The notes under the pieces were generated by a model, which was not told the origin of the DNA, did not search any database, and saw only the letters and a list, made by a program, of their open reading frames with translations. DNA of 64,000 nt, taken from assembly GCF_000174415.1 (NCBI RefSeq), contig NZ_ACJM01000015.1, forward strand, positions 1-64,000, given 5' to 3'. Made by a program: the position numbers and the translations under genes. The first letter of the stretch is position 1, and the number at the start of each line of letters is the position of its first letter. The stretch comes from Dethiobacter alkaliphilus AHT 1 (GTDB lineage Bacteria; Bacillota; Dethiobacteria; Dethiobacterales; Dethiobacteraceae). Shown here in pieces: positions 1 to 64,000 of the stretch.

Positions 1-300
1 TTTTTCTCGGGGGGAGAGAGGCCAAAATTTTTCTCACATTAACACGTTTTCCCCAACCGCGGGGGGGCCCCCAAAAATTGGGGGTAAACAAAAAAAAGCG
101 GGGTTGGGGGCAAAAAACCGGCCCCCCCAAATTTAAAAAAAAGGGGTTCCCCGGTTTTTTTTTCAAAAAAACCCCTTTAAAAAGCGGGGGAGGGGGGGGA
201 AATTTTTTTGTCCCGTTTTCTGTTAAGGGAGGAAAAGATTCCTCCCTCCCCCCCCCGTTAAGCAAGTTTTTTTCCCGCTGTTTGTCCCGGGATGGGTTCC
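1..300. other. Low-quality contig end
   Basis: The first ~300 bases are dominated by homopolymer runs of G, C, A and T (for example the G run near 190-199 and the C run near 250-257), unlike anything else in the window. This looks like unresolved read signal at a contig end rather than biology. Any reading frame here is unreliable, and the minus-strand gene running into it loses its frame. Confidence 0.85.
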
Positions 301-723
301 CCACTTAATTTGTAAAGGCCCTGGGCGGGTACAGTTTTCCTTTTTTCTCGGGCCCCCTGAAAAGTAGTTGTCGGCCCACAAACCGGTTCGAAAAAAGGGC
401 TCCCAGTTATATTCCTTCCCGTCCAGGCCAAAGAGAAGTGTGGCATCTTCGTTGTTTACCCGGAAGACATCCACCATAAAATCCCGCCGGGAATCGGGCA
501 AATCCGGGACCAGAATGCTTACGAACAAATTAAACTCCTCTTGCCCGTCAATTAAAAATTTAGCCGGTTCTCCCTGAAGTGTCCCGTAGAAAGCCTGGGA
601 CACTTCAGGTTTTTTTATGGTCACCGTATCTTCTGTGACCAGTCTGGGTTGGTGCGCCTCCGCCGGTTTGGCGGGAATGGCAAGCAGGCAGGTCAGTATC
701 AGGAGTGTAAGAGCCAATTTCAT
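223..723 (-). pseudogene. Secreted protein of unknown function, C-terminus lost in bad sequence
   Basis: The first ~110 residues are believable: a Sec signal peptide (hydrophobic residues 3-16, likely cleavage after AEA at 21-23) and a beta-rich mature domain with DFMVDVFRVNNEDATLLFG. A good ribosome site (AGAGGTG) precedes the ATG at 723. From about residue 110 the frame breaks up in the homopolymer-rich contig end. Fragments in two frames (a VPA.GLYK stretch and a PGQTAGKKLA stretch) look like the remains of one C-terminal beta domain. I read this as an intact gene corrupted by sequence errors, not a true pseudogene. I do not recognise the family. Confidence 0.55.
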
Positions 724-857
724 TTCTACACCTCTTTATTTAAAAAAATATTGAAGTCCTGCCAGGACAGTATTAGAATGGAAAATAACTTCATCTTTCA
801 TCATCCCCAAAAAGTTGATAAGCATGAAATGCGCTCTGGACAGGAGAGGAGAACAAA

Positions 858-1124
858 ATGGACCGTTTTTTGATGGTAGTATTAATTTTGGGAGCATGTT
901 TTGCAGTTGTGACCTGGCTGCTGCACCGGTTTGTGCCTCGCAGGGCCATCAAATACCTTCCCGCCGGGTTGGCAGTAATTATTGCGGTATATAATATCAT
1001 TTTAGCCCGCATTTCATCGGGAGGCTTTGATGCTCTGGCCAGAGGCATCTTGGCGGTACTGCTTTTTTTCGGGGCATGCTTTGGCTTGGTAACGGCAATA
1101 GTACTGGATATCAGGAACCGGTAG
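858..1124 (+). CDS. Small three-helix membrane protein
   Basis: The 88-residue product is almost entirely hydrophobic, with membrane segments at about residues 4-22, 34-51 and 62-82 and a basic VPRRAIKY turn between the first two. A strong purine-rich ribosome site (AGGAGAGGAG) precedes the ATG. It stands alone, followed by an intrinsic terminator. No catalytic motif is visible and I do not recognise the family. Confidence 0.6.
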   Translation: MDRFLMVVLILGACFAVVTWLLHRFVPRRAIKYLPAGLAVIIAVYNIILARISSGGFDALARGILAVLLFFGACFGLVTAIVLDIRNR

Positions 1125-1155
1125 CGGGGAAGACAGATCGATTTGATGCTAATAA

Positions 1156-1185
1156 GCTTGCTTTCAATAGAAGGCAGGCTTTTTT
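1156..1185 (+). terminator. Intrinsic terminator
   Basis: A nine-pair stem (GCTTGCTTT with AAGGCAGGC, two G-U pairs) with a six-base loop is followed by six T. It ends the small membrane-protein transcript. Confidence 0.7.
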
Positions 1186-1271
1186 GATTTCAGACTTGCT
1201 GCAACAAACAAGGTTATAGATTAATAAAATAAATCAAGTTGGAGAATATATTGGCAAAGGAGGAGATATTA

Positions 1272-1745
1272 ATGCTGAAAAACGTAGTGGTAGTATCATT
1301 TGTCATGCTTTTGTTAGTAGGGCTGGCAGGTTGCCCGGCCCAGGATAATCAAAACGGCAATGGAGCAACAGCCCCGGAAGAGAACACCGTGTTAAATTAT
1401 GACGACGGTACTTATCGGGGGGTATTCATCGACAGGGACGAGGTGCAGGTGAATGTACAATTTGCGCTTACAGGCAATACTGTGGATGAAATTAGTTTCC
1501 GGCATCTGGCCTATGGCGGAACAGATTACCGTACTTCCGAAGATGAAACAATCCAGGCCATCTACCAACAATATGTAGAAGCTGCGGAGCATCTAATAGG
1601 AAATGATATCAGAGAAACTTTGCCCGATTTGTATACGCCGGATTTTGTAGAGGACGTAGACGGTTTTTCGGGGGCCACAATCAGGGCCAATAAGATTATT
1701 TCCGCTGTCCGGGATGCACTAAACCGCGGAGTTTATAGTGAGTAA
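1272..1745 (+). CDS. One-domain FMN-binding lipoprotein
   Basis: The 157-residue product has a lipoprotein signal (lipobox LAGC, Cys21), a short N/G-rich linker, then one domain resembling the extracytoplasmic FMN-binding (FMN_bind) family. It ends with DGFSGATIRANK, which fits the ApbE flavinylation motif Dxx(S/T)GA(T/S); Thr136 is the predicted covalent FMN acceptor. An upstream in-frame ATG at 1239 is possible, but the ATG at 1272 sits behind AGGAGG at good spacing and gives a proper signal peptide. The domain is clearly related to the three tandem domains of the protein at 5424. It is probably an outward-facing one- or two-electron carrier. No ApbE gene is in the window. Confidence 0.75.
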   Translation: MLKNVVVVSFVMLLLVGLAGCPAQDNQNGNGATAPEENTVLNYDDGTYRGVFIDRDEVQVNVQFALTGNTVDEISFRHLAYGGTDYRTSEDETIQAIYQQYVEAAEHLIGNDIRETLPDLYTPDFVEDVDGFSGATIRANKIISAVRDALNRGVYSE

Positions 1746-1751
1746 CACCAG

Positions 1752-1777
1752 GCAGGCCGCTTATCCGGCCTGCTTTT
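1752..1777 (+). terminator. Intrinsic terminator
   Basis: A perfect eight-pair stem (GCAGGCCG with CGGCCTGC), six-base loop and T run close the one-domain FMN lipoprotein gene. Confidence 0.85.
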
Positions 1778-1781
1778 CTAA

Positions 1782-1857
1782 TACTGAGAAAATTATAACG
1801 CTTCCCAGATAGCGACGCTGCTAATATGAGCAGTACAGCAAAAGCGCGCCCTTCTTG
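1782..1857 (+). repeat. Dispersed two-hairpin element, degenerate copy A
   Basis: This copy keeps the outer TACTG (1782-1786) ... CAGTA (1831-1835) pairing and the AAATTATAACGCTT core of the 5-prime module. It then jumps from AAAAGCGCGC straight to CCTTCTTG, as if the interior of the second hairpin had been deleted. Better copies lie at 48619 and 62216. Confidence 0.6.
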
Positions 1858-1886
1858 TGTTGCCTGTTAGAAGTATTTCTGTTAAA

Positions 1887-1920
1887 ATATAATCAGTATA
1901 CTGATTATATGTATACTGAT
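1887..1920 (+). promoter_or_regulatory. 24-bp palindromic operator of the marR operon
   Basis: Positions 1887-1910 form a perfect palindrome whose core is AATCAGTATACTGATT. The half GTATACTGAT is repeated at once at 1911-1920. It lies about 30-50 bp before the marR start codon and includes AT-rich -10-like sequence. MarR proteins usually bind such palindromes in their own promoter, so autorepression is the natural reading. Confidence 0.75.
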
Positions 1921-1938
1921 AAAGGGGGCGGGTAATTA

Positions 1939-2355
1939 ATGTTTAACATAGACAGCAGCATTAATTTTTTGCTGGCCAAATGCCATCAGAAAGCTTTTGC
2001 TCTTTTTAAGGAAAATCTGGAGCCGTACCATCTAACACCGCCGCAGTTTGCCACGCTGGCTTTTCTCTGGAAAAAAGACTGCATAAACCAAATCCAGTTG
2101 GGCGAGTTAATGGGTGTGGACCGGACAACCATCAGCGGTATTTTGGATAGGCTTGAACGGGGTGGATTGGTGGAGCGCGGTGCCGACCCTATGGACCGGC
2201 GTTCCTGTATGTTATCTCTGACGGAAAGAGGGAGAAGTTTGCAAGATGAATTGGCCCCCATTGCTGCAGATATTAATCAGTCATTGGCCAAAAACCTTTC
2301 ACAGGATGAGGTAGAGTTGCTGGTGGAGATGCTAAAAAAAATCAGGTTCAGTTGA
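1939..2355 (+). CDS. MarR-family transcriptional regulator
   Basis: The 138-residue product has the full MarR winged-helix layout: an N-terminal dimer helix, LTPPQFATLAFLW, a recognition helix region QLGELMGVDRTTISGILDRLE, a wing with DPMDRRSCMLSLTERG, and a C-terminal dimer helix. The ATG follows an AAAGGGGGCGG ribosome site. It leads a likely three-gene operon with the zinc-ribbon/winged-helix protein (2391) and the AhpD-like protein (2774). The palindrome just upstream is the probable autoregulatory site. No conserved Cys sensor is evident (one Cys near the N-terminus, one in the wing), so the inducer is unknown. Confidence 0.9.
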   Translation: MFNIDSSINFLLAKCHQKAFALFKENLEPYHLTPPQFATLAFLWKKDCINQIQLGELMGVDRTTISGILDRLERGGLVERGADPMDRRSCMLSLTERGRSLQDELAPIAADINQSLAKNLSQDEVELLVEMLKKIRFS

Positions 2356-2390
2356 GTCAAAATTAATAACAATACTGGGAGGTTTGCAAA

Positions 2391-2762
2391 ATGGAATGCG
2401 TAAAGTGCAATGATCCAATCCCCAAAGGTGAAGAATGTAATTATTTGGGTAAGGTGGTTTGTGAGGATTGTTATATCATGTCCGTCTCACCGCCCAAGAC
2501 TTGTGATGTGTCTGCCGTGCATGCGGCCAAGAAGCACCGGGAAGCCATGGGACACACAGGAACAGAGGGTTTAACCGACCTGCAAAAAGACATTGTCAAT
2601 TTTATCAAAGAGCAAGGTCAGGTCACTAAACCGCAAATTGCTGAAAAGTTTGCGCTGAAGCAAAGCGATTTGGAGAGGCAGTTTGCGGTACTGCGCCATT
2701 GTGAAGTGCTTAAAGCAAAAAAAGACGGCGACAAAATTTATATTGTCCCGTTTGATGCATAG
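2391..2762 (+). CDS. Zinc-ribbon plus winged-helix protein
   Basis: The 123-residue product begins with a four-Cys zinc-ribbon-like unit (CVKC at 3-6, then CEDC about 18 residues later). After a linker, the C-terminal half (from about residue 62, LTDLQKDIVNFIKEQG) looks like a small winged helix: helix, turn and KPQIAEKFALKQSDLERQFAVL. It lies 35 bp after marR and 11 bp before the AhpD-like gene, so it is probably co-transcribed. A DNA-binding or accessory regulatory role is inferred; the family has no function that I know. Confidence 0.65.
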   Translation: MECVKCNDPIPKGEECNYLGKVVCEDCYIMSVSPPKTCDVSAVHAAKKHREAMGHTGTEGLTDLQKDIVNFIKEQGQVTKPQIAEKFALKQSDLERQFAVLRHCEVLKAKKDGDKIYIVPFDA

Positions 2763-2773
2763 GGGGCAGGGAT

Positions 2774-3103
2774 ATGACTCTAAATACCCTGAAAAAGCTG
2801 GAAGAGAACCAGAAAAAAATAGCCGGGGTTCTGCCGGAGGCCATGGCCAACTTTAAGGCATTTCATGATGCGGCTCTAAAAGATGGTGTGCTACCTGCCA
2901 GAGAGAAAATCCTCATTGGCCTGGCAATTGCAGTGTCCAAGCAGTGCAGCTATTGTATTGTTAAATATGTCAATACCGCCATGGAGGCCGGTATCAGCCT
3001 GGAGGAGATGATTGAAGCCTGTGGGGTTGTTATCCTGATGAACGGCGGCCCGGGCGCAGCCTATACAAGTTTGGTCCTTGAAGCATATGAAGATCTCAGC
3101 TAG
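2774..3103 (+). CDS. AhpD-like / carboxymuconolactone decarboxylase family protein
   Basis: The 109-residue length and all-helical pattern match the AhpD-like family. The active-site signature CSYC (SKQCSYCIVKY) is present with a following helix EAGISLEEMIEACGVVILMNGGPG. AhpD-type CxxC proteins carry out thiol-disulfide or peroxide-linked redox chemistry, whereas true decarboxylases lack the CxxC. As last gene of the marR operon it may respond to oxidative or electrophile stress. The substrate cannot be read from sequence. Confidence 0.8.
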   Translation: MTLNTLKKLEENQKKIAGVLPEAMANFKAFHDAALKDGVLPAREKILIGLAIAVSKQCSYCIVKYVNTAMEAGISLEEMIEACGVVILMNGGPGAAYTSLVLEAYEDLS

Positions 3104-3108
3104 GAAAT

Positions 3109-3134
3109 AAAGGCCGGTTTTCCGGCCTTTTTTT
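3109..3134 (+). terminator. Intrinsic terminator of the marR operon
   Basis: A perfect nine-pair stem (AAAGGCCGG with CCGGCCTTT) with TTTT loop is followed by a run of T. Confidence 0.9.
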
Positions 3135-3238
3135 ACCGGGAAATTTGGGCCAGCGGTGAAGAGTTTCAGCAAATTACGAGGAATTCGGCAGTATGTGTGG
3201 TATAATCGGGTTTATAACTAAAAAATCAGGAGAAAGTT

Positions 3239-4645
3239 ATGCCTAAAGAATATTTTTTTCTGTATCTTATTTACGGTAGTGCATTTATCAATATGGGTAT
3301 TTTTGCGCTACAAAAAAAAGATGTGGAAGTCAGTAACCTGGCTTTGGTAAGATCACTGAAGTACCTGGGCTTTTTCGGCATCACCCATGGAATTTCGGAA
3401 TGGGTTACAATGCTGGTGATTGCCGATTTATATCCCCAGCAGTATGTGCTTTTCTTTATCCTCAAACAGCTGCTTAAGGCGGTTTCATTTGCCTGTTTGC
3501 TGCGTTTTGGCGTTAGTTTGCTCCCCGTTCCCGATAAATACAGAAAGCCTGTCAAATTGATTCCTATGGTTGTTTTTATCTTCTGGTTGACTTTCTTCAT
3601 GCTGCTCATGCTGCGCCATGGCTGGGATTACCATCTAATAGATCCCCGTTATAATATAGTTTGGCTTCGCTACTTCATGGGTTTTCCGGGAGGGTTGGTT
3701 TCAGGTATAGCTCTGTACCTTAATGCCGGGTGGATGGAAGAGCGCAAGCTGGGCCACATTGCAAAAAAATACAAAAGTCTTGCCTATATCTTTTTTGTAT
3801 ACAGTGTTCTTGACGGCGCCATCGTAAGGGAGATGGCTTTTTTTCCCGCCAGTATCATTAACGATACTTTGTTTTTAAGCATCTTCGGCTTTCCTATTCA
3901 GATTGCCAAAGCTGCTGTTGGCATAGGTATCAATATATTGCTGATCCGTTTGGTGCAAACCTTTGGCTGGGAACAAAAAGAAAAGCTGCATCAGCTGCAG
4001 AAAAAAAAGATTGCTTATGAAGAGCGAAGGAAGCTGGGGATGGAAATACATGATGGTATTATCCAGGGTTTGTATGCTGCCGGGCTAAAAGCAGAGTATC
4101 TAAACCGCAACAAGCCTGAGGGTAAGCAGGGTGAAATATTACAAGATATTAAGCGGGACTTAAACAACACCATTGATAAAACCCGGGAGTTTTTGGCTGC
4201 CTCGTCTCTGGAAGTTATTGAAGTGGAAGATTTAATAGATAGCCTGCAGCAGTTGGCGGACCGCTTCAAGATGTCCAGCAGCCTGAATATAGACCTGCAA
4301 TGCAGGGTTCCCCTCCTTACCCTGGGACAACTGTCTCCGGAAAAAACCACTCAAATCTACTATATTGTCCAGGAAGCGCTCAGCAATGTAATAAAACATG
4401 CCCAAGCAACCAGTGCCGAAGTGGTGCTGGAGGCCAAATATGACTATTTGCTGGTTCAGGTTGTGGATGATGGCATCGGCATTGAAAATGACAAGGGAAA
4501 TGATGCCGGGCATATGGGTCTGGAAGCAATGGAGCATAGGGCAAAAAAAGCAGAGGGAACGCTAAAGGTTGAGAATACAAAAAAGGGGACTATGATGGAG
4601 CTGCAAGTTCCCTGGGAGGTATCCGCAGATGAAAAAGAACATTAA
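3239..4645 (+). CDS. NarL-type sensor histidine kinase with seven-helix membrane input
   Basis: The 468-residue protein has about seven hydrophobic segments in residues 1-245. A short coiled coil (EQKEKLHQLQKKKIAYEERRK) leads to a HisKA_3 domain with phospho-acceptor His271 in GMEIHDGIIQGLYA. The ATPase domain has NVIKHA as N box, VVDDGIGI as G1 and GHMGLEAMEHRA as G2. The long membrane part contains no PAS, HAMP or Cache domain that I can see, so the signal is unknown. A TATAAT at 3201-3206 is the likely -10. Its stop lies 17 bases inside the response-regulator gene, so the two are translationally coupled. Confidence 0.9.
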   Translation: MPKEYFFLYLIYGSAFINMGIFALQKKDVEVSNLALVRSLKYLGFFGITHGISEWVTMLVIADLYPQQYVLFFILKQLLKAVSFACLLRFGVSLLPVPDKYRKPVKLIPMVVFIFWLTFFMLLMLRHGWDYHLIDPRYNIVWLRYFMGFPGGLVSGIALYLNAGWMEERKLGHIAKKYKSLAYIFFVYSVLDGAIVREMAFFPASIINDTLFLSIFGFPIQIAKAAVGIGINILLIRLVQTFGWEQKEKLHQLQKKKIAYEERRKLGMEIHDGIIQGLYAAGLKAEYLNRNKPEGKQGEILQDIKRDLNNTIDKTREFLAASSLEVIEVEDLIDSLQQLADRFKMSSSLNIDLQCRVPLLTLGQLSPEKTTQIYYIVQEALSNVIKHAQATSAEVVLEAKYDYLLVQVVDDGIGIENDKGNDAGHMGLEAMEHRAKKAEGTLKVENTKKGTMMELQVPWEVSADEKEH

Positions 4646-5267
4646 AGTAATGTTGGTGGATGATCACAGTGTGGTACGGCAGGGTCTCAGGCTTTTGTTG
4701 GAGCTTGATGACACCATGGAAGTGTGTGGAGAAGCGGAAACGTTAACCGGTGCGGTTGCTGTATGTGCAGAAGTAGCTCCCGATGTAATTCTCTTAGACT
4801 TTAAATTGCCGGACGGAGACGGTATTATTGGTTGTGGAAACCTTAAAAGACAGTTCCCGCAGGTAAAAATTATTATCTTAACGGCTTATGCAGACGACCA
4901 TCTGGTAACGGAAACCATTAAAGCCGGTGCGGATGGTTATTTGTTAAAAAATGTGGAAAGTGAAGAATTAATTAACACAATTCAAGCTGTGCATAAGGGG
5001 CAATCTGTGCTGGATCCCAGTGTCACAGAGATTCTTTTCGATAATATAAAGAGTCAACAGCCAAAAAAGGAGCACAATTTAACGCCCAAAGAAGTGCAAA
5101 TCCTGGACATGATCAGTGTGGGCAAAGCCAACAAAGAAATTGCCGAGATTATGAAGATTTCCGACAAGACTGTTCGGAACTATGTCAGTAATATTTTACA
5201 AAAGCTTAATGTATCTAACAGGACTGAGGCCGCCAGTTATTGGATGAGAAATTCAGATCTGGAGTAG
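4629..5267 (+). CDS. NarL/LuxR-family response regulator
   Basis: The 212-residue protein has a receiver domain (VDDHSVVRQGLR, phospho-acceptor Asp57 in VILLDFKLPDGDG, and switch region ILTAYADDHL with conserved Lys at YLLKNVES). A C-terminal LuxR helix-turn-helix follows (LTPKEVQILDMISVGKANKEIAEIM, then VRNYVSNILQKLNV). It pairs with the histidine kinase that overlaps its start. The next gene, the three-domain FMN lipoprotein, has a paired palindromic element beginning at the very stop codon of this gene; that element is a candidate binding site for this regulator. Confidence 0.93.
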   Translation: MKKNIKVMLVDDHSVVRQGLRLLLELDDTMEVCGEAETLTGAVAVCAEVAPDVILLDFKLPDGDGIIGCGNLKRQFPQVKIIILTAYADDHLVTETIKAGADGYLLKNVESEELINTIQAVHKGQSVLDPSVTEILFDNIKSQQPKKEHNLTPKEVQILDMISVGKANKEIAEIMKISDKTVRNYVSNILQKLNVSNRTEAASYWMRNSDLE

Positions 5268-5301
5268 GGACATATGACCCGGGCAGTAGGACATATGTCA
5301 G
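5267..5301 (+). promoter_or_regulatory. Paired CATATG operator before the three-domain FMN lipoprotein
   Basis: Two near-palindromic boxes, GGGACATATGACCC and AGGACATATGTC, have CATATG cores at 5271-5276 and 5292-5297, 21 bp apart (two helical turns). An extended -10 (TGCTATGCT, 5324-5332) with no good -35 follows. That places the boxes near -45 and -66, as expected for activator sites. The same layout precedes the cytochrome gene at 12471. Confidence 0.6.
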
Positions 5302-5423
5302 AATACTAATCCGCCGTACCCCGTGCTATGCTAAATTTGTCACAAAAAGACTGAATTCTGCAATTTCATGTTTCCCGATAGAGAATTATGCGGAATTCAG
5401 GAAACTATTAAGGGGGTACAGCA

Positions 5424-6677
5424 ATGAGATTCAAAAAGTTTTGGCTGCTGGCATTGGTATTTTTGCTGGCAGGGTCTCTCCTTCTTGCTGGTTGCGGTGA
5501 ACCCGCAAACAACAATGACAACAACAATGAGGTCAACGGAGAAGAGCCCGGTGATGATGTAGTACTTAACCGCTACAGAGGAATTTTTGAAGACGGTGGC
5601 GTTCAGCAGGTAGCTGTCCAGTTCCACCTGGATGAAGACGGCACTATTTATGACATGAGTTTCCGTCACCTGGAGTATGGTGGTACGGACTATCGTGAAC
5701 TGGAAGAGGATCATGCTTTGTATGCAGTGGTTCAACAGCACGAGCAAATCATCGAGTACTTAGAAGGAAAGAATATCGATGAGATTGATGCTCTGCACAA
5801 TCCGGGAGATTTTGTGGAAGATGTGGACGGCATGAGTGGCGCCACAGTGCGTGCCAACAAAGTATACTCTGCCATGAGAGATGCACTGAACAGAGGTATT
5901 TACAGCCCCGGCAACGGCGTTGCCGACCTGGAAGGCGACTTTGAAGACGGCCGCTACAGAGGCGTGTTTGGTGACCGTGGCGACCAGCAAATCGCAGTTC
6001 AGTTCCACCTGAACGGCAACATTATTGAAGATATGAGCTTCCGTCATCTTTATCATGGTGGAAACGACTACCGTGAAATGGAAGAGGGAGATGCACTGTA
6101 TCCAATCGTGGAGCAGCATGAGCAGATCATCGAATATCTGGAGGGCCAGGATATCCGCACAGTCCTTGCAGACCTGCACAATCCCGGCGACTTCATCGAA
6201 GATGTTGATGGTTTCAGCGGAGCTACCGTAAGAGCCAATAAAGTATACTCCGCCATGATGGACGGGCTGGCCAGAGGCCTGTATGCACCTGGTAACGGAG
6301 TTGCCGATGTGGAAGGCGACTTTGAAGACGGCCGCTACAGAGGCACATTTGGTGACCGCGGCGACATTCAGGTTGGGGTTCAGTTCCATCTCAATGACAA
6401 CGTAATTGAAGATATGAGCTTCCGTTATTTATACTACGGTGGCACTGACTTCAGAGAACTGGAAGAAGATCACGCTTTTTATGGTGTGGCAGAGCAGCAT
6501 GAGCAGATCATCGAGTATCTGGAAGGCCAGGATATCCGGACTGCATTGGCAGATCTGCACTATCCCGGTGACTTCATTGAGGATGTGGATAACTGGAGCG
6601 GCGCTTCAGTTAGAGCAAATAAGGTTTACTCTGCTATGAGAAGTGCGCTGGCCAGAGGGGTATACCAGTACCGCTAA
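5424..6677 (+). CDS. Lipoprotein with three tandem FMN-binding domains
   Basis: The 417-residue protein has a lipoprotein signal (LLAGC), an Asn/Asp-rich linker (NNNDNNN) and three tandem copies of a 127-residue unit. Each unit starts YRG.F.D.G..Q and ends with an ApbE-type flavinylation motif: DGMSGAT (Thr141), DGFSGAT (Thr268) and DNWSGAS (Ser395). The acceptors are exactly 127 residues apart. Strong DNA identity between units (for example near 5940 and 6321) points to recent internal duplication. If all three sites are modified, this is a three-flavin electron wire on the outer face of the membrane. A double CATATG element and activator-type promoter lie upstream, and a terminator follows. 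It relates to the one-domain protein at 1272. Confidence 0.85.
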   Translation: MRFKKFWLLALVFLLAGSLLLAGCGEPANNNDNNNEVNGEEPGDDVVLNRYRGIFEDGGVQQVAVQFHLDEDGTIYDMSFRHLEYGGTDYRELEEDHALYAVVQQHEQIIEYLEGKNIDEIDALHNPGDFVEDVDGMSGATVRANKVYSAMRDALNRGIYSPGNGVADLEGDFEDGRYRGVFGDRGDQQIAVQFHLNGNIIEDMSFRHLYHGGNDYREMEEGDALYPIVEQHEQIIEYLEGQDIRTVLADLHNPGDFIEDVDGFSGATVRANKVYSAMMDGLARGLYAPGNGVADVEGDFEDGRYRGTFGDRGDIQVGVQFHLNDNVIEDMSFRYLYYGGTDFRELEEDHAFYGVAEQHEQIIEYLEGQDIRTALADLHYPGDFIEDVDNWSGASVRANKVYSAMRSALARGVYQYR

Positions 6678-6688
6678 CAGCTAACAGT

Positions 6689-6722
6689 AAAAGGGCCTCC
6701 TTCAGACGAAGGGGCCCTTTTA
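6689..6722 (+). terminator. Intrinsic terminator
   Basis: An interrupted stem (AAAGGGCC ... CTTC with GAAG ... GGCCCTTT) with a four-base loop and T run ends the three-domain FMN lipoprotein transcript. Confidence 0.85.
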
Positions 6723-6806
6723 TAATGAACCAAATGGCAGCGCAGATTGCCCCACAATCTGTTTTATGGTATGGTAAACAAAAGTGGAACTTGTGGAGGT
6801 GATTAA

Positions 6807-7106
6807 TTGAGCTGGGTCAAATTAAAGAGCTCTTTTGCCACTGAGGAGAAGGCGCAAAAAGCTGCAGGAATTGTGGTGACCACCGAAGGGCGCCTGGCCA
6901 GTGAACCTGGCGGCCCGCAGTATGATGTGGAAACCCGCATCGAGCAGGGTGAAGACGGTTGGCATGTGTACTGGCGCAAAGTGTTTACAGGTTATGATTC
7001 CGGCTGCGGAGGTGGTGGCTGCGGCTCCTGTGGGGACAGCGAGGCAGAGCCCCAGCAAAAGGCCAAAATAATTCCGTTTCCGGTAAAACACAATAATGAA
7101 AATTAA
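6807..7106 (+). CDS. Small protein with Cys/Gly-rich tail
   Basis: The 99-residue product starts at TTG (6807), chosen because GGAGGTG lies seven bases upstream. Residues 1-65 look like a compact alpha/beta domain; a cluster of four Cys follows (CGGGGCGSCG) and then a basic tail. The Cys cluster could bind a metal or metal-sulfur centre, but this is a guess. I do not recognise the family. It is a single-gene unit flanked by a terminator and a strong hairpin. Confidence 0.65.
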   Translation: MSWVKLKSSFATEEKAQKAAGIVVTTEGRLASEPGGPQYDVETRIEQGEDGWHVYWRKVFTGYDSGCGGGGCGSCGDSEAEPQQKAKIIPFPVKHNNEN

Positions 7107-7131
7107 GAAGCCGGCCGGGACAGCCGGCTTC
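7107..7131 (+). terminator. Strong hairpin without T run
   Basis: A perfect nine-pair stem (GAAGCCGGC with GCCGGCTTC, seven-base loop) begins directly after the stop codon. No U tract follows, so it may act as a 3-prime stabiliser or a weak terminator. Confidence 0.5.
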
Positions 7132-7200
7132 CATGCATTAGGACGCATACCATGCTGAGTTAATGGGACTGGAGGAGAACAACTTAGCCGGGAGGTTTTT

Positions 7201-8220
7201 ATGTTGGGTAGTAGCAGTAACCGTTTATATCTATTAGTAAGCTTAGTTGTGCTTTTGATGGTGTTTTTTATAGCCGGTTGTGTCCCGGATTCGGCGCAGG
7301 AAGCTAAGGAAAGCATAACTTTTGCAGAAGGAGACTGGGACAGTATCCGGGTGCATAATGCCATTGCGCGCATGATACTGGAAGAGGGATACGGGTATCA
7401 GACTGATGCCAGGTCGAACTCGGAGCAGTTGTCTTTGCTTGGGTTGTCAAATGGTGATGTGGATGTATACATGGAAATATGGACAGGCAATGTTTTTGAC
7501 GAATATAATCAGCTGGTGGCTGATGGCGATATAGTACAGGTTTCTGTAAACTATGATGACAACAGGCAGGGCTTGTATGTGCCCACTTTTGTAATTGAAG
7601 GTGATGAAGAAAGAGGAATTGAGCCATTGGCTCCTAACCTACGCTCTATTCATGATTTGCCTGATTACTGGGCTCTGTTTGCCGACCCTGATGATCCGGC
7701 TAAAGGAAGAATCTACGGTTCTGTTCCCGGCTGGTTTGCCGAGGATGTAATGCAAACAAAAATGGAGAGCTACGGGTTGTCGGATACGTACAACTATTTC
7801 CAGCCCAGCTCCGGAACTGCACTGGCCACTGCCCTTATTTCCGCCATTGAGCGGGGGGAGCCCTGGGTCGGCTACTACTGGGAACCCACCTGGGTTGCCG
7901 GTAAGTATGACCTTACTCTTTTGGAGGACAAGCCTTACAATGAGCAAGCCTGGAGTGATGGGTTCCGGACAGAGTTTCCATCGCAGCGTATAACCATTGC
8001 TGTGCAGAAAGATTTGCCGCAAGAAGCGCCGGATGCTGTGGAGTTTTTTAGTCACTACTCCACCAGTAGTGAACTAACCAGTGAAGCTCTGGCCTACATG
8101 GAGGAAAATGATGCGACAGAAAAGGAAGCAGCCATCTGGTTTTTAAATGAGTTTGAAGAAATATGGACCGGCTGGGTGCCGGCAGAGGTTGCAGACTCAG
8201 TTAAAGATGCAATTAATTAG
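7201..8220 (+). CDS. Glycine betaine/choline-type ABC transporter substrate-binding lipoprotein
   Basis: The 339-residue protein has a lipoprotein signal (FIAGC) and an OpuAC-like periplasmic-binding fold: WDSIRVHNAIARMILEEGYGY, GDVDVYMEIWTGN, and a Trp/Tyr-rich ligand region (GEPWVGYYWEPTWVAGKYDL) typical of quaternary-amine cages. In this family the protein captures betaine-like osmolytes and passes them to an OpuA/ProU permease. No permease or ATPase gene is next to it, so the partner must lie elsewhere. Together with ablA/ablB it suggests life in salty water. Confidence 0.82.
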   Translation: MLGSSSNRLYLLVSLVVLLMVFFIAGCVPDSAQEAKESITFAEGDWDSIRVHNAIARMILEEGYGYQTDARSNSEQLSLLGLSNGDVDVYMEIWTGNVFDEYNQLVADGDIVQVSVNYDDNRQGLYVPTFVIEGDEERGIEPLAPNLRSIHDLPDYWALFADPDDPAKGRIYGSVPGWFAEDVMQTKMESYGLSDTYNYFQPSSGTALATALISAIERGEPWVGYYWEPTWVAGKYDLTLLEDKPYNEQAWSDGFRTEFPSQRITIAVQKDLPQEAPDAVEFFSHYSTSSELTSEALAYMEENDATEKEAAIWFLNEFEEIWTGWVPAEVADSVKDAIN

Positions 8221-8236
8221 AAACTGGTAGCAGAGT

Positions 8237-8264
8237 TTGTAAAATGGCAAAAAAGGGTTATAAT
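8237..8264 (+). promoter_or_regulatory. Sigma-A promoter of yajQ
   Basis: TTGTAA (8237-8242) and TATAAT (8259-8264) are separated by 16 bp and lie about 30 bp before the start codon. Confidence 0.55.
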
Positions 8265-8294
8265 TAAGGGTAAAGGTTACAGGGAGGGATAAAT

Positions 8295-8786
8295 ATGGCA
8301 AAAGACGAGTCTTTTGATGTTGTGTCCAAGGTTAGTTTGCAGGAAGTGGATAATGCTATCAACCAGGCAAATAAAGAGATTCAGCAGCGCTATGATTTCC
8401 GGGGAAGTAATGCGGAAATAAGCCTGGAGGACGGTAATCTGAAAGTGGTGGCCGAAGATGATTTTCGCCTGAAAAGTGTGGTTGATATTCTGCAGTCCAA
8501 GCTGATTCGGCGTAAAGTGCCCATCAAAAACCTGGATTACGGTAAGGTGGAAGAGGCCAGCGGCGGTACAGTCCGCCAGATAATCGGACTGAAGCAGGGC
8601 ATTGAAACTGATACGGCCAAGAAGATTGTCAAAGATATTAAGGGTTTAAAAATGAAGGTGCAGGCGCAGATTATGGATGACCAGGTCCGCGTTTCCGGTA
8701 AAAGCAGAAACGACCTGCAGGCCGTAATTGCTTTTCTCAAAGACCAGGACTACGGCCTGGAACTGCAGTTTGCCAACTACCGCTAA
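8295..8786 (+). CDS. yajQ: YajQ-family nucleotide-binding protein
   Basis: The 163-residue product matches YajQ along its whole length: opening [20 protein letters not shown], the [13 protein letters not shown] segment, and the second half [39 protein letters not shown]. YajQ has two ferredoxin-like subdomains. Some members bind cyclic di-GMP and affect transcription; others bind nucleic acids or nucleotides. Which applies here is not visible. It is a single-gene unit with its own promoter and a downstream GGGACA-type hairpin. Confidence 0.93.
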
Positions 8787-8788
8787 AA

Positions 8789-8817
8789 TGGGACAAGGGG
8801 ACAGGTCAACTGTCCCA
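8789..8817 (+). repeat. GGGACA-type inverted repeat, copy 1
   Basis: TGGGACA at 8789-8795 and TGTCCCA at 8811-8817 bracket a second GGGGACAG. The 29-base unit is identical to that at 38696-38724. It directly follows the yajQ stop and may serve as a terminator or REP-like element. Confidence 0.75.
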
Positions 8818-8896
8818 CTTTGCTGCAACAAATAGTTGAGAGTCAGGTGCTTCAGTGTCTTAATTTAGCTAACACAACTGAGAAAGTGGCGATGAA

Positions 8897-9103
8897 ATGG
8901 AAAACAAACAGCGTAGCAAGATTCAGCCCGGTGCCGCTGTGGAGGTGGTGCAAAAGCAGCATCAGGCAACGGGTACGTTAACCAAAGGTACAGTTAAAGA
9001 TATTCTGACAAAATCACAAACCCATCCTCACGGCATCAAAGTCCGCCTGACCAGCGGCGTGGTGGGGCGGGTTAAAAATATTCTCGCAGAAGATGAAGCC
9101 TAA
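8897..9103 (+). CDS. ywbE: YwbE-family small protein
   Basis: The 68-residue product matches the YwbE family: IQPGAAVEVVQKQHQATGTLTKGTVKDILT, then HPHGIKVRLTSGVVGRV. The fold is a small KOW/SH3-like beta barrel; the function is unknown, with a nucleic-acid link often suspected. The AAAGTGGCG ribosome site is moderate. It stands alone between yajQ and the selenoprotein candidate. Confidence 0.88.
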   Translation: MENKQRSKIQPGAAVEVVQKQHQATGTLTKGTVKDILTKSQTHPHGIKVRLTSGVVGRVKNILAEDEA

Positions 9104-9177
9104 ATGCAATTTTTGCTTAAGGAGATTTAACCCGGCTCGGGCTATACTTAAGTAAAGAAAAGCTAGGAGTGATAAGA

Positions 9178-9522
9178 ATGTTGGAATTTTATTGTTTCCC
9201 GGCCTGAAGGACCTGCCAAAAAGCGAAAGCGTGGCTTTCGGAAAAAGATGTGGAATTTACGTACCGCAATATCCTGAAAGAACCTCCTACTGCCCAAGAG
9301 TTGGAGGAGTTGGCTAAGCGTGCCGGGTTACAGGTAAATGAATTAATTAACCCTAAAAGCAAAGCTTTTAAGGATGTGGGCAAGGATGCAGAAGCCGTAT
9401 CTCCACAAGAGGCAAAAGAGCTGATTTCGGCCAATCCCAGGATAATGTACCGGCCGTTACTAACCGATGGTAAACGCCTGACCATGGGCTTTAAGCCTGA
9501 GGAGATGGAAGCGCTTCTGTAG
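9178..9522 (+). CDS. ArsC/Spx-family selenoprotein (in-frame TGA as Sec)
   Basis: Reading from the ATG at 9178 (ribosome site AGGAGTG), the frame gives MLEFYCFPA, TGA, RTCQKAKAWLSEKDVEF and on to RPLLTDGKRLTMGFKPEE. This is 114 residues, the usual length of ArsC/Spx thioredoxin-fold proteins. The TGA (9205-9207) falls on the first residue of the family's CxxC (normally P.C.TC.KA). That is where selenocysteine would replace the nucleophilic Cys. A seven-pair hairpin follows at bSECIS distance. Ordinary gene finding would start at the GTG at 9250 and lose the active site. A sequencing error or pseudogene is possible, but the second TGA-Cys gene (msrA, 14533) argues for real Sec use. Related proteins reduce arsenate or act as Spx-like regulators; the substrate is unknown. 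Confidence 0.82.
9205..9240 (+). promoter_or_regulatory. Candidate bacterial SECIS element
   Basis: After the in-frame TGA (9205-9207), CGAAAGC (9224-9230) pairs perfectly with GCTTTCG (9234-9240) around loop GTG. The loop starts 23 bases after the TGA and begins with G-T. Both agree with known bSECIS elements, whose loop G-U is read by SelB. Confidence 0.72.
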
Positions 9523-9576
9523 CAGGTATGCAATATTTTGCACAGGAATGCAAAAAAAGGTCCGTCCCTTTTTTGT

Positions 9577-9615
9577 GAGACTTTTGGGAACTGTTCCCAA
9601 AAGTCTCATTTTTTT
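9577..9615 (+). terminator. Strong intrinsic terminator
   Basis: A perfect 14-pair stem (GAGACTTTTGGGAA with TTCCCAAAAGTCTC) with loop CTG and seven T follows the ArsC-like gene. Confidence 0.93.
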
Positions 9616-9684
9616 GTTGCAAAATATTGTTGCAGAGCATAAAATTTACGTAGGTAAAATAATCTTAACGGGAGGTGTTTGACT

Positions 9685-11382
9685 TTGATTCTTTTAAATC
9701 CCAAACAACACAACAGGGAATATGCCGATGAACGTTCACGCCAGATTATGCTGAAGACCATTGAATTTTTTGAGAATAAGGGAAAGCGTCAGTTAAAAAA
9801 GGATGACCGGGAGCGGGTGTGGTATGAAGATTTGCTGGAATTTATCAAGGAAAATGAGATTTTTGCCACGCTTTTGACACCGCCTGCCTATGGCGGGGAA
9901 GACTGCCGCTGGGATACCTGGCGCAATTGTGAGTTTAATGAGATTCTGGCCTTTTACGGGTTACATTACTGGTATACCTGGCAGGTGTCTATTCTGGGAT
10001 TGGGACCCATTTGGATGAGTGACAATGAGCAGGCAAAGGCCAGAGCAGGAGAGCTTTTGAAAAAGGGTGAAGTGTTTGCTTTTGGTCTGTCTGAGCGGGA
10101 CCATGGTGCGGATATTTATTCCACGGAAATGTCTCTCACTCCGCAAGACGACGGGACGTATCTGGCCAACGGGGAGAAATATTATATCGGTAACGGCAAT
10201 GTGGCGGAAATGGTGTCTACTTTCGGCAAAATGAGTGATACCGGCGATTATGTGTTTTTTGTGGCCAATTATAAGAATAAAAACTATGAACTGGTTAAGA
10301 ACGTGGTCAATGCCCAGTCGTATGTGGCAGATTTTAAGCTGAACGATTATGTGGTAAGAGAGGAAGATATTTTATCCCGGGGCCAGGATGCCTGGGATGA
10401 CGCACTGAACACGGTTAATGTGGGAAAGTATAATTTAGGATGGGCCTCGGTGGGCATTTGTACCCATGCTTTCTATGAAGCATTGAATCATGCGGCAAAC
10501 CGCCGGCTGTACGGGATGTATGTCACCGATTTTCCCCACGTAAAGCAGATGTTTGTGGATGCCTATACCCGCCTGGTGGCCATGAAGCTGTTTGCTTTGC
10601 GCACCGCCGACTATATGCGGGCCGCCTCACCGCAGGACAGGCGCTACCTGCTTTATAACCCAACGGTGAAGATGAAGGTAACCACCCAGGGCGAAGAGGT
10701 CATAAATCTGTTATGGGATGTGATTGCCGCCAAGGGGTTTGAGCGGGATACATATTTTGAGATGGCCGCCAGAGACATTCGCGCCATGCCCAAACTTGAA
10801 GGAACGGTTCATGTCAATATCGCCCTGATTGTCAAGTTTATGCGCAATTACTTCTTTAACCCACAGGAATATCCGGATCTTGCCCGGCAGGATCAGCCTA
10901 AGCACGATGAATTTTTGTTTAATCAGGGCCCGGCCAGCGGCTTGAGTAAGATCCGGTTCCATGATTACAAAGCGGCTTATGAGAGCCGTGATGTGGCAAA
11001 TGTGCGTCTTTTCAGAGAACAGATTGCTATATTTAAAGAGATGCTGATGGCCGCCACCCCCGATGATAAACAAAGCCGCGATACAGATTTTCTTCTGGCG
11101 CTGGGTGAGATCTTTACTCTGGTGGTTTACGGCCAGCTCATTTTGGAAAATGCCAACATCTATGAGCTGCAAGATGAGCTGGTGGATCAGATTTTTGATT
11201 TCATGGTGCGGGATTTTGCTAAATTTGCGCTGCAGCTTTACGGCAAGCCGGCAACCAACCAGAAGCAGATGGATTATTTGCTGCAGATGATCCACAAACC
11301 CAAAACAGATGAGAGCAGATATCATCAGGTCTGGCAAAACCATGTTTATGCTCTAAAAGATGTCTATGAAATGAATCCATAA
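9685..11382 (+). CDS. Acyl-CoA dehydrogenase family protein
   Basis: The protein of about 565 residues has the acyl-CoA dehydrogenase layout: N-terminal helices, a middle beta domain with FGLSERDHGADIYST and YLANGEKYYIGNGNVAEM, and a helical FAD domain with NRRLYGMYVTDFPHVKQMFVDAYTRL and AKGFERDTYFEMAARD. It then carries about 170 further helical residues beyond the usual ~380. Such longer family members occur in anaerobes and in fatty-acid and alkane pathways; the substrate here is unknown. Both TTG 9679 and TTG 9685 are in frame. The second has proper spacing from GGGAGG, so it is preferred. It ends at a terminator shared with the convergent cytochrome gene. Confidence 0.8.
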   Translation: MILLNPKQHNREYADERSRQIMLKTIEFFENKGKRQLKKDDRERVWYEDLLEFIKENEIFATLLTPPAYGGEDCRWDTWRNCEFNEILAFYGLHYWYTWQVSILGLGPIWMSDNEQAKARAGELLKKGEVFAFGLSERDHGADIYSTEMSLTPQDDGTYLANGEKYYIGNGNVAEMVSTFGKMSDTGDYVFFVANYKNKNYELVKNVVNAQSYVADFKLNDYVVREEDILSRGQDAWDDALNTVNVGKYNLGWASVGICTHAFYEALNHAANRRLYGMYVTDFPHVKQMFVDAYTRLVAMKLFALRTADYMRAASPQDRRYLLYNPTVKMKVTTQGEEVINLLWDVIAAKGFERDTYFEMAARDIRAMPKLEGTVHVNIALIVKFMRNYFFNPQEYPDLARQDQPKHDEFLFNQGPASGLSKIRFHDYKAAYESRDVANVRLFREQIAIFKEMLMAATPDDKQSRDTDFLLALGEIFTLVVYGQLILENANIYELQDELVDQIFDFMVRDFAKFALQLYGKPATNQKQMDYLLQMIHKPKTDESRYHQVWQNHVYALKDVYEMNP

Positions 11383-11383
11383 C

Positions 11384-11421
11384 AAAAAAAATCCTGACCC
11401 GTGTGGGCCAGGATATTTTTT
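11384..11421. terminator. Bidirectional intrinsic terminator
   Basis: ATCCTGACCC (11391-11400) pairs with GGGCCAGGAT (11405-11414) apart from one mismatch, with an A run before and a T run after. It can therefore stop both the acyl-CoA dehydrogenase and the convergent cytochrome transcripts. Confidence 0.85.
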
Positions 11422-11424
11422 GTT

Positions 11425-12471
11425 TTACATTTCTTCGCCAGTCAGTCTGTAGTAAGAGTTTTCGATCAAAGACTTGGCGTAGGCCGGGTTGTGAATACCC
11501 ATGCTGCCTTCATAGTTGATTTCATACCAGGTGTAGGCTGCTACGAAAGCTGCCAGGTCAACGTCTTCAACACCCAGGGGCTCACCGTCGGTTTCAAAGA
11601 CCAGCTGGCCTCTGGCGGAGGACAGGCCTGTAGCACCTGTTGCTTCAAAGATTGCTTCTTGCAGGGTATCCATCATGCCCTGAATCTCATCAAGATAGCC
11701 GTTGTAGTTGTAATCTTCCAGGCCGCTGTGGCAGCTGCCGCAGGTCTGGTCGATGTATGCTAGATCCATGGTGAAGTTATGTGCTTTGTAGCCGTCAGCT
11801 GTTTCGGGCATATGACAGGCCACGCAGCTGTCGGCCAGGTTGGCGTGTGCGCCGGTGGAGGCATAATCCATGTCGGGATATTCCATGCCGCCCATGCCGG
11901 TAAATACTGCGGCGGGGCCGTAGTGCGGATAGGTAAAGCCTGTTGCTTCACCTGCTTCGTATTCGGCAAAAGCTGCCGGAGTGTCTCTTCTGCCGCTGTG
12001 GCAGAACATGCAGGCCGCGCCTGTGCCGGCGTTGTCAACGGTGCCGTAGGGCAGCTCTACTGTGCCGCTTTCCATGTAATCCAGGCCTGCGCCGGCATGG
12101 CAAGCTTCACAGGTAAGGCCGGTGATATGTTCGGGGAACATGTCCATATCTTCATCGGCTCCGCCCGGGTTCCACTGGTCAGCGAAGTTGATTCCGTTTT
12201 TGTTGGCAAAGCCAAAGCCGTCATGACAGGATGCGCAGACAGCGCCGGGCCTGTCGGCAACTCCGGCCATGGCAAACTGCTTACCCGATTCTCTCCACTC
12301 TGCGGTGATGGCGTTGGTTGCTTCCAGCAATCCTTCCACTGCAGCGCCGTTGCCATTGCCGTTTACGTCACCATTGTTGTTGTCGTTGTTATTGCCGTTT
12401 TCGCCACAGCCTATAACGGCTACTGACAGGGCAAAGGCCAGAATGACTACCAATAACCAATGCTTTTTCAT
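11425..12471 (-). CDS. Pentaheme c-type cytochrome lipoprotein
   Basis: The 348-residue protein has a lipoprotein signal (VIGC), an Asn/Gly-rich linker containing NNNDNNN, and five CxxCH heme sites: CASCH, CEACH, CMFCH, CVACH and CGSCH, all in the first ~240 residues. Extra His residues (PEHI, YPHYG, GAHANL, AHNF) could be distal heme ligands. The last ~100 residues have no heme site and are largely helical. It should sit on the outer face of the membrane and carry electrons to or from a sulfur compound, metal or partner enzyme; the substrate is unknown. It stands alone on the minus strand. Its upstream region carries the same paired CATATG element as the three-flavin lipoprotein, so the two may work in one chain. 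Confidence 0.9.
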   Translation of the reverse strand: MKKHWLLVVILAFALSVAVIGCGENGNNNDNNNGDVNGNGNGAAVEGLLEATNAITAEWRESGKQFAMAGVADRPGAVCASCHDGFGFANKNGINFADQWNPGGADEDMDMFPEHITGLTCEACHAGAGLDYMESGTVELPYGTVDNAGTGAACMFCHSGRRDTPAAFAEYEAGEATGFTYPHYGPAAVFTGMGGMEYPDMDYASTGAHANLADSCVACHMPETADGYKAHNFTMDLAYIDQTCGSCHSGLEDYNYNGYLDEIQGMMDTLQEAIFEATGATGLSSARGQLVFETDGEPLGVEDVDLAAFVAAYTWYEINYEGSMGIHNPAYAKSLIENSYYRLTGEEM

Positions 12472-12554
12472 TTTTTGTCTTACCCCCTAATTCATAGAAG
12501 TTACTAATACCAGCCACAATTTACTTATCGGACAAACCTCCCTTGCTGCAATGT

Positions 12555-12588
12555 TCATATGTCCTGGCTGTCGGGGTACATATGTCAT
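12555..12588 (-). promoter_or_regulatory. Paired CATATG operator before the pentaheme cytochrome
   Basis: On the minus strand this reads GACATATG, TACCCC, GACAG, CCAGGACATATG. CATATG cores lie at 12579-12584 and 12556-12561, 23 bp apart. The intervening (T)ACCC.G.CAG..AGG words match the element at 5267-5301. It lies about 90-115 bp before the cytochrome start, and a weak -10 (GATAAG or TAAATT, 12518-12529) would put the proximal box near -42 to -47. Confidence 0.6.
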
Positions 12589-12837
12589 TAGATGCGAATT
12601 TCGACACATATTTGTAAAACCCCTTCTTGATTTCGACAAAAACTTGCTACATTGTTTAAAAATAAATCGTTAGTCCTATTATAAAAATCGGAAAATTCCT
12701 GACTTTTTCGTAAAAATGGAGTTCCTTACAGGGTGAAGGTATGTTAAAATATCTTTGTTGGTCTACAGTTACATACACTTAACTTTCTTCCAAAACTATT
12801 AAGGAAGTTTTTTGTTGTTAGAGGGGGATTAAACAAA
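12589..12837 (+). promoter_or_regulatory. Upstream region of pckA
   Basis: This AT-rich divergent intergenic stretch holds a candidate extended -10 for pckA (TGTTAAAAT, 12742-12750) without a clear -35, and a GAGGGGG ribosome site before the ATG. No open frame or structured RNA is evident. The half nearest 12589 belongs to the cytochrome upstream region. Confidence 0.4.
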
Positions 12838-14418
12838 ATGAAAGCAAATGCGCAGGTGGATGGAGATAATAATCTCATCGAGCCGAAACGGGCGCAGAGA
12901 AATCTGTCGGTAATGCAGTTGGTGGATGCGGCACTGGCCGGCGAAGAAGGTGTTCTTACATCAACGGGGGCGCTAAGAGCCCTGACCGGAGAGTACACAG
13001 GACGTTCACCCAAGGATAAATTCATTGTGGATGAACCGTCCATCCGTTCTCAAATCGACTGGAATAATAATAAAAAGCTGGCTCCCGAATATTTTCAGCG
13101 CATCTATGCCATGGTGATGGATTATGTGCGTGAGCATGACATGTACGTATTTGACGGCTTTGCCGGCGCCGATGATAAATACCGCGTTCCCATTCGGGTA
13201 ATTAACCAGTATGCCTGGCATAATCTTTTTGCGCAGCAGCTGTTTATCTGCCCTACCAATGAAGAGTTGGCAAAACATTGCCCTCAGTTTACCGTGATTG
13301 ATATCCCGGAGTTAAAAGCCGATCCGGAAGTACACGGCACCAACTCAGAAGCATTTATTATCATCTCGTTTGAAAAGCGGGTGGTGCTCATTGGCGGGAC
13401 CGAATATGCCGGTGAGATGAAGAAATCGGTATTTTCTGTGCTGAACTGCCTTTTGCCCAGCCAGGGAGTTTTACCCATGCATTGTTCGGCAAATGTGGGT
13501 AAAGACGAAGATGTGGCTCTCTTTTTTGGCCTCTCCGGTACAGGCAAGACCACACTGTCGGCGGATCCGGAGCGTTTTCTGGTGGGTGACGACGAGCACG
13601 GCTGGTCCGATCGCGGGATTTTTAATTTTGAAGGCGGTTGTTATGCCAAGTGCATTGATTTAAAGGAAGAAAAGGAGCCGCAGATTTGGGGAGCCATTAA
13701 GTTTGGTTCTGTACTGGAGAATGTGGCGCTGCATCCGGAAACCAGAGTGGCGGACTACGCCGATTCCAGTATTACGGAAAACACCCGGGCCGCTTACCCC
13801 ATAGAGCATATTCCCGGGGCGGTGGTTCCCGGTATTGCAGGGCACCCCAATGTAATTGTTTTTCTTACCGCCGATGCTTTCGGTGTGCTGCCTCCGGTGG
13901 CCAGGCTGACCAAGGAGCAGGCCATGTACCATTTTCTGTCCGGCTATACTTCAAAACTGGCCGGTACAGAGCGAGGCGTAACCGAACCGGAAGCCACATT
14001 TTCCGCCTGTTTCGGCGCACCGTTTTTGCCGCTGTCCCCCGGTGTGTATGCTGAAATGCTGGGTGAAAAGGTGGAGTCCCACAATGCCAGAGTATATCTG
14101 GTTAACACCGGCTGGTGCGGCGGGCCGTACGGAGTGGGCAGAAGGATTGATTTGGATTACACACGGGCCATTATTACAGCCATCTTAAACGGCAGTATTG
14201 AAGAAAGCGGGTTTACTGCCGATGAAGTATTCAATATTTTGGTGCCGGAAACTGTGGAGGGCGTTCCTGACCGCTTGCTGCAGCCACGGGAAGCATGGGA
14301 AAATAAGGAAGAATATGATGCCAGGGCCGCTGATTTGGCCGCCCGCTTTGCTGACAATTTTACCAAGTTTACAGATGTGTCCAAAGAGGTGCGAAGCGCC
14401 GGGCCCAAAACAAAATAG
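12838..14418 (+). CDS. pckA: Phosphoenolpyruvate carboxykinase (ATP)
   Basis: The 526-residue protein is the ATP-dependent type. It has [14 protein letters not shown], the kinase-1a P loop [13 protein letters not shown], the metal site [24 protein letters not shown], and SAYT-type C-terminal adenine-site sequence ([15 protein letters not shown]). It interconverts oxaloacetate plus ATP with phosphoenolpyruvate, CO2 and ADP. In anaerobes it can run in gluconeogenesis or as an anaplerotic CO2-fixing step. It is a single-gene unit closed by a strong terminator. Confidence 0.96.
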
Positions 14419-14424
14419 CAGCTG

Positions 14425-14451
14425 AAAATGCCGGCCATCGCCGGCATTTTT
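14425..14451 (+). terminator. Intrinsic terminator of pckA
   Basis: A perfect stem (AAAATGCCGGC with GCCGGCATTTT) with a CATC loop and T run. Confidence 0.93.
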
Positions 14452-14532
14452 CTTCTTATTAACAATCTGTAAATTTCTTTTTTTCCTTTGTGGGGTATGC
14501 TAAACATATCTTTTAAAAGGAAGGTGTTTTAC

Positions 14533-15195
14533 ATGAGCGGTAAGTGTAATGCAGGCCGGTTGCCGTTGGACGCCGATGTTCCCGGTGCACTGGAAACTGC
14601 TACATTTGCGTTGGGATGATTCTGGGGCCCTGATGCCCGGTTCGGGCTCTTAACAGGTGTCTTCCGGACATGTGTGGGGTACGCAGGAGGCAGCAAGAAA
14701 AACCCCAGCTATCATAATCTTGGTGACCATACCGAAACCATTCAATTGGAATATGATCCTCGACAGATTACCTATGCCCAGCTCCTTGATATATTTTGGG
14801 AAAGCCATAATCCGGCCTTAGCCCGACCCGTTCAGTATACTTCAATTGTTTTTTTTCATAATGAAGAGCAGGCAGCGCTGGCCCGGAAAACTCTGACTGC
14901 CAGGGAAGCAAAAAACGGTAAGCTTTATACCACGGTTGTGGCGGCAAGAGAGTTTTATGCTGCAGAAGATTACCATCAAAAGTATTATCTGCAACAATTT
15001 GCGCAATTGACAAACGAGCTGCGGGCATGTTACAAAGACTTTGAAATGTTTGTGCGCTCCTCGGTGGCTGCCAGAATCAATGGCTATGTGGCGGGATACG
15101 GGACAATGGAGATGCTTGAGGCCGAAATAGACAGATTTGGCCTGACAGATGAGGGCCGGCAAGCCTTGCTGAAGCATGTGGCAAAGCTGGGTTGA
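14533..15195 (+). CDS. msrA: Selenoprotein peptide methionine-S-sulfoxide reductase (in-frame TGA as Sec)
   Basis: From the ATG at 14533 (ribosome site AAGGAAGG) the frame gives ALETATFALG, TGA (14617-14619), FWGPDARFG, then TCVGYAGGSKKNPSYHN and the rest of MsrA. The TGA is the codon of the catalytic Cys in the GCFWG signature, so the protein should read GUFWG with Sec29. Sec-containing MsrA proteins are known. A gene caller stopping at TGA would start at about 14674 and lose the active site. The full product is 220 residues; the C-terminal part (YHQKYYLQQF) is the usual MsrA repair domain. A GCCCG-GTT-CGGGC hairpin lies at bSECIS distance. It reduces methionine-S-sulfoxide in proteins. Confidence 0.88.
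14617..14647 (+). promoter_or_regulatory. Candidate bacterial SECIS element of msrA
   Basis: After the TGA (14617-14619), GCCCG (14635-14639) pairs with CGGGC (14643-14647) around loop GTT. The loop starts 21 bases after the TGA and, like the one at 9231, begins with G-T. The stem has only five pairs, so the lower stem must be irregular. Confidence 0.65.
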
Positions 15196-15227
15196 ATGGT
15201 TTGCGCAAAATTGGCAACAATAAGCAC

Positions 15228-15256
15228 TTGAAAAAAGATTCAAAGAGTAGTAGAAT
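15228..15256 (+). promoter_or_regulatory. Sigma-A promoter of the tRNA-Ser gene
   Basis: TTGAAA (15228-15233) and TAGAAT (15251-15256) are spaced by 17 bp and lie about 55 bp before the tRNA. Confidence 0.65.
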
Positions 15257-15311
15257 ATATTATTGTCGAGACAATGTTCCCGACCAATTAAATACGTTAT
15301 TATGTTTGTAC

Positions 15312-15402
15312 GGAGAGATGGCTGAGTTGGTCGAAGGCGCTCGCCTGGAAAGCGGGTAGACGTTCACGCGTCTCGAGGGTTCGAATCCCTCTCTCTCCGC
15401 CA
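15312..15402 (+). tRNA. tRNA-Ser (anticodon GGA)
   Basis: Acceptor strands GGAGAGA and TCTCTCC pair, followed by discriminator G and an encoded CCA. The anticodon loop CTGGAAA gives anticodon GGA (reads UCC and UCU). A long variable arm (ACGTTCACGCGT region) is typical of class II tRNA-Ser, and the T arm carries GGTTCGAATCC. It directly precedes the SRP RNA, as in B. subtilis. Confidence 0.97.
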
Positions 15403-15422
15403 TTTTTATTATAAAAAAGTTT

Positions 15423-15690
15423 GGCCGTGCTAGACGGGGAGGTAGCGGTGCCCTGTACCTGCAACCCGCTATAGCAGGGTTGAATTCCTGCCCCCGGCTC
15501 TGGATCTTGGGGTCTGACCCAGGTAAGTGGTGTCGACGACCGGGTCCTGTGCGGCGTAAGCTTGTGAACCCCGTCAGGTCCGGAAGGAAGCAGCGGTAAG
15601 CAAGTCCTTGCGGGTGCCACGGGATAGCCTGGTCTGAGCTAACTGCCGGGGTAACGCCTGGGAGAAAGAGTCAAAGGCAGGTGCGCGGCC
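15423..15690 (+). ncRNA. ffs: Signal recognition particle RNA (large bacterial type)
   Basis: The domain IV core GTCAGGTCCGGAAGGAAGCAGC is present near 15574-15595, with the symmetric-loop partner further on. End sequences GGCCGTGC and GCGCGGCC can pair. The ~268-base length fits the Firmicutes form with an Alu-like domain. It lies between tRNA-Ser and dnaX as in B. subtilis (scr) and is followed by a terminator. The ends are approximate. Confidence 0.93.
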
Positions 15691-15705
15691 AGAATTTTGG
15701 ATTAA

Positions 15706-15734
15706 AAATCCCACTCACACGAGTGGGATTTTTT
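15706..15734 (+). terminator. Intrinsic terminator of the SRP RNA
   Basis: A perfect stem (AAATCCCACTC with GAGTGGGATTT) with an ACAC loop and T run. Confidence 0.93.
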
Positions 15735-15736
15735 GT

Positions 15737-15783
15737 GTGGACAGAGGGACCCTCTGCGAGGACAGGCAGGTTTATCTGTCCAC
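15737..15783 (+). repeat. GGACAG-type inverted repeat, variant
   Basis: GTGGACAG (15737-15744) and CTGTCCAC (15776-15783) are perfect inverted arms around internal GAGGGACCCTC and GAGGACAGG words, resembling the GGGACA family at 8789 and 38696. The rest of the gap up to the ablA start holds nothing recognisable. Confidence 0.5.
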
Positions 15784-15959
15784 ATTTACTACAACAGGTA
15801 ATAAATTGGCTTGGGGTGTTTTTGTCCATCTATTGTTGTTATTCGTAGGATTTGGGGATGATATATGCATAACGGCCATGGTAGCCGGGTGTGCACTATG
15901 AAGATTGCAGTAGCGAGTATAACCCCATTTGCTTCAGCTCTGTGGAAATGATACAATAA

Positions 15960-17333
15960 ATGGCAGAGAAAAAATCAGGGCTGGAAGAAAGCTTAAAGCT
16001 TTTGGGGAAATACTCCAAAATTTTTAAGCGTTTTTTTTGCCCATACCCAGAGGAGGGAACCATGAGAAATTATAAAGAGGTACCTTTATTTAAGGATGTA
16101 ACTGAAGAACAGTGGCGGGATTGGCGGTGGCAACTAAAAAACAGGCTAACCACCGTTGAAGAACTGCGCCAGGTGGTAGCTCTGACCGAGGCTGAAGAAA
16201 GAGGGGTGGCCAGTTGCCTGGATACATTGCGGATGGCTATTACGCCCTACTACGCCATGTTGATGAATCCGGAAGATTCCAACTGTCCTATACGCCTGCA
16301 GGCTATTCCCACCGCCACCGAACTGGAAAGTGGTGAGTGTGAGGCGGAGGATCCCTTGTTTGAGGATGTGGATTCACCGGCTCCGGGCCTGACCCACCGG
16401 TATCCTGACCGGGTGCTGCTTTTAATAACCGACCAGTGCTCCATGTACTGCCGCCACTGCACGCGACGGCGCATGGCCGGCACAAATGATCAGGCCCTGC
16501 CCCGCAGCGACGTGGACAAGGCGCTGGATTATATCCGCAATACCCCGGGAATCCGGGATGTGCTGATTTCCGGCGGCGATGCCCTGTTGATTTCTGATGA
16601 TTATCTGGATGATATTTTAGGGAAACTGCGGGCCATTGAGCATGTGGAGATTATCCGCATCGGGACCAGAACGCCGGTGGTGCTGCCGCAGCGGGTGACC
16701 CCCGAGCTTTGTAATGTCCTGAAAAAACACCATCCATTGTTTATTAATACCCATTTCAATCATCCCACAGAATTAACAGATGAGGCCAAGAAAGCGGTGT
16801 CCATGCTGGCCGATGCCGGTATACCGCTGGGGAACCAGTCGGTACTGCTGCGGGGTATTAATGACTGTCCTTACCTTTATAAAGTGTTGGCCCAGCGGCT
16901 TTTGATGAACCGGATTCGTCCCTATTATCTGTATCAGTGCGATTTGTCCCCCGGTTTGGAGCACTTTAGAACATCGGTGGCCAAAGGTATTGAGATTATT
17001 GAACACCTGCGGGGCCATACTTCCGGCTTGGCTGTGCCCACCTTTGTGGTGGATGCGCCCGGTGGCGGCGGTAAAATTCCTGTCAGTCCGCAGTATATGA
17101 TTTCCATGTCCGATGAAAAAGTTATTTTGCGCAATTATGAAGGTGTAATTGCTGCTTATACCGAGCCTAAGGAGAAAAGCAGCCCCTGCATGCATTGTGA
17201 GAACTGCAGCCGCCTGCTGCCCGGTGCAGACAAGGTGGGTCTGGCCAAGCTGTTTGCCGAGCGGAAAGTGAGTTTGGTTCCCAGGGGTAATATCAGAGAA
17301 AAAAGGAGAAACGGTGATGCTAAAAAATCATGA
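15960..17333 (+). CDS. ablA: Lysine 2,3-aminomutase
   Basis: The 457-residue radical SAM enzyme has the CSMYCRHC cluster motif (CxxxCxxC), upstream GLTHRYPDRVLLL and the PLP-lysine loop DAPGGGGKIPV. A Cys-rich tail (CMHCENC) resembles the zinc site of known KamA proteins. It makes L-beta-lysine from L-lysine. Directly downstream and overlapping is an AblB-type acetyltransferase. The pair makes N-epsilon-acetyl-beta-lysine, an osmolyte known from methanogens and some salt-tolerant bacteria. The ribosome site before the ATG is weak (TGTGGAAATG). The ~40-residue N-terminal extension relative to the 416-residue clostridial enzyme looks normal for this subgroup. Confidence 0.93.
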   Translation: MAEKKSGLEESLKLLGKYSKIFKRFFCPYPEEGTMRNYKEVPLFKDVTEEQWRDWRWQLKNRLTTVEELRQVVALTEAEERGVASCLDTLRMAITPYYAMLMNPEDSNCPIRLQAIPTATELESGECEAEDPLFEDVDSPAPGLTHRYPDRVLLLITDQCSMYCRHCTRRRMAGTNDQALPRSDVDKALDYIRNTPGIRDVLISGGDALLISDDYLDDILGKLRAIEHVEIIRIGTRTPVVLPQRVTPELCNVLKKHHPLFINTHFNHPTELTDEAKKAVSMLADAGIPLGNQSVLLRGINDCPYLYKVLAQRLLMNRIRPYYLYQCDLSPGLEHFRTSVAKGIEIIEHLRGHTSGLAVPTFVVDAPGGGGKIPVSPQYMISMSDEKVILRNYEGVIAAYTEPKEKSSPCMHCENCSRLLPGADKVGLAKLFAERKVSLVPRGNIREKRRNGDAKKS

Positions 17334-18180
17334 TCAACGGCGGAGTCCTTATACCATCCGGCGGGACGGTGAAGGGTACCGCAGCGTACTTCTTGCCGAT
17401 CCATACAATAGCAGAATGAAGTTAATGTCACACGACGGAAGCACCCGGCTGTCCGCAGAAGCTTTGCTAAAAGGTGCCAAGTCTTTAGGTTACGGCAAGG
17501 CCATAGCTTATATTCGTAATGAGGAGCGGCCTGCGTTTAAGGATGCCTTTGTGGAAGAAGGGAAAATTCCCGGCTTCTTTAATGGAGTGGATGCGTACTG
17601 TATGTCCGCATATCTTGATTCTACACGAAAAAAGCCCCGCGACAGCGAGAAAGCCGATAAAATTATAAGTATGGCGCTGGCCAAAGAGAAGGCCGGCGGC
17701 AAAATAAATCCAAAGTTTTCTTTTCGCCGGGCAACGGCGGCAGACAGTATGTCGCTGGCCAGGCTGTATTACTCGGTTTTTGGGGACTCATATCCCACAC
17801 CGTTGTCGGATCCGGGCTTTGTCCAGGATGCCATGCAGTCAGGGACGGTATTCTGGCTGGCCACAGACGGCGACACTTTATGCGGTGCCGCATCCCTGGA
17901 TACAGACCGTGAAATGCGCAATGCGGAGGTCACCGATTGTGCGGTGGATCCGGCCTATCGCGGCCAGGGCCTTTTGGCAGACCTGGTGGTGCAGCTGGAA
18001 GATGTGGGAAAAGAGTTGGGTCTTTCCTGCCTCTACAGCTTGTCCCGGGCGCTTCTGCCCGGCATAAATATTGTTCTCTCCGCCGCCGGGTATGAGTACT
18101 ACGGACGGCTGGTTAATAATTGCCGTATTTGCGGCGGCTACGAGGATATGAATATTTGGCAAAAATTCATTTCAGGCTAA
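17317..18180 (+). CDS. ablB: Beta-lysine N6-acetyltransferase
   Basis: The product of about 287 residues has an N-terminal AblB-specific region (LLADPYNSRMKLM ... AIAYIRNEERPAFKDAF) and a C-terminal GNAT fold with acetyl-CoA loop DPAYRGQGLLADLV. It acetylates beta-lysine to the compatible solute N-epsilon-acetyl-beta-lysine. It overlaps the end of ablA by 17 bases, so the two are coupled. The ATG 17317 is preferred over GTG 17314 by spacing from AAAGGAG. No regulator is adjacent. Confidence 0.9.
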   Translation: MLKNHDQRRSPYTIRRDGEGYRSVLLADPYNSRMKLMSHDGSTRLSAEALLKGAKSLGYGKAIAYIRNEERPAFKDAFVEEGKIPGFFNGVDAYCMSAYLDSTRKKPRDSEKADKIISMALAKEKAGGKINPKFSFRRATAADSMSLARLYYSVFGDSYPTPLSDPGFVQDAMQSGTVFWLATDGDTLCGAASLDTDREMRNAEVTDCAVDPAYRGQGLLADLVVQLEDVGKELGLSCLYSLSRALLPGINIVLSAAGYEYYGRLVNNCRICGGYEDMNIWQKFISG

Positions 18181-18241
18181 AGGATTTTATGCGCCGACGC
18201 TGAATTAGGGAAATAGATAAAAAAGGATACGGGTGGTTAAA

Positions 18242-19819
18242 ATGTATCAGGCGCTATACCGACAGTGGCGGCCGCAGTTTTTTGCCGATATGGTGGGGCA
18301 GCAGCATGTGGCCAGAACACTGCAAAATGCTTTGGAGCAGGATAGGCTGGCACATGCGTACCTCTTCTGCGGCCCCCGTGGAACAGGGAAAACCAGTGCG
18401 GCTAAAATCCTAGCCAAAGCCATAAACTGTGAAAAAGGTCCGTCCCGTGAACCGTGTAATGAATGTGCGGCCTGCCGGGGCATTCAGGCCGGGCGGGTGA
18501 TGGACGTGCAGGAAATTGATGCCGCTTCCAACCGCGGCATCGATGAGATACGGGAGCTGCGGGAAAAGGCTCGTTATTCACCGGTGGAAGTCCGCCATAA
18601 GGTGTATATTGTTGACGAAGTGCATATGCTGACTCAGGAAGCATTTAATGCGCTTTTGAAGACTTTGGAAGAACCGCCGGGACGGGTTCTGTTTGTGCTG
18701 GCTACCACTGAACCTCATAAGTTGCCGGCCACCATCATTTCCCGTTGCCAGCGGCTGGATTTTCACTTAATCGGCATGACCGATATTGCCGAAAGGCTGC
18801 GTAGTGTGGTTGACGACAGTGGACGTTCAATCCAGGATGATGCACTTTATCTCATAGCGGAAGAGGCGGCGGGCGGACTTCGGGATGCTTTGTCCCTCTT
18901 GGAACAAATTATGGCTTATAGCGAAGGTAATATTAGCGATGAAGATGTCTTGGCTGTCCTGGGTGCCGTGGGCCGAGATGTGTATTACCGGTTTACAGAT
19001 TCTCTGCTGCGCCGTGATTTGGCGGCGGCGCTGCTTCTTTTGCAGGAAGTGGCCGCCGGCGGTAAGGATTTACACCATTTTACCCGGCAGGCCATCAGTT
19101 ACTATCGGGATCTGATGGTGGCTCTGACCTGTGGTGATGATGCGGTGGCTCTGGGTATTGCGCCGGACTGGGCGGGCCGGTTACATAAACAGGCCCGGCA
19201 GTTGGGTATGGGCACCATCGGCCATATCCTTTCCGAATTACACGGGCTGTTAAACGAGGTGCGCTGGGCTTCGCGCCCCCGCCTGCTGTGGGAGTTGGCC
19301 ATCTTTCGTATTATGGCGCCGCAGGCAGAAGACCGGCAGCAGGAGCTTCCTGTATCCAAGCCGGCAGATGTTAAGCCGGATAATACCCCTGTGGTTAAAG
19401 AAACCCCAGCCCAGAATTCTTTTCCGGAGCAAAAACGGGCGGCAGAGCCCGCAGGGGAAACGGCATCCATTGAGAACCTTCCCAGGTTGTGGCCCCGGGT
19501 TTTGGAGCTGGTGCGCAAGGAAAGCGTGAAAACACATGCGCTATTATTGTCGGGAGAGGTGTCTTCCTGCGATGAAAAAGTGCTGGAGCTGCAGTTTTCC
19601 GGACCGTTTCATTGTGAAATGATGGAGAGTGCGGAGAACCGCCGGTCTTTGCAAAAGGTACTGAAAAAAGTTTTTGCTGTGGAGCCGGCCATCCGTTGTG
19701 TGGTGGGAAAAAACGGCTCACTGCAGCAGCAGCAACCTGAGGAAAAAGACCCTGCCGAACTGATAAGTTCAGCGGTGGAAATTTTTGGCGGACGGGTCAT
19801 TGATGAGTCCGGCACATAA
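18242..19819 (+). CDS. dnaX: DNA polymerase III subunit gamma/tau
   Basis: The product of about 525 residues opens with the family signature [12 protein letters not shown]. It has Walker [16 protein letters not shown], a four-Cys zinc module ([16 protein letters not shown]), Walker B VDEVHML, sensor 1 [18 protein letters not shown], and a C-terminal tau-like region from about residue 380. It is the clamp-loader ATPase. ATG 18242 is preferred to the in-frame GTG 18233 because family members start at MxYQALYRxxRP. It is followed closely by ybaB and recR, the standard dnaX-ybaB-recR operon. Confidence 0.96.
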
Positions 19820-19833
19820 GGAGGCAAAAAGCA

Positions 19834-20154
19834 ATGTATGGTGGTAACATGGGCAATATGATGAAACAGGTTCAGAAGATGCAAAAGCAAATGGCCAAGA
19901 TGCAGGAAGAGATTCAGGAAAAGGTGGTTGAAGCCACCAGTGGCGGCGGCATGGTTCGTGTGGAGGTAAATGGCAAAAAAGAAATGGTTAGTCTGACCAT
20001 TGACCCGGAAGCCGTTGATCCTGAAGATGTGGAGATGCTGCAGGACATGATTTTGGCTGCGGTAAACGAGGGCCTGCGTAAAATGGATGAGTTGAGCGCA
20101 TCGGAAATGAAGAAGCTAACCGGTGGCATGAATTTGCCCCCAGGGTTATTTTAA
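19834..20154 (+). CDS. YbaB/EbfC-family nucleoid-associated protein
   Basis: The 106-residue protein has the YbaB layout: a Met/Gln/Lys-rich N-terminal helix ([20 protein letters not shown]), [23 protein letters not shown], and a C-terminal helix ending [13 protein letters not shown]. It is a dimeric DNA-binding protein usually encoded between dnaX and recR, as here. AAGGAGG lies just before the ATG. Confidence 0.95.
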
Positions 20155-20175
20155 AGTGCAGGCGAGGGAACGTTT

Positions 20176-20772
20176 GTGATTTACCCTGAGCCGATTTCCC
20201 GGCTAATAGAGTCCTTGCAGAAACTACCTGGAGTGGGGCCCAAAACGGCCCAGCGGTTTGCCTTATTCCTCCTTTCCCTGCCCAGGGACCAGGTGGTGGC
20301 CATTGCCCGTTCTATGGTGGATGCCCGGGACAAGACGCGGTACTGTCGGATTTGCGGAAATTTCAGTGATGATGAAACCTGTACTGTTTGTCGGGATAAG
20401 CGGCGTGACAACACGGTTATTTGCGTTGTTCAGGATTCCCGTGACGTGCTGGCCATGGAACGAACCCGGGAGTATAAAGGGCTGTACCATGTACTGGGAG
20501 GAGCCATTTCTCCCATGGACGGCATCGGCCCGGAGCAGCTGCGCATGCGTGAGTTGTTGGAGCGCATCAAAAAAGGCCGGGCACGTGAGGTTATTTTGGC
20601 CACAAACCCCAATGTGGAGGGAGAGGCCACTGCCTTGTATGTGGCCAGAGTTCTAAAACCGCTGGGGCTGAAGGTGACCCGGATAGCTCATGGCCTGCCG
20701 GTGGGTGGAGATTTGGAATACGCAGATGAAGTCACATTGTCCCGTGCTCTGGAAGGGCGCCGGGATGTATAG
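20176..20772 (+). CDS. recR: Recombination mediator RecR
   Basis: The 198-residue protein has the helix-hairpin-helix ([20 protein letters not shown]), a four-Cys zinc finger ([16 protein letters not shown]) and a Toprim domain ([31 protein letters not shown]). It works with RecF/RecO in loading RecA. The GTG at 20176 is the start; GGCGAGGG lies upstream. It ends the dnaX operon at a terminator. Confidence 0.96.
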
Positions 20773-20784
20773 TTAACAATAAAG

Positions 20785-20813
20785 AAAAAAGACGGCACAG
20801 CCGTCTTTTTTTT
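20785..20813 (+). terminator. Intrinsic terminator after recR
   Basis: A perfect stem (AAAAAAGACGGC with GCCGTCTTTTTT) and an ACA loop; the A/T flanks let it work for both strands. Confidence 0.92.
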
Positions 20814-20843
20814 GTGCGCCGGCAGAAGGTCCCTCCGGCAAGA

Positions 20844-20987
20844 TCAGAATCGGCAAGAATCTTCCTTCTCAAACAAATGGGACATGCACTCTGCGCCGTC
20901 GCTGCTTTTTGCCCAGTCGGCCCTCTCCAGTGTGCATTTACCCTCCTTTTGAAACTTGCAGTCACTATTGCATGTCAGGTCGGGCAT
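20844..20987 (-). CDS. Small Cys-rich protein (47 residues)
   Basis: On the minus strand an AGGAGGTGT ribosome site precedes the ATG at 20987. The frame gives MPDLTCNSDCKFQKEGKC, TLERADW, then GAECMSHLF and ends EDSCRF. The five Cys spaced as C..C (three between), C (seven between) and C further on resemble a group of short clostridial Cys proteins sometimes labelled, without evidence, as hydroxymyristoyl-ACP dehydratase. A small metal-binding role is a guess. It is convergent with recR and probably shares its terminator. Confidence 0.72.
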   Translation of the reverse strand: MPDLTCNSDCKFQKEGKCTLERADWAKSSDGAECMSHLFEKEDSCRF

Positions 20988-21075
20988 TATTTACACACCT
21001 CCTATAAATAGTTTCCCAAAAAATGCGCATACTGATGCCGGAAAATGATGTGAATATCAAAAAGCATGAATAGGC

Positions 21076-21102
21076 ATAGGAAAGATATGGTTATCATATA
21101 GT
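21076..21102 (+). promoter_or_regulatory. Candidate sigma-E promoter of the yaaL-bofA unit
   Basis: ATA at 21076-21078 and CATATAGT at 21095-21102 are 16 bases apart. The same -10 word occurs before the SPOCS coat gene (44151). This fits mother-cell expression of bofA, but the -35 is weak. Confidence 0.4.
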
Positions 21103-21143
21103 TTATTAATACGAAATAATCATTTCTTTCGGGAGGGATTACC

Positions 21144-21470
21144 GTGACAAGGGCGGAATTGCAAAAGCAGCTTTATATGTTTTGGGAAACTGTGGTGTCC
21201 AAGCTTTCCATGTCGGAGGCCGCTGCCACAACTCCACAGGAGAAGGATTTGTTTGATTTGGTAGAGGATGCCCGTCAGGAATGGCAGGCAGCCATGTCCC
21301 ATTTTAATCAGGTAACAGATCCGGATTTGGTGGATCACGCCATTCATGCCATGGAAGCTGCGGAGAAAAAATACACCTACCTGTTAAAAAAGGCGCGTCG
21401 GGAAGGGTATCGTTTGCCGGCTACGCTGGATGCCTTGCGGGAAAGGAGGGCTGCGCGTGCCAACATTTGA
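21144..21470 (+). CDS. YaaL/DUF2508-family protein
   Basis: The 108-residue product matches the YaaL family: DLFDLVEDARQEWQAAMSHF, DPDLVDHAIHAMEAAEKKY and YLLKKARREGYRLP. It is helical and of unknown function. It sits between recR and bofA exactly as yaaL does in B. subtilis. The start is GTG 21144 behind GGGAGGG. Its end overlaps the bofA start by 14 bases. Confidence 0.88.
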   Translation: MTRAELQKQLYMFWETVVSKLSMSEAAATTPQEKDLFDLVEDARQEWQAAMSHFNQVTDPDLVDHAIHAMEAAEKKYTYLLKKARREGYRLPATLDALRERRAARANI

Positions 21471-21729
21471 TTTTAACGTTGCTCTTGCTGTGGTCTTTGG
21501 CCTTTTTGTGCTGTATTTTGTAGCCAAAATGCTGGCCGGGCCGGCACTGCTTGTTTTGCGGCTGATCCTGACAGGAGCGGTGGGGGCAGTGGTCCTGTTG
21601 GTATTTAACCTGGCGGCAGGTTTATTCAGTCTGTCCATCGGCATCAATGCTGTAACTGCACTGGTGGTGGGCTATATGGGTTTGCCGGGTCTGCTCATGT
21701 TGATACTTTTGCAGCGCATGCTGGGGTAG
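21457..21729 (+). CDS. bofA: Pro-sigma-K processing inhibitor BofA
   Basis: The 90-residue product has the BofA pattern: a hydrophobic segment around LAVVFGLFVLYFVAKMLAGP, a second segment LILTGAVGAVVLLVFNLAAGLF, and the C-terminal family motif NAVTALVVGYMGLPGLLMLILL. BofA holds the SpoIVFB protease inactive in the forespore membrane until sigma-G signalling. The GTG 21457 start is chosen for its AAAGGAGG at seven bases. It overlaps yaaL. Confidence 0.92.
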   Translation: MPTFDFNVALAVVFGLFVLYFVAKMLAGPALLVLRLILTGAVGAVVLLVFNLAAGLFSLSIGINAVTALVVGYMGLPGLLMLILLQRMLG

Positions 21730-21792
21730 TATTAGAAAATTCTAAACCAATTAAAAGATTCTAAAAGTTATTACAATAAAGCGCGCAATACC

Positions 21793-21922
21793 TTGACGCT
21801 GGGTTGAGGGGAGTGATATAATTCGGGGTGTAGCTGCCCATTTATTCTGAAAAAGGGGACCTGTCGGTCCTTAAAGCAATACATAGACTGACACGGCCCG
21901 GATAAATATGGCTCCCGGGCCG
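21793..21922 (+). promoter_or_regulatory. Promoter and structured leader of the oxidoreductase operon
   Basis: TTGACG (21793-21798) and TATAAT (21817-21822), 18 bp apart, form a good sigma-A promoter about 180 bases before the first gene. The leader contains a perfect eight-pair GC hairpin (CGGCCCGG 21894-21901 with CCGGGCCG 21915-21922), and a T-rich run follows at 21940-21952. It could be an attenuator or a processing or stability signal. I do not recognise a known riboswitch. Confidence 0.55.
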
Positions 21923-22001
21923 TTACTTTCGTCACGAGGGTTTTCTTTTTTTGTGGACAAGCTATTTTTGTACCTACGTACAGCGTAAAGGGGACTTTTT
22001 T

Positions 22002-22658
22002 TTGCGAATAATGGAAGCCTATGTGGGAGAATACGCCAGCGGTAAAAGTGAAAATGCAATAAACCGCGCACTGGAGCTGGTTGGCGGTGAAGAACCGGTA
22101 ACGTTGGTGGATCTGGATTTGGTGGAGCCGTTTTATACCCTGCGTCCTCTGAAAAAAGAGCTGGAAAAGCAGGGCCTGGAAGTAATTGCCTGGGAAACAA
22201 AGGAGGCTTTTGGCCTGGGTGAGGCCGGCTCTGTTATTAAGCCGGAAATGCGCTGGGTTTTAAAAAGGCCTGGCCATGTAATTCTGGATGTGGGCTACGG
22301 TGTGGGCGGCAGCCAGGTATTTAATCTGTTGGAAGGTTTTGACCAGTCGGATCTGAAAGTGTTTGCCGTTTTAAATGTTGCCCGGCCCATGACGGCTACG
22401 TTGGAAGATATACTGCATTATCTGCAGGGCTTTCCCAAGCTGGATGGTGTCATCAACAACAGCCATCTGGGGGCCGAGACCGATTTGGATATAATCCGTC
22501 GGGGCGCCGATATCGTCAGTGATGCGGCAAAGGCTCTGCGCGTTCCCGTAATTGCCACTTCTGCAGAAGAGCGCTTTAAGAGCCAGTTGGGTGAGAAAGA
22601 CCACCGCGGCAATCCGGTTCGCTATATTAAACGGTTTATGGAAAGAGCGTTTTGGTAG
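22002..22658 (+). CDS. P-loop protein linked to 2-oxoacid:ferredoxin oxidoreductase
   Basis: The product of about 217 residues starts MEAYVGEYASGKSENAINRA, where GEYASGKSE is a deviant Walker A. It continues with VDLDLVEPFYTLR, GHVILDVGYGVGGSQV and HLGAETDLDIIRRGADIV. It looks like a SIMIBI- or MinD-related nucleotide-binding protein. It directly precedes the four subunit genes of a 2-oxoacid oxidoreductase, so an assembly, insertion or regulatory role is inferred. TTG 22002 is nine bases from AAAGGGG and is preferred; ATG 22011 is the alternative. The function is unknown. Confidence 0.72.
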   Translation: MRIMEAYVGEYASGKSENAINRALELVGGEEPVTLVDLDLVEPFYTLRPLKKELEKQGLEVIAWETKEAFGLGEAGSVIKPEMRWVLKRPGHVILDVGYGVGGSQVFNLLEGFDQSDLKVFAVLNVARPMTATLEDILHYLQGFPKLDGVINNSHLGAETDLDIIRRGADIVSDAAKALRVPVIATSAEERFKSQLGEKDHRGNPVRYIKRFMERAFW

Positions 22659-22707
22659 AGTCAGTATTGAAAAGCGCGTTAAGGAAATTGAATAAGCGCG
22701 CATTTCT
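22659..22707 (+). repeat. Dispersed hairpin element, copy D (3-prime module)
   Basis: CAGTATTGAAAAGCGCG, GTTAAGG..A..GAATAA and GCGCGC match the 3-prime module of the dispersed element, here with a G-C stem (22674-22678 with 22697-22701). It directly follows the stop codon and lies in the leader of the oxidoreductase alpha-subunit gene. Confidence 0.72.
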
Positions 22708-22752
22708 AATAAATAGATAAGATAAGTACTTAGCTTTCAGGAGGTGTGTTGG

Positions 22753-23841
22753 ATGACGGACAAGCCCGTACAGGAGGAAAAAAGAGTTTTCATGACGGGG
22801 AATGAGGTCGTGGCTTGGGCAGCTGTGGCCGCGGGGGCCGATATTATGTATGGCTACCCGATCACACCCCAAAACGAAGTCATGCATTACTGGACCAGAT
22901 TGGCACCGAAGTTTGACAAAAAGTTTTTGCAGACCGAAGATGAACTGTCCGCCGGTTTTGCCACCATTGGTGGAGCACTGGCAGGAAGAAAATCATTTTC
23001 GGCCACCGCCGGACCCGGTACCACATTGTTCCAGGAACCGGTTTCCATGGCTGAAATGATGCGGATTCCAATGGTAGTGGTGGTGCAGCAGCGTGGAGGC
23101 CCTTCCACAGCAACCGTTATTTACTCCCAGCAGGAAGTAAATATGGTGACCTTTGGCGGAAACGGCGAAGGCTGGCGTGTTGTGTATTCCACCGCAACGC
23201 ATCAGGAAGTTTATGATTACACCATTAAGTCTTTCAATGTGGCCTGGAAGTACCGCTTCCCCGTATTTTTGCTGGGTGACGGTTATCAGGCGAAAATGCG
23301 CGAGCCGGTAACAATGTACAATCCGGAAGACCGCGGCATTGAGCTGGTTGAGGCGGAGGCCACCCTGGGACAGGAAGGTGTGCCCGGCAAGGATCGCCCC
23401 GCACGTCATATCCGTAATGCTTATAGTGTGGAAGAGGAACTGTATGAGGCATCGATGCCCATTCAGGAAGAGTGGGAGAAAATGGCCGAAGAGATTACCG
23501 AGTGGGAAGAAGAAAACATCGAAGATGCAGATGTGGTTATAATTTCCCACGGTGTGGTAAGCCGTGCCGCAATTGCCGCCATGAACCGGCTGCGGGAAAA
23601 AGGCGTTAAAGTAGGTTATTTCCGCCCCATTACACTGCGTCCTTTCCCGAATCAGCAGCTCCGTGAAGTGGCAAAGAAGTGCAGCAACTTCCTTTTGGTT
23701 GAATCTGCGCTAGGACAGTTGGCACGTTTGGTAAAAGATGCGTTGTTTAATATTCCCGTTGAAAACTTTGATACAATTTATAAGCCGGGTGTCGGCATTA
23801 CCGCCGAAGAACTTGTGGAACATATCCAGAAAACCCGGTAG
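22753..23841 (+). CDS. 2-oxoacid:ferredoxin oxidoreductase, alpha subunit
   Basis: The 362-residue subunit has the family signature ADIMYGYPITPQNEVMHYW, the SATAGPGTTLFQEPVSMAEMM segment, RGGPSTAT, and the C-terminal transketolase-like domain (VGYFRPITLRPFPNQQL). With beta, gamma and delta subunits it oxidises a 2-oxoacid to acyl-CoA and reduces ferredoxin, or runs in reverse. The subunit type resembles 2-oxoisovalerate/2-oxoglutarate (VorB/KorA) enzymes; the exact substrate cannot be set. ATG 22753 is chosen behind AGGAGG. Confidence 0.9.
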   Translation: MTDKPVQEEKRVFMTGNEVVAWAAVAAGADIMYGYPITPQNEVMHYWTRLAPKFDKKFLQTEDELSAGFATIGGALAGRKSFSATAGPGTTLFQEPVSMAEMMRIPMVVVVQQRGGPSTATVIYSQQEVNMVTFGGNGEGWRVVYSTATHQEVYDYTIKSFNVAWKYRFPVFLLGDGYQAKMREPVTMYNPEDRGIELVEAEATLGQEGVPGKDRPARHIRNAYSVEEELYEASMPIQEEWEKMAEEITEWEEENIEDADVVIISHGVVSRAAIAAMNRLREKGVKVGYFRPITLRPFPNQQLREVAKKCSNFLLVESALGQLARLVKDALFNIPVENFDTIYKPGVGITAEELVEHIQKTR

Positions 23842-23856
23842 AAAGGTGGGAGAGAA

Positions 23857-24609
23857 ATGGCTGAACGTTTGGCAATGCCCAAATCCTGGCACTTGGAGTC
23901 CAAGCCGCATAAATTCTGCCCCGGCTGCGGACACGGTATTGTGCTGAAGATTTTGGGTGAAGTAATAGACGAATTGGAAATCCAGGACCGGATGGTATTT
24001 GGTGTAGATATCGGCTGTTCCCTGCTCGCCTGGGATTTCTTTGATGTGGATACCGTTCAGACACACCACGGACGGACAAACCCGGTAATGGTAGGGCTTA
24101 AGCGGGCCAATCCCGAACTGCTGCCCATAGCTTATATGGGTGACGGCGGCGGTTACGCCATTGGTTCACAGCATTTGGTTAACTCTGCGTTCCGTAACGA
24201 GAAGATTATGGCTATTGTGGTCAATAACTGTAACTACGGGATGACCGGCGGACAAATGTCCCCCACCACTCTTCCCGGCCAAAAAACGGAGACCTCGCCA
24301 TATGGGCGTGATCCCAAAGAAACAGGTAACCCCACCCTGGGGCCGGAAATGGTGGCGGCCATTGCTTCTCCCGGCGCCTATGTGGCCCGGGCTACCGTTT
24401 CCAACACCAAGCAGTTAAAGCGGTTTATGAAGAAAGCCGTTGAAAACCAAATCGCTGGTAACGGCTTCTCCTTCCTGGAAGTTATCTCCAGTTGTCCGAC
24501 CAACTGGCGCACCAATGCGAAGCAGACCTGGGCTTTCATGGAAGAGGACATGGCCAACTACTTCAAAACGGGCGAACTCCGGACACCGGATGAAAACAAG
24601 GAGGGGTAG
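23857..24609 (+). CDS. 2-oxoacid:ferredoxin oxidoreductase, beta (TPP) subunit
   Basis: The 250-residue subunit carries the thiamine diphosphate motif (YMGDGGGYAIG ... NNCNYGMTGGQMSPTT) and the Cys pair KFCPGCGHG plus DIGCS expected of [4Fe-4S]-binding beta subunits. It is 15 bases after the alpha gene with an AAAGGTGGGAGAG ribosome site. Confidence 0.93.
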   Translation: MAERLAMPKSWHLESKPHKFCPGCGHGIVLKILGEVIDELEIQDRMVFGVDIGCSLLAWDFFDVDTVQTHHGRTNPVMVGLKRANPELLPIAYMGDGGGYAIGSQHLVNSAFRNEKIMAIVVNNCNYGMTGGQMSPTTLPGQKTETSPYGRDPKETGNPTLGPEMVAAIASPGAYVARATVSNTKQLKRFMKKAVENQIAGNGFSFLEVISSCPTNWRTNAKQTWAFMEEDMANYFKTGELRTPDENKEG

Positions 24610-24612
24610 ACG

Positions 24613-25296
24613 ATGGCCAGACTGGTAAAAATCGCAATTGCAGGTGAAGGCGGCCAGGGCGTACAGGCTATTGGCGACATCCTGGCGGAAGCGGGTAATG
24701 AGGAAGGCAAGGAAGCATTATATATTCCCAACTTTGGTATTGAACAGCGCGGCGGGGTTTCCGTGGCCTTTGTGCAGATTTCTGAAGAGCAAATCGGCTC
24801 ACCTAAGTTTAAGCACGGTGATATTGTAATTGCTCTCAGTGAGCGGGCCGTGGCCAGGACCATGCAGTACGTGACCAAAGATACTCTGTTTGTGTATGAC
24901 AGTTCTTTGATTGCACCTCCTGAGGTGGATGATGAGGCGGTGGGTGTGCAGACCTACGATACCGTAGCTCCCGAGGCTATGGCCGACTCCGGCAGTGAGC
25001 AGCCTAAGTCGGGTCAGGTGGAACTGCCCCAACATGCCAAACAGGTAGTGGGTATTCCGGCCACCGATATTGCCCAACAGGAGCTCCATCCCCGGGTTTT
25101 CAATATGATTATTCTGGGAGCCACAGTGCGGGCTGCCGGTACAGATGTGGTGGACATTGAAACCATTAAGAAAGCGCTGGAATCAAAGCTGGGCAAAAAG
25201 TTCGAAGATAATCCCAAGCTGCGCGAGCTAAATTACAATGCGCTGCAAAAGGGCATTGAGCTTGTGGAAAAAGCGCTGCAGGAGGAGGGGAAGTAA
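24613..25296 (+). CDS. 2-oxoacid:ferredoxin oxidoreductase, gamma subunit
   Basis: The 227-residue subunit shows the gamma-domain pattern: KIAIAGEGGQGVQAIGDILAEA, NFGIEQRGGVSVAFVQIS and NMIILGATVRAAG. An insertion around residues 110-140 (EAMADSGSEQPKSGQVELPQ) is longer than usual and low in complexity. It is three bases after the beta gene and overlaps the delta start by one base. Confidence 0.9.
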   Translation: MARLVKIAIAGEGGQGVQAIGDILAEAGNEEGKEALYIPNFGIEQRGGVSVAFVQISEEQIGSPKFKHGDIVIALSERAVARTMQYVTKDTLFVYDSSLIAPPEVDDEAVGVQTYDTVAPEAMADSGSEQPKSGQVELPQHAKQVVGIPATDIAQQELHPRVFNMIILGATVRAAGTDVVDIETIKKALESKLGKKFEDNPKLRELNYNALQKGIELVEKALQEEGK

Positions 25297-25568
25297 TGGC
25301 TGAGAAAAAATTCCGAAACCTGCGCTACGAGGGCCCCAAAGGCATGTTTAACGTTTCGCCCGACCTGTGCAAAGGCTGCGGCCTTTGTAAGGAAAAGTGT
25401 CCCACCGATGTGCTGGACTGGGCAAAAGAGTTGGGCGTGTACGGCACTCCCATTATGGGGCCTGCTCGCCTGGAGCAGTGTATTGCCTGTGGCATCTGTG
25501 AGATGGTCTGCCCCGATGCGGCCATTCTCATTGAGAAGTTTGACAAGAAAAAGGCAGCTAATAAGTAA
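25296..25568 (+). CDS. 2-oxoacid:ferredoxin oxidoreductase, delta (ferredoxin) subunit
   Basis: The 90-residue protein has two [4Fe-4S] motifs, CKGCGLCKEKCP and CIACGICEMVCP, with short connecting loops. It passes electrons from the TPP/Fe-S centre to ferredoxin. It is last in the operon; a strong terminator follows. Confidence 0.93.
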   Translation: MAEKKFRNLRYEGPKGMFNVSPDLCKGCGLCKEKCPTDVLDWAKELGVYGTPIMGPARLEQCIACGICEMVCPDAAILIEKFDKKKAANK

Positions 25569-25583
25569 TAGTTTGTTTTCTGT

Positions 25584-25611
25584 GCGGCCGGGCTTTGTGC
25601 CCGGCCGCTTT
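25584..25611 (+). terminator. Intrinsic terminator of the oxidoreductase operon
   Basis: A perfect ten-pair GC-rich stem (GCGGCCGGGC with GCCCGGCCGC) and TTTGT loop, with a short T tail. Confidence 0.82.
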
Positions 25612-25699
25612 GCCATTATTTAAAACAATGGACCCCTTTTATGCAGGTACGTTATATGGTACAATATTGGTTATACTCTTAACGAAAGAAGTGTAGCCA

Positions 25700-26098
25700 G
25701 TGACCTGGAAAAAAGGGGATTTGGTTGTTGTTGTGGTGGTTTTGCTGGTAGCATTTGGGCTTATTGGCCTGCAGGCTATGCCTGCAGCTTCGGGTAACCG
25801 TTTTTTGCGAGTGGAGCTGGACGGCGAAATACTTGATGAAATTCCCATCAACGAAGACGGTGATGACACTATTATTGTCGAGTTTCCCGCCGGTGAGGCG
25901 GAGGTGGAAATTGTGGCAGGCCGGGTTCGGGTGCTGCCCATGCCTAATGATATCTGTCCGTTGGGCATCTGTTCGTCTGTTGGTTGGGTGGAGCGCTCCG
26001 GCGATGCCATTGTCTGTTTACCAAATCGTCTGATTCTGACGGTGGTGGGCGGAGAAGCCAATGAGCTATGGGATTCCCTTGACGGAGTAACAAAGTAG
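25700..26098 (+). CDS. NusG domain II-like membrane-anchored protein
   Basis: The 132-residue product has one N-terminal membrane segment (residues 7-27) and then a small beta domain of the NusG_II (DUF1312) kind: FLRVELDGEILDEIP, DDTIIVEFPAGEAEVEIVAGRVRVL, a CPLGICSSVGWV Cys pair, and AIVCLPNRLILTVVG. The domain faces outwards. The function is unknown; in many Firmicutes it lies next to heptaprenyl-diphosphate or FMN-linked genes. The start is GTG 25700. Confidence 0.8.
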   Translation: MTWKKGDLVVVVVVLLVAFGLIGLQAMPAASGNRFLRVELDGEILDEIPINEDGDDTIIVEFPAGEAEVEIVAGRVRVLPMPNDICPLGICSSVGWVERSGDAIVCLPNRLILTVVGGEANELWDSLDGVTK

Positions 26099-28113
<2,015 letters not shown>

Positions 28114-28140
28114 TTTCTTTTCTCCTTTTGAGAGGTTCAT

Positions 28141-28170
28141 GCATAAAATATCAGCAGAAGTGAAATAATA
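28141..28170 (+). promoter_or_regulatory. Candidate sigma-F promoter of gin
   Basis: GCATA (28141-28145) and a GTGAAATAATA region (about 28160-28170), roughly 16 bp apart, resemble the forespore sigma-F consensus, which is the known class for gin/csfB. Confidence 0.4.
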
Positions 28171-28204
28171 AATGTTCGAACCTTGGTAAAAGGAGCGAAG
28201 CGGC

Positions 28205-28387
28205 ATGAAACCTGAAATTTGTCTGTTTTGCACAAAAGAAACAGCAGAAGGCCTGCATATTTTCCAGGCCGTTATTTGCCGAGAGTGTGAAGGAACCCTT
28301 ATACGCACCGACACCACGCACCCGCGTTACCCTGAATACGTGGAGAAGCTAAAGCGGATATGGCCCGCCTGTGAAGCGGGATATTGA
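28205..28387 (+). CDS. csfB: Sigma-G inhibitor Gin (CsfB)
   Basis: The 60-residue zinc protein has CLFCTKETAEGLHIFQAVICRECE and a C-terminal YPEYVEKLKRIWP helix, the Gin pattern of two CxxC pairs. Gin binds sigma-G (and sigma-E) to prevent early activity. In B. subtilis csfB also lies between bofA and tmk. AAAGGAGCG precedes the ATG. Confidence 0.9.
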   Translation: MKPEICLFCTKETAEGLHIFQAVICRECEGTLIRTDTTHPRYPEYVEKLKRIWPACEAGY

Positions 28388-28396
28388 CAAGTGCTA

Positions 28397-28425
28397 AAAA
28401 ACGCCGGGCTGAGCCCGGCGTTTTT
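28397..28425 (+). terminator. Intrinsic terminator of gin
   Basis: A perfect stem (AAAACGCCGGGC with GCCCGGCGTTTT) and a TGA loop, with T run. Confidence 0.93.
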
Positions 28426-28495
28426 GTTGCCTTTTTGGCGGGATTTTTTGTTAAAGACAGGTAATTGCTGTTTTTTGTGGAAGAATAACAACGTT

Positions 28496-29917
28496 ATGGA
28501 GCAAAATCAACTGCCGCTCTGGCAAGCACTACAAAAGCATACGGCAAAGAAGCAGGCCTGGCTGCACGTACCGGGCCATGGCGGAGGTCCGGGCCTGCCT
28601 CCGGAAGTCCGGGAAAGGCTGGGCTCTGTTGCCCGCTACGACCTGACCGAGCTTTCCGGCCTGGATGATCTGTTTGCCCCACGGGAGGCGATATTTCAGG
28701 CGCAGCAGCTGGCTGCGGAACTGTGGCAGGCAGAAGAGTCGTTCTTTCTGGTAAACGGCAGCAGTGCCGGTGTACAGGCCATGCTAATGGCCACCTGTGG
28801 TCGCGGGGACATTGTTTTGGTGCCGCGAAACGCTCATGGTTCTTTTTATCATGGATTAATCCTCTGTGGCGCAACACCCCGTTTCCTGCCGGTGGCAGAG
28901 TATAAAAGCGTGCCCCTGAACATCACGGCAGATGCCCTGCAACAAGGCTTTGCCAACTATCCTGAAGCAAAAGCAGTTTTTCTCACCAGTCCCAACTATT
29001 ACGGCGTGTGTGCCGATATGGCCGGGATTTATGAGGTAGTCAGGCAGCATAATGCACTGCTGCTTTTGGATGAGGCGCATGGAGCCCATCTTGGCTTTCA
29101 CTCCGGATTTCCCCAAAACAGGGGCCACCTGGCGGACTTGCGGGTGCAAAGCTGGCATAAAACACTGGGTGCGCTTACGCCGGGAGCAGTGCTGCACCGG
29201 CATGGAAACGGTATAGATCAGGAGAGGCTGCGCTCCTCTTTGCAGATGGTACAGACCAGCAGTCCTCCATATCCGCTGCTTTTATCGCTGGATGCGGCAA
29301 GAAAGCAGATGGCCTTATACGGCCAACAGGTAGCGGGTGAAATGCTGGCTCAGGCCCAGAAGCTGCGCCGGCAGCTGGCAGATAGCCTGCCGCTTTTGAC
29401 GCCAGGTGATGTGGAAGGCCTGGGATTTTCCCTGGACCTTACGCGCCTTACTGTGCTCACAGGGGAGATGGGTTGCTGTGGCAGGCAAGCAGCAGCTCTG
29501 TTGGCAGGTATGGGCATAGATGTGGAGTTTGGGCAGCCCGGGCACCTGTTGGCAATAATGGGCCCCGGCTTCTGCCCACCGGAAAATGTGGAGCTGGCAG
29601 AACAAATTATTGCCACCCTGGACAAGTGCACTCCCGGAAAAAAGGTACCGCCTCTGCCCGAGCCGCAGCAGGCCATGGCACCCGGCGAAGCCTTTTTTGC
29701 ACCGGCATGTTTTTTGACTGCCGCTGAGGCGGTGGGGTATATTTCGGCGGGAACGGTGGTTAGCTACCCCCCCGGGGTGCCGCTGTTGGCACCGGGGGAA
29801 GTGGTGACACCGGATGTGGCCTCATATATCAAGGATGCCTGTGCCGCAGGAATAAGCTTTCGTGGACTGGACAACGCAGGCCGGCTCAGGCTTGTTAAAC
29901 AAGAGGTGGGACGATGA
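28496..29917 (+). CDS. Orn/Lys/Arg decarboxylase family PLP enzyme
   Basis: The 473-residue fold-type I PLP enzyme has WLHVPGHGGGPGLP, VNGSSAGVQAMLMATCGRGD, LLLDEAHGAHLGF and PLP-lysine QSWHKTLGALTPGAVLH. The C-terminal domain holds the family end (GTVVSYPPGVPLLAPGE). It corresponds in place to B. subtilis yaaO before tmk. Family members decarboxylate arginine, lysine or ornithine; the substrate here is unknown, and arginine would link to cyanophycin use. The ATG at 28496 is the likely start because the upstream frame overlaps the gin terminator; the ribosome site is weak. Confidence 0.88.
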   Translation: MEQNQLPLWQALQKHTAKKQAWLHVPGHGGGPGLPPEVRERLGSVARYDLTELSGLDDLFAPREAIFQAQQLAAELWQAEESFFLVNGSSAGVQAMLMATCGRGDIVLVPRNAHGSFYHGLILCGATPRFLPVAEYKSVPLNITADALQQGFANYPEAKAVFLTSPNYYGVCADMAGIYEVVRQHNALLLLDEAHGAHLGFHSGFPQNRGHLADLRVQSWHKTLGALTPGAVLHRHGNGIDQERLRSSLQMVQTSSPPYPLLLSLDAARKQMALYGQQVAGEMLAQAQKLRRQLADSLPLLTPGDVEGLGFSLDLTRLTVLTGEMGCCGRQAAALLAGMGIDVEFGQPGHLLAIMGPGFCPPENVELAEQIIATLDKCTPGKKVPPLPEPQQAMAPGEAFFAPACFLTAAEAVGYISAGTVVSYPPGVPLLAPGEVVTPDVASYIKDACAAGISFRGLDNAGRLRLVKQEVGR

Positions 29918-30543
29918 AAAAAGGATTTTTTATAACCCTGGAGGGGCCCGACGGCGCCGGGAAAACAACACAGTTGACCCGTCTGGCCGACGCTGCCCGG
30001 CAAATGGGAATCCAGGTGGTATGTACCCGGGAACCGGGGGGGACACCGGTGGGAGATGCTGTCCGCAGGATTTTACTTGACACTGCCTATAGCGAAATGG
30101 TTCCCCTGACGGAAGTATTTCTTTATGCTGCAGCGCGGGCTCAGCTTTTTCACCAGGTGATTGGCCCGGCCCTCAAGCAGGGTCAGTTGGTCTTGTGCGA
30201 CCGCTTTATTGACTCCACACTGGCCTATCAGTCCTATGGCGGTGAAATGGATTTCTCTTTTGTGCTGGAAACAAATCTGCAGGCGGTGAGCCACCGGTTG
30301 CCCGACTTAACTTTTGTGCTGGACATTGATCCCTCGGTGGGGGTAGAGCGGCGGGGGTCAGGGACCGCCGATCGGGTGGAGCAAAAAGCACTTTCTTTTC
30401 ACCACCGGGTCCGGGACGGTTTTTTGTCCCTGGCGGATAAGTTTCCGGAGCGAATTAAGGTGGTAAAGGGCACCCAAAGCGAGGATGAGGTGTTTGCAGT
30501 AATATGGAATCAGGTGGCTCCTCTTTTGGAGAAGCTGCGTTAG
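29914..30543 (+). CDS. tmk: Thymidylate kinase
   Basis: The 209-residue kinase has P loop EGPDGAGKTTQLTRL, the REPGG motif, DRFIDSTLAYQ, and a LID region (GTADRVEQKALSFHHRV). It phosphorylates dTMP to dTDP. Its ATG overlaps the decarboxylase stop by four bases. Confidence 0.96.
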   Translation: MKKGFFITLEGPDGAGKTTQLTRLADAARQMGIQVVCTREPGGTPVGDAVRRILLDTAYSEMVPLTEVFLYAAARAQLFHQVIGPALKQGQLVLCDRFIDSTLAYQSYGGEMDFSFVLETNLQAVSHRLPDLTFVLDIDPSVGVERRGSGTADRVEQKALSFHHRVRDGFLSLADKFPERIKVVKGTQSEDEVFAVIWNQVAPLLEKLR

Positions 30544-30583
30544 TGTTAATTTTTGTGGTATAATAACATTTATGAGGTTATCT

Positions 30584-31468
30584 ATGAAGTGGGACGAAGT
30601 TTCAGGAAGTGAAAAAATTACCCGTGTATTACAGGCAGCGGTACAAGCGGACCGCATTGCCCATGCCTATTTATTTTGCGGTGCCGACGAGGCGGCGATA
30701 AAGAAGCTGGCTGCAGTTTTTGCCGCGTCGCTTCTGTGTGAGACAAAGGAGCCCTGCGGCATTTGTGCCCATTGCAAAAAGGCAGCTAACCGTTCACACC
30801 CGGATCTGCACTGGGTTGACCCTGAAGGTAAATCATTGAAGATTGAGCAGGTGCGCTCTCTGAAGCGAAAGGCTTATCTTCTGCCCCATGAAGCCAGGTA
30901 TCAGGTTTTTATTCTCACCGATGCCGGGCAGCTTACCACCGAGGGTGCCAACAGTCTGTTGAAGGTGTTGGAAGAGCCGCCCCCTGCCTCCGTCTTTATC
31001 CTGCTGGCAAAAAATCCCGCCATGCTGCTGCCCACCGTGGTATCACGCTGTCAGGTATTTTCTTTGCAGGGTGGCGGCGAGCAAAGCATCCCAGCTTTGA
31101 ACCACCAGGCCGTAGAACTGCTTGAGGTTTTAAAAAATAACGGTGGCATAAATGATCTGCTGGACCGCTTGGCGGAAAATGAGGAGTTAACGGATTTTTG
31201 TGATACACTGCTGCTTACTTTGCGTGATTTACTGATTTTACAGACAACTGGCCAGCAAAGCCTGCTTACCCAGGGCCGGGATGAAGGGTTGCTGCAACCG
31301 TTTTTATCTGTGTGGCCTGCCGAAGATATCCGGGAAGCGCTGGCAGTCCTGTTAAAACTGCAGAAGGATTTACAAAGCCCGGTCAATGTGCGGTTGGCAC
31401 TGGAAGGCGCATTGCGCAGGCTAAAGGAGGTTTTTGGAAATGCAGACCGTTGTGGGTATCCGCTTTAA
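30584..31468 (+). CDS. holB: DNA polymerase III subunit delta-prime
   Basis: The product of about 294 residues has the clamp-loader fold: [15 protein letters not shown] with a broken P loop (as usual for delta-prime), zinc ligands CETKEPCGICAHC, SLKIEQVRSLKRKAYLLP, NSLLKVLEEPP and VVSRCQV. The ATG 30584 has GAGGT upstream; ATG 30572 is the alternative. A TGGTATAAT (30556-30564) just before suggests an extra promoter very close to the start. B. subtilis yaaQ and yaaR, normally between tmk and holB, are absent. Confidence 0.93.
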   Translation: MKWDEVSGSEKITRVLQAAVQADRIAHAYLFCGADEAAIKKLAAVFAASLLCETKEPCGICAHCKKAANRSHPDLHWVDPEGKSLKIEQVRSLKRKAYLLPHEARYQVFILTDAGQLTTEGANSLLKVLEEPPPASVFILLAKNPAMLLPTVVSRCQVFSLQGGGEQSIPALNHQAVELLEVLKNNGGINDLLDRLAENEELTDFCDTLLLTLRDLLILQTTGQQSLLTQGRDEGLLQPFLSVWPAEDIREALAVLLKLQKDLQSPVNVRLALEGALRRLKEVFGNADRCGYPL

Positions 31469-32150
31469 GAAAGCGGGAAAAATTTATTACTTTGATCCCG
31501 GTGATAACGACGTGACGCCGGGCAAGTTTGCCATTGTAGAAACATCCCGCGGGATGGAGTTTGGTGAGGTGGTGGTGGCACCTAAGCAAGTCCCCGACGA
31601 TGAAGTGATACCGCCGCTGAAGAAAGTAGTTCGCATCGCTTCAGACGAAGATTGCCAGAAAATCCTGGAAAACAGGCAAAAAGAAGAAGAGGCCTTTGCT
31701 ATGGGGCTGGAAAAAATCCAGGAGCATGGCCTCGATATGAAGCTGGTTGATGTGGAATACACATTTGACCGCTCCAAGGTTATTTTTTATTTTACGGCGG
31801 ACGGCCGGGTGGATTTCCGCGAGCTGGTCAAAGACTTGGCTGCGGTCTTTAGAACCCGCATTGAGCTGCGGCAAATCGGTGTTCGTGACGAAGCGAAAAT
31901 GATTGGTGGGTTGGGGCCATGCGGCCGCGTTCTTTGCTGTCATACCTTTTTGGGTGAATTTGAACCGGTGTCAATTCGGATGGCCAAGGACCAGAACCTT
32001 TCCCTTAACCCCACAAAGATTTCAGGAGTGTGCGGACGCCTGATGTGCTGCCTGCGTTACGAATCCGACACCTATGAGCAAAACCGGGCTGCGGCAAAAG
32101 CGGAGGAAAATAAGCCCGCTGGGGATGAGCCCGCCGATTCCAAGGAATAA
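31440..32150 (+). CDS. ricT: PSP1-domain protein RicT (YaaT)
   Basis: The 236-residue protein has the PSP1 domain (GKFAIVETSRGMEFGEVVV, KVIFYFTADGRVDFRELVKDLAA) and the Cys motif CGRVLCCHTFL ... SGVCGRLMCCLRYE. In B. subtilis YaaT forms the RicAFT complex with [4Fe-4S] clusters, acting in RNase Y-dependent mRNA maturation and sporulation. ATG 31440 is nine bases from AAAGGAGG and is preferred to TTG 31434. It overlaps holB by 29 bases. Confidence 0.94.
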   Translation: MQTVVGIRFKKAGKIYYFDPGDNDVTPGKFAIVETSRGMEFGEVVVAPKQVPDDEVIPPLKKVVRIASDEDCQKILENRQKEEEAFAMGLEKIQEHGLDMKLVDVEYTFDRSKVIFYFTADGRVDFRELVKDLAAVFRTRIELRQIGVRDEAKMIGGLGPCGRVLCCHTFLGEFEPVSIRMAKDQNLSLNPTKISGVCGRLMCCLRYESDTYEQNRAAAKAEENKPAGDEPADSKE

Positions 32151-32157
32151 CTGTATA

Positions 32158-33390
32158 TTAGGTAGGGTTACCGGCAAGGGGCTGCAGATTGGAATGGGTC
32201 CTTATGCCGCCAAGCCCGGACGGCACCAGGGTGAGGCTGGTCCGGTTTTCACCAATGGACTGCAGGATAATTTCCCTGGCCCGGTCTAAGACCGGCCCTC
32301 CCAATAATAAAATCAGATCTTCTTCACAGGCGTGGGAGAGGATACTTTCCACCGCATCGGGAAGATCGGGAAAATAGGCTGCCTCCGTTTTGCTCTCTTT
32401 TAACTCTGTGAGAAATGTTTTTTCTTCACTGACCCGGACCTGATATTTGTGTTTGGTATGGTACATACTGCGGGTTACAATAAGTTGAGAGCCGGGCGAT
32501 TGCTGCAGCCAGTGGGCCAGCTCCCTGGCATTGCAACGATTGATGGTCTGACCGCCTTTTCCGTAAATGCCGTGCAGAACAAGGGTGCGCCGTTTCCCCA
32601 AGAGCTTTGCCCCGGCCAAGGCGGCCCTGATGGCCGCCGGGTTACGTGCTCCATCGTCTAATACCAAAGCTTTGTCAACAGATATGATTTCCATATTACG
32701 GCGAATGCCGGGAAAGCGGCCCAGCGCCCGGGCTATGGACTCCAGATCCACATCCAGCAGCAAGGCCAGCGTTGCCGCCAGCAGGGCATTATAAATATTC
32801 TGCTCGCCCAGCATGGGTAGGTGCACCTTGGTCGTCTGGGGGGAAATAACCCGGTTTGAAAAGGTAGGTATGTCAGTGTTTACAGATAATTCAAAGACCG
32901 ATGAAAAATTTTTGGTACGGATATTTTTGGCCACAATCATGGCATTAGGGTAATGGAGGGCAAAGGTGATGGTGTCCAATCCACCGTCGCCGGCTAAGGT
33001 TAAGGACCGCGGGTCGTCGGCATTTAGCACCGCTTTTGCGCTTGGGGGCAGTTGGTTAAAAAATTCCGATTTAAGTTCATGGTAGCGCTCCTGAGTACCG
33101 CAGGCGGGTAAATGGTCCACCGTCAGATTGGTGAGTGCGGCACATTGAAAGATTTCGCCTTTGACCTGCCGCTGTCGCAGAGCTTCCACCGGCACCTCCG
33201 CCAGTAAGGGCCGGCTGCCTGTTGTGTTATTTTTCACAAGCTTAGTGAATGATGCCGGTCCTTTCCAGCTCTCCAGCATAGCAGGTTTATTACCGCACTG
33301 CTCCAGAATGGAGTTAAGCATCAGAATGGTGCTGGTTTTTCCGCTACTTCCCGTAACGCCAATGAGAGGACGTGCAAAAGTATTATTCAT
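32158..33390 (-). CDS. Orphan Mur-ligase family protein
   Basis: The 410-residue protein has the Mur ligase order: P loop IGVTGSSGKTSTILML, central NLTVDHLPACGTQERYHELKSEFF with AVLNADDPRS, the LGEQNIYNALLAATLAL segment, and a C-terminal domain with VLDDGARNPAAIRAALAGAK. It lacks a MurC/D/E/F substrate N-domain, so it resembles stand-alone ligases of the MurT/CapB/FolC or cyanophycin-synthetase C-half kind. It is alone on the minus strand between ricT and rsmI, where B. subtilis has none. ATG 33390 is chosen for AAAGGAGC upstream. It would form an amide bond between an acid and an amino acid or peptide using ATP; the substrate is unknown. Confidence 0.82.
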   Translation of the reverse strand: MNNTFARPLIGVTGSSGKTSTILMLNSILEQCGNKPAMLESWKGPASFTKLVKNNTTGSRPLLAEVPVEALRQRQVKGEIFQCAALTNLTVDHLPACGTQERYHELKSEFFNQLPPSAKAVLNADDPRSLTLAGDGGLDTITFALHYPNAMIVAKNIRTKNFSSVFELSVNTDIPTFSNRVISPQTTKVHLPMLGEQNIYNALLAATLALLLDVDLESIARALGRFPGIRRNMEIISVDKALVLDDGARNPAAIRAALAGAKLLGKRRTLVLHGIYGKGGQTINRCNARELAHWLQQSPGSQLIVTRSMYHTKHKYQVRVSEEKTFLTELKESKTEAAYFPDLPDAVESILSHACEEDLILLLGGPVLDRAREIILQSIGENRTSLTLVPSGLGGIRTHSNLQPLAGNPT

Positions 33391-33485
33391 ATGAAAGCTC
33401 CTTTTGTTGGGCGATATGGAATCGGCTATAGTGTTTGTGAACCGTTGCATCTTTATGTATTAGGCTAGGTTTGGAGTGAGTGTAG

Positions 33486-34310
33486 ATGAGTCTGGGCACC
33501 TTATATATTTGCCCCACACCGCTGGGGAATCTGGATGACATTACGCTGCGGGTTTTGCAGGTACTGCGTTCTGTGGATAAAATTGCCGCCGAGGATACGC
33601 GCCATACCAGAAAGCTCCTCAGTCATTTTGAAATCCGTGCAGTTCTCACCAGCTACCACGAGCATAATAAGCAAAAAAAAACACCGGTTTTAATTGACTG
33701 GCTGCTCTCCGGCCTGGATATAGCACTGGTCAGCGATGCGGGAACGCCGGGAATCGCCGACCCCGGTGAGGAGTTGGTAAAAGAAGCGATAGCGCATGAA
33801 ATACCCATTGTGCCATTGCCGGGCCCCGTTGCTGTTATTACCGCCCTGGTAGCTTCAGGTTTGCCTGCTTCGCCTTGTACGTTTTATGGTTTCTTGCCTG
33901 TGCGGGGAAGCAAAAGAAAAGAGACGCTGGACAAAATCGCACGTGAAGATAAGACGGTTATCTTTTACGAAGCTCCTCATCGGCTGGTAAAAACGCTGCA
34001 GGCTTTAGAAGAGCGGCAGCCCGGACGACCGGCGGTGGTGGCCCGGGAATTAACCAAACTGCATGAGGAATTTAAGCGCGGCTCACTGGAGGAAATTCTG
34101 GCATACTATCGGGAGAATTCGCCGCGTGGAGAATGTACCGTACTGCTGGCACCGGCAGAGCCTGAAGTATTACAAACAGAAGATCCCCTGGAGTTGCTGG
34201 AGAAATTAATGTCCGCCGGCCTTAATAAAAAGGAAGCTATGCGTCAGGTCAGCCAGACACTGGATATTTCCCGCAATGAGCTCTACAGCTTAATATTACA
34301 AAAAAAATAA
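33486..34310 (+). CDS. rsmI: 16S rRNA 2-prime-O-ribose C1402 methyltransferase
   Basis: The 274-residue tetrapyrrole-methylase-fold enzyme has GTLYICPTPLGNLDDITLR, EDTRHTRKLL, SDAGTPGIADPGEELV and the FYGFLPVRGSKRKETLDKI segment. It methylates C1402 of 16S rRNA. The C-terminal LMSAGLNKKEAMRQVSQTLDISRNELYSL helix pair is the usual end. It is collinear with B. subtilis yabC. Confidence 0.95.
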   Translation: MSLGTLYICPTPLGNLDDITLRVLQVLRSVDKIAAEDTRHTRKLLSHFEIRAVLTSYHEHNKQKKTPVLIDWLLSGLDIALVSDAGTPGIADPGEELVKEAIAHEIPIVPLPGPVAVITALVASGLPASPCTFYGFLPVRGSKRKETLDKIAREDKTVIFYEAPHRLVKTLQALEERQPGRPAVVARELTKLHEEFKRGSLEEILAYYRENSPRGECTVLLAPAEPEVLQTEDPLELLEKLMSAGLNKKEAMRQVSQTLDISRNELYSLILQKK

Positions 34311-34330
34311 GGGCAGCTAGCTGCCCTTAT
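34307..34330. terminator. Bidirectional terminator between rsmI and abrB
   Basis: A perfect stem (ATAAGGGCAG with CTGCCCTTAT) and CTAG loop between an A run and a T-rich stretch serves the convergent rsmI and abrB genes. It overlaps both stop codons. Confidence 0.87.
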
Positions 34331-34578
34331 TCCTTTTCTTCTCCGGCCATTTCTTTTACGCAGTCTTCGCAGACAATCCGGCCCTTGTGGTGCTTAACAT
34401 GGTCGGCATTGCCGCAAAACAAACATGCCGGCTCATATTTTTTGAGGATGATTTTTTCACTGTCCACATATATCTCCAGTGAATCTTTAATATCAATCCC
34501 TAAAGTCCTTCTTAATTCAATGGGAATAACTACACGGCCCAATTCATCTACTTTACGTACAATCCCCGTTGATTTCAA
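34327..34578 (-). CDS. abrB: AbrB-family transition-state regulator with C-terminal zinc ribbon
   Basis: The 83-residue product starts MKSTGIVRKVDELGRVVIPI and continues ELRRTLGIDIKDSLEIYVD, almost the classic AbrB swapped-hairpin DNA-binding domain. The TTG at 34578 is eight bases from AGGGGGAA and gives the canonical MKSTG start; upstream in-frame ATGs (34611, 34794) are inside or before the promoter. In place of the Bacillus C-domain it has CLFCGNADHVKHHKGRIVCEDC, a likely zinc ribbon. It should repress stationary-phase and sporulation genes. It is divergent from metG. Confidence 0.9.
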   Translation of the reverse strand: MKSTGIVRKVDELGRVVIPIELRRTLGIDIKDSLEIYVDSEKIILKKYEPACLFCGNADHVKHHKGRIVCEDCVKEMAGEEKE

Positions 34579-34626
34579 CAACAATTCCCCCTGTTCAACA
34601 TAGTTCGACATGATTTCGACATTGCC

Positions 34627-34655
34627 ATTATACCAGCAATTCCCATAATAAACAA
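34627..34655 (-). promoter_or_regulatory. Sigma-A promoter of abrB
   Basis: On the minus strand TTGTTT (34650-34655) and TATAAT (34627-34632) are 17 bp apart. The predicted transcript starts near 34620, after the 34794 ATG and before the TTG start. Confidence 0.75.
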
Positions 34656-34712
34656 GTATTATTTTATTAAATTCCTGAAATTTACTAGCTTTTCCGTGGA
34701 GGGACGGTACAC

Positions 34713-34742
34713 TTGCCCAGAGTACCCTATCTTTGGTATAAT
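34713..34742 (+). promoter_or_regulatory. Sigma-A promoter of metG
   Basis: TTGCCC (34713-34718) and TATAAT (34737-34742) are 18 bp apart, with GGAGAG before the ATG at 34789. No T-box leader is seen. Confidence 0.72.
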
Positions 34743-34788
34743 ATACAGACGTTATAGAACCCCTTGGATATAAAGAGGAGAGATAGAT

Positions 34789-36747
34789 ATGCAAAAAAAA
34801 TCGTTTTATATTACTACTCCCATCTACTACCCCAGTGACAAGCTACATATCGGCCATTCTTATACAACGGTTGCAGCTGATGCCATGGCCCGTTTTAAAA
34901 GGCTGACGGGGCACCAGGCTTATTTTCTCACCGGTACAGATGAACACGGCCAGAAAATCGAGCGACGGGCACAGGAAGCGGGTAAAGAGCCGCAGGAGTT
35001 TGTGGATGAAATAGTAGATTGGATTAAAAAGCTGTGGACAGTGCTGGATATCTCCTACGATGATTTTATCCGCACCACCGAACAGCGGCATAAAGATTCG
35101 GTTCAGAAAATTTTTACTAAGTTTTACGAACAGGGTGATATTTACAAGTCCAAATATGAAGGATGGTACTGCACTCCCTGTGAAGCTTTTTGGACAGAGC
35201 GTCAGGTGGAGGAAGGAAACTGCCCCGACTGTAAGCGGCCGGTGGAATTGGTGGCCGAGGAAAGCTACTTCTTTAAGATGTCCAAATATGCTGATCGTCT
35301 CATTGAACATATTGAGAACAATCCGGAATTCATTCAGCCTGCATCCCGAAAAAACGAGATGATTAATAATTTCCTAAAGCCGGGCCTGGAGGATTTATGT
35401 GTTTCCCGCACCACCTTTAAGTGGGGGATTCCCGTTCCTTTTGACCCCGATCATGTTATTTATGTCTGGCTTGACGCTTTAAGCAACTACATCACCGCTT
35501 TAGGCTACCTCTCAGAAGATGACAGCAAAATGAAAGCTTTCTGGCCCGCCGATGTGCAGCTAATCGGCAAGGAAATTGTGCGCTTCCATACCATTTACTG
35601 GCCAATTTTTCTCATGGCTCTCGGTTTGGAGCTACCTAAACAGGTTTTTGGCCATGGTTGGCTGCTTCTGGAAGAGGGCAAAATGTCCAAGTCCAAAGGA
35701 AACGTCATTGATCCCGAAGTGTTGGTGGAGCGCTATGGTTCTGATGCCATCCGCTATTTTCTCTTGCGGGAAATTCCTTTTGGAGCCGACGGCCATTTCA
35801 GCGAAGAGGCCTTGATTCAGCGGCTTAATTTTGACCTGGCCAACGACCTGGGCAACTTGCTCAACCGGACACTGGCCATGCTGAATAAATATTACCAAGG
35901 TAAAGTCCCCACACCCTCCTTGGATGAAGCCATTGATGAGGAACTAAAAAGCATGGCGCTGGATTTGCCGCAGAAAATGACGGAGCGCATGGACCAACTG
36001 CTGTTTTCCAATGCTCTCTCGGAGCTGTGGAAATTTATTGCCCGCGCCAATAAATACATTGACGAGACGGCACCGTGGACGCTGGCCAAAGAAGGTAACC
36101 AACAGCGTCTGGCCACGGTAATGTACAACTTACTGGAAAGTATTCGCATTGTTTCCGTGTTACTGTTACCTTTCATGCCCCGGACACCGGAGCGTATTTG
36201 GCAGCAGTTGGGGATTGCCCATGAAGGCAAGATCCATACCTGGGACAGCATACAAGAGTTCGGTGCGCTGCCCGCCGGTGCCCAGACTAAAGCGGCGGAG
36301 GTTTTGTTCCCCCGCCTGGAATTAACTGCAGAGGGAGGCGGTCCGGTACGTCAGGCTACCAAAAAGGATAAGCCTGCCCCGGCCCCCAAGGAGGATAAAA
36401 AGAAAATGGCAGAAAAAGATGGTTTAATCACCATTGACGATTTTGCCCGGGTTGATCTGCGCATAGCAGAGGTAAAAACCGCAGAGAAAGTGGAAGGCGC
36501 TGATAAGCTATTGAAACTCACCGTCAGCCTGGGTGAACAAGAGCGCCAGGTGGTGGCTGGTATTGCCCAGCATTACGGACCGGAAACCCTAACCGGCAAA
36601 CAGGTTCTTTTTGTAGCTAACTTAAAGCCTGTTAAATTACGGGGAATTCGCTCCGAAGGGATGCTTCTGGCCGCCTCAGACAGCGAAGGCAAGCTGGTGC
36701 TTGTGGGCCCGCAGGACTCCATTGCCGCCGGGAGCAAAGTTAAGTAG
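34789..36747 (+). CDS. metG: Methionyl-tRNA synthetase
   Basis: The 652-residue class I enzyme has TPIYYPSDKLHIGHSYTT (HIGH), a zinc knuckle (CTPCEAFWTERQVEEGNCPDC), KMSKSKGNVIDPE, an anticodon domain, and a C-terminal tRNA-binding OB domain (LITIDDFARVDLRIAEV ... VLFVANLKPVKLRGIRSEGM) after a Lys/Pro-rich linker. It charges tRNA-Met. It is followed by tatD after two bases. Confidence 0.97.
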   Translation: MQKKSFYITTPIYYPSDKLHIGHSYTTVAADAMARFKRLTGHQAYFLTGTDEHGQKIERRAQEAGKEPQEFVDEIVDWIKKLWTVLDISYDDFIRTTEQRHKDSVQKIFTKFYEQGDIYKSKYEGWYCTPCEAFWTERQVEEGNCPDCKRPVELVAEESYFFKMSKYADRLIEHIENNPEFIQPASRKNEMINNFLKPGLEDLCVSRTTFKWGIPVPFDPDHVIYVWLDALSNYITALGYLSEDDSKMKAFWPADVQLIGKEIVRFHTIYWPIFLMALGLELPKQVFGHGWLLLEEGKMSKSKGNVIDPEVLVERYGSDAIRYFLLREIPFGADGHFSEEALIQRLNFDLANDLGNLLNRTLAMLNKYYQGKVPTPSLDEAIDEELKSMALDLPQKMTERMDQLLFSNALSELWKFIARANKYIDETAPWTLAKEGNQQRLATVMYNLLESIRIVSVLLLPFMPRTPERIWQQLGIAHEGKIHTWDSIQEFGALPAGAQTKAAEVLFPRLELTAEGGGPVRQATKKDKPAPAPKEDKKKMAEKDGLITIDDFARVDLRIAEVKTAEKVEGADKLLKLTVSLGEQERQVVAGIAQHYGPETLTGKQVLFVANLKPVKLRGIRSEGMLLAASDSEGKLVLVGPQDSIAAGSKVK

Positions 36748-36749
36748 GC

Positions 36750-37523
36750 ATGCTTATTGACACCCATGCCCATCTAAACGATAAACGATTCAGTGATGAT
36801 TTGCCCTCAGTGTTAGAGCGGGCCAAAGCGGCGGGAGTGGAAATCATCATTAATGTGGGGTATGATTTGGCGTCTTCCGAAAATTCCTTGAAGTTTTCGG
36901 ACAGATTCCCGCAGATGTATGCAGCGGTCGGCATTCATCCCCACGAAGCGGCACAAACACCTAAGGGCAGTTTAGAAGGATTAAGGAGGTTGGCCGTAGA
37001 AAATAAAGTGGTAGCCCTGGGAGAAATGGGCTTGGATTACTACTACGACCACTCCCCCCGGCCGGTTCAGCAGGAAATGTTTCGCCGGCAGATCAGGCTG
37101 GCTCTGGAATTGGACTTGCCGGTGATTGTCCATGACCGGGATGCTCACCATGATGTTTTAACCATCCTGCGTGAGGAAGGGGCCGTTAAGGGGGTAATGC
37201 ACTGCTTCTCCGGTGATGTAGCCTTTGCCCGGCAGTGTCTGGACCTGGGGTTTTATCTGTCGCTGGCGGGGCCGGTGACCTTTAAAAATGCCAAAGATTT
37301 GGCGGCGGTGGCCCGGGAAGTTCCGCTGGAGCGGCTGTTGTTGGAGACGGATGCGCCTTATCTGGCACCGGTTCCCTACCGGGGCAAGCGCAATGAACCG
37401 GCTCATGTGGCGGTGGTGGCGCAAAAGGTGGCAGAAATCCGGGAAACTGATGTGGCTTCAATAGCCAGGCAAACCACGGAAAATGCCAAACGCCTTTTTA
37501 ATTTACCAAAATTAGGAGAATAG
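36750..37523 (+). CDS. tatD: TatD-family metal-dependent hydrolase
   Basis: The 257-residue TIM-barrel enzyme has metal ligands in DTHAHLND, ALGEMGLDYYYD, PVIVHDRDAH, GVMHCFSG and LLLETDAPYLAP. TatD enzymes act as Mg-dependent DNases or related phosphodiesterases. It is collinear with yabD downstream of metS in B. subtilis. Confidence 0.95.
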   Translation: MLIDTHAHLNDKRFSDDLPSVLERAKAAGVEIIINVGYDLASSENSLKFSDRFPQMYAAVGIHPHEAAQTPKGSLEGLRRLAVENKVVALGEMGLDYYYDHSPRPVQQEMFRRQIRLALELDLPVIVHDRDAHHDVLTILREEGAVKGVMHCFSGDVAFARQCLDLGFYLSLAGPVTFKNAKDLAAVAREVPLERLLLETDAPYLAPVPYRGKRNEPAHVAVVAQKVAEIRETDVASIARQTTENAKRLFNLPKLGE

Positions 37524-37593
37524 TCATAATTACAGAAAAAAGAGCTATAAATATACACTAGGCACAAATATCTTAAGAAAGTGAGTGATGTGC

Positions 37594-38625
37594 ATGACCC
37601 TTCCCGGCTTGTGTTCCAGATTTTCAGGCACACGGACCGTGGGAAAGGGAATCGTACTTGTCTTCCTGCTGGTCGCGTTATTCCTGGTGGTTTATCCCCA
37701 GGTTACCGTAAAAAATGTAACGTTGGTTGTGGACGGGGAAGCGGAAGTTATTGCTACCCGTGCCGGAAATGTGGGTGAGGTTCTGGAAGAGCAAGGACTT
37801 TATGTCCGAGGTAACGATATCCTTGAGCCCCAAGAAGAAACATCTTTGGTAAACGAGATGGAAATCATCCTGCAAAGAGCAGTGCCTGTCTTTGTAGAGG
37901 TTGATGGAGAAACCCGTCTGGTGTATTCTGCAGCAGACAACGTGGAAAGTCTCCTTGGCGAGGTAAATGTCTCGGTAGAGGAAGAAGACCGGGTGGAACC
38001 AGGCTTGAGCGCCGGTTTTACCCACGGAGATAAAATTGCCATTACCCGGGTCCACAGAAAACTGGTCACCGAAGAGAAATCCGTCCCCTATGAAACAGAG
38101 CAGAAAAATGATTCCAGCCTGGCTCAGGGCCGCCGCAATGTAGAAGTGGACGGTAAGCCCGGCACACTGATTAAAACCTATGAGGTTATCGTGGCCGATG
38201 GCGAGGAAGAGAAGCGGGTTCTGGTAGATGAAGAGCTGGCAGAGGAGCCGGTCAACCGCGTGGTCCGGATTGGTACCAAAGTGGAAAGACCTGAGCCCGT
38301 TATTACCGCCAGTGCCAGAAGCGGCCGGGTAGGAGAGGTGATTGAAGGAGAGGCAACCTGGTATGGCCCCGGTTTCCATGGAAACCGTACCGCCAATGGT
38401 GAAATCTTTGATCAAAACGCCCTGACCGCGGCATTTCCCTCCCATTCCATGATGGGTCGCAACCTGCGGGTCACCAACACCCGTAACGGTCGTAGCGTTG
38501 TGGTGAGGGTAAATGACTTCGGCCCCAGTACCGGTGCCATCATAGACCTATCCAAAGCAGCGGCGGAGGCCATCGGTATGGTCAGCGCCGGCCGCGCCAA
38601 CGTAAAAGTGGAAGTTCTGGAATAG
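37594..38625 (+). CDS. DUF348/G5/RlpA-like (double-psi beta-barrel) cell-wall protein
   Basis: The product of about 343 residues has a membrane anchor or signal (VLVFLLVALFLVVYPQV), two DUF348 units (VTLVVDGEAEVIATRAGNVGEVL; VFVEVDGETRLVYSAADNVESLL), a G5 domain and a C-terminal RlpA-like barrel: GEATWYGPGFHGNRTANGE and VVVRVNDFGPSTGAIIDLSK. The Asp in VND is typical of catalytic barrels, suggesting peptidoglycan cleavage like YabE or lytic transglycosylases. ATG 37594 is preferred by spacing; GTG 37585 and ATG 37588 are alternatives. It is paralogous to the next gene but ends in a different catalytic domain. Confidence 0.86.
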   Translation: MTLPGLCSRFSGTRTVGKGIVLVFLLVALFLVVYPQVTVKNVTLVVDGEAEVIATRAGNVGEVLEEQGLYVRGNDILEPQEETSLVNEMEIILQRAVPVFVEVDGETRLVYSAADNVESLLGEVNVSVEEEDRVEPGLSAGFTHGDKIAITRVHRKLVTEEKSVPYETEQKNDSSLAQGRRNVEVDGKPGTLIKTYEVIVADGEEEKRVLVDEELAEEPVNRVVRIGTKVERPEPVITASARSGRVGEVIEGEATWYGPGFHGNRTANGEIFDQNALTAAFPSHSMMGRNLRVTNTRNGRSVVVRVNDFGPSTGAIIDLSKAAAEAIGMVSAGRANVKVEVLE

Positions 38626-38653
38626 AAACCAAAAACCGAAACAGGCTAATCAC

Positions 38654-38684
38654 GCCGCAGTCCAAACGGACTGCGGCTTTTTTT
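38654..38684 (+). terminator. Intrinsic terminator
   Basis: A perfect stem (GCCGCAGTCC with GGACTGCGGC), AAAC loop and seven T. Confidence 0.93.
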
Positions 38685-38695
38685 ATGCCCGAAAG

Positions 38696-38724
38696 TGGGA
38701 CAAGGGGACAGGTCAACTGTCCCA
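38696..38724 (+). repeat. GGGACA-type inverted repeat, copy 2
   Basis: This 29-base unit is identical to that after yajQ (8789-8817): TGGGACA arm, internal GGGGACAGG, TGTCCCA arm. It lies between the terminator of the RlpA-type gene and the promoter of the 3D-type gene. Confidence 0.8.
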
Positions 38725-38770
38725 AAATGGAAATATATAACACGAGACTATTCTTTGTTGGCTGGAAAAG

Positions 38771-38799
38771 TGGGACAAGGAACCTGTCCCCTTGTCCCA
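38771..38799 (+). repeat. GGGACA-type inverted repeat, copy 3
   Basis: TGGGACAAGG (38771-38780) pairs perfectly with CCTTGTCCCA (38790-38799), forming a ten-pair hairpin only 46 bases after copy 2. It shares its left arm with the other copies but has a different centre. Confidence 0.75.
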
Positions 38800-38869
38800 A
38801 GGGGTATAGGTCAAGAAAATTATGGAAATAATATGTGCGGGGAAGTTTAATTCTAAAAAAGCGGCTAAT

Positions 38870-38899
38870 TTGACAAAACTTCGGGGATTTGGGTAAAAT
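38870..38899 (+). promoter_or_regulatory. Sigma-A promoter of the 3D-domain gene
   Basis: TTGACA (38870-38875) and TAAAAT (38894-38899) are 18 bp apart. Transcription from here would start near 38906, which rules out the frame start at 38889 and supports ATG 38925. Confidence 0.75.
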
Positions 38900-38924
38900 A
38901 AAGAAGCCGCGGGGAGGAATAAAG

Positions 38925-40007
38925 ATGGAGCAAGTTTCCTTGCGTGCCCGGACAGGTGCTGAATCACCTATTTCAGCACGATATGCTCCGGTGGTTTTTC
39001 TGTTTGTTTCCGCAGTATTAGTGTTGTTGGTCATTAACATTGCCAGTCATGATGTTGAGTTGGTTGTGGACGGAGAAAGCAAGGCCATTTCCACCTTCAG
39101 TCACAATGTGGCTGAATTGCTGGAGGAAACAGGTGTGGTGGTGGGAGAGGCAGATTTCCTCTCTCCCGGGCTTGAGCAAAACTTACAGCAGGGCATGGTC
39201 ATTGAACTGAGACGTGCTTTTACCGTGCCGGTGCTGGCAGACGGAGCCGAGTATGAGCACCAGGTGGCCGATGCAACGGTGGCCCAGGTGCTGGCTGCGC
39301 TGGAAATAGAATTGACGGAGATGGACCGGGTAGAACCTGCCGGTGATCATTTGCTGGTCCCGGGAGACTCTGTTCGCGTGGTACGTGTTGAGCGAAAGTT
39401 GGTTACGGAGCAAACCGAACTTCCTTACCGGGAAATTCGCCGCTCCAACCCAGAGCTGGACCGAGGTGAGACCCGGGTATTGTCGCAGGGACAGGCCGGT
39501 CTCAGGGAGGATACGGTGGAGATAGTTTCAGAAGACGGAGAGGAAGTTTCGGTGAAGGTTATGCAGTCTGAGATGGTTCAGCCCAGAGAAGACCGTGTGG
39601 TGGAGTATGGCGACAATACGGTACTTGCCCGGGGGGGGCGCTCAGTCAGCTTTGACCGTGTATTTCAGATGGAGGCCACCGCTTACTGCAGTGGAACGGC
39701 AGGAACGGGCTGCCCCATTGATGCAAATGGGCGGAGCCAATGCACGGGAAGTAATAACAACGGGATTACAGCTTCGGGTCAAAAAGCGGTGGCGGGTACC
39801 GGCAGTGAGAACAATCCCCATCTGGTGGCGGTGGATACCAATCTTATTCCTTTGGGCAGCCGGCTGTACATCGATGGATACGGGTATGCCGTTGCCGCCG
39901 ATACCGGAGGTGCCATCGTGGGTAACAAAATCGACCTGTTGTTTGGTACCCATCAGGAAGCGCTGCAATTTGGCCGCAGAAACCTTCGTGTTTATTTGCT
40001 GCCTTAA
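38925..40007 (+). CDS. DUF348/G5/3D-domain cell-wall protein (YabE type)
   Basis: The 360-residue protein has an N-terminal membrane segment (PVVFLFVSAVLVLLVINIA), two DUF348 units (VELVVDGESKAISTFSHNVAELL; VPVLADGAEYEHQVADATVAQVL), a G5 domain and a C-terminal 3D domain (MEATAYCS, GSRLYIDGYGYAVAADTGG, IDLLF). The 3D domain is named for its three Asp and relates to MltA-type lytic transglycosylases. This is the architecture of YabE. ATG 38925 follows GGGGAGGAAT. It is followed by a terminator and then rsmA. Confidence 0.9.
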   Translation: MEQVSLRARTGAESPISARYAPVVFLFVSAVLVLLVINIASHDVELVVDGESKAISTFSHNVAELLEETGVVVGEADFLSPGLEQNLQQGMVIELRRAFTVPVLADGAEYEHQVADATVAQVLAALEIELTEMDRVEPAGDHLLVPGDSVRVVRVERKLVTEQTELPYREIRRSNPELDRGETRVLSQGQAGLREDTVEIVSEDGEEVSVKVMQSEMVQPREDRVVEYGDNTVLARGGRSVSFDRVFQMEATAYCSGTAGTGCPIDANGRSQCTGSNNNGITASGQKAVAGTGSENNPHLVAVDTNLIPLGSRLYIDGYGYAVAADTGGAIVGNKIDLLFGTHQEALQFGRRNLRVYLLP

Positions 40008-40029
40008 GCCGGGGGTTCCCGGCTTTTTT
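40006..40029 (+). terminator. Intrinsic terminator
   Basis: An eight-pair stem (AAGCCGGG with CCCGGCTT), GGTT loop and T run begins in the stop codon of the 3D-domain gene. Confidence 0.85.
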
Positions 40030-40081
40030 CCCGGCAGGGAAGACTAAACCGATGCAAGGTAATTTAAAGGGGATTTTGCCA

Positions 40082-40942
40082 GTGAGTAAATTGTCAAGTC
40101 CGGGTCATGTCTCCCGGTTGCTGGAGCAGCATGGTGTTAAGTTGAAAAAAAAATGGGGCCAGAATTTTCTGGTTGATGAAAACATCCTTAAAAAAATAAT
40201 ATCTGCAGCAGATGTGCAAAAGAGTGACAGAATACTGGAGATTGGGCCCGGGATAGGATCCCTGACACAAAAGCTGGCGGAAAATGCGTCCCGGGTGCTT
40301 ACTGTGGAAATCGACACCCGCTTAATTCCGGTGCTAAGAGAAACATTGGCTGAATATGATAATGTTGAAATCATTCACGGAGATGCCATGGATTTTGATC
40401 CGGCTCCGGTTTGTGAGGAAGGCCCGGTTAAGCTGGTGGCCAATCTGCCCTATAACGTAGCCACTCCTCTTTTATACCGGTGGCTTAAAGATTCCAGGAA
40501 CTGTTTTTCGCGCCTTGTTTGTATGGTGCAAAAAGAAGTGGCGGAGCGCATTGTGGCCAAACCCGGCAGTAAAGCTTACGGGACACTTTCTGTTATCTGC
40601 AATTATGCAGCCCGTTGTGAAATTGCTTTTGATGTGCCAAGAACAGTTTTTTTTCCCAGGCCCGATGTTTCCTCGGCGGTGGTTCAGTTGATTCCCTACC
40701 ACGTCCCTGCTGAGGATGTGGCTGATGATGCCTTTTTCTTTAAAGTGGTGGAGGCGGTATTTGCGCAGCGCAGAAAAACCCTGTTAAATACTCTTAATGC
40801 GGCATTTCCTTTAACTAAGGAACAGCTTACTGCCGTTTGTTCCGCTGTGGAAATTGATTTATCCCGCCGGGGGGAAACGCTTACTTTGCAGGAGTTTGCA
40901 AAATTATCGAGGGTGCTCTATAATAAAGTCGGCGGCCTCTGA
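40082..40942 (+). CDS. rsmA: 16S rRNA dimethyladenosine transferase
   Basis: The product of about 286 residues has KKKWGQNFLVDENIL, SAM motif EIGPGIGSLTQKLAE, the N6-adenine motif NLPYNVATPLLY, and FFPRPDVSSAVVQL. It dimethylates A1518 and A1519 of 16S rRNA. GTG 40082 is nine bases from AAAGGGG; ATG 40052 is an in-frame alternative that would add ten residues. The RNase M5 gene (rnmV), which precedes ksgA in B. subtilis, is missing here. Confidence 0.95.
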   Translation: MSKLSSPGHVSRLLEQHGVKLKKKWGQNFLVDENILKKIISAADVQKSDRILEIGPGIGSLTQKLAENASRVLTVEIDTRLIPVLRETLAEYDNVEIIHGDAMDFDPAPVCEEGPVKLVANLPYNVATPLLYRWLKDSRNCFSRLVCMVQKEVAERIVAKPGSKAYGTLSVICNYAARCEIAFDVPRTVFFPRPDVSSAVVQLIPYHVPAEDVADDAFFFKVVEAVFAQRRKTLLNTLNAAFPLTKEQLTAVCSAVEIDLSRRGETLTLQEFAKLSRVLYNKVGGL

Positions 40943-40966
40943 TACGTCAGAAAGGTGCAGATCTAA

Positions 40967-41443
40967 ATGAACTTTCAAAGCCCGTCCCGGGGTGAACTTA
41001 CACTGGATCAAGCCTATGCGGATATAACAGCTTATATGGATGCAAACCCTAAGGAACAGTATAAGCTGATTATCGGTACCGACTCACAGCCAAACTATCG
41101 TGAGGATGTTTGTTTTGTAACGGCTATCATTATTCACCGCGTAGGTAAAGGCGCCCGCTATTTTTTTCGGCGCCAGAGACAGCGTTATATGGAGAGTCTG
41201 CGGCAGCGCATTTATTATGAAACTTTTTTGAGTTTGGAAGTGGCCACACTGGTCACAGCCAAGCTGGCAGAAAACGGCCATTCCAGACTAAACATTGAAA
41301 TTCATCTGGACGTGGGTGAGAAGGGTGACACTAAAGAACTGATTCGGGAAGTGGTTGGCATGGTGATTGGCAGCGGCTTCCAGGCCTGCATTAAACCGGA
41401 TTCTTACGGCGCCACCAAGGTAGCCGACAAGTACACAAAATAA
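40967..41443 (+). CDS. YkuK/DUF458-family RNase H-like protein
   Basis: The 158-residue product matches YkuK: YKLIIGTDSQPNYREDVCFVTAIIIHR, LSLEVATLVTAKLAE, and IEIHLDVGEKGDTKELIREVVGMVIG. The Asp residues in GTDSQ and LDVG suit an RNase H-like fold. The function is unknown; the gene occurs widely in spore-formers. It is 24 bases after rsmA. Confidence 0.87.
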   Translation: MNFQSPSRGELTLDQAYADITAYMDANPKEQYKLIIGTDSQPNYREDVCFVTAIIIHRVGKGARYFFRRQRQRYMESLRQRIYYETFLSLEVATLVTAKLAENGHSRLNIEIHLDVGEKGDTKELIREVVGMVIGSGFQACIKPDSYGATKVADKYTK

Positions 41444-41460
41444 GAAAGATGCGCTTGGTA

Positions 41461-41484
41461 AAACGCCGTTGGGCGTTTTTTTTT
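41461..41484 (+). terminator. Intrinsic terminator
   Basis: A seven-pair stem (AAACGCC with GGCGTTT), GTTG loop and T run end the rsmA-ykuK unit at the convergent glycosyltransferase stop. Confidence 0.82.
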
Positions 41485-42292
41485 AGCACATCAACCTGCC
41501 GGCCAGGAACTGATGCAATAGGTCAAATCGTCTTTGCTGATGATAGCCAAGGTATGTTTTCCCTTCATATGTTCGGCTGCGACTGATGTTCTTTGCAATG
41601 CAGGCGGCCTCCAGGCAGTCTCCGGCAATGGTATCCACAATTAAGTGGGTGTGGGTACCGTTTTTTATTTGTGAGCCCAGACAGGCATGGGGGATTCTAC
41701 CGGCGATGTTGATCTGCAATTTATGCAGTACCGCATAAGCCAGTAATGTGGGCGGTATGCAAAAATCTTCCCAGGGAACCAGGCGAAGAAGTCTGCGGGA
41801 CACCATGTGGGGGCCATGTGACGGTGATGCTATGTTAATTTTGTGCTCTATTTTTAGTGTTTGATTAAGGTATCTGCGATAAAAAAACATCGGTTCATTT
41901 AGGAGATTGGGAATGGGCTTGAGTGGGTAGCAGTCCATCAGGGCCAGGTCCAGTTGTTTTTTCACGGAGTTGTTGATGAACAGGGAAAGATCTTTTGTGA
42001 TGTCTCCCACCAGATCACCGTCCACAAAAATGGTATAGGTAGCGCCGCCGCAATAGGATAGCTTTGCCCCTACCGCTCTGGGCACATCAATCCCCAAGGG
42101 CTCAGTAAATGTAACAACGGTGATTTTCTGCCGGTTTTGCCGGTAAAGTTCATCAACCTCATGACGGGTAGCAGTATTTGAACCGTTAAGAATAACATAG
42201 ATTATTTTGATGTCATCAATCCTCAGCAGCCGCCTTAACACACAGCCTATGCGCTGCTCTTCATTTAATGCCGGTACCACAGCTGTTAGCAT
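41483..42292 (-). CDS. GT2-like glycosyltransferase
   Basis: The 269-residue product has the GT-A fold of family 2: MLTAVVPALNEEQRIGCVLRRLL, YVILNGSN, and the metal motif DGD in TIFVDGDLVGD. The rest (DLALMDCYPLKP, FYRRYLNQTL, SPSHGPHMVSRRLLRLV) is like polysaccharide or glucosyl-3-phosphoglycerate-type transferases. There is no membrane segment. ATG 42292 follows AGGAGGGA on the minus strand. It is divergent from yabG; the acceptor is unknown. Confidence 0.8.
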   Translation of the reverse strand: MLTAVVPALNEEQRIGCVLRRLLRIDDIKIIYVILNGSNTATRHEVDELYRQNRQKITVVTFTEPLGIDVPRAVGAKLSYCGGATYTIFVDGDLVGDITKDLSLFINNSVKKQLDLALMDCYPLKPIPNLLNEPMFFYRRYLNQTLKIEHKINIASPSHGPHMVSRRLLRLVPWEDFCIPPTLLAYAVLHKLQINIAGRIPHACLGSQIKNGTHTHLIVDTIAGDCLEAACIAKNISRSRTYEGKTYLGYHQQRRFDLLHQFLAGRLMC

Positions 42293-42346
42293 ATGTATCC
42301 CTCCTGCTTCAGTATATTGCATCAATTATAAAAAGGGTCTGGAGCG

Positions 42347-42375
42347 CACAAAAAATTAGCCCGGCACATACTCTA
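42347..42375 (+). promoter_or_regulatory. Candidate sigma-K promoter of yabG
   Basis: CACA (42347-42350) and CATACTCTA (42367-42375), about 16-17 bp apart, fit the late mother-cell sigma-K consensus (AC, then CATAnnnTA). This agrees with yabG being sigma-K-dependent in B. subtilis. Confidence 0.62.
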
Positions 42376-42427
42376 TAGCATGGAACTACCGTGTTCCTGA
42401 TACTTCAATAAACAGGTAGGTGAACAT

Positions 42428-43279
42428 ATGTTTAGAGTAGGAGATGTGGTGGGGCGCAAATCCTATGGGATGGATATCCTTTTTAAAATTGTCCAGATCG
42501 ATATGCGTAAAAAAACCGCCACATTAAAAGGGCTGGATATGCGCCTGCTGGCAGACGCTCCTTTGGATGACCTGGTCTCTCCCGATTCCGGGGATTTACA
42601 GGAATACAAATCTCGCTCAGAGAAGGCGCAAAAAGATTGTATTAGTAAAATTTATAAAAGGAGAAGCCTGGAGCGGGAGCGGTTGCGGGGAAAGAGCGGA
42701 CGTTCCCCCGATGAGTTTTTTGAACTCCCCGGGAAAATACTGCATTTGGATGGAGATGAAGACTATCTTCACGAGTGTTTACGGGCATACCGAGCGCTAC
42801 AGCTGGATGCGGCGGGTTATTATTTTCCAGAAAAAGAACAGCCCGAAAAAATCTGGGGACTCTTGCATGAGCACAGGCCCGATATCCTGATTCTCACAGG
42901 GCATGATGCCTTCAAAAAAAACAAAAAGGATTTTACCGATTTAAAAAGCTATTCCAATTCCCGCTACTTTGTGGAGGCCACGCGTAAGGCCAGGCAATAT
43001 GAACCGGCAAAAGATGATCTGATAATTTTTGCCGGCGCCTGTCAGTCCCATTACGAGGCCATTCTGGCGGCCGGTGCCAATTTTGCCAGTGCTCCGCAGC
43101 GTGTTTTGATCCATGCCATGGACCCGGTTTTCATTACTGAAAAGGTGGCCTTTACCTCCATAAATGAATCGGTTAATATTTATGAAGTTATCAAAAACAC
43201 TATCACCGGCCTGGATGGAATTGGTGGCGTAGAGACCAAGGGAAAATTCCGCCTGGGTTTGCCAAAATCTCCCTATTAA
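42428..43279 (+). CDS. yabG: Sporulation-specific protease YabG
   Basis: The 283-residue product matches YabG from FRVGDVVGRKSYGMDILFKI through KILHLDGDEDYLHECL, PDILILTGHDAF, NSRYFVEATRKARQYEP and IIFAGACQSHYEAILAAGANFASAP. The His and Cys in GHDAF and GACQSH are the likely catalytic pair. YabG trims spore coat and cortex proteins after assembly. It is collinear with B. subtilis. Confidence 0.95.
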   Translation: MFRVGDVVGRKSYGMDILFKIVQIDMRKKTATLKGLDMRLLADAPLDDLVSPDSGDLQEYKSRSEKAQKDCISKIYKRRSLERERLRGKSGRSPDEFFELPGKILHLDGDEDYLHECLRAYRALQLDAAGYYFPEKEQPEKIWGLLHEHRPDILILTGHDAFKKNKKDFTDLKSYSNSRYFVEATRKARQYEPAKDDLIIFAGACQSHYEAILAAGANFASAPQRVLIHAMDPVFITEKVAFTSINESVNIYEVIKNTITGLDGIGGVETKGKFRLGLPKSPY

Positions 43280-43361
43280 AATAAGCCGAGCCAGATATTT
43301 TTTTGTTGCATCGCAGCGGATATTAGAGAAATCCATGGGCACACTGTTAAGGTGAGGAGTT

Positions 43362-43433
43362 TTGGAAAAAAGGAGTTATTGCTCTTGTGCTAAAGAAAAC
43401 TGCCACTGTCTGCGTGCAAACCGCCGGTATTGA
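43362..43433 (+). CDS. Possible 23-residue Cys-rich peptide
   Basis: A TTG at 43362 behind GGTGAGGAG opens a frame reading MEKRSYCSCAKENCHCLRAN and three more residues before TGA. Four Cys in ten residues is striking. It lies between yabG and veg with nothing else in the ~350-base gap before the veg promoter. It is too short to be sure. Confidence 0.3.
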   Translation: MEKRSYCSCAKENCHCLRANRRY

Positions 43434-43479
43434 TGGTTGACTAAGATTATCTATGCTGGTATAATAAAAATTTCATAAT

Positions 43480-43508
43480 TTGACAAAAAGCGCAGAACAT
43501 GCTATACT
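43480..43508 (+). promoter_or_regulatory. Strong sigma-A promoter of veg
   Basis: A consensus TTGACA (43480-43485) and TATACT (43503-43508) are exactly 17 bp apart. The veg promoter is a very strong sigma-A promoter in B. subtilis too. It implies a ~115-base leader that includes the hairpin element at 43569. Confidence 0.87.
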
Positions 43509-43568
43509 TTTAGAGTAGAAAATTACATGTCTGTAGCTTGCACAAGAGATAGCAGAACTTGGCACAAT

Positions 43569-43606
43569 GCGCGCGTTAAGGGAACCGAATAAGCGTGCTT
43601 TTCTTG
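43569..43606 (+). repeat. Dispersed hairpin element, copy E (3-prime module)
   Basis: GCGCGC (43569-43574), GTTAAGGGAACCGAATAA and GCGTGC (43593-43598) then TTTTCTTG match the 3-prime module, lying in the veg leader. One G-U pair is allowed in the stem. Confidence 0.75.
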
Positions 43607-43633
43607 TAAAGTAAACCTTATCTGGGGTGATAA

Positions 43634-43909
43634 ATGTTGGCAGCCACCAATGCGCTTTTACAAATCAGGCGCAGCCTGGAAACTCACGTGGGACAGCAAA
43701 TACGCTTGCGAGCCCACCGGGGTCGCCGGAAAACGCTGGAAAAAGTTGGTGTACTTGAGAATACCTATCCCTCTATCTTTGTGGTAAGAATTGATGAGCC
43801 CAACTATAATCAGCGACTTTCCTTTTCCTATGCAGACGTTTTAACGGAAACTGTCGAGCTGACACTGATGCAAAAAGCACGGGAAAGTAAGACGAAAAAT
43901 CTGGCATAA
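43634..43909 (+). CDS. veg: Veg protein
   Basis: The 91-residue product matches Veg: LLQIRRSLETHVGQQIRLRAHRGRRKT, GVLENTYPSIFVVRIDE and RLSFSYADVLTETVELT. Veg is a small Sm/KOW-like beta-barrel protein linked to biofilm formation and spore outgrowth in Bacillus. It has its own strong promoter and terminator. Confidence 0.94.
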   Translation: MLAATNALLQIRRSLETHVGQQIRLRAHRGRRKTLEKVGVLENTYPSIFVVRIDEPNYNQRLSFSYADVLTETVELTLMQKARESKTKNLA

Positions 43910-43920
43910 TTTTGAAACGA

Positions 43921-43962
43921 AGAGAAAGCACAGCTTACAAAGCTGTGCTTTCTCTTTTTTTG
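43921..43962 (+). terminator. Intrinsic terminator of veg
   Basis: A perfect 15-pair stem (AGAGAAAGCACAGCT with AGCTGTGCTTTCTCT), short loop and T run. Confidence 0.95.
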
Positions 43963-44130
43963 CTGCCAGTGTTATAGTTTCACAGTTTTGCGAAGCTTAA
44001 AATAAGCAAAAAAAGACATATTTGCTGCTGCGAGAAAATAGATATGTTAAAGATATGCATGCCTTGGTCACATTTTCCGCGGTAATCTCATATTATTTAA
44101 CGGGCGATGCCACGGGAAAGGGGGCGTGGG

Positions 44131-44158
44131 ATACATTTTTCCGTTTTTTGCATATAGT
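44131..44158 (+). promoter_or_regulatory. Candidate sigma-E promoter of the first SPOCS/LysM gene
   Basis: ATA (44131-44133) and CATATAGT (44151-44158) are 17 bases apart, the same words as before bofA. The rest of the ~275-base gap after veg holds nothing recognisable. Confidence 0.45.
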
Positions 44159-44187
44159 GTAGTAAATTAGATGAAAGGAGGCCGAAC

Positions 44188-45840
44188 ATGGGTAAAGATG
44201 ATCATGTTGTTGCGCTGGAATGTATCAGCGAACTGTTGAAGGTGGAGCAGGTCGTTGGTGAAAACGCCTCACAGACCTCTGTCATCAGAGATGTAACCCT
44301 GCCGGACAGAGTTCGTAAAATCACCGAAGTAGACGCCACCCTTCGCAATGTCCGGGGCCGTGTAATTGAAAATAAGGTGGTAGTGGAAGGTATCGTCCAT
44401 AAGCAAATTTTCTATGTGGATGATGATACCGGCCAGTTGAAGGAGTTTACGGTACCGGAAGAAAGATTTGTACATTTTGTGGATGTGCCCGGTGCAATGC
44501 CCGGCATGAATGTGCAGGTACATGGAAGAATTGAGTTTGTTGGCCATGACTTTATCAAGGAAATAGTGGATAACAAGAAAAAAGGCAGGGCCGACGAGGG
44601 TTCGGCAAGTGAGGAGACCGGAGCACAGGAAGTTGACGCCAACTGGGGTAAGCCGGGTTTCCCAAGCAAGCCTGAAAAGCCCGACAGGGTAGAATCTCTG
44701 TTTAGGCAGACAGTGGTTCTGGAATTGTTTGCCAAGGTCACTGAGACCATGCAGCTCAATGTTGTTGTGGATGCAGTTGGCATTCCGGAAGACCGGGTAA
44801 TGACCGAACTACTCAAGGTGGATAGTGTAATAGGTGAGGGCGCAGCGCAGGCAAAAGTGCGGGCCGACATCGATTTTGACCGTCCGGCGCGCAAGATTCA
44901 ACGGATAGATTCAGAGGTCAGAAATGTCACAGCCCGGGTCATTGAAAACAAAGTGGTTGTGGAAGGTGTGCTCCACAAACAGATTTTCTTTGTGGGTGCC
45001 GATGATGATGTAGTGTATGAAGTTTCCGTTGATGAGCCGTTTACCCACTTTGTGGATATTCCCGGAGCTTTTCCCGGCGCCAATGTGCAGGTCTTCCCCA
45101 GGGTGGAATTTGTCAATGTTGTAATTGACAACTATGATCCTACCATGGGAGTTCAGACCGCCATCATCGACATATTCGTCAAAGTGACGGAAACGGTTCA
45201 GGTGGATGTAGTTACCGATATCAGAGATGTGCCGGTAACAAAAGAATTGCTGAAGGTTTCCCAGGTTATAGGCGAAGGCGCACGTCAGGAAACTATTGTG
45301 GCCAATCTTCAGGCGCCTGCTCCGGCCAGAAAGATTGCCGGTCCGCCGGACACCCGTTTTGAAAACGTGGAAGCGCGAGTCATAGAGAACAAAGTTATTG
45401 TCGAGGGCGATCTGGTCAAACAAATCTTTTTTGTCCGGGATGGGGAAGTTCCTGAAGTTTTGGAGTTCGAGGTAACTGAACGCTTCACTGTATTTGTGGA
45501 TATCCCCGGGGCCATGCCCGGCCATGTGGTGCAGGTTTATCCCCGTGTGGAATTCACCGATTTTGAAATCGATCCCCAGGATCGCACACAAATCCGTCAG
45601 ACTTCAGTGATTGAAGTATTTGTTAAGGTAACGGAGTTTGTCCAGCTGGAAGTTGTAACAGACTGTGAAGTGGCTCCCGTTCCTTCAGTGACCATTTATG
45701 TGGTTCAGCCCGGCGACACACTCTTTAAGATCGCCAAAAAATTCAGTGTTACAGTTGATGAAATTCTGGCGGCAAACCCGGACATCACCGATCCTAACGT
45801 GATTTTCCCGGGTCAGAAGATCTTTATTCCAAGAAAATAA
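44188..45840 (+). CDS. Spore-coat protein with three SPOCS (DUF3794) domains and LysM
   Basis: The 550-residue protein has three repeats of the SPOCS unit (about residues 10-125, 205-345 and 350-490), each with R.I...D...RNV..RVIENKVVVEG.LHKQIF and F.HFVD.PGA.PG..VQV. It ends with a LysM domain (YVVQPGDTLFKIAKKFSVTV ... NVIFPGQKIFIP) for peptidoglycan binding. Proteins of this type sit in the coat or cortex interface like SafA or SpoVID. There is no signal peptide, which fits mother-cell assembly. A charged linker (KKKGRADEGSASEETGA) separates units one and two. The strong GAAAGGAGG ribosome site suggests high expression. Confidence 0.9.
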   Translation: MGKDDHVVALECISELLKVEQVVGENASQTSVIRDVTLPDRVRKITEVDATLRNVRGRVIENKVVVEGIVHKQIFYVDDDTGQLKEFTVPEERFVHFVDVPGAMPGMNVQVHGRIEFVGHDFIKEIVDNKKKGRADEGSASEETGAQEVDANWGKPGFPSKPEKPDRVESLFRQTVVLELFAKVTETMQLNVVVDAVGIPEDRVMTELLKVDSVIGEGAAQAKVRADIDFDRPARKIQRIDSEVRNVTARVIENKVVVEGVLHKQIFFVGADDDVVYEVSVDEPFTHFVDIPGAFPGANVQVFPRVEFVNVVIDNYDPTMGVQTAIIDIFVKVTETVQVDVVTDIRDVPVTKELLKVSQVIGEGARQETIVANLQAPAPARKIAGPPDTRFENVEARVIENKVIVEGDLVKQIFFVRDGEVPEVLEFEVTERFTVFVDIPGAMPGHVVQVYPRVEFTDFEIDPQDRTQIRQTSVIEVFVKVTEFVQLEVVTDCEVAPVPSVTIYVVQPGDTLFKIAKKFSVTVDEILAANPDITDPNVIFPGQKIFIPRK

Positions 45841-45846
45841 CCAGGA

Positions 45847-45878
45847 AAATGTAGCATCGCTGATGCTACATTTTTTTT
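45847..45878 (+). terminator. Intrinsic terminator
   Basis: A perfect 12-pair stem (AAATGTAGCATC with GATGCTACATTT), GCT loop and T run. Confidence 0.93.
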
Positions 45879-45906
45879 GTGCCTGTCCCCCATCATTGGA
45901 CAGTAA

Positions 45907-45933
45907 ACTTTTCCTTGCTTTCCACATACGATA
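45907..45933 (+). promoter_or_regulatory. Candidate sigma-K or sigma-E promoter of the second SPOCS/LysM gene
   Basis: AC (45907-45908) and CATACGATA (45925-45933), 16 bp apart, match the sigma-K pattern. The start site would fall very near the GGGGAGG ribosome site, so the assignment is tentative. Confidence 0.4.
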
Positions 45934-45952
45934 AAACGGGGAGGCGTGAAAA

Positions 45953-47497
45953 ATGGGAAATGAAAAGTTTGAACACATCAGTCGTGTTCTGCCGTTAATA
46001 TTGGCGGCGGGAGAAACAGAGTTGGATTTTTCGTTATTGTGGTCTTTGCCCGGAAATGTTAGTGAGTATAATGAGCCGGAACTGACAGTTATGGATGTGG
46101 AGGCCCAGGCGCTTGAAAATCAGATCTGTATACGTTTTTCCATTAATCAGGAAACCTACTACGTGGACGAGAAAACAGGCCTGGTGGAGAAAGCATCCAC
46201 CACCCATCAGCAAACCCGTCTTTTGCCTGTGGACAACATAAAGCCGGGCGATCTGGTTCAAGTTGATGTGGCAGCAGACCTGCGGGGAAACTGGCAAGCG
46301 GTACGCAGCAAGGACGGTACATCATTTAAAGGAGACTGCCGTTTGTCAGTGGGCTATACCGTACAGGAGCAGCAGGAGGTAATGTTTTATAAGCCCGCGC
46401 AGCTGGATGGCGAGATTCTGGCAGAGTCGTTGAGCGTTGAGTCCATCCACAGCCGGTTTGCGCGAACCATCGATTTGGCAATTCCGGCAGAGTTTACAGA
46501 AGCACCCGCCAGTTTGGCAAAAATTGAAGCAGAACTGGTTAATGTTAAAGCAACCAGTCTCTTTGCCTGGGTTAAAGTGGAGGGGGAAGTGGTAGCTCAG
46601 TTACCTTACCTAAACAATGAGGGCCAGCCCTGTGAGGAGATGGTTGTCTATCCTGTAAAACAATATCTGGAGGTGCCTGAAGCGCGGCCGGATATGGAGG
46701 TTGCGCCCGGTGGCAGGGTGGAGATATTTACCTGCCAGCATGAAGACGGGGAAAAAGCAGGGACACTGCGCGGTTTGCTGCATATCCAGGGACGTTTGTC
46801 ACGGCTTGAACCCCTTAATGTTGCTCTGCAGGCTCGCAGTCATCAGTCTTTTTACCATGGCCATAAACCTCACCAGTACCCCCATGATAAACCTTTCTGG
46901 TTAGAGCAGGTGGTGGGCACCGGTTCTTCGCAGACTTTGATTCAGCGGGAAATTATTTTTGTCAGGCGGGCCAGAAAAGTACGGGAGCCGGTGGATGCCA
47001 GAGTCCGAAACCTGCGCCATGAAATTATCCCCAACAAAGTCATCGTCCGGGGCGTACTGCATAAGCAGATAATGGCTGTGGATGCAGAAACCAGTGTGGT
47101 ATTTTCCCAGGATGTCCGTGAGGATTTTGTTCATTTTGTAGACGTACCCGGTGCCTCTCCGGGCATGCGAGCCCACGTGGACGCCAGGGTAGAGTTTGTA
47201 AAAGTAGATATTCATCCGGGGGGAGAGACTGCCCGCCAGGTAACCATCATCGAGATTCGGGTCAAGGTGACCCGTCCGGTGAAAAAGGATGTGGTGGTAA
47301 GCCCCATAAGCCCGCCGCACAAGCCTGTCAAGCCTCCGGCAAAGCCTGAGAAAAGAGTTTATACAGTTCGCTCCGGCGACTCGGTCTGGAAGATTGCCAA
47401 TATGTTTGGTGTTTCCATGGAGTCCATCATCAGAGCCAACAATCTGCAAAACCCCGATCTGATCTTTCCCGGCCAGCAATTGATTATCCCCCGCTAA
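45953..47497 (+). CDS. Second SPOCS/LysM spore-coat protein
   Basis: The 514-residue protein has a divergent N-terminal half (residues 1-310; weak SPOCS-like beta units such as EAQALENQICIRFSINQETYYVDE) and one clear SPOCS domain (about 325-450: REPVDARVRNLRHEIIPNKV, VRGVLHKQIMAVD and DFVHFVDVPGASPG). A Pro/Lys linker and a C-terminal LysM (VYTVRSGDSVWKIANMFG) follow. It is paralogous to the preceding gene. It has no signal peptide and is expected in the spore coat. Confidence 0.86.
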   Translation: MGNEKFEHISRVLPLILAAGETELDFSLLWSLPGNVSEYNEPELTVMDVEAQALENQICIRFSINQETYYVDEKTGLVEKASTTHQQTRLLPVDNIKPGDLVQVDVAADLRGNWQAVRSKDGTSFKGDCRLSVGYTVQEQQEVMFYKPAQLDGEILAESLSVESIHSRFARTIDLAIPAEFTEAPASLAKIEAELVNVKATSLFAWVKVEGEVVAQLPYLNNEGQPCEEMVVYPVKQYLEVPEARPDMEVAPGGRVEIFTCQHEDGEKAGTLRGLLHIQGRLSRLEPLNVALQARSHQSFYHGHKPHQYPHDKPFWLEQVVGTGSSQTLIQREIIFVRRARKVREPVDARVRNLRHEIIPNKVIVRGVLHKQIMAVDAETSVVFSQDVREDFVHFVDVPGASPGMRAHVDARVEFVKVDIHPGGETARQVTIIEIRVKVTRPVKKDVVVSPISPPHKPVKPPAKPEKRVYTVRSGDSVWKIANMFGVSMESIIRANNLQNPDLIFPGQQLIIPR

Positions 47498-47529
47498 TGG
47501 CAGATTTGACCATCTGTGCGAATTTAGGA

Positions 47530-47557
47530 AACAGCGGCTGATGAAGCCGCTGTTTTT
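47530..47557 (+). terminator. Intrinsic terminator
   Basis: A perfect ten-pair stem (AACAGCGGCT with AGCCGCTGTT), GATGA loop and T run. Confidence 0.92.
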
Positions 47558-47686
47558 CTAATTAACATAATTTGTTGCCGCGCTGCACTCCGCAATGGGT
47601 TTTGAAGAAAAACGCATCACTAATTATAATGAAATCATAACAATATTAAGTTATGTTAACATCTTAGCCTGAAGGAGTGTATTGTT

Positions 47687-48562
47687 TTGCACAAGAAATG
47701 GACAAGCATCTTTTCCCTGGCACTATTTATCACCTTGATGATTGGTTTCTCCTCTGTGGCGGAAGCAACCACCACCCGTTTTGTTTTCCGTTACACATCC
47801 AACGGATGGCAGCGAATTTCTTCACCGGCCCAAAATAACAACCGGGTTACATATGCTTTTTACCAGGCAGAACGCGGTGAAAATCTCTTCCGCATCAGCA
47901 AAAGGCATGATACCACCGTAACAGAGCTTATGCGCTTAAATCGTCTCTCCGGCACTGGCATTCGTGCCAGGCAGCTGTTATTGGTTCCTGTCCGGACTCC
48001 TGACCCCAAGCCGGAACCGCAACCGGAACCGCAACCGGAACCGCAGCCGGAACCACAACCGGAACCACAACCGGAACCGCAGCCGGAGCCGCAGCCCGAA
48101 CCACAACCACAACCTGAGCCCAAGCCCGAGCCTAAGCCGGAGCCACAACCGGATCCCGTTGAGCAGCCGGTAAGCGGTCTGACCCAAGAAGAACAGCAGA
48201 TGCTGGATTTGGTAAATCACGAACGGACAAGCCGGGGATTGCCGGCACTGCAGGCCGATCTGGAGGTGACCCGGCTTGCCAGGCTGAAAAGTCAGGATAT
48301 GATTGATTACAACTACTTTTCACATCAGTCTCCCACATACGGTTCCCCCTTTGATATGATGCGCAATGCCGGGGTTAGCTACCGTACCGCAGGAGAGAAC
48401 CTGGCCGGAAACTCGTCGGTGGAGAGAGCCCATACCGCTCTCATGAATTCTCCCGGACACCGGGCAAATATCCTAAACCCTGATTTCACCCATATCGGTA
48501 TAGGCATCATCACCGGCGGCCGCTATGGTAAGATGTTTACCCAGATGTTTGTGGGCAGATAA
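47687..48562 (+). CDS. Secreted LysM and CAP-domain protein (YkwD type)
   Basis: The 291-residue protein has a signal peptide (cleavage near AEA, residues 25-27), a LysM-like domain ([20 protein letters not shown]) and a Pro-Glu-Pro-Gln tandem linker of ~50 residues. The C-terminal CAP/SCP domain ([56 protein letters not shown]) keeps the His and Glu residues of the family. The start is TTG 47687, nine bases from AAGGAG. Similar proteins are found in spore coats or the wall of clostridia. The enzymatic role is unproven. Confidence 0.87.
48003..48152 (+). repeat. Tandem repeat encoding the Pro-Glu-Pro-Gln linker
   Basis: Imperfect 12-base units (CCGGAACCGCAA and relatives) run through this stretch and encode the rigid linker between the LysM and CAP domains. 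Such tracts often vary in length between strains. Confidence 0.88.
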
Positions 48563-48575
48563 GCGTAGAAATACA

Positions 48576-48614
48576 AAAAGTGCCTGAATCTTAGCGACTC
48601 AGGCACTTTTCTTT
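48576..48614 (+). terminator. Intrinsic terminator
   Basis: A perfect 12-pair stem (AAAAGTGCCTGA with TCAGGCACTTTT), 11-base loop, T-rich tail. Confidence 0.88.
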
Positions 48615-48618
48615 GTTC

Positions 48619-48742
48619 TACTGGAAATTATAACGCTTTGCAGTTAGCAAAGCTGCTAAGGAAACCAGTATCAAAAGCACGCGTTAAGGGATGATATGCT
48701 CCCCTTTGAGTAGACACCTGAAATAAGCGTGCTTTTTTCTTG
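48619..48742 (+). repeat. Dispersed two-hairpin element, copy B
   Basis: This full copy has TACTGG (48619-48624) pairing with CCAGTA (48665-48670), inner stem GCTTTGC-AGTTA-GCAAAGC, then AAAAGCACGC and GCGTGC (48677-48682 with 48727-48732) before TTTTTTCTTG. Compared with other copies the second loop holds ~28 extra bases between GTTAAGGG and GAAATAA. It lies between two convergent genes. Confidence 0.8.
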
Positions 48743-48802
48743 ATTCAATCTTGCCGGCTTAAACTAAAGACATGCCGGTTAGAAGGCGTTATCTCTTTTT
48801 TC

Positions 48803-49321
48803 TTATTCAAACTTGGGGATGACCAGCAATTTGCCGGGGTGCAGGTATTTGGGGAACTTGATTTTGTTGAAGTGGATTAATTGTTCCGGGGTGATTCGGA
48901 AGCGCCGGGCAATGGTTTCCACCGTGTCGCCGGGGCGGACCTGGTAAACCTCTTTGCCGATATGCTCCGGAATTTTGACTTTTTCTTCTTTTTCAAAGAT
49001 GATGACCGGTGTTCCGATGGGGGTAAGCGGGAACAGCTCTTCCACGTCTTCGTTATACATGCGGACACATCCGGCGGTGGCTGCTGTGCCGATGGTCCAG
49101 GGGTTAAAGGTGCCGTGGATTCCGTGCCGCTGGTATGTAAATGCCATCCAGCGGGTTCCCAGCATTTGGTGAGGACGCGGGTTTTTCTCGTAAACACTGA
49201 ACTCGCCCAGAGGGGTGGGTGTGTCAGGTTTACCGATGGCGATGGGGTATGTTTTGTAATACTGGCCCTGATGGTAGAAAGTTAATTTCTTCATCAGCCG
49301 GTTTATTTCTATGCGTGTCAT
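48803..49321 (-). CDS. L,D-transpeptidase (YkuD) with C-terminal LysM
   Basis: The 172-residue protein has the YkuD domain (KLTFYHQGQYYKTYPIAIGKPD, TPTPLGEFSVYEK) with catalytic motif HGIHGTFNPWTIGTAATAGC then VRM, the final Cys being the nucleophile. A C-terminal LysM follows (YQVRPGDTVETIARRFRI). No signal peptide is seen, which suits a mother-cell enzyme acting on the spore cortex or coat, as for B. subtilis YkuD. ATG 49321 is chosen behind GGAGGC. It lies opposite to the surrounding genes. Confidence 0.91.
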   Translation of the reverse strand: MTRIEINRLMKKLTFYHQGQYYKTYPIAIGKPDTPTPLGEFSVYEKNPRPHQMLGTRWMAFTYQRHGIHGTFNPWTIGTAATAGCVRMYNEDVEELFPLTPIGTPVIIFEKEEKVKIPEHIGKEVYQVRPGDTVETIARRFRITPEQLIHFNKIKFPKYLHPGKLLVIPKFE

Positions 49322-49430
49322 TTTAAAGCCTCCGTACATTAGTTGGTATAACATCATATGTGGCGGAAATTTTTTTGTTAATTTAGTGGTATATTTTATT
49401 AAAAATTATCGAATTATAAATAAATTAACA

Positions 49431-49460
49431 GCTATAGTCCTGTTTTTTTCGGGCAAATTA
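49431..49460 (+). promoter_or_regulatory. Candidate sigma-G promoter of sspF
   Basis: GCTATA (49431-49436) and CAAATTA (49454-49460), 17 bp apart, resemble the forespore sigma-G consensus expected for a small acid-soluble spore protein. Confidence 0.4.
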
Positions 49461-49506
49461 TAAATGTCTCTTCATTGTTTAAAAAAAAACAAGGAGTTGA
49501 GGCTAT

Positions 49507-49686
49507 ATGAGTCCGAGGCGTAAACCGATTATGTCCGATGCTCTTAAAGAGGAAATAGCCGAAGAGCTGGGAGTAGCTAATGTGGTGCGTCAGGATGGTT
49601 GGGGCAGTGTTTCTTCCAGGGACTGTGGTAACTTGGTGAAGATGGCCATTGAACGTGCAGAAAAAGCTCTGATGAATGGACAGTAA
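49507..49686 (+). CDS. sspF: Small acid-soluble spore protein, alpha/beta type (SspF)
   Basis: The 59-residue product reads MSPRRKPIMSDALKEEIAEE, LGVANVV, GWGSVSSRDCGNLVKMAIER and ends AEKALMNGQ, matching SspF. These proteins coat and protect spore DNA. AACAAGGAGTTG precedes the ATG. Its place after veg and before ispE is as in B. subtilis, although several genes are inserted here. Confidence 0.93.
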   Translation: MSPRRKPIMSDALKEEIAEELGVANVVRQDGWGSVSSRDCGNLVKMAIERAEKALMNGQ

Positions 49687-49690
49687 GGAA

Positions 49691-49725
49691 AACAGGCATG
49701 CTTAAAAAAGCATGCCTGTTTTTTT
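49691..49725 (+). terminator. Intrinsic terminator of sspF
   Basis: A perfect 11-pair stem (AACAGGCATGC with GCATGCCTGTT), A-rich loop and T run. The remaining gap to 49921 holds a GGAAATTATAAC word related to the dispersed element but nothing else clear. Confidence 0.93.
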
Positions 49726-49921
49726 GGGCCGGAAATTATAACTCCTGGCGATTTGACACTGCTACGCTGGATAACCTACCAATTTAAGGGCTGTTTTGGA
49801 GAAATTTGCCGATTATAAAGGAATTCTAAACCGAATGTGGAATAGTTAAGCATAAATTTAGATTTGTAGAATTTGGGCAGAATATGTTGTGACAGATGCC
49901 GATTAGTTATGGAGGGTACAT

Positions 49922-50956
49922 ATGAAAGAGCTTAGAAGTTTACAGGATGTTCAGAATATGGAGGTTAATTCGGGCCGTAAGCTGAATTCAGCTACCCATG
50001 AAGAGGTGTTGGCCGGGGCTACCACTGATATTTATTTTATCCGCACCCTGGAGATTCTTAATGCTACCAACCGCAGTGACGCCGTTGTCACCGCAGAGGT
50101 TTTTGCCAGCCGTCCCGGAGTACTTTGCGGAATTGAAGAAGCTGTGCAGCTTTTAAAAACCAAAGATGTGAAGGTATGGGCTTTGGAAGAAGGCGAAGAA
50201 TTTGCACAAAAAGAAGTGGTCTTGCGCATTAAAGGCCGCTACAGCGATTTTGGCATTTATGAGACGGGAATCCTTGGTATGCTGGCCAGTTCCAGCGGTT
50301 GGGCAACTGCAGCCCGGCGCTGTAAGGAGCTTGCCGGTGACAGAGCTGTATTTTGTTTTGGCGCCCGTCATGTTCATCCTGCAGTGGCGCCGGTAATGGA
50401 GCGTGCCGCCATTGTTGGCGGCGCCGACGGGTGCAGTTGTATTCTTGGCGCAAAGCTGGCCGGCCGCAAGCCGTCCGGTACTGTGCCCCATGCGGTGATG
50501 CTTATCGTAGGTGATACCGTTGAAGTAGCTTTGGCTTATGACCGCATTATGCCCACAGAAGATCCCCGGATTGTGCTGGTGGATACTTTTAAGGACGAGG
50601 CGGAGGAAACGCTGCGGGTAGCCGAGGCTCTGCAGGATAAGTTAACCGGTGTCCGGCTGGATACGCCCAGTGAGCGGGGCGGAGTGAGGCCGGGGTTGGT
50701 ACGGGAAATCCGGGCCCGGCTTGATCAGGCCGGTTATAACCATGTTAAACTGTTTGTGTCGGGAGGGATAGACGAAGAGCGCATGCCTGCACTGATGGAG
50801 GCAGGAACCGATGCCTTTGGTGTGGGAAGTTTTATCTCCCGTGCACCGGCCATTGATATGACCATGGATATTAAGGAACTGGACGGTAAGCCCATTGCCA
50901 AGCGCGGCCGTATTCCCGGCATCACGGAATCCCTGCGCCTGAAAGAAATTCTATAA
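49922..50956 (+). CDS. Nicotinate phosphoribosyltransferase
   Basis: The 344-residue enzyme resembles the shorter nicotinate phosphoribosyltransferases: EVFASRPGVLCGIEEAVQLL, GIYETGILGMLASSSGWATAA, FCFGARHVHPAVAPVMERAA, KPSGTVPHAVML, VRLDTPSERGGVRPGLVREIRARLD and KLFVSGGIDEERMPAL. It makes nicotinate mononucleotide from nicotinate and PRPP for NAD salvage. A strong GGAGGG precedes the ATG. The next gene, a histidine kinase, begins 15 bases after its end. Confidence 0.92.
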   Translation: MKELRSLQDVQNMEVNSGRKLNSATHEEVLAGATTDIYFIRTLEILNATNRSDAVVTAEVFASRPGVLCGIEEAVQLLKTKDVKVWALEEGEEFAQKEVVLRIKGRYSDFGIYETGILGMLASSSGWATAARRCKELAGDRAVFCFGARHVHPAVAPVMERAAIVGGADGCSCILGAKLAGRKPSGTVPHAVMLIVGDTVEVALAYDRIMPTEDPRIVLVDTFKDEAEETLRVAEALQDKLTGVRLDTPSERGGVRPGLVREIRARLDQAGYNHVKLFVSGGIDEERMPALMEAGTDAFGVGSFISRAPAIDMTMDIKELDGKPIAKRGRIPGITESLRLKEIL

Positions 50957-50971
50957 CCAGGGGATGAAGTT

Positions 50972-52606
50972 ATGGATCTCAAAGAAGATGTTTTGCTGCA
51001 ATTTTTCGGGGACTTTGTGCTGCTAAATGAGATTCTCACCGGTCCCCAAACAAAGCAGTGCCTGCAAAAGATTGGCATCAAGTATGGTATGCAAATTGAA
51101 GATCAGTTCAGGTCTGAGCAGGAAAACCAAAAAGAACTATCCGTTGAGCAGTATGCACAGCTGGTAACAGATTTTTTCAGCAGTTTGGGCGGAGAATATA
51201 AGGTGTCCTCATGGGATCGGGAGAAAGTGATTTTTACCTGCCGCAAGTGCCCTTTTGGGCATATGGTCTTAAAAACTCCTGCTCTTTGCGAGGTTTCTGC
51301 CGGTGTGCTGGGCGGTATGGCAGCAAGAAATTTCAGCTACAGCAAAGTCAGTCCGGAGCGCTCCGTTGCTCATAAATCATGTGACTGTACAATCACTGTT
51401 TATATCAAGGAGACCCAGGACGCTGCGGAGGCGGAGGGTACGTTTTTCCCCAATGAACCCAGGGCATATATGCTGACAAGAAATGAAATTCAGGCTATGA
51501 GTGAAGACGCCGTTTCCACCAGCAATGTCTATAGAAATTATGTCCAGAGCCTGGAAAACCTGCAAACAATCCACCGTGAAATGGAGACTGAGTATAATCA
51601 GTTAAGGGACGAGATTTTCTCCGACCTGAAGCTGGGCGTACTGACCGTCAATGTTTCCGGAAAAATAACCTATATGAACAAAACGGCACAGAATCTTTTG
51701 CATGCGGAAAATCACTGGGATACCGCCGTAACTCAGGAGTTTCAGCGACTGCTTTCTGGAACACTGCATGAAAATACTCGTCATAACCAATATATTTTAA
51801 ATGTCCCTTTTCCTGAAGGTACCCGCTATTATTCCGTTAACACAGCGCCCCTGTTGGGTGAAGATGGGGAAGTTACAGGTGCGGTCAGTGTTTTTCAGGA
51901 TGTTACGGAGCAAAAAATCCTGGAAGCCGAGATGCTGCAGATGGAGAAGTTTTCCCTGGTGGCGGAACTGGCGGCGGGAACGGCCCATGAGATTCGCAAT
52001 CCCATGACCACAATGCGCGGTTTTTTGCAAATCCTGGCCAAAGAATTTAAGTCAGGGACCAAAGGTTACGAATATTGTGAATTGATGATTGAGGAAATTG
52101 ACCGGGCCAATGCCATTATTAAGGAATTCTTACTATTAACTAAGCCGGCGGCACCTAATTTGCGTGAATGTGATTTACATGTGATTCTGGAAGAAATTTT
52201 TATGCTTATTGAGAGCAAGTCATTATTGGAAGATGTAAAGCTAAATAAGCGCTATGCCAAAAGTTTACCGCTGGTAGAGGCCGATCCGGCTCAGATTAAA
52301 CAGGTCTTTTTAAACCTGGCCACCAATGCCATTCAGGCCATGCCCGCCGGCGGGGAGCTTACCATTGCTACTTCGGTATCCAACGGCACCGTAGTTGTGC
52401 GCTTTACCGATACCGGATGCGGCATTGAGGAAGCCCAGTTAGCCCGATTGTTTGACCCCTTTTTTACCACCAAAGAACAGGGAACCGGCCTGGGCCTGAC
52501 CATTTCCTACCGTATTATAGAAGGTCACCGTGGGCGGCTGCATGCCGACAGTACGCCGGGCAAAGGGACCACATTTTATGTGGAGTTGCCTGGGCTGAAA
52601 AAATAA
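50972..52606 (+). CDS. Orphan PAS sensor histidine kinase with Cys-rich input domain
   Basis: The 544-residue soluble kinase has an N-terminal ~165-residue domain with conserved-looking Cys (CRKCPFG, ALCEVSAGVLGGMAARNFSY, HKSCDC). This resembles the Cys-bearing regulatory domain seen in some archaeal and clostridial sensors and could hold a metal, heme or Fe-S group. A coiled coil, a PAS domain (LKLGVLTVNVSGKITYMNKTAQN ... DVTEQK), HisKA with His339 (TAHEIRNPMTTMRGFLQIL) and an ATPase domain (NLATNAIQAMP, FTDTGCGI, GTGLGLTIS) follow. The kinase part is like sporulation Kin and NtrB kinases. No response regulator is nearby. Confidence 0.88.
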   Translation: MDLKEDVLLQFFGDFVLLNEILTGPQTKQCLQKIGIKYGMQIEDQFRSEQENQKELSVEQYAQLVTDFFSSLGGEYKVSSWDREKVIFTCRKCPFGHMVLKTPALCEVSAGVLGGMAARNFSYSKVSPERSVAHKSCDCTITVYIKETQDAAEAEGTFFPNEPRAYMLTRNEIQAMSEDAVSTSNVYRNYVQSLENLQTIHREMETEYNQLRDEIFSDLKLGVLTVNVSGKITYMNKTAQNLLHAENHWDTAVTQEFQRLLSGTLHENTRHNQYILNVPFPEGTRYYSVNTAPLLGEDGEVTGAVSVFQDVTEQKILEAEMLQMEKFSLVAELAAGTAHEIRNPMTTMRGFLQILAKEFKSGTKGYEYCELMIEEIDRANAIIKEFLLLTKPAAPNLRECDLHVILEEIFMLIESKSLLEDVKLNKRYAKSLPLVEADPAQIKQVFLNLATNAIQAMPAGGELTIATSVSNGTVVVRFTDTGCGIEEAQLARLFDPFFTTKEQGTGLGLTISYRIIEGHRGRLHADSTPGKGTTFYVELPGLKK

Positions 52607-52624
52607 ATCCTTTTGTACGAGAAG

Positions 52625-52655
52625 ACGCGCTGCAGCAGCGCGTTTATTTTTTTTG
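52625..52655 (+). terminator. Intrinsic terminator
   Basis: A perfect eight-pair stem (ACGCGCTG with CAGCGCGT), CAG loop and T run. Confidence 0.88.
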
Positions 52656-52744
52656 CCCAAAGTGCCAGGACCCCTGATCTGTATAGGATTTGGCGCTTGG
52701 GAAATTATAATATCTGCGTAATTTTCTGCGGAGGTGCATAACTT

Positions 52745-53563
52745 TTGGAGCAAGCTGCAGGTGAGTTGGTTATTATCGGCGGTGCCGAAGACAAGGACGG
52801 GGAATGTGAAATTTTGCAGCATTTTTTTTCACTGGCCAAAGGCAGAGATGCCCGGTTGCTGGTTTTGTCTACGGCCAGTACCGATCCTGATGCCGGAGAG
52901 CAATACCGGCAGATTTTTTCAGCTATGGGCGCAGCCGAGGTAAGGGTTCTTGCCGTACAGTCCCGGCAAAAAGCAAATTCACCGGAATATGCCCGTATAT
53001 TTGCGGAGTGTACCGGTATTTTCTTTACCGGGGGAGATCAACTGCGCATCACCGGGATACTGGGTGGCAGCCTGTTGGGTGAAGCGCTGTTTAAAGCCCA
53101 CCGGGACGGAGTGGTCATTGCCGGAACCAGTGCCGGTGCTTCTGTAATGAGTGAGACCATGCTGGTGGGAGGGGCAAATGATGCCACACCCAAAAAAGAA
53201 ATCATCCGTATGGCACCCGGTCTGGGGCTCTTAAAGGGAGCGGTGATTGATCAGCACTTTGCCCAGCGGGGCAGAATCGGCCGCCTCCTGGCTGCAGTTG
53301 CGCATAACCCCGTTATTTTGGGCATCGGATTGGATGAGGACACCGCCATAATATATAAGCCTGTGGGGGAGTATGAAGTTGTGGGTTCCGGGTCTGTCAC
53401 TCTCATTGACGGTCGGGAAGTGGCCTGTTCCAACGTATCGGAATCCACTGCCGAAGAACCGCTGGTTTTAACCAATGTAAGATTGCATATTCTTTCCAGA
53501 AACTATGCTTTTAAGATAACCGGCCGGCAGATAAGGATACATCCTTTGAAGGAGGATACTTAA
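52745..53563 (+). CDS. cphB: Cyanophycinase
   Basis: The 272-residue S51-family peptidase has LVIIGGAEDKDGECEIL, FFTGGDQLRITGIL, and the catalytic Ser motif VIAGTSAGASVMSETMLVGG, followed by GLGLLKGAVIDQHFAQRGRIGRL. It releases Asp-Arg dipeptides from cyanophycin. The start is TTG 52745, eight bases from GGAGGTG. cphA follows three bases after its stop, so synthesis and breakdown are in one operon. Confidence 0.95.
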   Translation: MEQAAGELVIIGGAEDKDGECEILQHFFSLAKGRDARLLVLSTASTDPDAGEQYRQIFSAMGAAEVRVLAVQSRQKANSPEYARIFAECTGIFFTGGDQLRITGILGGSLLGEALFKAHRDGVVIAGTSAGASVMSETMLVGGANDATPKKEIIRMAPGLGLLKGAVIDQHFAQRGRIGRLLAAVAHNPVILGIGLDEDTAIIYKPVGEYEVVGSGSVTLIDGREVACSNVSESTAEEPLVLTNVRLHILSRNYAFKITGRQIRIHPLKEDT

Positions 53564-53566
53564 GCT

Positions 53567-56263
53567 GTGAGAATCAGGGAATTATCATTTTTTTGCGGAA
53601 GAAATATTTACAGTCACCGCCCGGTGATGAAAATGATACTGGATTTGACGGAGCGACGCCTGTTTCGTACCGATAACGACCCTGAGTTTGCCCGCCGCCT
53701 GCGGGACATGCTTCCAGGTTTGGCAGATCACCATTGTTCCCGGGGAGTGCCCGGCGGATTTTTGGAACGAATGGCAGAGGGAACCTATCTTGGCCATGTG
53801 GTGGAGCATGTTTTTCTCGAGCTGCAAAACATGGCCGGTGTAGGTACAAAGTACGGTAAGACCATTAACACCCCGGATGGGCTGACTGAAGTTATTTGTG
53901 AATACCGCTGCCGCCCGGCGGCAGAGTTGCTGGCCAAGGCCGCCGTTGCCGCTGTTTTGGCCGCGTTGGAAGGCTCCTCTGCTGATGTTGGCCATTGGCT
54001 GGCGGAGGCAAAAAAAGCGGTGGACCGGCACATGCCCGGGCCCAGCACCGCAGCAATTCTGGCTGCGGCAAAAAAGCGGCACATCCCCATTCAGCCTTTG
54101 GCCGAAGAGAACAGTCTTTATCGTCTGGGGACCGGTAAGTACCAAAAAAGAATCATGGCCAGTATTACCGAACATACCAGCTGTGTAGCTGTGGACATTG
54201 CCGGCAGCAAACCATTGACTAATGATTTGCTGAGAAATGAAGGGCTACCTGTCCCCGCAAGTGAAGTTGTCTATACTTTGGCGGATGCACAGGCTGCAGC
54301 TGAGCGGATTGGTTATCCGGTGGTGATTAAGCCGGATAACGGCAATCAGGGCAAAGGTGTCTCCATGAATTTACTGACAGCAGAAGAGGTGGCCAATGCT
54401 TTTCAGGCTGCAGCTGTCTGCTCAAAAGCCGTTATGGTGGAATCCTACCTTAAGGGCCGGCATTATCGGCTGTTGGTGGTTAACGGCAGCATGTTGGCTG
54501 CTGCAGAAAGAATTCCTGCCCACGTCACAGGAGACGGCTTAAGTACCATACACCAGTTAATAGCGCAAGCCAACAAGGATCCCCTGCGCGGTGAAGGTCA
54601 TGAAAAGCCGCTTACTAAAATTGTGTTGGATCAGATTGCACTGCGTGTTTTGGAGAAACAGGGCTTTTCTCCCCAAGATGTGCCGGCGGCGGGCTTACAG
54701 ATCCTGCTGAGGGAAAATGCCAATCTGTCCACCGGAGGCACAGCCGTTGATGTGACCGATGAAGTCCATCCTCTGCAGGAAGCATTGGCTGTTTCGGCGG
54801 TGCAGGCAGTGGGTCTGGATATTGCCGGCGTAGATGTGGTGATGGAGGATATTACCAGTTCCCCGGAGTCGCAGTCCGGGGGTATTATTGAAGTAAATGC
54901 GGCGCCGGGACTGCGTATGCACCTGCATCCCTCCCGGGGAAAAAGCAGGGATGTGGGCAAAGCCATTGTAGACATGCTCTTTCCCCCGGGAAGTCCGGTT
55001 CGGGTCCCGGTTTTTAGTGTTACCGGCACAAACGGCAAAACCACCACTGCAAGGATGTTGGAGTTTGTCATGCGGCGCCACGGCCTGTATACCGGAATTT
55101 GCTGCACCGACGGCATATATTTTAACGGCCAACAGGTTAAGAAGGGAGACTTAACCGGGCCGCTCAGCGCCAGGACCGTTTTGGCCCATCCTGATATTGA
55201 GGTGGCGGTGCTGGAAACGGCACGCGGGGGGCTGATTCGCCGCGGGTTGGGATATGACCGGGCTGATGTGGCGGTGATTACCAATATACGAGCCGACCAT
55301 CTGGGCCAGGACGGCATAGAAACCCTGGATGACCTGGCCCATGTAAAAAGCCTGGTGGCGGAAGCTGTTTATCCCGCCGGCTGTGTTGTGCTAAATGCCG
55401 ATGAACCCCATGTTAATGAACTGGCCGCCAGGGTCTGGGCCGAAGTGATTTATGTCAGCATGCAAAGTGACAATATTGTGGTGCGGCACCATTTGGGTAA
55501 AGGCGGGCGTGCCGTTTTTGTCCGGAGAGGACTGGTGCTGGCTGCCCACGGCAGTGGCGTAGTACCGGTGGGGCGTGTGCGCAGTTTTGTTGTTACCCAT
55601 GGAGGTCGAGCCCTGCATCAGGTGGAAAATTTGCTTGGCGCCCTTGCTGCCTGCTGGGGGTTTGGCCTTTCTCCCCGCCAGGCAGCAGCATATCTACGTA
55701 CTTTTGCGGCACAACCCGGGGATAATCCGGGGCGGTGCAATTTGTACCAGGTGGGGGATATCCGTGTTTTAGTGGATTACGGCCATAACGCCGACGGGAT
55801 AGAAAAAACCGGGCTGCTGGCCAAAAAGCTGGGGGCAGAGCGCCTTATTGGCGTGGTAGGGGTGCCGGGAGACCGCAGTGATGAACTGGTTATGCAGGCA
55901 GGCCAGGCAGCGGCCGGCTTTTTTGACCTGTTAGTTATAAAGGAGGATCATGATTTGCGGGGGAGGCGCCCCCGCGAAGTGGCCGGGCTTTTAATGCGCG
56001 GGGCTTTAAATGCCGGTAGGGACAGAGCTGCCCTGAAAGTGGAACCGAATGAACGCCGGGCGGTAAAGAAAGCTTTGGCTTTAAGCCGTCCCGGTGATTT
56101 GGTGGTCATTTTTTATGAGGACCTGGCTGCAGTCCTGGCAGAAATCATGGAGCGGGGCAGCGTGAAGCAGCCGGTGCAGGAGGCCTGTGTTGCCGGAGAA
56201 GAAAACAGGTCTGCTATTCATCCTCCCCCGGCAGGAATCACCGGTTCCCGGGCGAATACATAA
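53567..56263 (+). CDS. cphA: Cyanophycin synthetase
   Basis: The 898-residue enzyme has an N-terminal domain, an ATP-grasp domain (GYPVVIKPDNGNQGKGVSMN, GGIIEVNAAPGLRMHLHPS) and a C-terminal Mur-ligase domain (FSVTGTNGKTTTARMLEFV, ADVAVITNIRADHLGQDGIE, VDYGHNADGIEKTG). ATP-grasp adds Asp to the chain and the Mur half adds Arg. The start is GTG 53567. Cyanophycin is a nitrogen and carbon store; its place among sporulation genes hints at use in sporulation or germination. Confidence 0.96.
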   Translation: MRIRELSFFCGRNIYSHRPVMKMILDLTERRLFRTDNDPEFARRLRDMLPGLADHHCSRGVPGGFLERMAEGTYLGHVVEHVFLELQNMAGVGTKYGKTINTPDGLTEVICEYRCRPAAELLAKAAVAAVLAALEGSSADVGHWLAEAKKAVDRHMPGPSTAAILAAAKKRHIPIQPLAEENSLYRLGTGKYQKRIMASITEHTSCVAVDIAGSKPLTNDLLRNEGLPVPASEVVYTLADAQAAAERIGYPVVIKPDNGNQGKGVSMNLLTAEEVANAFQAAAVCSKAVMVESYLKGRHYRLLVVNGSMLAAAERIPAHVTGDGLSTIHQLIAQANKDPLRGEGHEKPLTKIVLDQIALRVLEKQGFSPQDVPAAGLQILLRENANLSTGGTAVDVTDEVHPLQEALAVSAVQAVGLDIAGVDVVMEDITSSPESQSGGIIEVNAAPGLRMHLHPSRGKSRDVGKAIVDMLFPPGSPVRVPVFSVTGTNGKTTTARMLEFVMRRHGLYTGICCTDGIYFNGQQVKKGDLTGPLSARTVLAHPDIEVAVLETARGGLIRRGLGYDRADVAVITNIRADHLGQDGIETLDDLAHVKSLVAEAVYPAGCVVLNADEPHVNELAARVWAEVIYVSMQSDNIVVRHHLGKGGRAVFVRRGLVLAAHGSGVVPVGRVRSFVVTHGGRALHQVENLLGALAACWGFGLSPRQAAAYLRTFAAQPGDNPGRCNLYQVGDIRVLVDYGHNADGIEKTGLLAKKLGAERLIGVVGVPGDRSDELVMQAGQAAAGFFDLLVIKEDHDLRGRRPREVAGLLMRGALNAGRDRAALKVEPNERRAVKKALALSRPGDLVVIFYEDLAAVLAEIMERGSVKQPVQEACVAGEENRSAIHPPPAGITGSRANT

Positions 56264-56298
56264 AGTAAAGCGAGAAAAATGCCAATGTAGGGAATGAT

Positions 56299-57168
56299 AT
56301 GTTGAAATCTGAAAAAGCGAATGCAAAAATTAATCTTGTTTTGGATGTCCTGGGAAAACGGGACGATGGTTACCATGAAATCAGCACCGTCTTTCAGAGT
56401 CTGGACCTGTCAGACACGCTAACCTTTGAAAGCAGGTCTGAGGGTATAGGGTTATCCAGCAATGCCCCTGCCCTGCCGCTAAACAAAGATAATCTTATCT
56501 GGCAGGCGGCGCACTTGCTTCAGAGCCATTATGGTGTATCCGGTGGTGTACATATTCATCTGCACAAACGTATACCGGTGGCTGCCGGCCTGGGAGGCGG
56601 CAGCAGCGATGCCGCCGCAGCGCTGCGGGGGCTGGTCCGCTTCTGGCACCTTCCATGGGAGTCGGAGGTACTGTATGCTCTGGCGGCGCAGCTGGGCTCA
56701 GATGTGGCTTTTTGCCTGCAGGGCGGTACGGCACTGGGAAGCGGGAGGGGCGAGATTTTGCAGCCGCTGCCTGCTTGCCCCCATTTTTATGTGGTCCTGG
56801 CCAACCCCGGTTTTGCCGTTTCCACCGCTAAAGTCTATCAGGCCTTTGTGCCTGACGGGCCTAATAGAACCGGTGCCGGAGGCCTGGTTGCTGCTTTGGA
56901 GGCGGGAGCGCGGGAAGAGGTAAAGTGTGGGCTGGAAAATGCTTTGGAGCGTTCTACCTTTTCGCTGTATCCTAAGGTTCGTCGCCTGAAAGAGAGAATG
57001 CAAAAAACAGCTCCGTCCCTGATGTGCGGCAGTGGGCCCACTGTTTTTGCGCTGTTTGATACAAAAGAGGATGCGGCAAAACTGTGTGAACAGTTAAAAG
57101 CTGAGGGTATATCGGCATGGTTGACCGAGACAGTGTCGGCAAGCTTAGGAGGTGGAGAAAATGTTTGA
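56299..57168 (+). CDS. ispE: 4-diphosphocytidyl-2-C-methyl-D-erythritol kinase
   Basis: The 289-residue GHMP kinase has KANAKINLVLDVLGKRDDGYHEI, the ATP loop PVAAGLGGGSSDAAAALRGL and LMCGSGPTVFALFD. It phosphorylates CDP-ME in the MEP isoprenoid pathway. It overlaps the next gene by eight bases. Confidence 0.96.
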   Translation: MLKSEKANAKINLVLDVLGKRDDGYHEISTVFQSLDLSDTLTFESRSEGIGLSSNAPALPLNKDNLIWQAAHLLQSHYGVSGGVHIHLHKRIPVAAGLGGGSSDAAAALRGLVRFWHLPWESEVLYALAAQLGSDVAFCLQGGTALGSGRGEILQPLPACPHFYVVLANPGFAVSTAKVYQAFVPDGPNRTGAGGLVAALEAGAREEVKCGLENALERSTFSLYPKVRRLKERMQKTAPSLMCGSGPTVFALFDTKEDAAKLCEQLKAEGISAWLTETVSASLGGGENV

Positions 57169-57907
57169 CGTTGTGGTGTTGGCGGGAACCGGTAAGGATA
57201 CAGAACTTACTGCCCAGGCGGGTGTGAATAATAAAGCATTTATTTCTATTAATAATAAGCCCATGCTGGGATATGTGCTGGAAGCCCTGAAGGAGACGCC
57301 GGAAATCGGGCGGATTGCCGTTGTTGGCCCTGTGGCGGATTTAACCCCTTTTATAGAAGAGTACGAAATCCTGGCTGTGGGGGAAGCGGGCAGTATTCCG
57401 GAAAATATCCGCAAGGGTTTTGAAGCGCTGCAGCCCCGGCAGCATTTTTTGATTGTTTCTGCAGACATCCCGTTTGTGTCTGTGGAGGCCGTCACCGATT
57501 TCCTTGCCCAATGCAGGCCATATAATCAGGACTTTTATTATCCCATTGTGCATAGAGATGATAATGAGGGCCGCTTTCCTGGAGTGACAAGGACATATGT
57601 TACGCTGCGCGACGGTGTTTTTACCGGCGGCAACCTGTTTTTGGTCAATCCAGCCGGCATTGCCGTGGCGCTGCCGAGAATGGAACGATTCCTCGCGCTG
57701 CGCAAGAGCCCCCTTAAGCTGGCCGGCACCCTTGGCCCCGGTTTTGTGCTCAAGCTGTTATTGAAAAAACTAACCATAGCGGAACTGGAAAAGCGTTTTT
57801 CCGCGCTTTTTGGGCTGCAGGGGAAAGCGGTAATTTCCAGGTTTGCGGAAATAGGCACCGATGTCGACAAGCCTGCAGACCTTGAATTGGCACAGAGAAT
57901 GCTATAA
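57161..57907 (+). CDS. MobA-like nucleotidyltransferase
   Basis: The product of about 248 residues has a GT-A-like nucleotidyltransferase start (VVLAGTGKDTELTAQAGVNNKAFISINNKPMLGYVLEAL), where the usual GxGxR loop is altered. It also has FLIVSADIPFVSVEAVTDFL with the catalytic Asp, and GGNLFLVNP. It is like MobA and other NTP transferases, but the substrate is unknown. ATG 57161 is eight bases from AGGAGG. It occupies the place of purR and yabJ (ridA) between ispE and spoVG in B. subtilis. Confidence 0.8.
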   Translation: MFDVVVLAGTGKDTELTAQAGVNNKAFISINNKPMLGYVLEALKETPEIGRIAVVGPVADLTPFIEEYEILAVGEAGSIPENIRKGFEALQPRQHFLIVSADIPFVSVEAVTDFLAQCRPYNQDFYYPIVHRDDNEGRFPGVTRTYVTLRDGVFTGGNLFLVNPAGIAVALPRMERFLALRKSPLKLAGTLGPGFVLKLLLKKLTIAELEKRFSALFGLQGKAVISRFAEIGTDVDKPADLELAQRML

Positions 57908-57951
57908 ATTAAAATAATTATGGACTTTGTTAAAAAATTCCCAGTTAAAAG

Positions 57952-57979
57952 AAGGAATTCATTCCTTTGTGTAGAACAT
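57952..57979 (+). promoter_or_regulatory. Candidate sigma-H promoter of spoVG
   Basis: AAGGAATT (57952-57959) and GTAGAACAT (57971-57979), 11 bp apart, closely match the sigma-H pattern (RnAGGAwww, N11-12, RnnGAATww) with one change. spoVG is a classic sigma-H gene. The -35 lies in the inverted repeat AAGGAAT-TC-ATTCCTT. Confidence 0.6.
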
Positions 57980-58051
57980 CACAAGTATCAAAAGTGTGTC
58001 GGTTTTTTGTCAGGCTTTTGGCAGATGTGTGGCAGAAAGGCGGTGAGTATC

Positions 58052-58327
58052 ATGAGGGTTACCGACGTCAGAATTCGTAAGATGAATAATGAAGGTAAGA
58101 TGAAAGCAATCGTATCTATTACTCTGGAGAATCAGTTTGTTGTTCATGACGTCCGCGTAATCGAAGGCAATAACGGGCTTTTCGTCGCAATGCCCAGCAA
58201 AAGGACACCCGACGGCGAGTTCAAGGATATTGCCCACCCGATTACTTCTGAGACGCGGGAGATTATCCAATCCGCAGTACTGTTTGCTTACAGCAATGAA
58301 TTAGAAAAAGAGTTAGTGGGAGCTTAA
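58052..58327 (+). CDS. spoVG: Septation and sporulation regulator SpoVG
   Basis: The 91-residue product reads [60 protein letters not shown] and [15 protein letters not shown], nearly the family consensus. SpoVG is a nucleic-acid-binding regulator of division and sporulation. ATG 58052 is the conserved start; the longer frame from 57920 would include the promoter. Confidence 0.97.
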
Positions 58328-58331
58328 TCGC

Positions 58332-58353
58332 GGAGCGATAGCTCCTTTTTTTT
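58332..58353 (+). terminator. Intrinsic terminator of spoVG
   Basis: A short stem (GGAGC with GCTCC), GATA loop and eight T. Confidence 0.8.
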
Positions 58354-58425
58354 GTCTTTTAGCAAAAAATACAGTATGATTACAGTAGCTGGTTACAATA
58401 TGTTTAATTAAGCGGGAGGTTCAAC

Positions 58426-59808
58426 ATGGAGAAAGTTACGACGGTGGTTTTGGCGGCGGGTGAAGGAAAGAGGATGAAGTCGCAGACACCGAAGGTTTTG
58501 CACCGGATTTGCGGCCGGTCGCTTTTAGGCCATGTGCTGGCAGCGGTGGAAAAAGCAAGTCAACAAAAGATTGTGGTGGTGGGGCATGGGGCCCAGCAAG
58601 TAAAGGAAGCCTTCGGGGATAAGGTACAGTATGCTTATCAACATCAGCAGCTAGGCACCGGTCATGCGGTGATGCAGGCAGAGCAGCAAATACCCCGGGC
58701 AGGCGATGTTTTTATTCTCTGTGGCGATACCCCGCTATTGTCGGCGGAGGTTATGGAAAAGATGCTTCTGGCACACAAACAGTCCGGTGTGGCGGCCACG
58801 GTGCTTACCGCGGTGGTCCCCGATGCTTACGGTTATGGCCGGATAATCCGCACCGAAGCAGGCGATGTGGTTAAGATTGTGGAGGAAAAGGACGCCACAG
58901 AAGGGGAGCGCACTGTGCGTGAAATTAATACCGGTACTTATCTATTCCAGGCCGAGGCTCTGCTTGATTCCCTGGGAGATTTGGATAATGACAATGCACA
59001 GGGCGAATACTACCTGACAGACTGCATTGCTTTGTTAATAAGTAGAGGCCTGAAAGTGGGGTCATATTGTCTTGAAGATTATCGAATGGCTCTTGGCGTA
59101 AATGACCGCTCCCAGCTGGCAGAGGCGGCAAAGCTGCTGCGGGAGAGAATTAACGGTGAACTGATGGCCGGTGGGGTCACCATTCATGACCCGGCCACCA
59201 CGTATGTGGATGTGGATGTCCGTGTGGGCGAAGATACGGAGCTTTTGCCCAATACATATCTGAAAGGGGCCACAGAAATCGGCGCCCGGTGTGTCATCGG
59301 TCCCGGCACGGAAATTACAGAATGTCAGATTGGCAGTTGTGTCACCGTCAGGCATTCCGTCCTTAACCGGTCTGTGCTGGAGGACAATGTGACGGTGGGT
59401 CCCTTTGCCCACCTGCGGCCGGAAACGGTGCTGCGTTCCGGCGTAAAAGTGGGAGATTTTGTGGAAATTAAAAAGTCGGATATCGGTTCCCAAAGCAAAG
59501 TGCCCCATCTTTCGTATGTGGGCGATGCCCGGGTTGGCCAGGGTGTAAATCTTGGTGCCGGTACCATTGTGGTTAACTATGATGGAAAAAACAAACACGT
59601 TACAGAGATTGGCCCGCGGGCCTTTATCGGCTGCAACAGTAATTTGGTGGCACCGGTATCCATCGGCAAAGGAGCGTTTGTGGCCGCCGGATCCACTATA
59701 ACCAAAGATGTTCCCGACGGGTCCCTGTCTTTGGCCCGGCCTAAACAGGTCAATAAGGAAGGTCTGGCCGGACGCTTTATCCGTTCGGAGAAAAAAGACG
59801 AATCCTGA
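58426..59808 (+). CDS. glmU: Bifunctional GlmU (UDP-N-acetylglucosamine synthesis)
   Basis: The 460-residue protein has the uridyltransferase loop VVLAAGEGKRMKSQTPKVLH, QLGTGHAVMQAE and the C-terminal left-handed beta-helix acetyltransferase (VGPFAHLRPETVLRSGVKVGDFVEIKKS, LGAGTIVVNYDG). It converts glucosamine-1-phosphate to UDP-GlcNAc, the precursor for peptidoglycan. The order spoVG-glmU-prs-ctc-pth is as in B. subtilis. Confidence 0.97.
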   Translation: MEKVTTVVLAAGEGKRMKSQTPKVLHRICGRSLLGHVLAAVEKASQQKIVVVGHGAQQVKEAFGDKVQYAYQHQQLGTGHAVMQAEQQIPRAGDVFILCGDTPLLSAEVMEKMLLAHKQSGVAATVLTAVVPDAYGYGRIIRTEAGDVVKIVEEKDATEGERTVREINTGTYLFQAEALLDSLGDLDNDNAQGEYYLTDCIALLISRGLKVGSYCLEDYRMALGVNDRSQLAEAAKLLRERINGELMAGGVTIHDPATTYVDVDVRVGEDTELLPNTYLKGATEIGARCVIGPGTEITECQIGSCVTVRHSVLNRSVLEDNVTVGPFAHLRPETVLRSGVKVGDFVEIKKSDIGSQSKVPHLSYVGDARVGQGVNLGAGTIVVNYDGKNKHVTEIGPRAFIGCNSNLVAPVSIGKGAFVAAGSTITKDVPDGSLSLARPKQVNKEGLAGRFIRSEKKDES

Positions 59809-59939
59809 CGACTCAGGCAGGAGAACCGACTTGATAGGGCGAAGATTAATTTTTTAGACCGGTAGAAAAATATTTTTGTGAAAATGTAAGGTGTAAAGCC
59901 AGCTTTCTTATAAGCAAAGAGGCGGGAGGGTTTCTAAAA

Positions 59940-60881
59940 GTGTATCGAGGGCGTAAACTGCAAATATTCAGCGGTACGGCAAATATGCAGCTGACGGAAG
60001 CAATTGCGGAGCACGTGGGCGTACCCATGGGACAAGCGGAAGTGAAGCGTTTCAGTGACGGAGAACTTAGTATTTATCTGGGTGAAAGTGTCCGCGGTGC
60101 CGATGTCTTTATCGTCCAGCCCACATCGTGTCCGGCCAATGAAAATTTAATGGAACTATTAATTATGATGGACGCGCTGAAAAGGGCGTCTGCCAAAAGT
60201 GTTAATTCGGTGCTGCCGTATTACGGCTATGCGCGGCAGGACAGAAAAACCCGCGCCCGGGATCCCATTACAGCCAAGCTGGTGGCGGATTTGATTACCA
60301 CAGCAGGTGCAGACCGGGTAATTACTATGGATTTGCATGCCGGGCAGATTCAGGGCTTTTTTAACATCCCGGTGGACCACTTAAAGAGCCTTCCTATTTT
60401 GGCCAAGTATTTTCAGGAGAAGGAATTTGAAAATGCTGTGGTTGTTTCCCCTGACATGGGTGGGGTGACACGGGCCCGAGAGTTGGCGGAACGGCTGCAG
60501 TTGCCCATCGCCATCATTGATAAGCGCCGCCCTGAGCCCAATGTGGCGGAAGTAATGAACATTATCGGTAAGGTAAAAGGTAAGACTGCCCTGATGATTG
60601 ATGATATTATCGATACGGCGGGTACCATTTCACTGGGGGCCAGCGCCCTTCTGGAACAGGGAGCCAAAGAAGTGTACGCCTGCTGTACTCATCCCATTCT
60701 TTCCGGTCCGGCTCTGGAGCGGCTTGATGCTGCGCCCATTAAAGAAATTGTGGTTACCAATACCATTCCGGTGGCAGACAAGAAGCTGGACAAGCTGCAG
60801 GTGCTATCGGTGGCGCCGTTAATCGGAGATGCCATTATTCGCATTCATGAAGAGCTTTCCGTTTCCAAACTGTTTGATTAA
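59940..60881 (+). CDS. prs: Ribose-phosphate pyrophosphokinase
   Basis: The 313-residue enzyme has [20 protein letters not shown], the [11 protein letters not shown] segment, and the PRPP loop [17 protein letters not shown]. It makes PRPP from ribose-5-phosphate and ATP. The start is GTG 59940 behind GGGAGGG. Confidence 0.97.
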
Positions 60882-60893
60882 ACATTGCAGAAT

Positions 60894-60923
60894 TTGACTC
60901 AAACGGTAAGTGTGGGGTATAAT
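60894..60923 (+). promoter_or_regulatory. Sigma-A promoter of the ctc-pth unit
   Basis: TTGACT (60894-60899) and TATAAT (60918-60923) are 18 bp apart. It lies just after the prs stop and implies a short leader. No sigma-B-like promoter, as for ctc in Bacillus, is evident. Confidence 0.75.
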
Positions 60924-60956
60924 ACCAAGGAAAAAAGGAGAAGGAGGATACACACC

Positions 60957-61601
60957 ATGGAACGTGTACAAGTCCAGGCAGTTCCCAGGGAAAAAGTCAC
61001 CAAAAGCCAGCTCAAAGAGCTGCGCAACTCCGGTATGGTTCCCGGGATTGTCTACGGTCAGAAAGATGATGCCGTAGCCATTGCTGTGGACAGCAAAGAT
61101 ATTATTTCTATTTTGCAGTCTGCCGCCGGCACCAACTCACTGGTGGATTTGGCAGTGGAGGGGAACAAAGAAACGGTTATTATTAAGGAACTGGTGGAGG
61201 ACATCTTTATCCAGGATCGCTTTACCCACGTGGACTTTCTGCGTATTTCACTTAAGGACAAGCTGGAAGTTCAGGTGCCCGTTATCTTCACAGGGGATGC
61301 CGTCGGCGTAAAAGAAGGCGGTACGCTGCAACCATTGCTGCGTGAAGTTTCTCTGAAGTGCCTGCCCACTGAAATCCCTGAGAGCATTGAGTTGGATATC
61401 AGCAATCTGTCCGTTGGCGAAACTCTGACGGTAGGTGACCTGACCGTACCTGCCAGCGCCGAATTGCTCAACGAAGCAGACGAGGCTGTTGTTTCCGTTG
61501 CCGCTCCCAGAATGGCTGAAGAGGCAGCAGAAGAGGGTGAAGAGGGCGCTGAAGCTACCGAAGCTGCTCCTGATGGCGCAGACCAGGAAGCTGCTGAGTA
61601 A
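60957..61601 (+). CDS. rplY: 50S ribosomal protein L25/general stress protein Ctc
   Basis: The 214-residue product has the L25 5S-RNA-binding domain (KSQLKELRNSGMVPGIVYGQ, DILQ.. to FTHVDFLRISL) and the long CTC-type C-terminal beta domain (LEVQVPVIFTGDAVGVKEGG, LPTEIPESIELDISNLSVG), ending in an acidic Ala/Glu tail. It binds 5S rRNA at the central protuberance. ATG 60957 follows AAGGAGG; the longer frame begins before the promoter. Confidence 0.95.
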   Translation: MERVQVQAVPREKVTKSQLKELRNSGMVPGIVYGQKDDAVAIAVDSKDIISILQSAAGTNSLVDLAVEGNKETVIIKELVEDIFIQDRFTHVDFLRISLKDKLEVQVPVIFTGDAVGVKEGGTLQPLLREVSLKCLPTEIPESIELDISNLSVGETLTVGDLTVPASAELLNEADEAVVSVAAPRMAEEAAEEGEEGAEATEAAPDGADQEAAE

Positions 61602-61604
61602 ACA

Positions 61605-62207
61605 ATGAAGATTATACTCGGTCTTGGCAATCCGGGTCCAAAGTATTTGACTACACGCCATAACGCGGGATTTCGCACGGTGGATCGTATCAGCACCGCT
61701 GCGAAGATCCCGCTTTATAAAATGGGTCAGCACGCTTTTTGGGGCAAAGGGTCGCTGGGCGGACAGGAAGTGGTTCTGGCCAAGCCCATGACTTATATGA
61801 ATAACAGTGGGTTGGCCGCCGCCGCTTTGTGTAAAGCTTTTGGCGCTTCTCCTCAGGATCTGTTGGTGGTTTACGATGACCTTGATTTGCCTCCGGGAAC
61901 TTTGCGCCTGCGCCCTCAGGGCGGCACAGGCGGCCATAACGGCCTCAAGTCCATCACCTATCACCTGCAAACCAAGGATTTTCCCCGGATGCGCATCGGT
62001 ATCGGACGTTCTGAGGAAATTGCCGTGGTGGATTATGTACTGCAGGAGTTTTCCCCGCAAGAGGAAGCAATGCTGGAGGATGTGCTGGATATGGCTATTC
62101 GTGCCGCCACCCTCTTTGTGAAAGAAGGCATCAATGCCGCCATGAACCGCTGTAACGTTACGATAAAAAATAACCCTTTACAAGAAGGGGAAAGTATGCT
62201 AGATTAA
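61605..62207 (+). CDS. pth: Peptidyl-tRNA hydrolase
   Basis: The 200-residue enzyme has IILGLGNPGPKYLTTRHNAGF with the catalytic His, KPMTYMNNSG, LLVVYDDLDLPPGTLRLRP and GGTGGHNGLKSI. It recycles peptidyl-tRNAs released from stalled ribosomes. It lies three bases after rplY and closes the conserved block. Confidence 0.97.
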   Translation: MKIILGLGNPGPKYLTTRHNAGFRTVDRISTAAKIPLYKMGQHAFWGKGSLGGQEVVLAKPMTYMNNSGLAAAALCKAFGASPQDLLVVYDDLDLPPGTLRLRPQGGTGGHNGLKSITYHLQTKDFPRMRIGIGRSEEIAVVDYVLQEFSPQEEAMLEDVLDMAIRAATLFVKEGINAAMNRCNVTIKNNPLQEGESMLD

Positions 62208-62215
62208 GCTTTAAT

Positions 62216-62314
62216 AAGAAAGGCACGCTTATTCAGTTCCTTTAACGGCGTGCTTTTCAATACTGGTTACCTTTGCCGCTTCGCTAACTGCGAAGCGTTA
62301 ATTTCCTACCAGTA
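62216..62314 (-). repeat. Dispersed two-hairpin element, copy C
   Basis: On the minus strand this full copy has TACTGG pairing with CCAGTA, inner stem GCTTCGC-AGTTA-GCGAAGC, then AAAAGCACGC, CGTTAAAGGAACTGAATAA, GCGTGC and CTTTCTT. The inner stem differs from copy B (GCTTTGC with GCAAAGC) by a compensatory pair while the loop AGTTA is unchanged. It lies between pth and the T-box. Confidence 0.82.
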
Positions 62315-62344
62315 TACAAAAGTGAATGGCGTTGAAGGAGAAAA

Positions 62345-62596
62345 GTAAGGCATACACGATCTTACAGGAAGGGGACGCCACCGACTGAGAGCGGCCCCGG
62401 ATACGGTTTGTCTGAAGTTCCCTCCGGAGCCGCAGGCTGAAAATCTCAGTAGGCCGAGCCGGGGATCCCGCCCGTTATCTAAAGGGGCAGGTATCGGAGT
62501 TATTACTCCCGCACCTGTAGAAGTGGACGCTTTTGGGCGTCAAATTGGGTGGTACCACGGAATAGACCCCGTCCCTTTTCAGGGACGGGTTTTTTG
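62345..62596 (+). promoter_or_regulatory. T-box leader of pheA, predicted tRNA-Phe sensing
   Basis: The antiterminator core GGGTGGTACCACGG (62547-62560) is the T-box signature. A perfect terminator follows (CCCGTCCC 62568-62575 with GGGACGGG 62582-62589, then T). In the stem I region TGAAGTTCCC (about 62412-62421) offers TTC as specifier codon, that is Phe, in the usual GAAn-codon context; CCCGTTATC is a typical stem III word. Uncharged tRNA-Phe should allow read-through into pheA. Confidence 0.87.
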
Positions 62597-62643
62597 TATT
62601 TTAGCAAGAAATAATAACATTATGGGCATGGGAGTGATAATAC

Positions 62644-63468
62644 ATGAGTATAAAAATTGCCTATCTGGGACCGGCGGGGACATTTTCAGAGGAAGCGGCG
62701 GAGTGTTTTGCCAACAAAGCATCTCTGGAGGCAGAATTGGAACCGTGTGCAACGGTGGCCGATTGTGCCGGCAGAGCAGAGGATGATGCGGTAAAATATG
62801 CGGTGGTTCCCTTGGAAAATTCTTTGGAAGGCTCGGTGCACGCCACCCTTGATGTGCTGATGACTAGCCTGGAGCTCTCCATCCAGGCTGAGCTGGTTTT
62901 GGATATTGAGCATAATTTACTCTGTCCCCACAAAGAAATGGGGCAAATAAGCCAGGTCTACTCCCACCCCCAGGCGCTGGCCCAGTGCCGCGACTTTTTG
63001 CGGCAAAGGCTGCCCCAGGCCCGGCTGGTTCCGGCGCTGAGCACTGCAGAGGCGGCGGCGCAGGTGGCTCGTGAACAAAGCGGAGCGGCCATAGCCAGCA
63101 AACGGGCTGCCAAGCGTTATGGGCTGCATATTTTGGCAGAAAATATTCAGGACAGCGAGAACCGGACCCGTTTCATTGTGTTGGGAAAAGAAACCCCGGT
63201 ACCTGCTTTGCCGCAAAAAGCTTCCCTGGTTTTTTCTGTGACAAATGCTGCGGGCAGCCTGTTTAGGGTGCTGCAGGCCTTTGCCGACCATGGCGTTAAT
63301 TTAACCAGGATTGAATCGCGGCCTGCCAGAAAACAGTTGGGGGACTATATTTTCTTCGTTGATTTGGATGGAACCCCTGATGATATAAATGTTAAAAAGG
63401 CGCTGCGGCAGGCAGCAAAGGAAGCGGTAGTGCTAAAGCTTCTGGGTTCCTATCCTGTTCTTCCTTAA
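62644..63468 (+). CDS. pheA: Prephenate dehydratase
   Basis: The 274-residue enzyme has AYLGPAGTFSEEAAECF, the PLENSLEGSVHATLDVL segment, NRTRFIVLGKE with the conserved Thr, and a C-terminal ACT domain (AAGSLFRVLQAFADHGVNLT, RIESRP). It makes phenylpyruvate for phenylalanine synthesis and the ACT domain gives feedback control by Phe. The T-box upstream matches this role. Confidence 0.96.
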   Translation: MSIKIAYLGPAGTFSEEAAECFANKASLEAELEPCATVADCAGRAEDDAVKYAVVPLENSLEGSVHATLDVLMTSLELSIQAELVLDIEHNLLCPHKEMGQISQVYSHPQALAQCRDFLRQRLPQARLVPALSTAEAAAQVAREQSGAAIASKRAAKRYGLHILAENIQDSENRTRFIVLGKETPVPALPQKASLVFSVTNAAGSLFRVLQAFADHGVNLTRIESRPARKQLGDYIFFVDLDGTPDDINVKKALRQAAKEAVVLKLLGSYPVLP

Positions 63469-63528
63469 AAGGTATAAGTGGGCTCATTCTGCTTCATACT
63501 ATCCGTTATAAATGAACGGGAGTTTATG

Positions 63529-63915
63529 ATGAACTGGATTGTAGCAGGCCTGCTAGCCTCCGCCGCCGCATTTGCCGCCAACCGTTTTGTTTATCGCGTT
63601 TGGCGCGATGTGGTGTTGTTGGGCCCGGTGCCCCTGTTGGAGGAAGTGGCAAAAACAATGGCCGCCCAAATGCTTGGGGCCAGTATCCTTTATACCCATG
63701 TGGTGTTTGGCCTCACCGAAGCCATCCTGGACTGGCGCGGCCGCAGGCGGGGACTGCCCGCAGCAGTTTCGGCGCTTTTGGCACACAGCATTTTTGGTTT
63801 ACTGACGGTGGCGGTTGCCCGGAGTACAGGCAATCTGGGTGCAGGCATTGTGGCTGCCTTTTTGGGCCATGCAGTCTGGAATGCAGTTATGCTCTTCCGT
63901 TCGGTGAAGAGGTGA
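63529..63915 (+). CDS. PrsW-like small membrane protein
   Basis: The product of about 128 residues is mostly membrane segments, with VPLLEEVAKTMAAQML (paired Glu), FGLTEAILD, LAHSIFGLL and FLGHAVWNAVM. The paired Glu and spaced His residues resemble the PrsW/CPBP intramembrane protease motifs. Protease activity is a guess. ATG 63529 is chosen by spacing from ACGGGAG. Confidence 0.65.
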   Translation: MNWIVAGLLASAAAFAANRFVYRVWRDVVLLGPVPLLEEVAKTMAAQMLGASILYTHVVFGLTEAILDWRGRRRGLPAAVSALLAHSIFGLLTVAVARSTGNLGAGIVAAFLGHAVWNAVMLFRSVKR

Positions 63916-63921
63916 GTCCCG

Positions 63922-64000
63922 ATGCTTATTACCTGGGTTTGCAGAGAATGCGGCGTTCGGCTGGCGAGGGTTGCCGCCAGTGCAGATAACCCGCGAGTGG
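63922..64000 (+). CDS. Start of an unknown gene, cut by the window end
   Basis: An ATG at 63922 behind AGAGGTGAG opens a frame reading MLITWVCRECGVRLARVAAS and onwards without a stop to the window end. The CREC pair might begin a zinc ribbon. Too little is present to name it. Confidence 0.45.
   Translation, partial: MLITWVCRECGVRLARVAASADNPRV

Follow-up and report, generated by a model that had tools for sequence, protein, structure and literature searches.

A Dethiobacter alkaliphilus gene with a conserved in-frame UGA very probably encodes a selenocysteine-containing redox protein of the ArsC/Spx superfamily

Results

An ArsC/Spx-fold gene interrupted by one TGA

Translation of the analyzed DNA (the window, 64,000 nucleotides of the Dethiobacter alkaliphilus AHT 1 genome) confirmed a frame proposed in a first-pass annotation, which runs from an ATG (9178-9180) to a TAG (9520-9522) and is broken solely by a TGA at codon 10 (Table 1). 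With the TGA read as selenocysteine (Sec, U), the product has 114 residues and begins MLEFYCFPAURTCQKAKAWLSEK.... Ordinary gene calling would give just a 90-aa ORF beginning at GTG 9250, without β1 and the active site, in line with the truncation expected in that annotation. With the TGA read as Cys, the suggested search against ArsC/Spx families exceeded the cut-offs of Pfam ArsC (PF03960; 65.7 bits versus a gathering score of 24) and of the NCBIfam Spx/MgsR model TIGR01617 (93.8 versus a curated cut-off of 75.05). The AlphaFold2 model, made with an alignment of 66 homologues, had a pLDDT of 95.8, and its nearest solved fold was Bacillus subtilis Spx (PDB 3gfk, TM 0.89). The TGA codon aligned with Cys10 of the Spx CxxC motif, that is, with the first Cys, as had been claimed.

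Table 1. Coordinates of the gene, its elements and other features of the window and genome
Feature	Position	Strand	Basis or remark
Probable selenoprotein gene, ArsC/Spx-fold UxxC redox protein, 114 aa, putative Sec at codon 10	9178..9522	+	Translation, profiles, model
In-frame TGA, putative selenocysteine U10 of U10-R-T-C13	9205..9207	+	TGA shared by 45 distinct loci of homologues, with TGC instead in one close relative
Cys6 codon of the CxxxUxxC motif	9193..9195	+	Column counts: Cys in 45/45 Sec members and 9/21 Cys homologues
Likely ribosome-binding site, TAGGAG, upstream of ATG 9178	9164..9169	+	Sequence reading
Putative bSECIS hairpin within the coding sequence, 7-bp stem, loop GUG at 9231-9233	9224..9240	+	Fold, synonymous constraint, compensatory pairs, loss in L037
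Strong intrinsic terminator, 16-pair stem and T run, closing the gene	9575..9609	+	Terminator scan
Second putative selenoprotein gene, MsrA with putative Sec at the catalytic Cys (ALGUFWGPDARF...)	14533-15195	+	TGA 14617-14619; TIGR00401 114.5 over 108.1
Two adjacent Prx/thioredoxin-like genes	L150 561-1097, 1048-1644 (G000 contig C14, about 64560-65640)		One in-frame TGA each
Lipoprotein with three tandem FMN-binding-like repeats (YRGIFxDxGxxQ...GATVRANKVYSAM)	5424-6677	+	Window
Acyl-CoA-dehydrogenase-like protein, 567 aa	9679-11382	+	No NCBIfam equivalog near its cut-off

Several other genes of the window and genome were recorded (Table 1). Standard calling would begin the msrA gene at GTG 14674, and its TGA is followed by a hairpin, GCCCG-GUU-CGGGC; Sec-MsrA is a known kind of selenoprotein. 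The TGA codons of the adjacent gene pair on contig C14 lie in the contexts SSGUASC and HLGUMLG, and the two products are likely to be Prx-like selenoproteins. Scanning the window for read-through frames, with an overlapping-frame filter, returned five, all of them chance upstream extensions of ordinary genes; this filter drops true Sec genes too, and the scan is an incomplete census. The lipoprotein is related to a single-copy ORF at 1239-1745.

Conservation of the TGA and presence of the Sec machinery

Homologues were sought in 98 genomes from the class and in 398 from the phylum; the search of genome contigs returned only four loci. At 45 distinct homologous loci, with identities of about 40-68%, TGA occupied the same codon, and after it the homologues kept a full-length conserved protein to its normal end. 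This conservation ruled out a base-calling error at 9205, where a TGC or TGT might have been misread, and the homologues are not the truncated pseudogenes that had been considered as a possible refutation. Column counts showed that Cys6, Sec10, Thr12, Cys13, Asn58, Ser61 and Arg92 were invariant in all 45 Sec members. The UGA is found at the catalytic Cys position, and the family also has homologues with Cys there. On a tree of 66 rows, the Sec label of the 45 Sec rows required three changes, whereas shuffled labels needed 17.9. A single Cys row (L037, with TGC), whose genome belongs to the same family and retains selA, was nested in the Sec group beside L029 (95/87); a reversion from Sec to Cys explains it best.

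The genome (3.11 Mb, 99.5% complete) was checked for Sec machinery, as had been proposed, and all components were found: a tRNA-Sec with anticodon UCA (70.4 bits), and selA (586.1 bits), selB (388.6 bits) and selD (384.6 bits), which are adjacent on contig C1. A UGA also stands in selD itself, where Sec is usually found. In the phylum sample, selA was present in 17 of 17 checked genomes with a TGA homologue (or in 40 of 40 when stops called automatically are counted) and in 41 of the 88 genomes with homologues that lack TGA (Fisher p 1e-5, or 8e-11 with automatic stop calls), a contrast whose p value is inflated by shared ancestry and which belongs to the phylum sample, nearly all genomes within the class having selA. 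The genome also encodes a tRNA-Cys(GCA) of tRNA-Sec-like shape (L002 1501-1590; G000:C3:124334-124423; 58.5 bits with the tRNA-Sec model). It is similar to the selC* tRNA-Cys reported from anaerobes (PMC7609411).

A conserved hairpin downstream of the TGA

The seven-pair hairpin with a GTG loop reported in the first-pass annotation was found (CGAAAGC-GTG-GCTTTCG, all pairs Watson-Crick); the 23 bases given as its distance, however, run from the TGA to the loop, whereas the stem starts 16 bases after the TGA. A bSECIS lies just 3' of its UGA and has a G in the apical loop, and both features are present here. The local fold had an energy of -8.1 kcal/mol (z = -2.46), with 4 of 200 shuffles as good, a statistic that by itself would be weak; conservation across the 45 loci lifts the hairpin far above chance. 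The Rfam search for SECIS elements gave no match, and no bacterial SECIS was reported by it.

Codon usage at the Sec loci was strongly biased in the hairpin, with CTT for Leu20 in 42 of 44, GCG for Ala18 in 41 of 43 and GCG for Ala16 in 34 of 41, whereas the remaining conserved codons of the same genes tracked background usage and the Cys homologues had CTT in 1 of 19 and GCG in 5 of 19. Among the Sec loci, 91.4% of stem cells were paired, and changes on both sides of the stem occurred in 8 cells, versus 1.2 in shuffles, including compensatory swaps from C-G to G-C and from G-C to A-U. In the Cys revertant L037, the hairpin had collapsed (-1.1 versus -8.1 kcal/mol). Common descent of the loci makes the binomial, covariation and Fisher figures too favorable, but it would hardly suffice to explain the within-gene and Sec-versus-Cys contrasts. 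Judged from these patterns, the hairpin at 9224-9240 is a selected bSECIS. Two Sec homologues (L073 and L078) are without the conserved GCGAAAGCGTGGCTTTC hairpin within 30 nt after the TGA and have instead GCCAU-GGC-AUGGC or GCCAG-GGC-CUGGC (GCCAN-GGC-NUGGC), the loop of which lies closer to the UGA by about three bases; this alternative hairpin is a putative replacement of the SECIS.

Linkage to a Sec-peroxiredoxin in relatives

When TGA codons were read through, a gene for the Sec-peroxiredoxin PrxU, a different protein from the redoxin, was found 17-73 bp directly upstream on the same strand in 15 genomes, spread over six genera in three families of the class. The upstream protein (TFVUPTE) scored 372 bits against the PrxU model NF040737 (cut-off 270). 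Clustering of ORFs by blastp at 20 loci had found nothing consistent among the neighbors except in three near relatives; the operon was missed because PrxU has a TGA of its own, at which ORF calling ends. Adjacency outside the class was not seen among the matches listed. In one relative (G084), an intact PrxU gene is followed by a degenerate copy of the Sec-ArsC/Spx-like gene; in another (G058), PrxU is reduced to a tail in front of that gene.

PrxU is a peroxide-destroying enzyme. Its GEPTPAGW corresponds to GEVCPAGW of human Prx2, so that PTP replaces the resolving VCP, and its selenenic acid would therefore need an outside reductant. We considered whether loss of the resolving Cys is confined to linked PrxU and rejected this, because unlinked copies are also without it. 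Some genomes with PrxU (such as G042 and G044) are without a TGA homologue, and PrxU itself is absent from the D. alkaliphilus genome, where the best match had an E value of 4.4e-9. The adjacency seen in the relatives nevertheless hints at the job of the redoxin.

Alternative explanations

The claim of a thiol oxidoreductase with Sec and an ArsC/Spx fold held as the best reading, but not as Spx itself. As an Spx-type transcription regulator, the protein would use a U10-C13 selenenylsulfide as a switch, and its oxidized form would bind the RNA polymerase αCTD and turn on stress genes. Spx proteins are the closest folds and PDB sequences (3gfk and 1z3e, with 32% identity), the cut-off of the Spx/MgsR family is exceeded, and the active-site position and the invariant Arg92 are shared. 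However, Gly52, which is absolutely required for the αCTD contact of B. subtilis Spx with RNA polymerase (PMC2801614), is Q in the window protein, and E/S/T/Q/P/D lead this column of the clade (with E, S or T in most members); K or G usually stands in place of Arg60; the C-terminal tail is missing, the protein ending at residue 114 versus 131 in Spx; the models NF002459, NF009210 and NF009885 score below their cut-offs (95.1 < 123, 72 < 159 and 69 < 152); and an operon with a peroxidase in relatives suits an enzyme better. We therefore rejected Spx proper and regard an Spx-type regulator as unlikely. Still less probable is a Sec-containing arsenate reductase, in spite of the Pfam ArsC match and the known arsenate-reductase selenoproteins with UxxS (PMC1088965): the arsC equivalog TIGR00014 gave 52.3 bits versus a cut-off of 106.05, no adjoining ars genes were present among the neighboring ORFs inspected in the window and in sampled relatives, and the motif is UxxC rather than UxxS. 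We rejected a classical arsenate reductase too.

It is very improbable that the gene is a pseudogene or a product of sequencing error, with the TGA an ordinary nonsense change or the true start downstream at GTG 9250. The 90-aa ORF that a standard caller yields from that GTG fits such an origin; it would, however, be without β1 and the active site, and the TGA loci have conserved full-length flanks on both sides, synonymous constraint on the hairpin and perfect co-occurrence with selA. Even if the base at 9205 were wrong, 44 other TGA loci would stand. Equally slight is the chance that a selC*-type tRNA-Cys reads the UGA as Cys. The tRNA-Sec-shaped tRNA-Cys of this genome, and the UCA anticodon found on such tRNAs in some Desulfobacterales (PMC7609411), would favor such decoding, but the tRNA-Cys here carries GCA, an anticodon unable to pair with UGA, and the tRNA with UCA is tRNA-Sec.

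Discussion

The conserved UGA, the constraint on the hairpin and the co-occurrence with selA together argue for a selenoprotein rather than a pseudogene. The gene at 9178-9522 is thus very probably that of a genuine bacterial selenoprotein, with bSECIS-directed Sec at UGA 9205, acting as a selenol/thiol redoxin of the ArsC/Spx superfamily; in the relatives where the two genes are linked, it is likely to be a reductant of PrxU. In the mechanism that we propose, SelB would deliver Sec-tRNA-Sec to UGA 9205, directed by the hairpin, to give a thioredoxin-fold protein with the active site C6-x3-U10-x2-C13. The U10 selenolate would attack an oxidized partner (a selenenic or sulfenic acid, a disulfide or a mixed selenide), C13, perhaps with C6, would resolve the intermediate as a selenenylsulfide, and cellular thioredoxin-type systems would re-reduce it. 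From fold and motif, a selenol/thiol oxidoreductase is the most likely function, and its role could be the recycling of oxidized selenenyl or sulfenyl enzymes.

The Sec ArsC/Spx proteins with UxxC have been known as a kind since 2008, and the window gene adds one member. Lists of selenoproteins have included Sec members of the ArsC family since 2005-2006 (PMC1088965, PMC1794560), and UxxC selenoproteins of cd03032 were catalogued in 2008 as "Arsenate reductase 2" in the Global Ocean Sampling data (PMC2398784); cd03032 is ArsC_Spx (PMC8755942). These 42 marine metagenome sequences belong to the same superfamily, to the Spx subfamily by their assigned domain, and have Sec first in UxxC, a likeness that rests on the named domain and the motif. 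Unlike the marine reads, the window clade comes from anaerobic Bacillota and has an invariant CxxxUxxC. NF041106 (ArsC_rel_Se_1) likewise describes ArsC-family (seleno)proteins with UxxC (PMC13188914), but the window protein scored 26.8 against its cut-off of 85 and is of a different subfamily, without a curated selenoprotein model of its own. From B. subtilis Spx, a regulator, it differs in having Sec for Cys10.

A precedent for a selenoprotein redoxin that recycles another selenoenzyme comes from Clostridium sp. OhILAs (C. oremlandii), where Sec-glutaredoxin reduces Sec-MsrA (Kim et al. 2011, as cited in PMC13188914). Compared with the Sec-glutaredoxin as described in that citation, the window protein is of a different redoxin family, and the linked enzyme, in relatives, is PrxU. 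Where the gene lies directly behind PrxU, gene order makes it likely that the protein is a dedicated reductant of PrxU. We put forward only tentatively that a one-Sec PrxU has the Sec-ArsC/Spx-like protein as its specific resolving partner, in a two-selenoprotein peroxidase system in which the PrxU selenenic acid would be handed to the selenol redoxin, and that in genomes without PrxU the redoxin serves other selenoenzymes such as Sec-MsrA. In the PrxU-less D. alkaliphilus, the client may be the Sec-MsrA encoded 5 kb away or the Prx-like proteins of contig C14. Within open-licence papers, we found neither an operon of PrxU with a Sec-ArsC/Spx-like gene nor an ArsC/Spx-like family of PrxU electron donors described.

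Taken together, these findings recover a functional gene from which standard calling leaves a 90-aa fragment without the active site, and document a widespread Bacillota clade of Sec ArsC/Spx-fold proteins that escape the current curated models for selenoproteins. The close Cys revertant L037 is a ready natural control for Sec versus Cys chemistry and for loss of the SECIS, and the linkage to PrxU provides a directly testable candidate reductant for a peroxiredoxin without a resolving Cys of its own.
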